Source: a virus. From it: DNA of 32,489 bases. Position 1 is the first letter of the stretch. The number at the start of each line of letters is the position of its first letter. The notes below the pieces were generated by a model. It was not told the origin of the DNA. It saw nothing but the letters and a program-made list of their open reading frames with translations, and searched no databases. Shown in pieces: positions 1-32,489 of the stretch. The DNA lies in the IMG/VR virus record IMGVR_UViG_3300020455_000057, positions 1-32,489 of that record; one strand, written 5' to 3'. The translations under genes were made by a program, and so were the position numbers.

Positions 1-358
1 GAGCAGCAAGAACTGCCTGTGCAGCAGAGAAAATAAGAGTTACATTAACTCTAATATTTTGATATGATAGTTCTCGGCAGGCGGTAAGACCATCCTTTGT
101 CATTGGAACTTTTACAGTTGTGCAGAAACCAAATTTTTCCTGAAGTCTGAGTCCTTCTTTAATCATTTCATCAGCAGTACCAACAACTTCCATACTTAGG
201 TCATTGACTCCAAGATCTTTTAGTTCTTGATATACATCATCAGGATTTTTACCACTCTTCATAATCAGAGTAGGATTGGTAGTAATACCATCAATCAATC
301 CAGTTTCATAATATTTTTTAATTACTTCAGTATCGGCAGTATCCAGGAAAATTTTCAT
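1..358 (-). CDS. talC: Transaldolase TalC, 3' part outside window
   Basis: Encodes the first 119 residues of a short TalC-type transaldolase, which moves a dihydroxyacetone unit between sugar phosphates in the pentose phosphate pathway. It starts at the ATG at 358 and runs off the left edge. Visible family landmarks are the N-terminal MKIFLDTADTE, the TTNPT segment (residues 26-30), the Schiff-base lysine K83 in TVKVPMT, and NVTLIFSAAQA near residues 105-115. Known cyanophage TalC proteins are of this short form and are thought to boost pentose phosphate flux during infection, which fits zwf and gnd in the same window. It is probably transcribed together with the upstream tRNA-Arg from the sigma-70 promoter at 764-792. 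A 7-bp hairpin (381-400) lies in the leader. Confidence 0.95.
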   Translation of the reverse strand, partial: MKIFLDTADTEVIKKYYETGLIDGITTNPTLIMKSGKNPDDVYQELKDLGVNDLSMEVVGTADEMIKEGLRLQEKFGFCTTVKVPMTKDGLTACRELSYQNIRVNVTLIFSAAQAVLAA

Positions 359-380
359 TTTAACAAAAATATGGAAAAGA

Positions 381-400
381 TGCAGGTGAACCAACCTGCA
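381..400 (-). promoter_or_regulatory. Perfect hairpin in talC leader
   Basis: TGCAGGT and ACCTGCA form a perfect 7-bp stem around a 6-nt loop, followed on the minus strand by a T-rich stretch. It ends 22 nt before the talC ATG. It could be a weak intrinsic terminator or attenuator between the tRNA and talC, or a leader structure that affects translation. The sequence alone does not separate these options. Confidence 0.5.
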
Positions 401-629
401 ATTTTGGGGAGATGTCTACCCATGGTTGTGTTGTGGTGGGTGGAAGGAATACATTATACCTTCACCGAGTGGGAATCACTGATGTGATAATAGGTCACTC
501 AGACTTTCGGACCTCCTGGTAAGAGTTCTGTGCGAACACAGCGGGCACCACCCCTGTCCTATTATACATTACGCCGTGCCTCCACAAGCGTTGTTCTGTC
601 ACACCCTATGGAAATCCGTCGATTTCCAA
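401..629. other. Non-coding leader between tRNA-Arg and talC
   Basis: No convincing ORF or second tRNA is visible here. The minus strand has two TATAAT hexamers (453-458 and 561-566), each without a good -35 box at 17 bp. There is also a G/C-rich imperfect hairpin around 538-558 with ACAG/CTGT and GGG/CCC arms. It is probably an untranslated spacer of the tRNA-talC transcript. Confidence 0.4.
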
Positions 630-703
630 CGACTCAGGTAGGACTTGAACCTACGACCGACTGCTTAGAAGGCAGTTGCTCTATCCAGCTGAGCTACTGA
701 GTC
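630..703 (-). tRNA. tRNA-Arg (anticodon UCU)
   Basis: A complete cloverleaf can be drawn. The acceptor stem is GACTCAG (703-697) with CTGAGTC (637-631) and discriminator G at 630. The D arm is GCTC/GAGC. The anticodon arm is ACTGC/GCAGT around loop CTTCTAA, with anticodon TCT at 669-667. The T arm is GTAGG/CCTAC around TTCAAGT. CCA is not encoded. It reads AGA codons, which are common in this AT-rich phage and rarer in many marine cyanobacteria, so a codon-supply role is a reasonable inference. Confidence 0.96.
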
Positions 704-707
704 ATGT

Positions 708-754
708 GAGAGGCGGGAACAGTTTGTCGTTCCTCTTACCCGTGTTTGCCTCTC
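708..754 (-). other. Two-stem structured leader upstream of tRNA-Arg
   Basis: GAGAGGC (708-714) pairs perfectly with GCCTCTC (748-754), and inside it GGAAC (716-720) pairs with GTTCC (729-733). The element lies between the -10 box at 764-769 and the 5' end of the tRNA at 703, so it would be the first transcribed sequence. It may be a processing or stability element, or a small RNA. Confidence 0.45.
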
Positions 755-763
755 AACTCAGTT

Positions 764-792
764 ATTATAGGGCATCTAAATTAGTGCGTCAA
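764..792 (-). promoter_or_regulatory. Sigma-70 promoter for tRNA-Arg and talC
   Basis: On the minus strand TTGACG (792-787) and TATAAT (769-764) are separated by exactly 17 bp, matching 5/6 and 6/6 consensus bases. Transcription would start near 756, just before the structured leader and the tRNA. The -35 box overlaps the stop codon (789-791) of the upstream 79-aa gene. Confidence 0.85.
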
Positions 793-1028
793 CCCTTTTT
801 TCCTTTTTTTGGAGCAGATTCTTCAACCACTTCCGTCTCTGCCACTTCTGCTTCTGGTTCTGGTTCTGGAAGTTGAACTCCAGTCTGTGTCAAATATTCG
901 ATGGCACCCTGCACTTTAAAAAATAATTCTCTTCTATTTCCGGTTGTTTCTTGAAGTTTTTCAAGATCACTTCTCAATCCATCTCTCTGTTCAATAAGAT
1001 TTGCAAGATGTTGTTGTTGTTCAGTCAT
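789..1028 (-). CDS. Coiled-coil protein, 79 aa, function unknown
   Basis: The protein has a Gln/Glu/Leu-rich N-terminal half (residues 3-30) with a heptad-like pattern that suggests a short coiled coil. Residues 53-70 form an acidic Pro/Glu-rich segment, and the C-terminus is lysine-rich (PKKGKKG). There is no signal peptide or membrane span. I do not recognise the family. A CTAAATAA element lies 35-42 nt upstream (1063-1070, minus strand), facing a matching plus-strand copy, so the gene is one arm of a divergent pair with the secreted-protein gene at 1112. The stop codon overlaps the -35 box of the tRNA/talC promoter. Confidence 0.75.
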   Translation of the reverse strand: MTEQQQHLANLIEQRDGLRSDLEKLQETTGNRRELFFKVQGAIEYLTQTGVQLPEPEPEAEVAETEVVEESAPKKGKKG

Positions 1029-1062
1029 GATTCTAATAAAATTTTAATTACATGATTCGCAT

Positions 1063-1090
1063 TATTTAGACGTTTTTTTAAACTAAATAA
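1063..1090. promoter_or_regulatory. Divergent late-type promoter pair (CTAAATAA inverted repeat)
   Basis: CTAAATAA occurs on the minus strand at 1070-1063 and on the plus strand at 1083-1090, forming an inverted repeat with 12 bp between. The two copies point at the divergent genes 789-1028 and 1112-1606. The core resembles the T4 late promoter TATAAATA. CTAAATA-like boxes have been proposed as late signals in T4-like cyanophages. Direction and role are inferred. Confidence 0.6.
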
Positions 1091-1111
1091 TTTTACATCT
1101 TCTTCAAACCC

Positions 1112-1606
1112 ATGAAAAAAGCATTTATTGCTATTGGTATGATATTGATGACATCACCTGTTTATGCTGGTGGTATTGTAAGTAAACATGCATCAAGTGT
1201 ACAACTGACTGTTGATGCAGCAAGGGCGACATCTACTAGAATTGGTTCATCATTCAGTATTTCTGGATCAAATATTGATACTACAGATGGAAGCACGGCA
1301 GGAACAGTTTCTGCAGGAACGATTACTTCTGGTGTATATAATCCAGGAACAATTGCAGCAACACAAGACACTGCCGGATCAGCATTTTCCTTCAGTCAAT
1401 CTTATACCCAAGCTGATGCAGTTCCGACAAGTGCCGCAACAGTAGGTGCTAATCCAAACTTTTCATCATTAACTTCTTATACTGCTGGTGCTGCTGGTGA
1501 TCTTGCCGGTACTGTAACCTCTGCAGGTGTTCTTACCGTGACTGCTGGAGGAGCTGGTACAAGTGGAATCGGACAATTTGTCTCGGAGATCACCGTTATT
1601 GACTAA
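1112..1606 (+). CDS. Secreted Ser/Thr/Gly-rich protein, 164 aa
   Basis: The N-terminus MKKAFIAIGMILMTSPVYAGG is a clear signal peptide with probable cleavage after VYA (residue 19). The mature part is low in charge and rich in Ser, Thr, Gly and Ala, with irregular repeats of GT/SAGT type, as expected for a beta-rich secreted or surface protein. No enzyme motif is visible. It is first in a plus-strand trio of exported proteins (1112-2837) behind a CTAAATAA box at 1083-1090. No good Shine-Dalgarno sequence precedes the ATG. I do not recognise the function; virion decoration or an envelope role is possible. Confidence 0.8.
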   Translation: MKKAFIAIGMILMTSPVYAGGIVSKHASSVQLTVDAARATSTRIGSSFSISGSNIDTTDGSTAGTVSAGTITSGVYNPGTIAATQDTAGSAFSFSQSYTQADAVPTSAATVGANPNFSSLTSYTAGAAGDLAGTVTSAGVLTVTAGGAGTSGIGQFVSEITVID

Positions 1607-1626
1607 ATTGCAAAAGGAGATTGAAA

Positions 1627-2076
1627 ATGATCCGTTTTGGAGGGACGATAATTTGGTCTGCGATGTGTGTGGTGGTTGCAAGTATCATACCTGCAACTGC
1701 CCTGGCGGTCCCAGTGGTCCCAAATTTTCAACAAGGTTCAATGACCAGCCACACGGAAACAACAAGTAAAGTTGTTGAAACCATCAATTCGATGGATTAC
1801 AATACAGGATACCAATATTCTTCAACTGGTAGTGGAATTGAACCAGTAAACGGAACCTTAAGTCCTACAACAGGTTCCACAAGTGTAACTATAGATGGAG
1901 TGACATCATCATGGACAGGAGTAACAGACGTTCCCCAATTCAGACAAACAACACAGGGGGGAGCATTTCAGTTCACAGAAACTTATTCTGGACCCGGACT
2001 GCAAAATCACACAATTATTCAAAGAACAACAGAGGTGACCAGTATCACCGATACAACAAGTATTTTCTCCCAGTAA
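1627..2076 (+). CDS. Secreted Thr/Ser-rich protein, 149 aa
   Basis: The start at 1627 is chosen because AGGAGA (1615-1620) lies 6 nt before this ATG; an in-frame TTG at 1621 is too close. The N-terminus is a signal peptide with hydrophobic core GTIIWSAMCVVVASII and probable cleavage near ATALA (about residue 27). The mature chain is Thr/Ser-rich with many TTS, TGS and TET triplets and no catalytic motif. It follows the 164-aa gene by 20 nt and has the same style of composition, so the two may be functional partners. The stop at 2074-2076 lies inside the region where the next secreted protein must begin. Confidence 0.8.
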   Translation: MIRFGGTIIWSAMCVVVASIIPATALAVPVVPNFQQGSMTSHTETTSKVVETINSMDYNTGYQYSSTGSGIEPVNGTLSPTTGSTSVTIDGVTSSWTGVTDVPQFRQTTQGGAFQFTETYSGPGLQNHTIIQRTTEVTSITDTTSIFSQ

Positions 2077-2837
2077 TTTTATGTCTAACACAACTAACCA
2101 ATGCGACACCTGCGGTTGCGGAAACTGTAGGGGGAGTCAGTGCAACTGCTGCTCCAATTGCCAATAGTTCAGGCTCAGTTACCAATCAAGCTATTCAAGT
2201 TTTACAAGGACCATATATCACTAACACTTATGGTTCAGGTATCCAGTGCCAAGGAGAAACCGTTAATTTTACACCATATGTGACAGGAGCAGTATCGGCA
2301 CAAAAACCATTTGAAGGTAGTTACTTAGATAATGTATATGATATGAGAGATCTTACGGGTGATTTTGATGATGATGGAAATATAATTGGTGATGGCGCTC
2401 CTGATAATCCTGGCGACATATTATACAGAATTCCTATTAGAACAGGTCAAAAAGATAATTATAATTTAAGTGTGGGTTTCTCCATGACTTGGAGTACACC
2501 ATTAGATAAAAAACTACAAGAACAATGTAAAGAAGCGGCAGCTGCTAGTATTTCTTTAATGCAACAACAAGCTGCTAACAAAAGATTAGACTTTGAAATT
2601 GCTCGTCTCAAAAATTGTGGAGAATTGATTAAATCTGGAATTAGTTTTCATCCCAGAAGTCGTTATGCAAGAATATGTGCTGATGTCGTAGTAAGAGATA
2701 AGACTTACATTAGTCCTCATGCACACTCTATCCCTTCGGTTTCAAAGCAGAACGAATCTGCTTTATCGCCTGATTCCGATCCCGCTGCTCTGCTCGGCGG
2801 ACCGATGCGCTCAAGACCTTTGTCTCTTTCCCCCTAA
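2061..2837 (+). CDS. Third secreted protein, no canonical start codon
   Basis: The frame is open from 1911. The protein-like part begins with a signal peptide at about 2055-2110 (core KYFLPVILCL, probable cleavage after PAVA, then ETVGG). The mature region has GPYITNTYGSG, a FDDDGNIIGDGAPDNPG segment, and a helical KLQEQCKEAAAASISLM stretch with a NKRLDFEIARLK helix. The only in-frame ATG upstream is at 1911, inside the previous gene and without a Shine-Dalgarno. The only other start-like codon near the signal peptide is ATT at 2076. The coordinates here therefore mark the open signal-peptide region, not a proven start. The last ~36 codons overlap the convergent 239-aa gene. Function is unknown, but similar exported proteins occur in T4-like cyanophages. 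Confidence 0.65.
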   Translation, partial: YFLPVILCLTQLTNATPAVAETVGGVSATAAPIANSSGSVTNQAIQVLQGPYITNTYGSGIQCQGETVNFTPYVTGAVSAQKPFEGSYLDNVYDMRDLTGDFDDDGNIIGDGAPDNPGDILYRIPIRTGQKDNYNLSVGFSMTWSTPLDKKLQEQCKEAAAASISLMQQQAANKRLDFEIARLKNCGELIKSGISFHPRSRYARICADVVVRDKTYISPHAHSIPSVSKQNESALSPDSDPAALLGGPMRSRPLSLSP

Positions 2838-3447
2838 TATCAGCAATTTTTTTAACAACTTTTTTAATCGTTGGTTTTATAACACGCAATAAAATATCAG
2901 CAAGAGGTTTTGCAAGTAAAGCAGAAGTTGTGGCAACTAACGCAATAGCAGCAGTTGTAGTTGCTGCTTCTGGTGCTGGTAAATATTTTTCAACCCAAGG
3001 AATTTCAGGTTCGGGTGGAGGAACTTCTTCAACTTGCTCCACTGTAGCAGTTACAACTGGTGGAATTTTTGGAATAGATTTTAACGGAACATCTTTTGGT
3101 GGTTCTGGTGCTTTGTAAGGAGGAATGGGTGCCTTTGGTGTTTGTAAATGATCGGCAGCATTAAAATCTATTGGATTATATGAAGGAACACCAGCATCAC
3201 AAAATGTTTTTATACCTCTTTCATCATCAGTTTTAATTTGATTATTTTTCTTATTATTAGTTTTATGTGCCTCTACACAACCAGGCATATCAATAACAGG
3301 AATTCCTATGTCAACAGTAACTGGTGCAGTAGATGGTAAAGATAATGATGCATCAGTTAACCACCTAGGAACATTAGGAATATCTAATGTCCTAATATTA
3401 ATTTCAGGTGTTTTAATATTAATTTCAGGAATATTAATTTCAGGCAT
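2728..3447 (-). CDS. Pro-rich membrane protein with PEINI repeats, 239 aa
   Basis: The N-terminus carries three PEINI-type repeats (residues 2-18). A long Pro-rich region follows (PPYKAPEPPKDVP and PPPEPEIPWV, about residues 108-155). One hydrophobic segment (about residues 162-185) is followed by a strongly basic tail (KKVVKKIADIRGKE to the end). This suggests a single-span protein with a cytoplasmic basic tail. It is last in the minus-strand chain that begins at zwf, and its 3' end overlaps the convergent plus-strand gene by 110 bp. The upstream neighbour ends in a similar PEIPEIP stretch. I do not recognise a function. Confidence 0.8.
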   Translation of the reverse strand: MPEINIPEINIKTPEINIRTLDIPNVPRWLTDASLSLPSTAPVTVDIGIPVIDMPGCVEAHKTNNKKNNQIKTDDERGIKTFCDAGVPSYNPIDFNAADHLQTPKAPIPPYKAPEPPKDVPLKSIPKIPPVVTATVEQVEEVPPPEPEIPWVEKYLPAPEAATTTAAIALVATTSALLAKPLADILLRVIKPTIKKVVKKIADIRGKETKVLSASVRRAEQRDRNQAIKQIRSALKPKG

Positions 3448-3453
3448 TAATCA

Positions 3454-3675
3454 TTAAAAAGGAATTGCTCCACCAGTAGCAGAAGGAATTTCTGGAATTT
3501 CTGGCATTAAATTACCAATCATATCTGGAACAACTTTCATTACTTCTTCAGTTGCTCTCTTTTTAGCTTCTTCTATAAGAGCATCTTTTTGTGAATAGAG
3601 ATAAAAACCACCACCAATAATAGATGCCGTGCCGACAAATGATAGAACTGCTAAGATGTTAATTACTTTTTGCAT
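3454..3675 (-). CDS. Small single-span membrane protein, 73 aa
   Basis: Residues 4-28 form a hydrophobic N-terminal helix (INILAVLSFVGTASIIGGGF). A charged helix (KDALIEEAKKRATEEV) and a Met/Pro/Ile-rich tail ending PEIPEIPSATGGAIPF follow. It lies 6 nt upstream of the 239-aa gene, whose N-terminal PEINI repeats resemble this tail. A CTAAATAA box 23-30 nt upstream (3698-3705) may give it a late start of its own. Function is unknown. Confidence 0.75.
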   Translation of the reverse strand: MQKVINILAVLSFVGTASIIGGGFYLYSQKDALIEEAKKRATEEVMKVVPDMIGNLMPEIPEIPSATGGAIPF

Positions 3676-3697
3676 CGTTTAAATTCCCAAATAATTT

Positions 3698-3705
3698 TTA
3701 TTTAG
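3698..3705 (-). promoter_or_regulatory. CTAAATAA late-type box over a stop codon
   Basis: Minus-strand CTAAATAA lies 23-30 nt before the ATG of the 73-aa gene. Its last three bases are the TAA stop of the 68-aa gene. The same layout occurs at 10056-10063. Confidence 0.5.
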
Positions 3706-3904
3706 TTTTTAAGAATCTATAAAATATAGCAAGAACTCCAAGTAAAATAATTACGGCAGAAATATTACTCCAAGTAAGAACAGAAAAATCTCCAACTTTT
3801 ACAGGACCTACTTCTAGATCTGCCGGTTGAGAAATTGTCTGTTCTATTTGTAATCCCTCAATATTTGTTCCTTCTGGAGCATTGATAATTATATTTTTTG
3901 TCAT
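3698..3904 (-). CDS. Small C-terminally anchored membrane protein, 68 aa
   Basis: A soluble N-terminal part (NIIINAPEGTNIEGLQIEQ) is followed by one membrane span at about residues 46-64 (ISAVIILLGVLAIFYRFL) and a short basic end (KTK). Its ATG overlaps the stop of the thermonuclease gene (ATGA), so the two are probably translationally coupled. I do not recognise the family. Confidence 0.75.
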   Translation of the reverse strand: MTKNIIINAPEGTNIEGLQIEQTISQPADLEVGPVKVGDFSVLTWSNISAVIILLGVLAIFYRFLKTK

Positions 3905-4362
3905 TCCACTAATGTCCCATGTGCCTTACGAATCTCACGTAGTTGTCCAAAATCTTTTTGTTTTGTTCCTCCATCATATTCCCAGGCATAACCCTCAGTA
4001 ATCATTTGTTCATTAAGGGACAACTCTGCGTCCCCAATGTATAACCAGCCAAGAAGACGGCCATATTTCCCGACACCACCAACAAGTTCAGTCCTAACAG
4101 ACAACTCATCGTCACCAGATATAGCACCTTCCAATTTCGCCTTGAGCCATTCGGTTGCGTCGATTCCAAGTTCTTTCTCTTCAGGGTTTCTTGTTCTCTT
4201 TTCCGGAGTGTCCACTCCCGCCACTCTCACTCTCTCCTTCTTGTAAAGGTCGAACCCCAGATCTATCGTCACGTCTATCGTGTCCCCGTCCAGAACTCTG
4301 TTGATCTCCACCACTCTGAAGTTGTAGCAGCTCTTCCTGCTTGGGGGTGTCATTGCTCCCAT
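3901..4362 (-). CDS. Thermonuclease (staphylococcal nuclease fold)
   Basis: This is a Ca-dependent SNase-family nuclease domain filling almost the whole 153-aa protein. Diagnostic segments are RVLDGDTIDV (residues 22-31), ERVRVAGVDTPE (43-54, with the metal and phosphate-binding Arg/Asp/Glu region), and KYGRLLGWLYIG (99-110, with the second active-site Arg at 102). It likely degrades or processes nucleic acid. No signal peptide is present in this frame. The first ~60 codons overlap, in another frame, the 3' half of a membrane-anchor ORF, so a +1 shift at a C5 run would give a membrane-tethered nuclease. The ATG at 4362 or 4353 is possible. The 3' end is ATGA-coupled to the 68-aa gene. Confidence 0.88.
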   Translation of the reverse strand: MGAMTPPSRKSCYNFRVVEINRVLDGDTIDVTIDLGFDLYKKERVRVAGVDTPEKRTRNPEEKELGIDATEWLKAKLEGAISGDDELSVRTELVGGVGKYGRLLGWLYIGDAELSLNEQMITEGYAWEYDGGTKQKDFGQLREIRKAHGTLVE

Positions 4363-4495
4363 GGGATTCCCTATCGTCTATACCCAGTATATAGACAACA
4401 ATATAAACAACTCCTATCAAAAGAAGTATAATAGAAATTATTACACTCCATACAGGATCATTATAATTTTCATGAGGTCTTAATATTAAATTCAT
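4181..4495 (-). CDS. Single-span membrane ORF overlapping the thermonuclease, 104 aa
   Basis: The N-terminal 45 residues look like a real membrane anchor: NLILRPHENYNDPVW, then a span at about residues 16-38 (SVIISIILLLIGVVYIVVY) and GIDDRESHG. From about residue 48 the frame runs inside the thermonuclease gene and becomes low-complexity (Gly, Ser, Arg, Glu), which is typical of a shadow reading frame. Its ATG overlaps the stop of the 76-aa gene (ATGA). Either it is a small membrane protein with a junk-like tail, or it is the N-terminal anchor of the nuclease joined by a frameshift. Confidence 0.6.
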   Translation of the reverse strand: MNLILRPHENYNDPVWSVIISIILLLIGVVYIVVYILGIDDRESHGSNDTPKQEELLQLQSGGDQQSSGRGHDRRDDRSGVRPLQEGESESGGSGHSGKENKKP

Positions 4496-4722
4496 GGATT
4501 TCTAGGATCAATTCCCATATCTTTTAAGTATTGCATCCACCAGTCGGCATCTTTTATTTGTCTCCAATTAGGCACAGGAAGATCTCTTTCTACAGTATAA
4601 TATTGATATAAAGAATTATCGATAATCTGTGCGATCTCCAAATTCCTCTTCATCTTCATCAACGTCTGCATATGGATTTTCCAGATAGGGTCCTCGTTTT
4701 CGTAAAGGTTCTTTTCTGACAT
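4492..4722 (-). CDS. Small soluble protein, 76 aa
   Basis: The C-terminal two-thirds looks protein-like, with aromatic-rich NSLYQYYTVERDLPVPNW and KDADWWMQYLKDMGIDPRNP. There is no membrane span. The start is uncertain. The ATG at 4722 has no Shine-Dalgarno and would make the gene overlap the 70-aa membrane gene by 107 bp; internal ATGs (4671, 4659, 4653) would shorten the overlap. The stop is ATGA-coupled to the next membrane ORF. Function is unknown. Confidence 0.6.
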   Translation of the reverse strand: MSEKNLYENEDPIWKIHMQTLMKMKRNLEIAQIIDNSLYQYYTVERDLPVPNWRQIKDADWWMQYLKDMGIDPRNP

Positions 4723-4828
4723 AATTTGATTCGGTATTTACGGCAGAAATCCAAACTGCTAGTTTCATCACTATGTAGATAATAACAAGTGGTGTAAAAC
4801 AAAGTAACAGTGTTAATTGATAGTTCAT
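4616..4828 (-). CDS. Small membrane protein, 70 aa
   Basis: One hydrophobic span fills residues 4-28 (LTLLLCFTPLVIIYIVMKLAVW). A basic patch (RKEPLRKRGPY) and an acidic stretch (DVDEDEEEFGD) ending RTDYR follow. Its ATG is coupled by ATGA to the 48-aa gene before it. It is third in the chain of very small membrane genes downstream of zwf. Function is unknown. Confidence 0.7.
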   Translation of the reverse strand: MNYQLTLLLCFTPLVIIYIVMKLAVWISAVNTESNYVRKEPLRKRGPYLENPYADVDEDEEEFGDRTDYR

Positions 4829-4971
4829 TTGTGTTTACTAAATGGTTCCCAATGTTCCCAACCATAATTATGTATAGCCCACATCCCTATAACAGGAACA
4901 AATACCAAAACAAACCCCATAAGTCCTAAACACCATGGAGTCTGCATAACTGTTCTCACAAATAATATCAT
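4825..4971 (-). CDS. Tiny membrane protein, 48 aa
   Basis: It reads MILFVRTVMQTPWCLGLM followed by a hydrophobic GFVLVFVPVIGMWAI segment and an aromatic, polar end (NYGWEHWEPFSKHK). One membrane span is likely at about residues 15-34. Both ends have ATGA overlaps, with the 25-aa gene upstream and the 70-aa gene downstream, which supports it being a real coupled gene. Function is unknown. Confidence 0.65.
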   Translation of the reverse strand: MILFVRTVMQTPWCLGLMGFVLVFVPVIGMWAIHNYGWEHWEPFSKHK

Positions 4972-5045
4972 TTTTTAACTGGCCAAGTGTATTCCATAAC
5001 GGAAACAAGAAGTAATACAAATGTAAATACAAATAAAGTACTCAT
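4968..5045 (-). CDS. Micro membrane protein, 25 aa
   Basis: The whole protein is one hydrophobic helix (STLFVFTFVLLLVSVMEY) with the end TWPVKK. Its ATG overlaps the zwf stop codon (ATGA), and its stop overlaps the ATG of the 48-aa gene in the same way. Because both junctions follow the coupling rule used throughout this operon, I call it a gene despite its length. Confidence 0.6.
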   Translation of the reverse strand: MSTLFVFTFVLLLVSVMEYTWPVKK

Positions 5046-6415
5046 GCCGGATAATCCCATTTAGTTATTTCATCTGTTTTGTGCCATGGTCCCCAGGAAC
5101 CAGCAATATAGATATAAGGAGTAGTACGTATGGGGCAATTATCCCCAGTACAAAGTAAATCATCGACAATCCTCCAGGATTCTAGAACTTCTTCAGAGTG
5201 AACAAAATGTGACTGGTCATTATAAAGTGCATCATAAAGAAGTTTTTCATAACCATCAACTCCTAACCAATCAGGATACCTATGAGTAAGGGTTGCAGTC
5301 TCGACATCATTTTTAAAACCAGGTGCTTTCATATCAATTCTAATATCAAAATGAGGATGTGGTTGTAACCTCATTACAATACGATCATTATATTCATGAC
5401 CATCAAACAATTGTTGTGGTGGTGCTTTTAATTTAATAACTACTTCTACACATTGGTAAGGCATTTTCTTTCCACTCATGAAGTGAAAAGGAACTCCCTC
5501 CCAACGCCAGTTATCGACATAAATGTCACCAGCAACATAGGTAGCAGTGTTACTGACAGGATCAACACCCTCTTCAGATTTGTAAGTGTCATATTGCCCA
5601 AAAATAATTTTATGTCCTAGTCTAGTTGCGGCAAGTACTTTTGTTTTCTCTCTACGAATTTCAGTAGCATTCATTTTGCATGGTGCCTCCATAGCAATCA
5701 GTGCAAGGACTTGAAGCATATGATTTTGCAACATGTCTCTAACAACACCAGAACCATCATAATATTGTGAACGACCTTCACAACCAATAGTCTCAGTTGC
5801 AAAAATCTGAACCTCTTCTATATACTGCCTATTCCATAGTGGTTCAAGTAGTGTGTTACTGAAACGAGTGGCAAGAATATTATTAACAGTATCTTTACCA
5901 AGATAATGGTCAATGCGATAAACTTGTTTTTCGCGTAAATATCGCTCCACCACTGACTGTAAATGATTAGCAGATTTATAATCGTATCCAAAGGGTTTCT
6001 CGATAACCACCCTCGATCTTTCTGGATCATTTAAAAATCCTCCTTTCTTTAAATTAGTAATTGCATCGGCATATGTGCTAGGTGGTACAGATAAAAAGTA
6101 TGTGGTATCCATACTATCATCATGTAATTGATTTAAACTATTTTCACACGATAAATCACATGAAACAAAATCCAACCAATGAGTAAATTCTTCAGGATAA
6201 TTTCCCAAATAATTTAACCAACACTCTCTAGAAAATTCTCTACGTGAAGAACCTACAATTAGTAGTCCTTGAGGTAAAAGTTTTTTATACCATAATTGAT
6301 ATAAAGAAGGGATGAGTTTTCTTTTACAAAGATCACCTGCCGCACCAAATATAACTATGCGTTTACTAACGTGCTGTTCCGTTTCCATCGTATTTGTATA
6401 ATTCATAATAGACAT
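5042..6415 (-). CDS. zwf: Glucose-6-phosphate 1-dehydrogenase
   Basis: Oxidises glucose-6-phosphate to 6-phosphogluconolactone, making NADPH; this is the entry step of the oxidative pentose phosphate pathway. The start at 6415 (457 aa) is chosen because AAAAGGTGA lies just upstream. The longer frame from 6484 runs over a decayed gene copy and has no ribosome site. Family motifs are the nucleotide-binding GAAGDLCKRKL (residues 24-34), EKPFG (139-143) and the active-site RIDHYLGKD (167-175). It is in the same transcript as gnd, and TalC is also encoded, so the phage carries three steps of the pathway. Phage Zwf proteins are slightly shorter than the ~490-510 aa of cyanobacterial ones. Confidence 0.95.
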   Translation of the reverse strand: MSIMNYTNTMETEQHVSKRIVIFGAAGDLCKRKLIPSLYQLWYKKLLPQGLLIVGSSRREFSRECWLNYLGNYPEEFTHWLDFVSCDLSCENSLNQLHDDSMDTTYFLSVPPSTYADAITNLKKGGFLNDPERSRVVIEKPFGYDYKSANHLQSVVERYLREKQVYRIDHYLGKDTVNNILATRFSNTLLEPLWNRQYIEEVQIFATETIGCEGRSQYYDGSGVVRDMLQNHMLQVLALIAMEAPCKMNATEIRREKTKVLAATRLGHKIIFGQYDTYKSEEGVDPVSNTATYVAGDIYVDNWRWEGVPFHFMSGKKMPYQCVEVVIKLKAPPQQLFDGHEYNDRIVMRLQPHPHFDIRIDMKAPGFKNDVETATLTHRYPDWLGVDGYEKLLYDALYNDQSHFVHSEEVLESWRIVDDLLCTGDNCPIRTTPYIYIAGSWGPWHKTDEITKWDYPA

Positions 6416-6497
6416 TTTCACCTTTTCATAACCCGAAATATATAGTGGATAATACAAATGGGATTGTTGTCTAAAGTAAGACATTTGCTAGGGTCAT
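6416..6497 (-). pseudogene. Decayed tandem copy of the 60-aa membrane gene
   Basis: Starting at the ATG at 6497, which overlaps the stop of the intact gene (ATGA), the frame reads MTLANVLL, stop, TTIPFVLSTIYFGL, stop, KGEN. The intact neighbour reads MTLANVLLWVAIPFVLITF and then CFGFIKGDN at the same spacing. The nucleotides also align without gaps (GCAAAcGTtTTACTTT, CAATCCCATTcGTA). Two in-frame stops destroy the copy. Its last codons (AAAGGTGAA, from the KGD/KGE region) now form the Shine-Dalgarno of zwf. Confidence 0.85.
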
Positions 6498-6676
6498 TTT
6501 ACATTTTTTACACGCAAATCACATTCAGTCTCCTCAAATAAAACTGGATGTGCTGTCCCATTTCCAGTATAATCATCACTATCGTAATAGTCATTATCAC
6601 CTTTGATAAATCCAAAACAAAATGTAATAAGTACGAATGGGATTGCGACCCAAAGTAAAACGTTTGCTAAAGTCAT
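6494..6676 (-). CDS. Small single-span membrane protein, 60 aa
   Basis: Residues 3-24 form a membrane helix (LANVLLWVAIPFVLITFCFGF). An acidic DNDYYDSDDY segment and a polar C-terminus follow. It is ATGA-coupled to the barrel-like gene upstream. A mutated second copy follows immediately downstream. The position between gnd and zwf suggests it is carried with the metabolic genes, but nothing shows what it does. Confidence 0.75.
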   Translation of the reverse strand: MTLANVLLWVAIPFVLITFCFGFIKGDNDYYDSDDYTGNGTAHPVLFEETECDLRVKNVK

Positions 6677-7143
6677 TTAAAAAATACCTTAAATCCAATT
6701 GATGCTCTTCCATTTTCAATATCATCAACACTTGTCAAATATTCAGTATAAAATTTGTAAGAGTCACCATATTCTACACCTATTGATGCCAATGGTCCAC
6801 TAAAGTTATCATTAGTATCAAAATTAGAGTTGTTGATGCTGATTCCAGAATAAAGAGTGGTGCCTCCAAGTGGAGCATAAAATTTAACACCTGCATGATT
6901 AATACCTGGAGAATCATTGCACTGCATCGGAGAAGAAATATGTTCCATAAACAATTTCATATTCTTATGAATATCATATTCAATACCTAAAGAACCCATA
7001 GGTTCTTTAAAGTTAATCTGTTCATTATTGTCCCACGGATCCGCATTTATAGAAACATAAGTTCTAATCTCTTCCGGAGTTATCGATCCAATAGCAATTG
7101 TAGCGAGAGTTGTTGTAATAGTTTGTGCTCCAATACAAATCAT
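6673..7143 (-). CDS. Possible small outer-membrane beta-barrel protein, 156 aa
   Basis: The N-terminus (CIGAQTITTTLATIAIGSIT) may be a weak signal peptide. The rest shows repeated amphipathic strands of about 9-12 residues with conserved-looking Gly/aromatic turns, such as PMGSLGIEYDI, KLFMEHISSP, GVKFYAPLGG, LYSGISINNS, ASIGVEYGDS, FYTEYLTS and ASIGFKVFFK. The last ends in a terminal Phe-Lys like an outer-membrane barrel strand. I infer a small barrel; there is no enzymatic motif. It is ATGA-coupled to gnd before it and to the 60-aa gene after it. Confidence 0.65.
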   Translation of the reverse strand: MICIGAQTITTTLATIAIGSITPEEIRTYVSINADPWDNNEQINFKEPMGSLGIEYDIHKNMKLFMEHISSPMQCNDSPGINHAGVKFYAPLGGTTLYSGISINNSNFDTNDNFSGPLASIGVEYGDSYKFYTEYLTSVDDIENGRASIGFKVFFK

Positions 7144-8177
7144 CTTACGTTATGACCTCCAAACATATATCTCATACCATTTAAGATTTTGTTTCCGAAC
7201 TCGCCCAATCTTCTAGAATTAAAGCGTTCAAATAGTGCGGCAGAGATAACAGGTGTGGGTACACCAAGATCCACAGCAGCGTGAAGAGTCCAACGACCTT
7301 CACCAGAGTCTGATACTCCCCCATCGAACTTGCTAAGTTTAGGATCATGCCGTAGTACATCAGCGGTAAGATCAAGTAACCAACTACCAACAACGCTACC
7401 ACGACGCCAAAGCTCAGCCACCTCAACAGTGTCAATATCATATTGATAGTCTGCCGGATTTTCCATCGGAGCAATCTCAGCATCCCCTTCCTTAACATAT
7501 TGGGAACCAAGATTACCATGATGGAGAATATTAAACCCTTCTGCATACGCTTGCATGATTCCATATTCGACTCCGTTGTGAACCATCTTTACAAAATGAC
7601 CTGCTCCAGGACCTCCACAGTGTAACCAACCATACTCAGCAGATGTTGCGTTTGTGTAAGGGTCCGTGCGGGGTGCAGAGGCAATGCCAGGTGCCAGTGC
7701 CCTGAAAATAGGGGCACAGGCAGATACTGCGCCACTTGCACCACCAACCATAAGACAGTATCCACGCTCCAGACCGTAAACTCCACCAGAAGTACCGCAG
7801 TCAATATATTGGATACCATACTTAGAAAGCCTTTCTGCTCTCCTGCGAGAATCTTTAAAGTTGCTATTGCCATGATCAATAATAATATCTCCGTCGCCAA
7901 GTAATGGTAATAACTCATTGAGTGTGTCCTCTACTAATTCTGCTGGAATAACAAGTTGAAAAATTCCGGGACATTTACCAACTTGTCCATCTACATGATG
8001 AACTATTTTAACAAGATTTTCTAAATCAGTGGCAATTCCACTGACATAACCTTTTTCAAATGCTTCTTCAGCCTTTGCATAGTTACGCCTATAACCCCAG
8101 GTTTCAATACCTGCTTTCATCATCCGACGAGACATACCCTCGCCCATTCTACCTAAACCAATAATACCAACTTTCAT
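7140..8177 (-). CDS. gnd: 6-Phosphogluconate dehydrogenase, decarboxylating
   Basis: Oxidatively decarboxylates 6-phosphogluconate to ribulose-5-phosphate with NAD(P)H formation. The N-terminal Rossmann motif is GLGRMGEGM (residues 7-15). GTSGGV (128-133) and the catalytic KMVHNGVEYG (197-206, Lys197) follow. At 345 aa it is the short form, clearly shorter than the ~470-aa E. coli type; this short form is known in cyanophages. GGAG precedes the ATG by about 9 nt. It follows petF by 38 bp, with a possible extended -10 promoter (8210-8215). With zwf it completes the oxidative pentose phosphate steps. Confidence 0.95.
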   Translation of the reverse strand: MKVGIIGLGRMGEGMSRRMMKAGIETWGYRRNYAKAEEAFEKGYVSGIATDLENLVKIVHHVDGQVGKCPGIFQLVIPAELVEDTLNELLPLLGDGDIIIDHGNSNFKDSRRRAERLSKYGIQYIDCGTSGGVYGLERGYCLMVGGASGAVSACAPIFRALAPGIASAPRTDPYTNATSAEYGWLHCGGPGAGHFVKMVHNGVEYGIMQAYAEGFNILHHGNLGSQYVKEGDAEIAPMENPADYQYDIDTVEVAELWRRGSVVGSWLLDLTADVLRHDPKLSKFDGGVSDSGEGRWTLHAAVDLGVPTPVISAALFERFNSRRLGEFGNKILNGMRYMFGGHNVR

Positions 8178-8209
8178 TTAATTAACTCCATTTCTTTCAA
8201 TTCATTTTA

Positions 8210-8215
8210 ATTATA
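8210..8215 (-). promoter_or_regulatory. Possible extended -10 promoter for gnd
   Basis: Minus-strand TGATATAAT gives a perfect TATAAT with the TG extension, 32 nt before the gnd ATG. No good -35 box lies at 17-18 bp, so it would depend on the extended -10. Confidence 0.4.
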
Positions 8216-8509
8216 TCAATAAAGACATTCCTCCTGTTCTGCCAATACAACACAGTCACTTATTGGATATGATACACATGTCAGGATAAATCCATCTTCT
8301 ATTTGATCATCATCAAGAAAAGATTGCTCCTCCTGATTTACCGTTCCACTTTCAAGTTTACCGGCACATGTAGAACAAGCACCTGCCTTGCATGAAGACG
8401 GTGCATCAATATCAACATCTTCGGCAGCTTCTAATAGATACTGGTCATCTGCACATTGAAAAGTAGTTTCCGTTCCGTCAGATGATTTCCATGTAATCGT
8501 ATATTCCAT
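8216..8509 (-). CDS. petF: Plant-type [2Fe-2S] ferredoxin
   Basis: Soluble electron carrier that accepts electrons from photosystem I. The four cluster ligands are visible as C40, C45, C48 and C78 in the pattern CKAGACSTC and LTC. The length (97 aa) and acidic character match cyanobacterial PetF. It follows petE by 8 bp, so both photosynthetic carriers are on one transcript, and gnd comes next. Phage ferredoxin may serve the host chain or feed reductases made during infection; the sequence does not decide this. Confidence 0.96.
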
Positions 8510-8517
8510 TTATTTTT

Positions 8518-8841
8518 TTAGTTAACGTGTACTGTTCCAATCATGCCCGCACCTTGATGATGCCCACAAAAAATATCATAATCTCCTACTTCAGTAAATT
8601 TTATATCTTGAGTTTGACCAGGACTAAAAAATAATGATTCTCTAGATAAATCAGGACGACCATTCACAATAATATTATGAGGTGGTAACATACCATTTAC
8701 AAAGTGTATGCTTTCTCCTTTAGTAATTGTGATATCAGATGGTTCAAACTGAAGATTACCATCAGAGTTCATTATAACATCTACAGCCCATGCCGGTGCT
8801 GCTAAAAAGAAAGTTGTTAGAAGTACAAAAAAGAACTTCAT
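8518..8841 (-). CDS. petE: Plastocyanin
   Basis: Lumenal copper protein that carries electrons from cytochrome b6f to photosystem I. A 19-residue signal peptide (MKFFFVLLTTFFLAAPAWA) targets it to the thylakoid lumen or periplasm. The copper ligands are H55 (PPHN), C92, H95 and M100 in CGHHQGAGM. The mature protein is ~88 aa, a little short for the family (~97-105). It begins the petE-petF-gnd transcript and has a possible promoter at 8861-8889. Confidence 0.96.
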   Translation of the reverse strand: MKFFFVLLTTFFLAAPAWAVDVIMNSDGNLQFEPSDITITKGESIHFVNGMLPPHNIIVNGRPDLSRESLFFSPGQTQDIKFTEVGDYDIFCGHHQGAGMIGTVHVN

Positions 8842-8860
8842 ATTTAAAAAATTTAACTAC

Positions 8861-8889
8861 ACTATCTAGTTATTTTTTACCAATGCCAA
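8861..8889 (-). promoter_or_regulatory. Possible sigma-70 promoter for petE
   Basis: TTGGCA (8889-8884) and GATAGT (8866-8861) are 17 bp apart on the minus strand, matching 5/6 and 4/6 bases. The box lies in the 59-bp gap before petE, one of the wider gaps of this operon. Confidence 0.45.
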
Positions 8890-8900
8890 TTAATTAATTG

Positions 8901-9539
8901 TTAGCAACCACTAACAGATTTTGCTATTTCACCACCAAGATTACTTCCAACATTTTGACCTAACATAGTTGCCCATCCAGCAGCCAACCATCCAACATAA
9001 GGAATTCCAGTTAATACTGGAGCAAGTCCACTGGTCATGCTAGCTCCCACTATCGCACCGGTTGACTCTCCAGAACCTTCCGATTTGATACACGTTAACT
9101 TTTCGGCACTCAACTTTCCCTCAGGATCATTACCTCCATTTGACTCACCATACATTGTATATTCTTTCCGAATATATTCATTTTTATCTAAACTTTGAGA
9201 ACTACCAAAAAATCCTTTTTTACTACTTTTTAAATCTAAATTACTTTCCCTAACTAATACTTTCGGATCATTAGCATTATATCTAATTTCATATCCTTCT
9301 TTTCCCACCTTTACATCATATGATGAATACTCTCCGGTAGGAAGATTGATAGAAGGATACTGTGGTCTATCTGCATATTTCTCAGTCATCTTCATTAGAT
9401 GACCAAGAGCACCAATATGTGCAACTGCGACTAAACCACCCACACCAAGAAGAACCCATTTAAATGGACCTCTACGTCTAAATCTTCTGCGTTTAGATAA
9501 TTTTTCTTTGGGGTTTACCTGTTTTACAATATCAGTCAT
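8901..9539 (-). CDS. Membrane protein with Gly-zipper-like C-terminus, 212 aa
   Basis: The N-terminal 25 residues are very basic (KRRRFRRRG). A membrane span follows at about residues 27-48. The middle domain (50-160) is polar with charged and Gly/Ser-rich parts. The C-terminal 45 residues are Gly/Ala-rich and hydrophobic (GAIVGASMTSGLAPVL, then GWLAAGWATMLG and GSNLGGEIA), as in small membrane-inserting Gly-zipper segments. C149 and the final C212 could pair. It lies 25 bp downstream of the holin-like gene. A role in envelope disruption is possible but unproven. Confidence 0.75.
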   Translation of the reverse strand: MTDIVKQVNPKEKLSKRRRFRRRGPFKWVLLGVGGLVAVAHIGALGHLMKMTEKYADRPQYPSINLPTGEYSSYDVKVGKEGYEIRYNANDPKVLVRESNLDLKSSKKGFFGSSQSLDKNEYIRKEYTMYGESNGGNDPEGKLSAEKLTCIKSEGSGESTGAIVGASMTSGLAPVLTGIPYVGWLAAGWATMLGQNVGSNLGGEIAKSVSGC

Positions 9540-9564
9540 AATTTATTTTTTAAATTCGGCAGTA

Positions 9565-10035
9565 TTACATCTTATAGGAATCGTTAGATTTTGGTGGTCC
9601 TTGAGGTGGTTGATTTCCAATTTGAAGAGGTGCTTGCTCAATCCGGATAGTTTGAGCAGGTGCAGTTTGAGATGCTGCATTAATTAATTTTTCTAAATCA
9701 GATTTGTTTATCGCACCCGAAGAAGAACTACCATTACCATTACCATTTTTATTTTTTGCCGTCTGAACCCCGAACGTAGCTAAAACCCCCGTAAAAACAC
9801 TGGCTATGAATGTCGGATCAATTTTTCCTTGAGGAAAACCAGGAATCGTCACATAATTAAGAGTAAGAATTCCACCAGACCAAACAAGAATACCTAGACG
9901 AACAAAAGTTGAAATAATATTAAGTTGTTCCTCAGAGTCCTCAACTTTTTCTTTTAACTTTCCAAGTGGTCCTTTTTTCTTATCTCCTTTTAATTCTTCT
10001 TTCTTTACTTCGTCTTTCTTTACTTCTTCTGGCAT
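9565..10035 (-). CDS. Two-span, holin-like membrane protein, 156 aa
   Basis: A highly charged N-terminus (Lys/Glu, residues 1-36) precedes two hydrophobic segments (about 42-60 and 74-92) with a short loop between them, then a polar Asn/Gly/Ser-rich tail. Small size, two spans and charged ends are features of many phage holins, but no family signature is visible. It lies downstream of a lysozyme-type gene and a metallopeptidase-like gene, which supports but does not prove a lysis role. A CTAAATAA box lies 21-28 nt before the ATG. Confidence 0.65.
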   Translation of the reverse strand: MPEEVKKDEVKKEELKGDKKKGPLGKLKEKVEDSEEQLNIISTFVRLGILVWSGGILTLNYVTIPGFPQGKIDPTFIASVFTGVLATFGVQTAKNKNGNGNGSSSSGAINKSDLEKLINAASQTAPAQTIRIEQAPLQIGNQPPQGPPKSNDSYKM

Positions 10036-10055
10036 GGTAAAAGAGTAAGGCAGAA

Positions 10056-10063
10056 TTATTTAG
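10056..10063 (-). promoter_or_regulatory. CTAAATAA late-type box for holin-like gene
   Basis: The minus-strand octamer overlaps the TAA stop of the metallopeptidase-like gene and lies 21 nt before the ATG at 10035. It is the same arrangement as at 3698-3705. Confidence 0.5.
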
Positions 10064-10757
10064 TGCCGTAACTAGTTCCATCAAGTTTAATATAACCATT
10101 TTTTTCTAACCATTCTTTAGTCAGAGGTGTAGGTTTATAATCAGTCCACATATCACCACGAGCACAAGATTTAAGTGCTTTCTGAGTCATACCGGCAGTT
10201 CTACCTGCCCAAGTTGCTTCTTTTTCCCATGGAATAGCACTAGGCATATGTTTATATGTTCTTCTTGCCATTTCCTGCCATATCTCAGGAACTTTTTCTT
10301 CATCCATAATAATAGCAATCATGTTATTTTCAATAGTTCCTGCCATACAATCTTGTGCGGCGTGCCATCCTTCATGACGCATTACACTCATTAATACACC
10401 CGGACGTTTCATAAATGTTTTATTTAAGAAAAAATTATTTCCCACTGTATGATAAACACCACGATGTCCTACAGGAAAATATTTTTCATCTGCTAGAAAC
10501 ACCTTAACTCCGATCCTCCTAAGGGAGACAAGCATGTTGTTGAATTCGTTAGCAATAGAATAAAAATCGTCAGTATTGGGATACTGACTAGAAATATCCA
10601 GAAGACTAAAGACTTGTTCGACTCCATCTGTACATTCCCGAAGTAACATACACCCCGTAGAGTGACTAGTATAGTACTCATTTTCTTGGAGTGGGTCTGA
10701 ATGGACAGGCAGGGCAACCGTTGCCGCAGCAACCAGGGATGCAATAATTTTTTTCAT
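10056..10757 (-). CDS. Secreted HExxH metallopeptidase-like protein, 233 aa
   Basis: A signal peptide (MKKIIASLVAAATVALPVHS, cleavage near residue 20) is followed by a ~210-aa domain with the zinc-protease motif HEGWH at residues 128-132. An EKEATWAGR helix (E178/E180) could supply a third ligand. Four or more cysteines in the exported part (C36, C42, C137, C198) may form disulfides. This suggests a periplasmic zinc peptidase, perhaps acting on cell-wall peptides or virion proteins. It is ATGA-coupled to the 69-aa gene before it and lies in the same gene chain as the lysozyme-type protein. The exact substrate is unknown. Confidence 0.75.
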   Translation of the reverse strand: MKKIIASLVAAATVALPVHSDPLQENEYYTSHSTGCMLLRECTDGVEQVFSLLDISSQYPNTDDFYSIANEFNNMLVSLRRIGVKVFLADEKYFPVGHRGVYHTVGNNFFLNKTFMKRPGVLMSVMRHEGWHAAQDCMAGTIENNMIAIIMDEEKVPEIWQEMARRTYKHMPSAIPWEKEATWAGRTAGMTQKALKSCARGDMWTDYKPTPLTKEWLEKNGYIKLDGTSYGTK

Positions 10758-10963
10758 GAATAATATGCCTTGTAATAACTAACAATACCTGATGTATTAA
10801 TATTTCCTTGTGATATCCAATCGTGAGCACACTCATAGATTGATTGTGTTGAATACTTAGGAATAGATCCTTCCATCTGACCACCATATTTAGAAAGAAG
10901 AACTTTTAATGCCTGTTCACGAAGAACAAGTTTTTGCTCACTATAACGCCAATCTTCAGTCAT
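10754..10963 (-). CDS. Small soluble protein, 69 aa
   Basis: A basic/acidic helix (SEQKLVLREQALKVLLSKY) is followed by a short domain containing YECAHDWISQGNI and the end GIVSYYKAYYS. There is no membrane span or signal peptide. It is ATGA-coupled on both sides, to the 161-aa gene and to the metallopeptidase-like gene. Function is not recognised. Confidence 0.75.
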   Translation of the reverse strand: MTEDWRYSEQKLVLREQALKVLLSKYGGQMEGSIPKYSTQSIYECAHDWISQGNINTSGIVSYYKAYYS

Positions 10964-11445
10964 AAAAATTGCTCCTTACCAGTTCCTGACATCCATCCAT
11001 AACCATTAGAACCTCCATCAAGAAAATTTTCTGAACCACCAGGAGGATTAATATCGATAGTGGTATTACTATTTTGAGTGGCAATTTCATACATTCTTTG
11101 ATGTATGTCATTAGGTTCTACAGAAAAATTTTCTTCCCGTTCCTGTCGTTTAATTTCGTATTCTTGTTGCATATAATCAATTTGGTTTTGAGATCTAACA
11201 GGAGCAGGTCCAAACCACGAATCATCATTAAGATATACTGGAGCAGGAATTCCAACATATGGACTATATCCATGACTAAAATGTCCTGGTCCACACTCAA
11301 ATATTGGTGTTTCTAATTTGGAGCATTCAATTTTTTCTTCATCAATAGAACATTCAACATCTTCTTCTTTAAAAGTACCAGTTTTTTTCATGAGAAGAGT
11401 AGTTTGTGTTTTAAACAACTGTTTGACTTTTTTGATTATGCCCAT
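10960..11445 (-). CDS. Soluble protein of unknown function, 161 aa
   Basis: The N-terminus is Lys-rich (GIIKKVKQLFKTQ). There is a Cys-containing acidic part (C32, C40, C51), then a Pro/Gly/Tyr-rich region (GHFSHGYSPYVGIPAPVY) and a long charged helix (YMQQEYEIKRQEREE). The end is Gly-rich (NGYGWMSGTG). There are no membrane spans. It overlaps the lysozyme-type gene by 10 bp and the next gene by ATGA. Nothing in it points to a known family. Confidence 0.75.
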   Translation of the reverse strand: MGIIKKVKQLFKTQTTLLMKKTGTFKEEDVECSIDEEKIECSKLETPIFECGPGHFSHGYSPYVGIPAPVYLNDDSWFGPAPVRSQNQIDYMQQEYEIKRQEREENFSVEPNDIHQRMYEIATQNSNTTIDINPPGGSENFLDGGSNGYGWMSGTGKEQFL

Positions 11446-12014
11446 ATCAGTTTTTTACTATAGTTATAAGAATAATACTCTCTTTTACCTTTGATACCCC
11501 ATCCTAACCAATAGTATGCCGGAATCATATATTGTTGAACAGTTTGACCACTACCTTCAAATGAAGGCAAATATTTTTGGAATATAGGTTCATTAATCAT
11601 ATAACGAGTTTGACCTTCCAGACTACTGGGATCACAGGCATACTTATTACAAAATCTACCAAGACCTTTGTAACGACCAATACTAGTCCATTGAATTAAA
11701 CCATATCCACCAACACGACATTCATTATAAGAAACCCGAGCACCACCCTCACAAATGTTAGGAACAAATTTACTTTCCTGTTTAATATTTCCTAAGATAG
11801 TAGCAAGAGCATTTCTATCGGTAATCTTAGTGCTTTCTTGTAATTTTTTAAGAACATATTGTTCTTCTGGTGTGCATTTTGGACATTTCCAAGTTGATTT
11901 ATATTTAACTGTCGAAGTTTTAACAGGATTTGGTTTTGTTACTAATAGTTGTTCAGAAATTTGAGAAGAAACTGTAGCTGAAACAATTCCAAGTCCAATA
12001 AACGTTTTAATCAT
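11436..12014 (-). CDS. Secreted tail-lysozyme-type peptidoglycan hydrolase, 192 aa
   Basis: The start at 12014 is chosen for GGAG 4 nt upstream and because it opens with a signal-like MIKTFIGLGIVSATVSSQ. A CPKC pair precedes the catalytic domain. The segment ILGNIKQESKF, with the likely catalytic Glu, and the later GGARVSYNECRVGGYGLIQW follow the pattern of phage tail lysozymes (compare GNIKxES and GGYGLIQWT). The C-terminal part ends in a Tyr/Lys-rich segment. The probable role is cutting cell-wall glycan, at entry or at lysis. Unlike a tail-bound enzyme it has its own leader. It overlaps the 67-aa gene by 8 bp. Confidence 0.82.
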   Translation of the reverse strand: MIKTFIGLGIVSATVSSQISEQLLVTKPNPVKTSTVKYKSTWKCPKCTPEEQYVLKKLQESTKITDRNALATILGNIKQESKFVPNICEGGARVSYNECRVGGYGLIQWTSIGRYKGLGRFCNKYACDPSSLEGQTRYMINEPIFQKYLPSFEGSGQTVQQYMIPAYYWLGWGIKGKREYYSYNYSKKLIWA

Positions 12015-12210
12015 CGTCTCCAAGATATTCGAGTGAGTAAATTTCATGATCTTTAATAGTAGGGTCTAACCATTCGGCAAACTCTGTTTGAATTGCATAT
12101 GCATTCTCTACTGATTCTAGCACATCATTTGATTCCATATCACAAAGAGTGTGCATTCTGTCAACTGCCCATTCATGAGCTATCTCCAGAGTTTTTTCCA
12201 AAGTTACCAT
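12007..12210 (-). CDS. Small acidic protein, 67 aa
   Basis: The start at 12210 (MVTLEKTLEIAHEWAVDRMH) is preferred over the ATG at 12291, which lies deep in the upstream gene. The protein is acidic and helical with no membrane span and ends EYLGDDD. Its start overlaps the GIY-YIG gene by 38 bp, and a perfect-consensus promoter lies 35-63 nt upstream inside that gene. Function is not recognised. Confidence 0.68.
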   Translation of the reverse strand: MVTLEKTLEIAHEWAVDRMHTLCDMESNDVLESVENAYAIQTEFAEWLDPTIKDHEIYSLEYLGDDD

Positions 12211-12628
12211 AATCTTTCCGCATATAGCGTCCGAGAATGTTACTATTATAATATGCCGGAACTCCATTGTCAAGAGATTCGGATAAGACATTATTTAAAA
12301 ATAGTTGTTTTGTCTCTTCATAATTACAATCACCTTTGGTTTTATGAAGAGAAAGAATTTCTCTTCTAAAAAATACTTTATTGTTAATCTCTTTTATATC
12401 TTTTTTTAATTCAGGACAAGAACCATAATACTTTTTCCAATCAGATTCTTGTTTTACTTTTCGTTTCTTTCCTGGTGGTGTTCTGAACGACCAAAAATAC
12501 TTTCTCCCAATGTATTGTCGTCCATTGATGAGATTGGTAATACAGTAAACAAAACCAAAGTAATCCCCAACATCACTACTATCAAAAGTTCGTTCCATGT
12601 AAGTCCAAGGATTTTCATATGAATTCAT
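12173..12628 (-). CDS. GIY-YIG homing-type endonuclease, 151 aa
   Basis: The N-terminal domain shows GFVYCITNLINGRQYIGRKY with the GIY-like GFVY (residues 25-28) and YIG (39-41) spaced as in GIY-YIG nucleases. RKYFWSFRT supplies the following conserved Arg region. KKRKVKQESDWKKYYGSC and FFRREILSLHKTKG resemble Seg-type nucleases of T4-like phages, and YEETKQLFL may supply the metal Glu. It probably cuts DNA to spread itself. It is the first gene behind the terminator/promoter composite at 12677-12713. No intron or split gene is visible around it, so it is free-standing. Confidence 0.82.
   Translation of the reverse strand: MNSYENPWTYMERTFDSSDVGDYFGFVYCITNLINGRQYIGRKYFWSFRTPPGKKRKVKQESDWKKYYGSCPELKKDIKEINNKVFFRREILSLHKTKGDCNYEETKQLFLNNVLSESLDNGVPAYYNSNILGRYMRKDYGNFGKNSGDSS
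12245..12273 (-). promoter_or_regulatory. Perfect-consensus sigma-70 promoter inside the GIY-YIG gene
   Basis: TTGACA (12273-12268) and TATAAT (12250-12245) match consensus at all twelve bases with 17-bp spacing on the minus strand. It lies in the last third of the endonuclease gene and would start transcripts near 12238, 28 nt before the 67-aa gene. Confidence 0.82.
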
Positions 12629-12676
12629 TCATGTTGTTTAAGCGCTTACTATATATCCATCAACCTTAGCAAAGAT

Positions 12677-12705
12677 ATTCTAAACAAAAAAAGAGAGGGT
12701 GTCAA
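12677..12705 (-). promoter_or_regulatory. Sigma-70 promoter overlapping a terminator
   Basis: TTGACA (12705-12700) and TAGAAT (12682-12677) are 17 bp apart on the minus strand. The -35 box is in the loop and 3' arm of the terminator hairpin, and the terminator T-tract is the promoter spacer. It should drive the GIY-YIG gene at 12628. Confidence 0.8.
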
Positions 12706-12713
12706 GCCCTCTC
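12684..12713 (-). terminator. Rho-independent terminator after the 460-aa gene
   Basis: GAGAGGG/CCCTCTC forms a perfect 7-bp stem (12693-12699 with 12707-12713) around a 7-nt loop, followed on the minus strand by a run of seven T. It lies just after the stop of the 12736-14118 gene. Confidence 0.9.
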
Positions 12714-12735
12714 AAAGAATTATGTCAATTTTATA

Positions 12736-14118
12736 TCAGTCCTTTGGCATCTTTGCACCAGACTTATGACGGGTAGTGCCCGCAGAATCAACGTATGTTT
12801 CTCTTTCTTTTCTAGGAGACACATAACCGACTCCAGGAACTACACCGGTCTTTCCGGCAGCTCTGGCGGCATTTCTATCTGCTGCTCTCTGTGCTGCTCT
12901 CTTACGGTTGCGATCATAAGAACTCATTGCTTCATCAACCTCAACTTCTTCTTTCTTAGTTCCGATTCCTGCTTTAAACTCAGCATCTCTTCTTGTTTTT
13001 TGTTGAGCAGGAGTTAGGGAATAGTCGTGACCAAAGTCCCTTCCAGTTGCAGTAGTGCCTTCACGCTTTCTTTGTGCGGCAAGACGCTTTTCTCTTCTTG
13101 CTTGCATTGCTGCAAGTGAGTCTGCTTCCATGATTGCTTCAATCTCCTTATCAGAGAACTTACCAGTTGCCTTAAGTTCTTCATTCTTTGTTAAGGCGTC
13201 TGCTCTTCTTTTTGCTTTGTTGCCGGTTCCACTATTGAGACCAGTAAAGTTAGATTTTACTGGATTCTTAGCAACCTTTAGATTGGGAGGTGTTCCACCA
13301 TAACCATCAACATTAGCACGACCAATGTGCTTAATGTCTTTAACGTTTTGACCTTTACCTGACTTTGCTCTACCAGAATCAGTGGTGCGAGCATCAATCA
13401 TAGATTTCATTTTTGCTTTACCCTTTTCACTGGTGATTGCTTCATAAACATTCTCTGATTCTACAATTGCTTTAATCTCCTTCGCAGTAAAGAGACCGGT
13501 TGCCTTAAGTGCTTCAATCTCTTCACTCATACGATTGACAACCTTCTGTGCCTGACGTTTAATAAATCCTTTGATCCCACTCTTTGCTTTTTTCTTAGCA
13601 TCAGATGCTGCTGCCTTTGCCTTTTCTGGTGCTTTACTAACAGATAATGCTGCTTTACGTCCTGCTCTCCTTGCCTCATCTTTAGCAATTGATCCTGCAA
13701 TCTGAACACCTGCTTTAGCAGCTGATGCTTTCTTCTTAACACTATCAACAGCACCTTTAACAGCACCGACAGCACCTTTGAGAGCATCCCCTGCCTTTCT
13801 CTTAGCATATCTAACCTGACCTGCTCTTCTCTTCTGTCTTGCTGCCTTGTCAATACCACTTGCAGATTTCTTCGATGCTCTAACAGCACTGTCGTAATAT
13901 GAGTCACTTACTTCACAAAGTGTCTCATCAATATAAAGATCAGTTGCCTCATCGACAACTTCAATTGCTTCTTCTTCGGAGTATCCTTCTTCAATAAGTT
14001 CTTCAATCAGTTCATCACAAATTTCATGAACGAGTTCTTCTTCGATAATTTCTTCTACTTCATTAAATTCTTCACAAACTTTTCTGAAGTCGGCAAATTG
14101 TTTTTGAGACAAGGACAT
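12736..14118 (-). CDS. Large charged, probably head-associated protein, 460 aa
   Basis: The protein is strongly segmented. An acidic helical N-terminus (residues 15-75, many Glu/Asp) is followed by a Lys/Ala-rich, histone-like region (80-190) and a basic/polar rest. A motif is repeated: EALKATGLFTAKEIKAIVE (about 206-224) and ELKATGKFSDKEIEAIME (about 312-329). The repeats end in IVE or IME, and a VDEAMSS segment occurs near residue 400; such I/L-x-E sites resemble T4 prohead protease cleavage sites. A TATAAATA late promoter lies 28-35 nt upstream. I infer an internal head protein. Codon use and charge match the 490-aa protein at 20778. Confidence 0.75.
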   Translation of the reverse strand: MSLSQKQFADFRKVCEEFNEVEEIIEEELVHEICDELIEELIEEGYSEEEAIEVVDEATDLYIDETLCEVSDSYYDSAVRASKKSASGIDKAARQKRRAGQVRYAKRKAGDALKGAVGAVKGAVDSVKKKASAAKAGVQIAGSIAKDEARRAGRKAALSVSKAPEKAKAAASDAKKKAKSGIKGFIKRQAQKVVNRMSEEIEALKATGLFTAKEIKAIVESENVYEAITSEKGKAKMKSMIDARTTDSGRAKSGKGQNVKDIKHIGRANVDGYGGTPPNLKVAKNPVKSNFTGLNSGTGNKAKRRADALTKNEELKATGKFSDKEIEAIMEADSLAAMQARREKRLAAQRKREGTTATGRDFGHDYSLTPAQQKTRRDAEFKAGIGTKKEEVEVDEAMSSYDRNRKRAAQRAADRNAARAAGKTGVVPGVGYVSPRKERETYVDSAGTTRHKSGAKMPKD

Positions 14119-14145
14119 TTTTCTTATTCTGTATCCATATATGGA

Positions 14146-14153
14146 TATTTATA
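14146..14153 (-). promoter_or_regulatory. T4-type late promoter (TATAAATA)
   Basis: Exact minus-strand TATAAATA, 28 nt before the ATG of the 460-aa gene. A perfect 16-bp palindrome (14132-14147, TATCCATATATGGATA) overlaps its 3' end and would sit at the transcript start. Confidence 0.8.
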
Positions 14154-14176
14154 AAAAAAGAGGGACTACTCGTCCC
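14152..14176 (-). terminator. Rho-independent terminator after the nrd operon
   Basis: GGGAC/GTCCC (14162-14166 with 14172-14176) forms a 5-bp stem with a 5-nt loop, followed on the minus strand by TCTTTTTTTAT. It overlaps the end of the 42-aa gene and lies just upstream of the late promoter. Confidence 0.78.
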
Positions 14177-14294
14177 CCTTGTATGCTTGATATCCATCAT
14201 ATTCACCAAACATATGTGAATCAGATAGTGCTGCTTCTTTATATGCTCTTATACTATCATAAACTAAATCCTGCGAAGGTGTCTCCTTTGACAT
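14166..14294 (-). CDS. Small protein after nrdB, 42 aa
   Basis: The frame is longer (to 14417), but only the part from the ATG at 14294 (MSKETPSQDLVYDSIRAY) looks protein-like; the rest is a shadow of nrdB. The C-terminus is HMFGEYDGYQAYKGDE. A GGAGG lies 11 nt upstream, a rather long spacing. It overlaps the nrdB 3' end by 38 bp. No known domain. Possibly a small accessory protein of the reductase operon. Confidence 0.55.
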   Translation of the reverse strand: MSKETPSQDLVYDSIRAYKEAALSDSHMFGEYDGYQAYKGDE

Positions 14295-15387
14295 CTTGCT
14301 TGATTCCTCCGACGATATAAGATTCGACTTCGGTTTCTTGCGGAGCAACTTGAAGACCTTTTGAAGATATCCAGTGCTCTGTCCAAGGAAGTGGATTGTT
14401 TTTTGCGGCAATGTCATAGATCGGTTTTAATCCAATTGTCTTCATTCGACGGTTGGCAATCCATTCAACATATTGCTGCAGTAGTTTATCATTTAAACCA
14501 ATCATAGAACCATCTTTAAACAAATATTCTGCCCAAAGTTTTTCTTGATTTACTGCATTTTCAAATGCGCGAATTAACCAAGGTTCTTCTTCCTTGGCAA
14601 TCTTTTGCATATCTGGATCGTCACCGTTTCTCCACTTATTTAGAATATTCTGAGTAATTACCAGGTGCTGATTTTCATCTCTTGCAATCAAAGAGATGAT
14701 TTTTGCACTTCCTTCCATAAGTTTGAGTTCGCCAAACGCAAAACTACAAGCGAAACTGACATAAAAGCGAATACCTTCAAGAATATTAACGTTTGCAACT
14801 GCTCTATAGAGTTTACGTTTGAGTTCATATCTTGAATCGACTGCATAGGGTACTTCCTGTAAAGCGTACTGCCAATCACTGGTGCTATCATAATGATGTG
14901 CCGAATTGATAAAATCATCATATGCCTCAGTTACACTGGTGGCACGTTCAAGAATTCTATCGTCTGTTAAAATAGTATCAAATACTTCTGAAGGATCTGC
15001 ATAAACATTTTTAATCAGATATGTGTATGAACGACTATGGATCATCTCCATAAATCCCCACACTTCCATACATGCTTCTAGTTCAGGTAATGAACAGTAA
15101 GGGATAAAAGCCATCCCAGGACCACGCCCTTGTACAGAATCCAGCATGATCTGATACTTAAGATTGCTGGTAAAAATATGTTTTTGTTCTGGACGTAATG
15201 TCTGATAATCTGCACGATCTTTTTGCAATGAGACTTCTTCTGGTCTCCAGAAGTATCCAAGTTGTTGAGTAGTCAGTTTATCAAAAACCGGATACTTATA
15301 AGAGTCATACCTCTGAACACCCAGAGGTTTTCCAAAGAACATTGGTTGTGTTTTTCTATCAACTTGTTCAGGATTAAAAACGGTCAT
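14257..15387 (-). CDS. nrdB: Ribonucleotide reductase, class Ia small subunit
   Basis: Holds the di-iron site and tyrosyl radical for dNTP synthesis. The start at 15387 (376 aa) gives the family-like MTVFNPEQVDRKTQPMFFG; a GTG frame extends to 15447 but overlaps nrdA. Iron ligands are in LEACMEVWGFMEMIHSRSY (Glu, Glu, His) and in KIISLIARDENQHL. The radical tyrosine is in HSRSYTYLIKN. It is downstream of nrdA, as usual. The ATG lies in an 8-bp hairpin (15379-15400), and there is no clear Shine-Dalgarno, so its translation may be controlled. Confidence 0.95.
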   Translation of the reverse strand: MTVFNPEQVDRKTQPMFFGKPLGVQRYDSYKYPVFDKLTTQQLGYFWRPEEVSLQKDRADYQTLRPEQKHIFTSNLKYQIMLDSVQGRGPGMAFIPYCSLPELEACMEVWGFMEMIHSRSYTYLIKNVYADPSEVFDTILTDDRILERATSVTEAYDDFINSAHHYDSTSDWQYALQEVPYAVDSRYELKRKLYRAVANVNILEGIRFYVSFACSFAFGELKLMEGSAKIISLIARDENQHLVITQNILNKWRNGDDPDMQKIAKEEEPWLIRAFENAVNQEKLWAEYLFKDGSMIGLNDKLLQQYVEWIANRRMKTIGLKPIYDIAAKNNPLPWTEHWISSKGLQVAPQETEVESYIVGGIKQDVKGDTFAGFSL

Positions 15388-15400
15388 TTGAGTGACCGTT
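15379..15400 (-). promoter_or_regulatory. Hairpin at the nrdA/nrdB junction covering the nrdB start
   Basis: AACGGTCA and TGACCGTT form a perfect 8-bp stem with a 6-nt loop, followed on the minus strand by TTT. The nrdB ATG begins at the loop edge and runs into the stem. It could be an attenuator between nrdA and nrdB or a translation-control element. Confidence 0.65.
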
Positions 15401-15427
15401 GTATTTTTGTTGTCCACAGAATCTGAT

Positions 15428-17725
15428 TTAAATTTTACAAGACTCACAGTCTTCCTCCTCGGCGGTTTCTAATTGATTGATTAAACTTTCTAATTCGGAT
15501 TTTTGTTCTTCAAGTTCATCATTTTTATTATCATATGTATTTTGATAGTAAGAAGTCTTCCATCCATACTTATAGGTTTTAAGTAAGTCCTGTGCCATCA
15601 CAGAAACAGGAACTTCATTATTTTCATATTGTTGTGGATTATAACTCCAGTTGCCAGAAATTGCCTGATCAAAGAATTTTTGCATCACAGCAACAATATT
15701 AATATAACCATTATTGGACTCCATATCCCAAAGAAGCGTATAATTGTTTTTAAGAGTTGTGTATTGTGGAACAACTTGTTTAAGGGTTCCCTTTTTACTC
15801 TTTTTAGTGGACAAGTACGCTCTAGGTGGTTCGATTCCATTTGTGGCATTTGACACAACAGAACTGCTCTCTGAAGGCATTTGTGCCGACAGTGTTGAGT
15901 TCCGTACTCCATATTGAATGATGTCGTTCCGAAGACTCTCCCAATCATAGTTAAGCTCATTCGGGACTATTTCATCTACATCACTCTTATATGTATCAAT
16001 GGGAAGAATTCCACTTCCATACTTTGTTCTATGACTGTATTCACAGGCACCTTTTTCTTTGGCAAGATCTATTGTAGCACGAATAAGATAATATTGGAAT
16101 GCTTCTGTAAGATCATGAACCAGTTTCCATGCCTCAGGATTGTCATAAGACAATCCATTCTTGGCAAGATAATGTGCTAGTCCAATGTAACCGATACCAA
16201 GGGATCTCCTTGCCTTTGTGGCAATTTCTGCTGCTCTGATGGGGTATCCTTGAAAATCAATAAGTTCATCAAGACCCCTAACAGCAAGATCACAGAGGCT
16301 TTCAAGATCCTCATTGCCCCTAATTTTACCAATATTAATAGCAGAAAGGATACAGAGAGCAATTTCTCCAGATTCATCGTCAATGTGGTTCAGTGGTTTA
16401 GTTGGAAGAGTGATCTCCTGACACAAATTACTCATCTCAACTTTATCATGGAAAGATGAATGACTATTGCAGTGATCAATATTCATGATATACAGTCTAC
16501 CAGTTTCTGCTCTTTCTTTCAAGATGTTTAGAAAAAGTTCTTGTGCTCCAATAGTTTTTCTTGGAGTAAACTCATCTGATTCATAACGTACATAGAGATC
16601 GTCAAATAAATCAGTACCAAAAGCATCATTGAGACCTGGTACGTCATGCGGTGAGAAGAGGCTAATCTCTCTATTCTGGATAAAACGTTCGTAGAAAAGT
16701 TTTGAAATCTGAATTGAGTAATCAAGTTTTCTGACACGATTATCTTCAGTTCCTTTGTTATTCTTCAGGACGATGATGTCTTCGATTTCTTGGTGCCAGA
16801 TTGGGAAGTGGACAGTTGCTGAGCCACCTCGTATTCCATTTTGTGTACAACACCGGACAGTAGATTCAAACTTTTTAAGGAAAGGAACAACACCTGTGTG
16901 TTGAACTTCTCCACCTCTGATTTTACTGTTGACGCCACGGATTCTGCCTGCGTTGATACCGATTCCCGCCCTTTGTGCAACATACCTGCCGATAGCCATA
17001 TCAGAACTAAAGATGCTATCGAGGGAGTCATCAACATCAACAAGAACACAGCTAGCATATTGTCGAAGTGGAGTTCGCACTCCTGCCATGATAGGTGTGG
17101 GAATGTTGATTTTGTGTTTGGAGATTGCGTCGTAGTATCTTTTGACATAATCCAATCTTGTCTCTTTAGGATATTTGGAGAATATGGTTGCAGCAATCAG
17201 CAGATACATAAACTGCGGAGTTTCATAAAGTTCTCCGGTACTCCTATCTTGTACAAGATATTTATCTACGACTTGCCGTAATCCGGCATACGTAAACAAG
17301 AAGTCACGATCATGATCGATAAAAGATTGAAGTTTATCGAATTCGTCTTTATCATACAGATTTATAATCTCTGCATCATATATACCTCTTCCGATACAAT
17401 CATCGACATGACTTTTGAGTGTCGGTGCCTGGTGCATACGTCCAAACAATTGCTTACGCAACGAAAATAAAAGAAGACGTGCAGCTACAAATTGATAATT
17501 AGGATGCTCAAGATCAATGAGATCGGAAGCAGAACGAATTAAAATTTGTTGAATTTCTGCGGTAGAAACACCATCATAAAATTGAATGCCAGATTGAATT
17601 TCAACCTGACTTGCAGAAACTCCGGCAAGATCCTTACATGCCTCATCCACCATTTTATGGAGTTTATTCAAATCAAGAGGTTCTGTTGTTCCGTTTCTCT
17701 TGACTACTTTTGTACCGTTACTCAT
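15428..17725 (-). CDS. nrdA: Ribonucleotide reductase, class Ia large subunit
   Basis: Reduces ribonucleoside diphosphates. The start at 17725 (765 aa) overlaps the primase stop as ATGA; an in-frame ATG at 17737 is further upstream. An N-terminal ATP-cone-like segment (VVKRNGTTEPLD) is present. The active-site pattern is visible: ASCVLVDVDDSLDS (Cys about 226), SNLCQEI (Cys and Glu about 435 and 437) and ALCILSAINIG (Cys about 458). A C-terminal CESCKI pair serves thioredoxin-type re-reduction. Length is close to the E. coli protein (761). It forms a transcript with primase and nrdB from the promoter at 18719-18747. Confidence 0.96.
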   Translation of the reverse strand: MSNGTKVVKRNGTTEPLDLNKLHKMVDEACKDLAGVSASQVEIQSGIQFYDGVSTAEIQQILIRSASDLIDLEHPNYQFVAARLLLFSLRKQLFGRMHQAPTLKSHVDDCIGRGIYDAEIINLYDKDEFDKLQSFIDHDRDFLFTYAGLRQVVDKYLVQDRSTGELYETPQFMYLLIAATIFSKYPKETRLDYVKRYYDAISKHKINIPTPIMAGVRTPLRQYASCVLVDVDDSLDSIFSSDMAIGRYVAQRAGIGINAGRIRGVNSKIRGGEVQHTGVVPFLKKFESTVRCCTQNGIRGGSATVHFPIWHQEIEDIIVLKNNKGTEDNRVRKLDYSIQISKLFYERFIQNREISLFSPHDVPGLNDAFGTDLFDDLYVRYESDEFTPRKTIGAQELFLNILKERAETGRLYIMNIDHCNSHSSFHDKVEMSNLCQEITLPTKPLNHIDDESGEIALCILSAINIGKIRGNEDLESLCDLAVRGLDELIDFQGYPIRAAEIATKARRSLGIGYIGLAHYLAKNGLSYDNPEAWKLVHDLTEAFQYYLIRATIDLAKEKGACEYSHRTKYGSGILPIDTYKSDVDEIVPNELNYDWESLRNDIIQYGVRNSTLSAQMPSESSSVVSNATNGIEPPRAYLSTKKSKKGTLKQVVPQYTTLKNNYTLLWDMESNNGYINIVAVMQKFFDQAISGNWSYNPQQYENNEVPVSVMAQDLLKTYKYGWKTSYYQNTYDNKNDELEEQKSELESLINQLETAEEEDCESCKI

Positions 17726-18693
17726 ATTTTTTTCCAATTGTTGAATTTGATTTTTGCTTCTAGACCACTATATGTGTTTGATTCTAACATAGACATAACG
17801 TCATGTCCAGCAAGAACCATGTCGTTAATATCTTTTTCTCCTATATTTGATGGCCAAATAATTACGGAGTCGCCACTATCGATTGTTCTATTAATTCGTT
17901 GGACAATTTCCTTGTTTCGAGGTTCGTTGTCGTAAACCCAAACAGGATTGCTAATACCCCAATCGTGGACATCAGCATCAGCTCCGCACATAGCAATCGA
18001 GTTGCGTATAAATGTTGAGTCGAAAGGACCTTCTGTGATATAGACGACTGAGGTCTTATCAATTTTTTCGATTCCATATGCTTTTGCTGCCTCTTCCTGA
18101 ATCATAATGGTGATATATTTATTAGGAGATTTATCTAGTGCTCTCCCCTGAAATCCTATTAAATTTTTTGTCTCATCATACATGGGTATAATGATTCTTG
18201 GTTCGTCTCTGCCTACATTATCGAATGTTTTTTTCTGTGTATTTGTCCATGATTTAAATCTGTCTGCATAGTAAAACTTATCAGGATCAATTTTTCTGTT
18301 CTCAAGATATTGTCTGGCAACGGAATTTGAAGATGCCTTAGGAAGATTGATTGATTTTTTAAATACTGGTTTTTTAAATACCAACTTTGGTTCTTCAACA
18401 ACAAAGTTTTTACCCGTATGCCCCTCTTTAAACTTCTCCATTGTATACTGCTTATGCAGTGTGCCATCAAGAGTCTTAATAAAATTATTTAATGACATGC
18501 TGGCACCACAGTTATGGCACTTAAAGTTAGTGTTATTCTTGACCTGGTAGAGATACCCCCGTGTCTTATTTTTGTTTTTCTGCGAATCCCCACAGACGGG
18601 GCAACGAAAGTTGTAAAGATTGTTTTTTACTTTCTTAAATTTTTGCAGACGAGAAGAAATCAGACCAATATACTTGGAGTCAACCAAATCCAT
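17722..18693 (-). CDS. gp61: DNA primase (T4 gp61 type)
   Basis: Makes RNA primers for lagging-strand synthesis with helicase gp41. A zinc-binding module is visible at C31, C34, C59 and C62 (CPVC and CHNC). The Toprim catalytic segments are YITEGPFDSTF and VWVYDNEPRN. At 323 aa it is close to T4 gp61 (342 aa). It is followed by nrdA with an ATGA overlap, so primer and dNTP supply share one transcript. The promoter lies in the end of the upstream coiled-coil gene. Confidence 0.93.
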   Translation of the reverse strand: MDLVDSKYIGLISSRLQKFKKVKNNLYNFRCPVCGDSQKNKNKTRGYLYQVKNNTNFKCHNCGASMSLNNFIKTLDGTLHKQYTMEKFKEGHTGKNFVVEEPKLVFKKPVFKKSINLPKASSNSVARQYLENRKIDPDKFYYADRFKSWTNTQKKTFDNVGRDEPRIIIPMYDETKNLIGFQGRALDKSPNKYITIMIQEEAAKAYGIEKIDKTSVVYITEGPFDSTFIRNSIAMCGADADVHDWGISNPVWVYDNEPRNKEIVQRINRTIDSGDSVIIWPSNIGEKDINDMVLAGHDVMSMLESNTYSGLEAKIKFNNWKKI

Positions 18694-18705
18694 TACAAAA
18701 GACTT

Positions 18706-19107
18706 CTACTGTCTCTCTATTATAACCTGCTGTGCCTGTGGAGTCAAGAAGTTTTGTAGCAGTTTTTGACCTGGCATACTAACTATGAATGATATTACAA
18801 TTAGAGAACCGGCAATAGTCCACATCTTCTTTTCCATAACACGAAGACGTTCATCAATTTTTCTTATATCTCTCTCACATCCTCCCTTTATCTCATCTGC
18901 TCTTCTATTAACTTCACGATGAACACTTTCTACTTTCTCAAATAGAACTGCATCAATTCTATCTTGTTTCTCTAATTTTTCATTATGAACAGCAAGTAGT
19001 TGTCCCATCTTCACAGAGTTATCTTGTAAAGACTCAACTACACGTTCTAGTCTTTCCAATATTGCCGAATTAACATTATTATTAATATTGACGTTATCGT
19101 TATCCAT
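18706..19107 (-). CDS. Coiled-coil protein with one C-terminal membrane span, 133 aa
   Basis: Asn-rich start (NDNVNINNNVN), then a long helical region (about 15-95) with heptad-like ILERLERVVESLQ and DIRKIDERLRVMEKK. One span at about residues 96-112 (MWTIAGSLIVISFIVSM) and a short polar tail follow. The shape resembles XhlA-type or other helper proteins of phage lysis and membrane systems, but I see no diagnostic motif. It overlaps the 63-aa gene by 8 bp. The last codons contain the promoter for primase. Confidence 0.75.
   Translation of the reverse strand: MDNDNVNINNNVNSAILERLERVVESLQDNSVKMGQLLAVHNEKLEKQDRIDAVLFEKVESVHREVNRRADEIKGGCERDIRKIDERLRVMEKKMWTIAGSLIVISFIVSMPGQKLLQNFLTPQAQQVIIERQ
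18719..18747 (-). promoter_or_regulatory. Sigma-70 promoter for the gp61-nrdA-nrdB transcript
   Basis: TTGACT (18747-18742) and TATAAT (18724-18719) are 17 bp apart on the minus strand, 26 nt before the primase ATG. It sits in the 3' end of the coiled-coil gene. Confidence 0.83.
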
Positions 19108-19291
19108 TTTTTAAATCCTGTATCCACATTCTTCTTGATCCATACCTTCCTACAGGAGTTTGTTTTCTTTTTTTCTTCACAGGAGGTTCATCAGGTGGTA
19201 GTCCTGCAATTGCTCCACCACTAGCATTATTTGTTGGGATTCCTTCTTCATTAAGATTTCTAATAATATTTAAGATTTTATCTATATTCAT
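19100..19291 (-). CDS. Small basic protein, 63 aa
   Basis: The start at 19291 (MNIDKILNIIRNLNEEG) overlaps the upstream stop as TGATG. The middle is Ala/Gly-rich (NNASGGAIAGLP), then PPDEPPVKKKRKQTPVG and an aromatic/basic end. The KKKRK stretch suggests nucleic-acid or polyanion binding. Similar short proteins occur in T4-like cyanophages, with unknown role. Confidence 0.72.
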   Translation of the reverse strand: MNIDKILNIIRNLNEEGIPTNNASGGAIAGLPPDEPPVKKKRKQTPVGRYGSRRMWIQDLKNG

Positions 19292-19662
19292 CAGAGTGCT
19301 CTTAATTGTGCTAAACAATAATAATCTTCTTCAATATCAGATATTTTTGTTTTAGGGTATTCTGGTATTCTATCCAAAAATAATAAAAAACTTTTTATGT
19401 ATGGCCACAATTCATGCTCTAAATTATAGAACAACAGAGGAACTGCCGCATCACTAAAGACATTGAATAAAACTGTCAGATGATTTAATATGAGATGTGT
19501 TTTAAGTTCCCCAGAATTTTTATATCTTTTCAATAACCTTTTGATGTATTTGATACGTTTTAAATCGTCCTCAAAATCATCCTTAGTTATTGCCTGGGGA
19601 TTATCGTAAAATTTTATAGCAAAGAGTAAATAATTACCCTCGTTCAATTCATCAAATCTCAT
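19291..19662 (-). CDS. Conserved helical protein, 123 aa
   Basis: All-helical appearance: MRFDELNEGNYLLFAIK, DDLKRIKYIKRLLKRYKNS, LKTHLILNHLTVLFNVF and the end DIEEDYYCLAQLRAL. The patch FSDAAVPLLFYNLEHELWPYI is hydrophobic but has no long span. Similar proteins are widespread in T4-like cyanophages and beyond, and their role is not known to me. It lies between a late-promoted gene and the 63-aa gene. Confidence 0.78.
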   Translation of the reverse strand: MRFDELNEGNYLLFAIKFYDNPQAITKDDFEDDLKRIKYIKRLLKRYKNSGELKTHLILNHLTVLFNVFSDAAVPLLFYNLEHELWPYIKSFLLFLDRIPEYPKTKISDIEEDYYCLAQLRAL

Positions 19663-19670
19663 ATCACATA

Positions 19671-20183
19671 TCAGCTATCTGGGAACTTAGTATCTTCCGC
19701 ATCACCGGTGATGGTGCTTCCGGCAACTAATGTTTCTGACTTAACTCTCAGATTTCCGTGATTATCTGTATAAGTTGTAATACCAACCCAACCGGCATGA
19801 GCAGGTGCATATTTGCGTGCCTCGCCTGATGCCGCATTAGCAACACTTTGCTCGGTAGTATCTACACCATATATTTCATTAATAGCAAAACTTCCACCTT
19901 TGACTTCAGACACAGGTGTTTCACGAATTTCATAATCAACGTCTGTAAATGCACCAGGAAGATCAAGATTGGTAAGTGTTAATTGAGTAGCAGAATCTAT
20001 ACTCAAAATTACACCTTGACCAGGACCAGCACCATCAGTTGCTAATGTTACCACTTGACCAACCTTTACACCATTACCTGATGTCCAAGCAATACTACCA
20101 CTCTGCTTCGTAAGTACTCCAGCAGTAGTGCAGTTTACTTTTCCAGTCGAATAGACAGTATCTTTATTGCCCCAAAGAGACAT
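19671..20183 (-). CDS. Probable virion structural protein, 170 aa
   Basis: The start is MSLWGNKDTVYS. The body is beta-rich with many Gly/Thr/Ser residues (VGQVVTLATDGAGPGQGV). The C-terminal part contains EARKYAPAHAGWVGITTY and SETLVAGSTITGDAED. Small MSLWGN-type proteins with this AHAGW and ETLV pattern are common in T4-like cyanophages and are usually treated as structural. A TATAAATA late promoter lies 31-38 nt before the ATG, which supports a virion role. Confidence 0.78.
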   Translation of the reverse strand: MSLWGNKDTVYSTGKVNCTTAGVLTKQSGSIAWTSGNGVKVGQVVTLATDGAGPGQGVILSIDSATQLTLTNLDLPGAFTDVDYEIRETPVSEVKGGSFAINEIYGVDTTEQSVANAASGEARKYAPAHAGWVGITTYTDNHGNLRVKSETLVAGSTITGDAEDTKFPDS

Positions 20184-20213
20184 GTTTCCTTACCCTATAA
20201 TTCTTTATAATGA

Positions 20214-20221
20214 TATTTATA
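20214..20221 (-). promoter_or_regulatory. T4-type late promoter (TATAAATA)
   Basis: Exact minus-strand TATAAATA, 30 nt before the ATG of the 170-aa gene, in the 40-bp gap and abutting the end of the upstream gene. Confidence 0.8.
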
Positions 20222-20223
20222 CT

Positions 20224-20427
20224 TTATTCCTCTTCTCTAGTTTTGATTGCCTTTGTCACAACTTCAAGTAGTTGATCATCCATATCTGTTTTAGTCAACT
20301 TAACTGCCTTAGCAAGAATAACAAGACAGATCTCAATAAGTTTCTCACCAAGTTCTTCATTTTCCGGAATCTTGGCAACTGCATCAGAAATAATTTTGGA
20401 CGCAAGTGGGAGAAGAAATGTTAACAT
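20224..20427 (-). CDS. Small helical protein, 67 aa
   Basis: Begins MLTFLLPLASKIISDAVAKIP with an amphipathic helix, then GEKLIEICLVILAKAVKLTKTDMDDQLLEVV and an acidic end. Hydrophobic but charged every few residues, so more likely a soluble helical bundle than a membrane span. The short gap to the gene before it suggests one transcript. Similar short proteins appear in cyanophages with no known role. Confidence 0.72.
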   Translation of the reverse strand: MLTFLLPLASKIISDAVAKIPENEELGEKLIEICLVILAKAVKLTKTDMDDQLLEVVTKAIKTREEE

Positions 20428-20448
20428 AGTTCGATACCAATATCTAAA

Positions 20449-20778
20449 CTATATATCGCCTATAAACTCTTTAAACGTTTTTTTACTTTCATTTACATCA
20501 CCAGAAGTATCTTTCTTATGAAGATTTTTATATAGATGTTTATGGAGAGATTTTGCTCTCTTTAAAATTTTATCTCTCTGAGAAAAATCTTTTGCTTCTT
20601 TTGCAACTTTCTTTTCTGGAAGACCTTTATGTTTTGTTGATGCAAAATCTTTAGCGTCTTTTTTCTTTATAGATTCTGCTGCCTTTGCAACTTCAGGTGA
20701 CGGGTTGGGCATGTCACCTTTTTTGGCGGCATACACCATACCCATAAACCTTTGTTGTGCCTTAGATACGGCAGGCAT
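20449..20778 (-). CDS. DUF3008-like small protein, 109 aa
   Basis: The N-terminus MPAVSKAQQRFMGMVYAAKKG matches the MPAxSKAQQRxMGM pattern that I associate with DUF3008-type small proteins. Lys-rich helices follow (KAAESIKKKDAKDF, KILKRAKSLHKHLYK). The end is KKTFKEFIGDI. Its ATG shares a base with the 490-aa gene's stop. A role in the capsid or as a DNA-binding protein is possible, but not shown. Confidence 0.75.
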   Translation of the reverse strand: MPAVSKAQQRFMGMVYAAKKGDMPNPSPEVAKAAESIKKKDAKDFASTKHKGLPEKKVAKEAKDFSQRDKILKRAKSLHKHLYKNLHKKDTSGDVNESKKTFKEFIGDI

Positions 20779-22250
20779 TACTTCTTCTTGGTGTCCATAA
20801 TAGCACCTTTACCGTGCTTGGCACGAATATCTGCCTTCACTTTTTCAAGTGCAGACATTCCATCATATTTTTTCTTGGCAGAACCAATTGCTACATTCTT
20901 AGCAGATTTATCATATCTTACGTTTCCATCAACACCACCACGTTCCATACGACGATCTCTTAAAGAATCTTCGGTTGATTCCTTACGAGTATCACCTCTC
21001 AGTGGTTCTTGTCCTGCACGACGACGTGCTTTATTACCAGCACCTTGATCACCATATCCTGCAAATCTAGCACCCTTTCCGCCAGTTGATTTTTTTTCAT
21101 AACCAGGAGTTCCAGGTCCATCATTACGGACTGCCACATTATGGGCAACTGCACGAGTTTTAGATGATGCAGATGGATCATGCACTTTTGCTGCTACTTT
21201 TTTTTGACGTTCACCAGGACGCATTGCTTCATCAACTAAATCTCCCTCCATATCATAAGACATCTTAAGTCCTCTTGCTCTCAATTTATTTTTAATCAAG
21301 TTCATCATGGCATAATTTCCTCTAGAATCAGGAGCATCCTTCATTTCTTTGGATTTGGGTTCACATGATCCTTCATGAATCTCTCCACATTTTAAACATG
21401 CACCATTTCCTTCATTTTCTTCACTATAATTTAAAGGAAGTCTTCCCTGTCTTTGCATTTGCATTGTCTGCCTCTGCATCATCATTTTTTTCTGAAGCAT
21501 CTTCTTCTTATTGTCAAGTTGCTTCTTATCCTCTGGAGAAGGTCCAGTTTTGGATTTATCCATCTCAGATTGTTGCTCATTCATTGGTGGATTTACAACA
21601 ACCTTATTCTTACCCTTCATTATATCAAGTTTCTTTTCCTTCTGTTCACCTTCGGCAACTTCACCAATAAACTCTTCTTTTGCCATTGCCTTCTTAATGG
21701 CCTTATCTCTGGAACCCATATACTCTGCGGTTCCAGACTCAATTTTTCCATCACCATCATAATCTTTAGCAGCTTTCTTACCCTTTCCAGTCTTATCATA
21801 AGTACTAGGTTCTGCAGCACTCTTACCGGCAATTTCTACAGAAGCAATATTAGGATTCTTTCTCAGTTCTGCAATCTTAGCACGATCTGCTTTTCTAAGA
21901 TAAGACTTACCAGTTTTCTTATCCTTAACTCTTACAGTATACTTACTTCCTTCTGCCCCTTCAAAGATTTTTTCAAAGACACTAAGAACAGCATCACTGG
22001 CAGTATCATTAAGATTTACAAAATCATATTCTTCGCCAATCAGCATCTTTTTAGCAAGTGCCTTTACAGGACCAGGTGCCGGAGACTTACCCAGTTGCTG
22101 CATATAAGCACGCTTCAGTGAAGCAGGATCAGTTTTTTGTCCGTCCTTAAACTGACCTTTTACTTTATATCGAACATCGTATGCTAACTGTCTAGCAGCC
22201 TTTCTTACTTTATCATTAGCACCAGGTGCCTGTTGTGCAGGTTTATCCAT
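20778..22250 (-). CDS. Large Lys/Glu/Ala-rich probable head protein, 490 aa
   Basis: Low-complexity, charged protein. Visible parts are an N-terminal helical Lys/Arg region, a DYDGDGKIESG segment (about residues 164-174) like an EF-hand loop, a Met/Gln/Lys-rich run (KKKMLQKKMMMQRQTMQMQ, about 247-265), a CLKCGEIHEGSC zinc-ribbon-like turn (about 284-295) and a polar Arg/Lys/Gly-rich C-terminal half. EFIGEVAE and LVDEAMRP are possible T4-prohead-protease-like sites. It shares composition and a DEAM motif with the 460-aa protein. An AATAAATA late box lies 24-31 nt upstream. I infer an internal virion protein. Confidence 0.72.
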   Translation of the reverse strand: MDKPAQQAPGANDKVRKAARQLAYDVRYKVKGQFKDGQKTDPASLKRAYMQQLGKSPAPGPVKALAKKMLIGEEYDFVNLNDTASDAVLSVFEKIFEGAEGSKYTVRVKDKKTGKSYLRKADRAKIAELRKNPNIASVEIAGKSAAEPSTYDKTGKGKKAAKDYDGDGKIESGTAEYMGSRDKAIKKAMAKEEFIGEVAEGEQKEKKLDIMKGKNKVVVNPPMNEQQSEMDKSKTGPSPEDKKQLDNKKKMLQKKMMMQRQTMQMQRQGRLPLNYSEENEGNGACLKCGEIHEGSCEPKSKEMKDAPDSRGNYAMMNLIKNKLRARGLKMSYDMEGDLVDEAMRPGERQKKVAAKVHDPSASSKTRAVAHNVAVRNDGPGTPGYEKKSTGGKGARFAGYGDQGAGNKARRRAGQEPLRGDTRKESTEDSLRDRRMERGGVDGNVRYDKSAKNVAIGSAKKKYDGMSALEKVKADIRAKHGKGAIMDTKKK

Positions 22251-22260
22251 CTGAAGACAA

Positions 22261-23421
22261 TTACTTTTTCTTATATTTATTTATGAATTGCCTGCCCCAA
22301 CTAGAACCCTTCACCATAGTCTCTGCATACTTACGAAGAGCATCGGTTCCAACTTCTCTTTGATTTGCAGGAACACCAGACACATCGGTCACATCTTTAA
22401 TCCAAGACTTAAACATAATATCATCTTCGGTGACACAGATAAGATAGTTAGTGCCTCTACGAATAATCTTACCAACCAGACCAGTATTGAGATTTTCTAC
22501 AATATCACCAACCCTGTAAATGTTTTTCTTTACAAAATTTTCACGAAGATTTTTCCAATCAAACTTAGGTGCAATTTGCCAAAGACTCCAACCTTCTTTA
22601 ATACCCATTGCAGTACGAAGAGTATTATATAACTCCTTTGCTTGTTTATCGTTCATAGATGTCGGAACACCTTTTCTGAAAGAATTATAATCACCTTCGG
22701 CAGCTGCCTTTCTTTGTTTTGATGCAGACATTCCTTCTGTTCCTTCAGAATCAGGATCTCTATCTCCAGCAGAAAGAACTTCTACATTATCAAAGTTATA
22801 AAGTTTACCATTATAATCATTTGCTAGTTTTTCAAATTCTTTTACTCTATCTGCACCACCAAGAATACGAACTCCGGCATATCCATCAGTGTGTGCTCTC
22901 TTTAATACATCAAAAATTGTTCTGTTACCAGGATCATTTACAATTTTTCCACTATGACCAGGATACATTTGTTTCATAATCTCAACCTTAGTATCAGGAT
23001 CTAAGGGATTCTTTTTCTTATCCTGACTACGTGATGGGACAATAATATAGTCACCTTCATCAGAACTTGATGCGACTGTATCCAAAAGTTTTTCATGTCC
23101 TGTGGTAGGAGGATTGAATCTACCAAAAGCAACGGTCAAAGTTCCTTTTGTTTTTTCAACTTCAGGTGGACCTTGTGGTTCTTGAATTTCACTACTTGAA
23201 GTTGCCTGTGATAATCTTTTCTCAGCATCAGTATTTGGTGGATCTTGCTTACCAACACGTTGCCTTTTATTATAAAACTTAAGTTGTCCTTTCTCAGTTT
23301 TTGCTACAAACTCACCCTTCTTATCATACCATCCACCATGACCATCACCAACCAGTCCCATTCTTTTTGCCTGCTGGACTGCAGTTGATTCAGATAAAAA
23401 TTGAAAAAAATTCTTCATCAC
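22261..23421 (-). CDS. HIGH-type nucleotidyltransferase, probably virion-linked
   Basis: The catalytic domain of the NMN/pantetheine-phosphate adenylyltransferase superfamily is visible: GRFNPPTTGHEKLL (residues 100-113, with the xxGH signature) and RILGGADRVKEFEKLA (187-201), then GMSASKQRKAAAEGD (231-245), the place of the ISSTxxR-like loop. An N-terminal FFQFLSESTAVQQAKRMG extension precedes it, with an L-S-E site of prohead protease type. C-terminal to the enzyme is an SH3-like part with YRVGDIVENLNTGLVGKI. Related proteins in T4-like cyanophages occur with head genes. It likely attaches a nucleotide to a small molecule or protein. The substrate is unknown. Confidence 0.85.
   Translation of the reverse strand: MMKNFFQFLSESTAVQQAKRMGLVGDGHGGWYDKKGEFVAKTEKGQLKFYNKRQRVGKQDPPNTDAEKRLSQATSSSEIQEPQGPPEVEKTKGTLTVAFGRFNPPTTGHEKLLDTVASSSDEGDYIIVPSRSQDKKKNPLDPDTKVEIMKQMYPGHSGKIVNDPGNRTIFDVLKRAHTDGYAGVRILGGADRVKEFEKLANDYNGKLYNFDNVEVLSAGDRDPDSEGTEGMSASKQRKAAAEGDYNSFRKGVPTSMNDKQAKELYNTLRTAMGIKEGWSLWQIAPKFDWKNLRENFVKKNIYRVGDIVENLNTGLVGKIIRRGTNYLICVTEDDIMFKSWIKDVTDVSGVPANQREVGTDALRKYAETMVKGSSWGRQFINKYKKK
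22274..22281 (-). promoter_or_regulatory. Late-type box (AATAAATA) for the 490-aa gene
   Basis: Minus-strand AATAAATA, 23 nt before the ATG at 22250, within the last codons of the nucleotidyltransferase gene. It differs from the T4 late core only at the first base. Confidence 0.5.
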
Positions 23422-23648
23422 TTCCTTTTACTTAATTCTCTTATTACCTGTTGTTTGTGCAATACAATGTATTCTAATGCACCTTGACGCATATGTTTAT
23501 ATTTATCTTTTAATGTCTGAGACTTTGTGAAGTTAATTCTTTTATCAAAAGTATGATAGATATGAATAAGAAGTTGCTCATAATTATCTCTACCATTTTT
23601 TGAATTCGGTTCAAAGGACTTTATCAAGTCAAGTATTTGTGAGTTCAT
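23418..23648 (-). CDS. Small helical protein, 76 aa
   Basis: Helical and basic: MNSQILDLIKSFEPN, YEQLLIHIYHTFDKRINF and KHMRQGALEYIVLHKQQVIREL. No membrane span. Both ends have ATGA overlaps, with the nuclease-like gene before it and the nucleotidyltransferase after it. Function is unknown. Confidence 0.7.
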   Translation of the reverse strand: MNSQILDLIKSFEPNSKNGRDNYEQLLIHIYHTFDKRINFTKSQTLKDKYKHMRQGALEYIVLHKQQVIRELSKRK

Positions 23649-24943
23649 TTTTTTATACCATTAAATTTGACCGCAAGATTAATATATTGTCCAAGTTTAT
23701 GACTTATTCCAGTTTTATTTGTTCTAATTGAAAAATTTAAAGTTGTAGTATGTGTTCTACAAGTTAAATCAATATGCCAATTTTGTTTTGATGTCTTCGA
23801 TGGATATGCCTTTATACCATTTGCTTTTTTAGATGTCTGAACACAATCTTTAATTATATTTTCATCATTAATTACTTGTGTATCACTACCAGCAGCTTTT
23901 AAAACAATAAGAGGAACTCCTTCCTGTTCTGCAGCAACTTCACGAAGTAACCAATTTTTTGCCTTTACTGGATACTTATTCATCATATCACAAATATACT
24001 GTCTAACAAATTCCAACTGTGCATCATATAACATTTCATATTGTTTTGGATTCATCTTTTCAAAAGCACCTATAACCTTTGTCATTGTCTGTTTTCCATA
24101 AGTGTTTTGTTGAGTTATATTGGGAATTCCTTTATAGAAAGTTTCATATGATTTTTTTTCAAGTTTTGTATAATCATTAAGCATTCCAAAAGAAGTGAAG
24201 ATAGGTCTAACATAACTATTGAATTGTGGTTCAGCAGTTTTTGCTCCACCAGCTTTAAGAGAAATGCCTAAAATACTTCCATCATCAAAAACAGCAAAAA
24301 TATCTCCCTTATGATTAGGTGCAACTCCCTCTGGTTTCAAGTTATTACGATACCCCCAAACAACTTTTGCAATTTTTTTTCTTTTATTTTCACCGATCAA
24401 CCATCTAGTAATTGCCTGAGCATTAATTGTTTTTTCTTCAAACTTGGAAGAAGTCGGTGCTTTATCTAAAAAAGGTTTGCCAGCTTCATATGCACTCTTA
24501 TTTTTATACGCACCAAATTTTGGATTATTTGCTTCTACAAGTTTATTGTAAAACACGGCAGGTTCAAGATTTGTGCTGACACCCGCTTCAAAAGCAATCG
24601 CTGGGAACAATTCAGTAATAGTAGAATTAAGGGTGGTTTCCTGCATCCCACCCCTGGTGTTTTTAAATACAATATTGACTTTTTTGCTAAAACCATCAAC
24701 CTCAGTTAAATCAGTTGATGACTTTGACTTTACATATTTTCTACTACATCGGAGTCCAGAAATTCTTTCAATTTCCATTTCCAAGGATTCTTGAGTTTCA
24801 AGTCTATCCTCATCACACATAATATAAATGTATGATCCTTCAGTTCTTTTATCGTCAATCGACATACCCAGATCATAAAGGTTGTCGTTGATAACAGTAA
24901 CTACCTTAGTATAAAGGTCTGTATCAAGGAGACTTTTTGCCAT
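23645..24943 (-). CDS. Possible PD-(D/E)XK-type nuclease, 432 aa
   Basis: I do not recognise the whole protein. The centre has KGDIFAVFDDGSILGISLKAG (D214, S228, K230). This looks like the D...(E/S)xK core of PD-(D/E)XK nucleases, preceded by TELFPAIAFEAG (about 110-121), which could supply the first acidic residue. The rest has a Lys-rich RKKIAKVVWGY part and a C-terminal half with no known motif. A late-type AATAAATA box lies 15-22 nt upstream. The gene is placed at the head of the late block and is ATGA-coupled to the 76-aa gene. It could also be a structural or unrelated enzyme. Confidence 0.6.
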   Translation of the reverse strand: MAKSLLDTDLYTKVVTVINDNLYDLGMSIDDKRTEGSYIYIMCDEDRLETQESLEMEIERISGLRCSRKYVKSKSSTDLTEVDGFSKKVNIVFKNTRGGMQETTLNSTITELFPAIAFEAGVSTNLEPAVFYNKLVEANNPKFGAYKNKSAYEAGKPFLDKAPTSSKFEEKTINAQAITRWLIGENKRKKIAKVVWGYRNNLKPEGVAPNHKGDIFAVFDDGSILGISLKAGGAKTAEPQFNSYVRPIFTSFGMLNDYTKLEKKSYETFYKGIPNITQQNTYGKQTMTKVIGAFEKMNPKQYEMLYDAQLEFVRQYICDMMNKYPVKAKNWLLREVAAEQEGVPLIVLKAAGSDTQVINDENIIKDCVQTSKKANGIKAYPSKTSKQNWHIDLTCRTHTTTLNFSIRTNKTGISHKLGQYINLAVKFNGIKK

Positions 24944-24957
24944 TATACTTTTTTAGG

Positions 24958-24965
24958 TATTTATT
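24958..24965 (-). promoter_or_regulatory. Late-type box (AATAAATA) before the possible nuclease gene
   Basis: Minus-strand AATAAATA, 14 nt before the ATG at 24943. The distance is shorter than at the other late boxes, so it is less certain. Confidence 0.42.
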
Positions 24966-24980
24966 TAAACTAACTAAAAG

Positions 24981-25223
24981 TTAAAGTTTTCCACTGACAA
25001 AAGCATCACCAACAACTCTGGTATACAAATGAAGGGTTCCTTCCTGTTCACATTTAAGATGCCATCGAGTCATAATGACAACCGAATCTCTTGTAGGACC
25101 GGTCATCATTTTACGACCTTGTTTGGTTTCACTTGACCACAGACCGAATCTTGTTTCCCATACACGAAAACAGTCATCGATCCATTCATACTCGGCAATT
25201 TCTGGATGTTCATTCATCAGCAT
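24981..25223 (-). CDS. Small soluble protein, 80 aa
   Basis: The start at 25223 (or 25217, MNEHPEIAEYEW) overlaps the upstream gene by 8-14 bp and is preferred over the longer frame to 25265. The protein has CFRVWETRFGLWSSET, TRDSVVIMTRWHLKC and the end DAFVSGKL. No membrane span or catalytic motif. It is the last gene of the small-gene run after mazG; a 37-bp gap follows before the late block. Confidence 0.7.
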   Translation of the reverse strand: MLMNEHPEIAEYEWIDDCFRVWETRFGLWSSETKQGRKMMTGPTRDSVVIMTRWHLKCEQEGTLHLYTRVVGDAFVSGKL

Positions 25224-25422
25224 CTTCCTCCTTTTTATTAAATCCAAAGGGACCTTCTTTTTCATCTAATGCAAGTTTAAGTGCAAGTCCACCAACTGCT
25301 TCCATTACTTTAAGAACCTGCTCAGGTTTAGCATCCTCTCCAAGTTCTTTGGCAACATACCAGTACTTAGGCCAGAATGTTTCTCCTGCTTTTTGATAAT
25401 CTTCAAGTGTTAATAGTTTCAT
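25210..25422 (-). CDS. Small acidic protein, 70 aa
   Basis: Begins MKLLTLEDYQKAGETFWPKY, then a helical AKPEQVLKVMEAVGGLALKLAL and an acidic end (EEDADE). It is ATGA-coupled to the 65-aa gene before it. The next gene starts inside its last codons. No known domain. Similar small proteins occur in cyanophages. Confidence 0.72.
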   Translation of the reverse strand: MKLLTLEDYQKAGETFWPKYWYVAKELGEDAKPEQVLKVMEAVGGLALKLALDEKEGPFGFNKKEEDADE

Positions 25423-25616
25423 TTTCCAAGTGCAATGTTTTCAAGTTTAATAAGATTACGTCGTGCCTGTTCCTTTTTAATTTTAGTATAGATGGATTGA
25501 TGACGACGAAGTTCTCCACCCATTGAACAGGATTTCTCCATCTCATTTACATAGAACTCTAATTGAAGAAGTTCCATATCATCAAAATCTAATCTTCCAT
25601 TGTGAATATTTTTCAT
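25419..25616 (-). CDS. Small helical protein, 65 aa
   Basis: Two helices are suggested by MELLQLEFYVNEMEKSC and HQSIYTKIKKEQARRNLIKLE. No transmembrane or signal segment. Both ends are ATGA overlaps, with the 48-aa gene and the 70-aa gene. Function is unknown. Confidence 0.7.
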   Translation of the reverse strand: MKNIHNGRLDFDDMELLQLEFYVNEMEKSCSMGGELRRHQSIYTKIKKEQARRNLIKLENIALGK

Positions 25617-25759
25617 TTCCCAACTCCATAATCAGGTGCATTTTTCTTTTCAAGTTCACGAATAGTTTCATGAAGTCTTTCTACTGCCTTTCGCATTTCT
25701 TCAGTCTCTTCCCACTCAAAAGTATCACCCTTTGAGTTCTTCTTTGATTTTTTGGTCAT
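25613..25759 (-). CDS. Small charged helical protein, 48 aa
   Basis: Reads MTKKSKKNSKGDTFEWEE and then a charged helix (MRKAVERLHETIRELEKK) ending APDYGVGK. Both junctions are exact ATGA overlaps, with mazG before and the 65-aa gene after, which strongly supports translation. The long charged helix suggests a coiled-coil adaptor. No known function. Confidence 0.68.
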   Translation of the reverse strand: MTKKSKKNSKGDTFEWEETEEMRKAVERLHETIRELEKKNAPDYGVGK

Positions 25760-26160
25760 AGATCTCCTTCTTTGCGATTTTCTGAATAGTGGACATCAAA
25801 CTCTCCACCAGGATATCTAGACTTGAGTTTGTCTACATTCATTTCAATAACCTCATCAAGAGAAATATTAAGTCCCATACATGCCTGAGCAACATACCAC
25901 ATGATGTCACCTAGTTCACGTTTTAGATGAAACATATTTTCTTCATTGACAGGTTTACCCTGAAAGATAATTTTTTTGACGACCTCAGTAAACTCACCTG
26001 CTTCTGCAGACATACCTACGGCAGCAGTAAGAAGTCTCCAAGTTTCAAATCCTTCTCCACGAAGTTCTTGAATACGATATTCAAATGCATCTGCATTTTT
26101 ACTGGGTTGTGATGTAACGGCATCTACAAACTCAAGATATGCGTCAGTATTTACAGTCAT
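25756..26160 (-). CDS. mazG: MazG-type nucleoside triphosphate pyrophosphohydrolase
   Basis: Hydrolyses nucleoside triphosphates to monophosphate and pyrophosphate. The catalytic helices are AEAGEFTEVVKKII (residues 52-65, with Glu pairs) and KRELGDIMWYV (80-90, with the ExxD metal-site). At 134 aa it is a single-domain MazG of the cyanophage type. It is ATGA-coupled with gp41 and followed by small genes. A near-consensus promoter lies 42-70 nt upstream in the end of gp41, so it can be made apart from the replication genes. Known cyanophage MazG proteins are proposed to affect nucleotide pools; the alarmone role is debated. Confidence 0.93.
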   Translation of the reverse strand: MTVNTDAYLEFVDAVTSQPSKNADAFEYRIQELRGEGFETWRLLTAAVGMSAEAGEFTEVVKKIIFQGKPVNEENMFHLKRELGDIMWYVAQACMGLNISLDEVIEMNVDKLKSRYPGGEFDVHYSENRKEGDL

Positions 26161-27530
26161 GAAAAATTAAATCCCTCGAATGATTTCTTTCGTTCCTCAT
26201 CATTATACTCCTCTTCGTTTCCGGAGTCAAGTATGTCATCTTGTGCTTTTTGCTCACAATCATAGAGTCGCATCTTAGCACGATCAACACCTACAATAAA
26301 TCTCTTAAAAATAGTAGGATCATTATATCGATTCTTCAACTGCTTTACCATAATCTGTCCCAACTGTTCCAACTCCTCTGTGCTAATAAGGGCAAACATA
26401 AGATCAGCAGTAGCAGGGAGACCAAAGGATTCACTAGTGTCAGTAATATCAACATCACTGCTACCATAACCAGAACGAGTGGTCTGCGTGGCAGAAACGA
26501 TAGGGACGTTTGCCTCAACAGCCAATCCTCTAAGTTCCTCTGCAATAGCTTTAATATAGCTATATGAATTGACAGAAACACCTGACTTATATCTTGAGGA
26601 AGCACATATATTAAGGTAATCAATGAAAATAATATCAGGTCTAAATGACTTCTTAAGTGCAAGTTCATTAAGAAGTGCCTTAAAATGTCCACTATGTGCA
26701 GAAGCAGTGGGATATTCTTTAATTATAAGAGACCCCTGAGTTTTTTCTGCTAGTCTGGTAACTTTATTTTCAAATGATGACCTTGGAAGATCGGTCAAGT
26801 CCTGGATCGGGACATTGAGGAGGTTGGCGTCAATTCGTTCAGCAATCTTCTCTTCTGCCATCTCCATTGTAATATAGAGAACGTTCCTCCCCTGGAGCAA
26901 CACGGAGCTAGCAACATGGCACATGAATAAAGACTTGCCGACACCTGTACCAGCAAGCGCGATGTTAAGAGTCTTGTTAGGTAAACCACCTTTCGTGATT
27001 TTGTTAAAGTATTCGAGATCGAATTCAATTTTGTCCTCCTTGCGGTGATAAGATTCATATCGTTCTTCATAATCTTGTAGGTAATCATGTCCAATGTGGT
27101 TGTCAAAAGAAACAGCAAGTGCCTCAGAAAGAATGCTAGGAATAGCATCACGATTTTTCTTTTCATCATTACCATCGGCAATGTGAATAGATTCCATAAG
27201 AGCAATATAAATTGCACGATCACGACACCATTTTTCAGTGGTATCTAATAACCACTGAATCTCCACCAAAGAATTATGTAGGGAACTTACAATGTCTCTG
27301 GATTGTTTGATTTCTTCTTCAGTGAGATCAGTTCGATTATCAATCTCAATCTGAAGTGCTTCCTGAGTAATAGTAGAATTGTATTTTACAATAAAATGAA
27401 CTATCTCCTGAAAGATAGTCTTTTCAGTTTTAACTTCAAAAAAATCTGGTTGTATAAAAGGAATTACCTTTCGTGCATAGTCTTCATCAAAAACAAGGTT
27501 TCTTAGGATCGTTGTTTCAATTCTTTCCAT
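26157..27530 (-). CDS. gp41: Replicative DNA helicase (T4 gp41 / DnaB type)
   Basis: Hexameric helicase that unwinds the replication fork and binds primase gp61. The Walker A motif is AGTGVGKS (residues 193-200), Walker B is DIIFIDYLNI, and a later arginine-finger/DnaB-like region contains TQTTRSGYGSSDVDITD. Length (457 aa) agrees with T4 gp41 (475). The N-terminal ~150 residues are the usual linker/N-domain. It overlaps the 45-aa gene before it by 28 nt and mazG after it by ATGA. The 3' end contains the mazG promoter. Confidence 0.95.
   Translation of the reverse strand: MERIETTILRNLVFDEDYARKVIPFIQPDFFEVKTEKTIFQEIVHFIVKYNSTITQEALQIEIDNRTDLTEEEIKQSRDIVSSLHNSLVEIQWLLDTTEKWCRDRAIYIALMESIHIADGNDEKKNRDAIPSILSEALAVSFDNHIGHDYLQDYEERYESYHRKEDKIEFDLEYFNKITKGGLPNKTLNIALAGTGVGKSLFMCHVASSVLLQGRNVLYITMEMAEEKIAERIDANLLNVPIQDLTDLPRSSFENKVTRLAEKTQGSLIIKEYPTASAHSGHFKALLNELALKKSFRPDIIFIDYLNICASSRYKSGVSVNSYSYIKAIAEELRGLAVEANVPIVSATQTTRSGYGSSDVDITDTSESFGLPATADLMFALISTEELEQLGQIMVKQLKNRYNDPTIFKRFIVGVDRAKMRLYDCEQKAQDDILDSGNEEEYNDEERKKSFEGFNFS
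26202..26230 (-). promoter_or_regulatory. Sigma-70 promoter inside gp41 for mazG
   Basis: TTGACT (26230-26225) and TATAAT (26207-26202) are 17 bp apart on the minus strand, in the 3' end of the helicase gene, 42 nt before mazG. Confidence 0.75.
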
Positions 27531-27640
27531 TTATTCAAATAATAATCACTTTCGGGTTCGGTAATAAGAGTCATTCCTCTTTTAATAAAGTCTTCTCCTT
27601 TATCAGTTTCTTTAAATCTTTTTTCGTTTTTATGCGCCAT
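27503..27640 (-). CDS. Small protein between uvsX and gp41, 45 aa
   Basis: Reads MAHKNEKRFKETDKGEDF, then IKRGMTLITEPESDYYLNKW and KELKQRS. It overlaps the end of uvsX by 11 nt and the start of gp41 by 28 nt. Charged and soluble. In cyanophages a small gene often sits here; the function is unknown. It is too short to be found by most length cut-offs. Confidence 0.68.
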   Translation of the reverse strand: MAHKNEKRFKETDKGEDFIKRGMTLITEPESDYYLNKWKELKQRS

Positions 27641-28634
27641 AACTGAACTCCTGTTGTGCTATTTGATCTAGTTTTTGCATCACCTCTTCGGTGAAGTATT
27701 CTTCTGGATCTTTTAAAATTGCTTTTGCATATACTTTTTTACCATTCATCTCATAACGACCTGCCACATTTTTCCAGAGACCACCGAGTTCTCCCAACTC
27801 AAGAAGACCATAATATCGATCAAGACCACGCTCATCGTAATACAGACGCACTGTAACATCCTTGTTCTCCTTACTTAAACGTGACTTAGCAGTCTTTGCC
27901 TTGATAAGATTTCCGACAACTTCTGTTCCATCTTTTTCTTTTTTCTTAGACAAATAGATAATCGTAGACGCAGCATATTTGAGACCACTACCACCACCCA
28001 TTTCTTTTGTAGGAACATAAGAACCGATAACATCGTAAGTATGATTTGTGACAATCATTGGAATGTTTGCTTGACCCAACTTGAGAGTGAGCATACGAAA
28101 GGCACCTTTAATAAGTTGGGATTTAGTCATGTCCCTAACTTGTTTTTCATTGAGTGCATCAGTAATTTCTTTCTCAGTCGAAAGCATACCTAGAGAGTCT
28201 AACACGAACATTAGTGGTTTGCGTTCGTCTTCAGGTTTTTTTAAGTATATGTCTACAGCCTTCAGTGCCTTGCTACGAAATTCTTCGACTGTGACTACAT
28301 TTACGACTACCGTCCTATTTAGATCTACCCCACGACTTGCGAGTAAAGACTTATTAACAGCCGCTTCAGTATCAAAATATAGACACATCCCATCAGGGTT
28401 AGAATCCAGAAAATTTTTGACGACGGCAAGAGAGAAAAAAGTTTTTCCAGTACTAGACTCCCCAGCAATGGCAGTAATCTTATTCCCAGATACACCACCA
28501 AATATAGACCCTGAAACAAGTCCGTTAAAAATGTACGAACCTGTATCAACAAATGTTTCAGTTTCGTCAATGTCTGCTGCGAGTTTTGTGTACTCATCTC
28601 CAATCTCTTTTACTATATCTTTAAGAAAATCCAT
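27630..28634 (-). CDS. uvsX: UvsX recombinase (RecA-like)
   Basis: Pairs and exchanges DNA strands in recombination-dependent replication and repair. Walker A is GESSTGKT (residues 58-65) and Walker B is PLMFVLDSLGML (about 139-150). NHTYDVIGSYVPTKEMGGGSGLKY is the DNA-binding-loop region (seen as two parts: NHTYDVIGSYVP and EMGGGSGLKYAAS). Length (334 aa) is a little under T4 UvsX (391). It shares one base with the gp43 stop and is followed by the 45-aa gene and gp41. Confidence 0.95.
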   Translation of the reverse strand: MDFLKDIVKEIGDEYTKLAADIDETETFVDTGSYIFNGLVSGSIFGGVSGNKITAIAGESSTGKTFFSLAVVKNFLDSNPDGMCLYFDTEAAVNKSLLASRGVDLNRTVVVNVVTVEEFRSKALKAVDIYLKKPEDERKPLMFVLDSLGMLSTEKEITDALNEKQVRDMTKSQLIKGAFRMLTLKLGQANIPMIVTNHTYDVIGSYVPTKEMGGGSGLKYAASTIIYLSKKKEKDGTEVVGNLIKAKTAKSRLSKENKDVTVRLYYDERGLDRYYGLLELGELGGLWKNVAGRYEMNGKKVYAKAILKDPEEYFTEEVMQKLDQIAQQEFSYGA

Positions 28635-31135
28635 TATGCAAAAAATAATTCTAAGTTTACGGTTTTTTCAACATTCCACCCAATGGCATCAAGAATTGCC
28701 TTGAGTGGTTCTACAAAACTCTTTTCAAATTGTAAGTCATAGTCAAGGTACTTGTCAAGACCAAGTTCTTTGGGAAAATCTTGGATAAATGAAATGACAT
28801 TTTCCTGGATAATATTTGGTTTTTTTAGATAAATGAATTTAATCTTTTCACCATTATTAATAAGGGAATACTTATTAGTCAATTTATGTTCTTTTATATA
28901 GTGGTTAAAAAGAAGTGCTCCACGACAGTGAATAGGTGTTCCCTTTGCATAGATGCTGGAATGTGATTTGTACTTAACCACATCCGATACTGAACGAGGG
29001 AATGCAATTTCTTCTGGAGGAAGAGACTTAAACTTAACCCTACAGTCATCAATAAATTTAATGACATCCTCCTCAGTACCATTCATCATCAGTTTCAGAC
29101 CATCTTTAATCATCTGACGACAAGGTGCCGGTGTAGATGATTTAACTGCCTCAATACCCATCATCTTGAGTTTAGGTTCAGAATATTGAACTCCCTCACT
29201 ATTCCATACATTAAGGATATAACGTTTTTTTGCGGTCCAAATACCACGTTCTGCGATATTCTCACGCTTCATAATCATTTTTTGTTCATATGCCTGAACG
29301 TAATCCGCAAGGTCCGAATAAGATCGTTCGATGAATGGTTCCAACTTGTCTTCACAGATCTTGTCAAGTATCGAAACAATTGCTGTTTTATCGCCAGACT
29401 TACCACTAAAAAATTTATCAACAAGAGGTCCCATATTAAGATAGATGGAGTCAGTGTCAGATGCAATGACATAATCCTCCCCCTCTGTTTGTAAAAGTTT
29501 ATTTAGGTATCCGTTCATACGATTTTCAATCCATCGAATCGAAACTTGACCTGAGAGAGTAATTGCTTCAGCATTTGCCAGTTTATAATACCTAAAATAC
29601 TGATTACCAATAGCACCATATGCAGAGTTGAGCTGAATCTTTCGTGCCATCTGGATGTTGTTGCATCGGGCAATTTCCTTTTCCAGTGCCTTCGTTGGAG
29701 TTTTTTCATAATCTTGTTTTGCCTGAAGCATTTTCTTTTTATAAATGGTTCGATCTTTATAGATCTTCTCCATCAATTCTGGCAAGAACCCACGAACATC
29801 CTTCCGATACATGGCACCATTAGCACATACCGCACTGTCCTTATACATCTCAAATGTTAGTTCCTCATTAAGGATTTTATCAACTGTTGCACTTGGGTGT
29901 CGGGTATCCTGTAACGTCTCTGGAGAGATGTTGTATTGCATAATAAGATGAGGGTAGAGACTATTAAGGTCAAAAGACACAACCCAATCATACTTTCCCG
30001 GAATCGGTTCCTTAACATAAGCACCTGCATATTTTGAGTCCTTATCAGAACGTTCTTTAGGAGGAATTACAATGTTTCTTTTCTTCAGATAATTATAGAT
30101 GATTGTATCCCACATACGAACTTGTGAAAAGACATCGGCATAATTTGCCTTTGCATCATACGCCATCGTAATGGCAAGTTCAATTAGTTTCATCTTGTCT
30201 TCCATTCGGTCAACAAGTTCCACGTCAATAATGTTATACTCTACAAACTTCTGCCACCCTTTAGTATAGAAGTCTTTAAAAGTATCAAACTCAGAGTGAT
30301 CTAGTTTCTTTTGCCCAAGTTCAATACTGGCAATATAATCAAGACGATAAGATTCTTGTGCCTTATAAGTAAATTTCTTATAAAGATTCAAGTAATCGAG
30401 TTGAGTGACACCGCCGATGTCATACGCAATATTTTTTCTACCTACAATGTAAATTTCACGTTCAGTTACAAGTCCCCATGGAGAAAGTCTCTTCATGAGT
30501 TTCTCACCAAGAATGCGATCAATACGACGAACCAAATATGGAATATCGTACAGTTCACTATTCCATCCAGTAACAACTTCAGGAGTATTTCCCTCAATCA
30601 TCCACCAGTTAATAAAGTCAGTCAGCAGTTCGTATTCTGTACGAAACCCCTTGTAAATAACGTTCTCTTGTTTATTTAGAAATTGACCCCTTCCCCAAGT
30701 GCGAATCTGTTTTGTAGAGTAATCTTGAATCGTAATCAAAAGAACTTCTTCGGCGGCAGATTCTACATCGGGGAATCCGTTCTCTGATGCAACCTCAATA
30801 TCAATGGTGGCAATCTTAATCTTTTGAGTATCGAACTTAATTTCTTCTTCGGGATACATCTCAGAAATATACTGATAGATGTATCGGTCATTACCATAAA
30901 TCTTGAAGTTATCTACACCGTCATATCGTTTGATAAACTCACGACAATCACGAACGGTTCCAGGTTCTATAGATTCTACATATTCACCTTGTAGAGTTTG
31001 ATACTTTGTTTTCTTATTAGACTCAACAAAAAGAGTCGGGTAAAACTTCTCACGGGTTGCAAAATGGCGACCATTTTCATAACCACGAACCAAGAAGTGA
31101 TCCCCGACCATTTGAACATTAGTATAAAAACGCAT
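28634..31135 (-). CDS. gp43: DNA polymerase (T4 gp43 type, family B)
   Basis: Replicative polymerase with 3'-5' exonuclease. Exo I is TIDIEVASENGF (residues 110-121), Exo II GWNSELYDIPYL (190-201) and Exo III NIIDVELVD (301-309). Polymerase motif A is FDLNSLYPHLIMQYN (388-402), motif B is the KIQLNSAYGAIGN segment (499-511) and motif C is SDTDSIYLN (559-567). At 833 aa it is slightly shorter than T4 gp43 (898). No intron, split or inserted homing gene is visible. It follows the Sm-like gene without a gap and is under the early promoter at 31435-31463. Confidence 0.97.
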   Translation of the reverse strand: MRFYTNVQMVGDHFLVRGYENGRHFATREKFYPTLFVESNKKTKYQTLQGEYVESIEPGTVRDCREFIKRYDGVDNFKIYGNDRYIYQYISEMYPEEEIKFDTQKIKIATIDIEVASENGFPDVESAAEEVLLITIQDYSTKQIRTWGRGQFLNKQENVIYKGFRTEYELLTDFINWWMIEGNTPEVVTGWNSELYDIPYLVRRIDRILGEKLMKRLSPWGLVTEREIYIVGRKNIAYDIGGVTQLDYLNLYKKFTYKAQESYRLDYIASIELGQKKLDHSEFDTFKDFYTKGWQKFVEYNIIDVELVDRMEDKMKLIELAITMAYDAKANYADVFSQVRMWDTIIYNYLKKRNIVIPPKERSDKDSKYAGAYVKEPIPGKYDWVVSFDLNSLYPHLIMQYNISPETLQDTRHPSATVDKILNEELTFEMYKDSAVCANGAMYRKDVRGFLPELMEKIYKDRTIYKKKMLQAKQDYEKTPTKALEKEIARCNNIQMARKIQLNSAYGAIGNQYFRYYKLANAEAITLSGQVSIRWIENRMNGYLNKLLQTEGEDYVIASDTDSIYLNMGPLVDKFFSGKSGDKTAIVSILDKICEDKLEPFIERSYSDLADYVQAYEQKMIMKRENIAERGIWTAKKRYILNVWNSEGVQYSEPKLKMMGIEAVKSSTPAPCRQMIKDGLKLMMNGTEEDVIKFIDDCRVKFKSLPPEEIAFPRSVSDVVKYKSHSSIYAKGTPIHCRGALLFNHYIKEHKLTNKYSLINNGEKIKFIYLKKPNIIQENVISFIQDFPKELGLDKYLDYDLQFEKSFVEPLKAILDAIGWNVEKTVNLELFFA

Positions 31136-31413
31136 TATGCAATAGCTGCTAGATACTCATCAACAAGTTTTCCGTTTGGTTCAACAAAAGTTAGAACATC
31201 TGCTGATCGAATTAAGATCTCATCCTGATTCGTAAAAGTCAACCAAGGTTCAATGTACTCTTCAGTTTTAGTATCAGTATTAATACCAAGAACAATTCGA
31301 TATGGTTTGATGATTTTACAATCAGGTTCTCCAATTTCACCAAACAGTTCTTGAACTTCACCAATCAAAACTTTATCATCTCTCAATAAAATACACTGTA
31401 TGTTTTTTTCCAT
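31135..31413 (-). CDS. Small Sm/Hfq-like protein, 92 aa
   Basis: The protein has a compact beta-rich pattern: IQCILLRDDKVLIGEVQEL, then EPDCKIIKPYRIVLG, EEYIEPWL and a last strand ILIRSADVLTFVEP. This resembles the Sm-like protein of putative cyanophage origin that has been described structurally, and small proteins of this type occur next to cyanophage polymerase genes. I see no other motif. If it is an Sm protein it could bind RNA or act as a ring-shaped adaptor. It is the first gene after the terminator/promoter composite, so it should be made early. Confidence 0.65.
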   Translation of the reverse strand: MEKNIQCILLRDDKVLIGEVQELFGEIGEPDCKIIKPYRIVLGINTDTKTEEYIEPWLTFTNQDEILIRSADVLTFVEPNGKLVDEYLAAIA

Positions 31414-31434
31414 AGTGATTCAATTCCTCCAAGT

Positions 31435-31463
31435 AGTATAGCAATAAAAAGGGGAGGTGTCAA
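31435..31463 (-). promoter_or_regulatory. Sigma-70 promoter for the replication cluster, overlapping a terminator
   Basis: TTGACA (31463-31458) and TATACT (31440-31435) are 17 bp apart on the minus strand. The -35 box lies in the 3' arm of the hsp20 terminator and the terminator T-tract is part of the spacer. GGAGGAATTG downstream provides a ribosome site for the Sm-like gene. Confidence 0.85.
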
Positions 31464-31487
31464 ACTGGTTTGTGCCAGTTTCCTCCC
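31445..31487 (-). terminator. Rho-independent terminator after hsp20
   Basis: Outer stem GGGAGG (31487-31482) with CCTCCC (31457-31452) and inner stem AAACTGG (31481-31475) with CCAGTTT (31468-31462), followed by CTTTTTATT on the minus strand. A 4-nt bulge (GACA) separates the two stems on one side. Confidence 0.85.
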
Positions 31488-31515
31488 TATCTGCGGCGAC
31501 GATATTCAATTCTAT

Positions 31516-31950
31516 TTAGAACCATACTTTTTTCTTGTGTGCCTCTGGTACTACCTTTCCAAGTGTAATACTCAGAAGCCCATCCTCAAAGCTAACTGAT
31601 CTAACTTCCGTCTCGTCACTGAGTGTCCAGCACCTTGTGAAAGATCGTTGAGCCACTCCTCTATGGACGTAATCTGTGTTGGTTTCTCCATCTTCTCTTT
31701 GTCCTTCGACAAAGAGTTTACCGTCTTGTGTGTAGACATTTACTTGATTTTTTTTAAATCCTGCTAGTGCTAGTTCTAATACAGATTCTGTGTTGCTGAC
31801 CTGTATTAGATTGTACGGAGGATAATTCGATGTCGTTTCATGCAACGAAAACAGACGATTGAAGTATTCATCCATACCAATACTATTCCTATTTATGCGG
31901 TCTAGCAGTTGATCTAGATTGGCGGCATTATACTTTGCTAAGTTGTTCAT
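31516..31950 (-). CDS. hsp20: Small heat-shock protein Hsp20
   Basis: ATP-independent chaperone of the alpha-crystallin family. The start at 31950 (MNNLAKYN, 144 aa) has AAGGAGAAG just upstream; the longer frame lacks one. The alpha-crystallin core runs from NLIQVSNTESVLELALAGF through GKLFVEGQRED to FTRCWTLSDETEVRSVSFEDGLLSITLGK, with the typical ILxI-like end. A TATAAATA late promoter lies 58-65 nt before the ATG. Phage Hsp20 is common in T4-like cyanophages and is thought to help virion assembly. A terminator follows. Confidence 0.93.
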   Translation of the reverse strand: MNNLAKYNAANLDQLLDRINRNSIGMDEYFNRLFSLHETTSNYPPYNLIQVSNTESVLELALAGFKKNQVNVYTQDGKLFVEGQREDGETNTDYVHRGVAQRSFTRCWTLSDETEVRSVSFEDGLLSITLGKVVPEAHKKKVWF

Positions 31951-32007
31951 TGTACTTCTCCTTATTAAAGCGAGATTTGATTGTGTGGACCCCGAAGGCA
32001 TCCGGTA

Positions 32008-32015
32008 TATTTATA
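32008..32015 (-). promoter_or_regulatory. T4-type late promoter (TATAAATA) for hsp20
   Basis: Exact minus-strand TATAAATA just after the regA terminator and 58 nt before the hsp20 ATG. Its position in the gap between two genes makes it a convincing late start. Confidence 0.85.
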
Positions 32016-32026
32016 GCACAGAACAT

Positions 32027-32058
32027 AAAAAAAACGGGGTGGTGAACCCCGTAGTTTT
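32027..32058. terminator. Terminator after regA
   Basis: ACGGGGT (32034-32040) pairs with ACCCCGT (32046-32052) around a 5-nt loop. Both sides carry A/T runs (eight A upstream and TTTTTT downstream on the plus strand), so it could work in both directions; it is mainly needed on the minus strand after regA. Confidence 0.9.
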
Positions 32059-32454
32059 TTATTCGGTTTCCTCTGTCCGTTTTTTCTTAGAACCAATATT
32101 ATACTTGGTTTCTAGTGTCCATTCTTGCTTATCCTTATATGCAAGAACTTTAATTTGATTTAGTGGTGCAATGTCTTGAATTTTTTCTAAATCAACAATA
32201 CTAATAAGACCCCAATCAGCAAGAAGTTGAGCAATACGGTTACGGCGCTGGATGTCATTTTGTGTCAAATTCGCATGTTTTCCATCTAGTGCAAATAGTT
32301 CTTTAAAATGCACTAAAAAATATCTTCCTTGCTTGTGAAGAATATGACAGGACTGATAGATTTTCTTTTCCTTTCTAGATGCAACTCCGATTCTTGTCAA
32401 AGTTTCACGTACTTTCAAAAAGTCATCAGGTTCATTGAGAGCAATCTCAACCAT
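32059..32454 (-). CDS. regA: RegA translational repressor
   Basis: Binds ribosome sites of early phage mRNAs and shuts off their translation. The start at 32454 (MVEIALNEPDDFLKV, 131 aa) matches the T4 RegA N-terminus (MIEITLKKPEDFLKV type); a GTG at 32475 is in frame upstream. Conserved segments are VRETLTRIGVA, YQSCHILHKQGRYFLVHFKEL, RRNRIAQLLADWGL and the end with KYNIGSKKK. T4 RegA has 122 residues. It lies between gp62 and the hsp20/gp43 region, as in other T4-like cyanophages. Confidence 0.94.
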   Translation of the reverse strand: MVEIALNEPDDFLKVRETLTRIGVASRKEKKIYQSCHILHKQGRYFLVHFKELFALDGKHANLTQNDIQRRNRIAQLLADWGLISIVDLEKIQDIAPLNQIKVLAYKDKQEWTLETKYNIGSKKKRTEETE

Positions 32455-32471
32455 TTGTTCGGGAGACCAAC

Positions 32472-32489
32472 TCACTTCAGGTTCTCTAA
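32472..32489 (-). CDS. Probable C-terminal end of clamp-loader subunit gp62 (partial)
   Basis: The last five codons (LENLK) and TGA of a gene that enters from the right. T4-like gene order (44-62-regA-43) suggests it is gp62, but this fragment cannot show identity. The GTG at 32475 overlaps its stop. Confidence 0.35.
   Translation of the reverse strand, partial: LENLK

Follow-up and report, generated by a model that had tools for sequence, protein, structure and literature searches.

A hairpin terminator that overlaps a sigma-70-type promoter, and a putative small late RNA gene ending in it, upstream of the replication genes of T4-like cyanophages

The window, the whole stretch of 32,489 nucleotides that was analysed (IMG/VR record IMGVR_UViG_3300020455_000057), derives from a T4-like cyanophage; its minus strand carries regA, hsp20, a DUF6561 gene, gp43, uvsX and gp41. 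The hsp20 gene (31516..31951, minus; PF00011, E 1.5e-14), with a likely ATG start at 31951 and the ribosome-binding site AGGAG, is followed by the DUF6561 gene (31135..31413, minus; PF20198, E 4e-25), which encodes a protein of Sm/LSm-like fold and is the first gene 3′ of the unit described here, by gp43 DNA polymerase (28634..31135, minus) and by uvsX (27630-28634, minus) and gp41 (26157-27530, minus). An earlier sequence-only reading had located a fusion of terminator and promoter between hsp20 and the Sm-like, gp43, uvsX and gp41 genes; this fusion is confirmed and is conserved across copies. Elsewhere in the window, a strong hairpin between regA and hsp20 (ACGGGGTTCACCACCCCGT, 32034-32052) with T-tracts on both strands is likely a two-way terminator, and a manA RNA (RF01745, 105 bits) directly adjoins a tRNA gene (433-628 and 630-703, minus).

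On the minus strand the gap between hsp20 and the DUF6561 gene reads TCTAAATAGAATTGAATATCGTCGCCGCAGATA-GGGAGG-AAACTGG-CACAAA-CCAGTTT-GACA-CCTCCC-CTTTTTATTGCTATACT. The composite at 31487-31435 contains everything that had been read from it, a terminator with TTGACA in its 3′ arm and TATACT 17 bp away. Both stems of the supposed two-stem terminator exist as well (GGGAGG/CCTCCC and AAACTGG/CCAGTTT), but they are stacked helices of one single hairpin, which has a CTTTTT tail and whose 3′ side is interrupted by a GACA bulge. The 5′ arms of the outer stem (GGGAGG, 31482..31487) and of the inner stem (AAACTGG, 31475..31481) are followed by the loop CACAAA (31469..31474) and the inner 3′ arm CCAGTTT (31462..31468), whose final TT opens the -35 hexamer TTGACA (31458..31463), while the last four bases of this hexamer form the bulge. 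The outer 3′ arm CCTCCC (31452..31457) and the terminator T-tract TTTTT (31446..31450) are both located within the promoter spacer, and the -10 hexamer TATACT (31435..31440) is extended by TG at 31443-31442. The hairpin, stable, GC-rich and directly followed by a T-tract as is typical of an intrinsic terminator, folds with -20.3 kcal/mol (z = -3.1), which only one of 200 shuffles equals or surpasses. With TTGACA, a 17-bp spacer and TGcTATACT, the overlapping promoter matches the sigma-70 consensus at 11 of 12 positions and ranks first among the promoter-like sites of the scanned 17.5 kb, tied at 11/12 with three others; its predicted start is near 31428, upstream of the DUF6561 gene.

The conserved sequence extends beyond the hairpin. 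Upstream and outside of it lies a near-invariant 5′ core, TATCGTCGCCGC in the window (31493..31504, minus; consensus TATCGTCGnCGC in alignments A1 with 59 and A2 with 47 sequences), preceded by the T4-type late-promoter motif TAAATA (31513..31518, minus), which overlaps the hsp20 stop codon. The general layout of the element consists of TAAATA, 8 bp, TATCGTCGnCGC, a hairpin with covarying stem, a T-tract and TATAAT. The motif behaves as a T4-type late promoter would, being directional and upstream of transcribed units, as [AC]TAAATA is found in the window with 19 occurrences on the coding strand versus one on the other, and upstream of open reading frames 54 versus 2 times in S-SRM01, 24 versus 1 in S-SM2 and 21 versus 6 in T4 (18-54 versus 1-3 among six cyanophages). 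That hsp20 is a late gene, as classified earlier, is plausible in the light of its own upstream late motif TATAAATA (32015-32008, minus), while the second motif at its stop codon heads a separate element. Late polymerase may consequently arrive from two places, with the same hairpin stopping both. As T4 late promoters have a characteristic geometry, the start of a putative late RNA can be placed at G31507 and its end at the T-tract; the predicted transcript of about 62 nt (31446..31507, minus) folds with -19.5 kcal/mol (z -2.9). Gathered in this short stretch are the sequence features of a small RNA gene, namely a promoter motif, a conserved structured RNA and a terminator, independent of the neighbouring genes.

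A scan of IMG/VR with the inner hairpin detected at least 120 stretches, from which 111 distinct copies were read. Among the matches listed, a promoter with at least 9 of 12 consensus positions is present in 110 of 111 distinct copies, a share that is overestimated, since the copies were collected by exact match to the inner hairpin, a pattern that holds no more of the -35 hexamer than its TT but tends toward promoter-bearing forms. The -35 hexamer is TTGACA, TTGACG or TTGACT in 107/111 of the copies listed, the spacer amounts to 17 in 107/110 and an extended -10 (TGn) is found in 99/110. TAAATA is located upstream in 99 of the 111 copies among the listed matches, and in 80 of these 99 the distance to TATCG is exactly 8 nt. 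At loci L298, L302, L317, L345, L358 and L369 the element occurs in a variant form, with GGCTACCTTGT, or a similar sequence, inserted after the late motif and ahead of the TATCG core.

The way in which the element varies points to an RNA structure under constraint. Over the whole structure 71 cells are changed on both sides, compared with 22.4 in shuffles, and 95.6% of cells are paired versus 89.2% in shuffled alignments. Seven of the eight outer pairs changed on both sides across copies, while the loop (consensus CACAAT, variants CAAAAT and CACAAA) is, like the 5′ core, near-invariant in alignments A1 and A2. The inner stem is invariant in promoter-bearing copies and differs, with compensation, in S-PM2 and S-RSM4. 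One DNA stretch is thus exposed to two constraints, the RNA stem and the sigma-70 hexamers, with the inner stem frozen and the outer stem freely covarying. The conserved block was also considered as coding (frame EYRRRRQGGNWHNPV before the TGA of TTGACA) and rejected, as the window copy has an in-frame stop and the copy at L005 is shifted. That the core corresponds to a segment of 16S rRNA is improbable in view of the base that varies within it.

Of 25 records searched with a covariance model built without the promoter (R1), 14 gave one strong match each, at most one per phage record, while T4, KVP40, Aeh1, SPO1, HTVC008M, P-SSP7 and the Prochlorococcus myoviruses P-SSM2, P-SSM4 and P-HM2 gave none. 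A degenerate version of late motif, core, hairpin and promoter at the hsp20 junction of Sf-CH8 was missed by R1. At a loose threshold 212 phage records match, nearly all of them cyanophages and mostly at sites without an annotated feature. The core-hairpin pattern has no match in a genome collection of 84,980 bacterial and archaeal species, and in Rfam 15 the element reaches the gathering threshold of no family, with a permissive threshold giving chance matches only. The putative RNA gene would be one of T4-like phages of Synechococcus, present no more than once in any genome.

The embedded promoter and the hairpin can be separated. Relatives that keep the promoter and lose the hairpin had been named as evidence against the earlier reading, and such evidence exists in part, the promoter being present and the hairpin absent at the distant Sm-like loci L017, L020-L022 and L034; the reverse is seen in Syn9, S-PM2, S-RSM4 and Sf-FS3, which keep late motif, core and hairpin with no embedded promoter. 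In Sf-FS3 a separate TTGACA-N17-TATGAT is located just downstream of the element, whereas in Syn9 and Syn19 the element has hli genes on one side and psbA on the other. The promoterless form of Syn9 is found at 164,122-164,188, and the elements of S-SM2 and Syn19 at 121,605-121,675 and 166,136-166,212. As the promoterless relatives keep the element, the RNA unit appears to be what is conserved, with the promoter as a frequent addition, which suggests reading the element as a late RNA gene of about 62 nt whose terminator would, in the majority of relatives sampled, also serve as a host-type promoter, as a rule for DUF6561 and gp43.

Among the matches listed, 83 of 107 copies are followed by a gene of one and the same cluster, with representatives assigned to phrog_431/483 or PF20198 (DUF6561), and the gene upstream to the hsp20 cluster in 54 of 78 listed copies. 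The label 'Sm-like' given to the DUF6561 gene on sequence grounds is right by fold, as the model of the window protein (mean pLDDT 85.8) matches PDB 3by7 with a TM score of 0.81, a match also found by profile search (E 9e-7); 3by7 is described as similar in structure to Sm/LSm RNA-binding proteins. The presence of a U-tailed predicted RNA beside the gene for an Sm-fold protein is suggestive. Another conserved leader, TAAATACTGACTGCGGTGATCCCCTTTGGTAGGTTCAGGATTAGCGGCGATAGGAATCTACC, about 70 nt long and with a late-promoter motif at its start, is found just before the Sm-like gene at loci L018, L019, L023-L026, L028, L035, L038, L041, L044 and L046; in many loci it follows a fused GGGATC-TTGAC-GATCCC-T7-TATAAT unit, and six loci scanned gave no Rfam match.

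Overlap of a terminator with a promoter is not restricted to this element. Hairpin terminators were predicted in the whole genomes of ten named cyanomyoviruses and two IMG/VR relatives, with T4, KVP40, Aeh1, SPO1, HTVC008M and P-SSP7 for comparison, and the positions of sigma-70-type promoters were then measured relative to the hairpins. In 13 cyanomyovirus records and the window, 29 promoters with at least 10 of 12 matches have a -35 starting 12-18 nt before the hairpin 3′ end, versus 3.5 expected from neighbouring positions (Poisson P ~2e-17 with homologues counted, ~2e-11 when only 22 of the 29 are taken as independent). When the -35 has to match at 5/6 positions or better, 24 fused units are observed, whereas 179 permutations of the -35 hexamer give 2.0 on average; the best permuted hexamer, ATTGAC with 14 units, is the same motif moved by one base. 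The six comparison phages show no excess, with 3 promoters in phase versus 2.2 expected; individual fused examples are nevertheless present in KVP40, among them, at 150222 (plus), AAGGGTTGACAGATGTCAGCCCTT followed by TTTTGTATGCT.

Most stem sequences of the fused units have no relation to one another, as shown by GGGGTCCTCTTGACAGGACCCC in Sf-CH8, GGAGGGGGCCTTGACCCCCTCT in S-8S55 and AAGGAGAGTTGTCAAGACTCTCCTT in S-SM2, so that most units are not copies of each other. In annotated stretches of S-SM2, S-SRM01 and P-SSM2 several are located between a stop codon and the next co-directional gene, such as one that precedes hli03 in S-SM2 and one that follows a porin gene in S-SRM01, and one S-SM2 unit overlaps a small annotated open reading frame. 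In P-SSM2 a 12/12 unit (142791-142828, L385) overlaps the regA stop codon and is followed by an untranslated leader of about 220 nt and then by a gene annotated purL. The window holds a second fused unit at 12677..12713 (minus), GAGAGGG-cTTGACA-CCCTCTC-TTTTTTT with TTGACA-N17-TAGAAT, which is also found in the relative G001 at 21847 (minus); it is the 'copy 1' of the sequence-only reading, which is borne out here. The octamer TTGACACC that this reading had noted in both composites is present, although as a sign of copying it is not significant alone, as 31 of 100 shuffles hold two or more. The gene after this unit (12173-12628, minus) matches the SegE GIY-YIG endonuclease (Pfam E 3e-53); the label of its best PHROG, NAD synthetase, is probably wrong.

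Taken together, the composite is probably the 3′ half of a small late RNA gene whose terminator doubles as the promoter of the replication operon. From sequence, conservation, covariation, phase, copy number and gene context we infer how transcription, its timing, termination efficiency, promoter occlusion and RNA function may be related at this site. TAAATA, read by a gp55-type late sigma factor, would start the RNA of about 62 nt at ~31507, with the near-invariant 12-nt segment at its 5′ end, and the intrinsic terminator at ~31446 would end this RNA as well as the hsp20 mRNA. A host-type promoter (sigma-70/SigA) serving the Sm-like/gp43 operon would have its -35 hexamer and its spacer in the 3′ side of the same terminator. 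Until late transcription sets in, host holoenzyme would start at ~31428 and transcribe DUF6561-gp43; as this start is downstream of the hairpin, the operon mRNA would not contain the terminator. Later, phage-modified polymerase coming from hsp20 or from TAAATA would stop at 31446, on the -35/-10 region, and termination on the promoter would insulate the operon and probably occlude the promoter. A stretch of 50 bases would in this way do two jobs, as stop signal of an RNA gene and as start signal of replication genes.

Two parts of the sequence-only reading are less well founded. A switch operating by late read-through, the least supported part of that reading, is probably wrong, as the copies retain stem, bulge and T-tract through compensatory substitutions, which makes insulation likelier than designed read-through. 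The designation of the replication genes as early is uncertain, cyanophage replication genes being usually classed as middle. Yet marine T4-like cyanophages have been reported to be without T4-like middle promoters and motA and/or asiA (PMC5780444), so that it is a fair question how the replication genes are switched off at the onset of late transcription. A late RNA unit ending inside the promoter of the gp43 operon would be a concrete and testable answer.

More tentatively, the RNA might be a trans-acting late sRNA that works with the adjoining DUF6561 protein, while its synthesis silences the promoter of that very gene within the RNA terminator; we regard this extension as rather unlikely. 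In seven phages base-pairing targets of the 5′ core near start codons were no better than those of shuffled seeds. If the extension is true, RNA and DUF6561 protein would constitute a compact RNA/chaperone switch that leads from replication into the late phase.

Among the alternatives, the simplest dispenses with the RNA gene altogether: the hairpin would only be the hsp20 terminator, the promoter inside it would save space and the upstream conservation would be incidental. Terminator/promoter fusions with unrelated stems are indeed common in cyanophages, and after hsp20 S-8S55 possesses a different hairpin/promoter overlap, but a plain terminator requires neither a conserved core nor a conserved loop, whereas the 12-nt core and the loop are retained across many phages with differing neighbour genes and at a fixed distance from TAAATA. 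This explanation is rather unlikely, and the small late RNA gene with a promoter-bearing terminator is preferred.

Unlikely, and somewhat more so, is that the element acts in cis as a late leader or attenuator, where the late promoter would drive the operon too, the core would control a conditional terminator and the embedded promoter would serve as an earlier bypass. Such a leader would resemble other cyanophage leader RNAs, e.g. manA and wcaG (PMC2864571), and a co-directional gene does directly follow the element in most sampled copies. A cis-acting leader would, however, always stand upstream of a co-directional gene that it controls, whereas the gene annotated next to it in S-PM2 runs in the convergent direction, so that there, at any rate, the element cannot act as a leader in cis; moreover, the downstream genes vary (DUF6561, tail-lysozyme-like, oxygenase) and no alternative antiterminator structure is apparent in the predicted fold.

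The geometry of the preferred RNA gene, with the release point inside the promoter, also allows a rival outcome in which terminated polymerase is dropped on the promoter and restarts there. Escherichia coli RNA polymerase stays on the DNA after intrinsic termination and restarts nearby if it holds sigma, and added sigma-70 raises the efficiency of restart (PMC6978380). Such recycling appears improbable here, as late polymerase would carry the phage sigma and not sigma-70, and the effect had, according to the same source, not yet been observed in vivo (PMC6978380). That a protein bound to AACTGG-N6-CCAGTT represses the promoter is most improbable: the inner palindrome abuts the -35 and is invariant in promoter-bearing copies, but the outer stem covaries, retaining its pairing as its sequence changes, promoterless forms keep hairpin and T-tract with altered inner sequence, and other fused units carry unrelated palindromes.

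Terminators, late promoters and small phage RNAs are known; their combination is, to our knowledge, undescribed. The literature search found no description of the unit, with earlier notice possible in the Syn9 transcriptome study (doi 10.1038/ismej.2015.210), which it did not cover. With the element comes a candidate noncoding RNA that Rfam 15 lacks and that adjoins an Sm/LSm-fold gene in most sampled copies. With intrinsic (Rho-independent) terminators it shares the GC-rich hairpin, the T-tract and compensatory changes, but its 3′ side doubles as -35 and spacer, and loop and 5′ core are conserved beyond the needs of termination. As in T4-type late promoters (TATAAATA, gp55/gp33/gp45), TAAATA is strongly directional upstream of open reading frames, whereas here it is located 8 bp before a conserved core and not immediately ahead of a protein-coding gene. 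CfrI of S-PM2 is likewise a cyanophage noncoding RNA, but as a psbA antisense RNA of ~225 nt (PMC12197685) it differs from the predicted RNA of about 62 nt, which lies in another place and is not antisense to a gene. The manA, wcaG, glnA and PhotoRC-II RNAs (Rfam) are also structured RNA elements of T4-like cyanophages, of different sequence and structure, while the element described here has its own late motif and terminator. In the templates used for RNA polymerase recycling a terminator is physically tied to a following promoter, as it is here, but there the two are separate (PMC6978380), whereas in the cyanophage element they overlap base for base.
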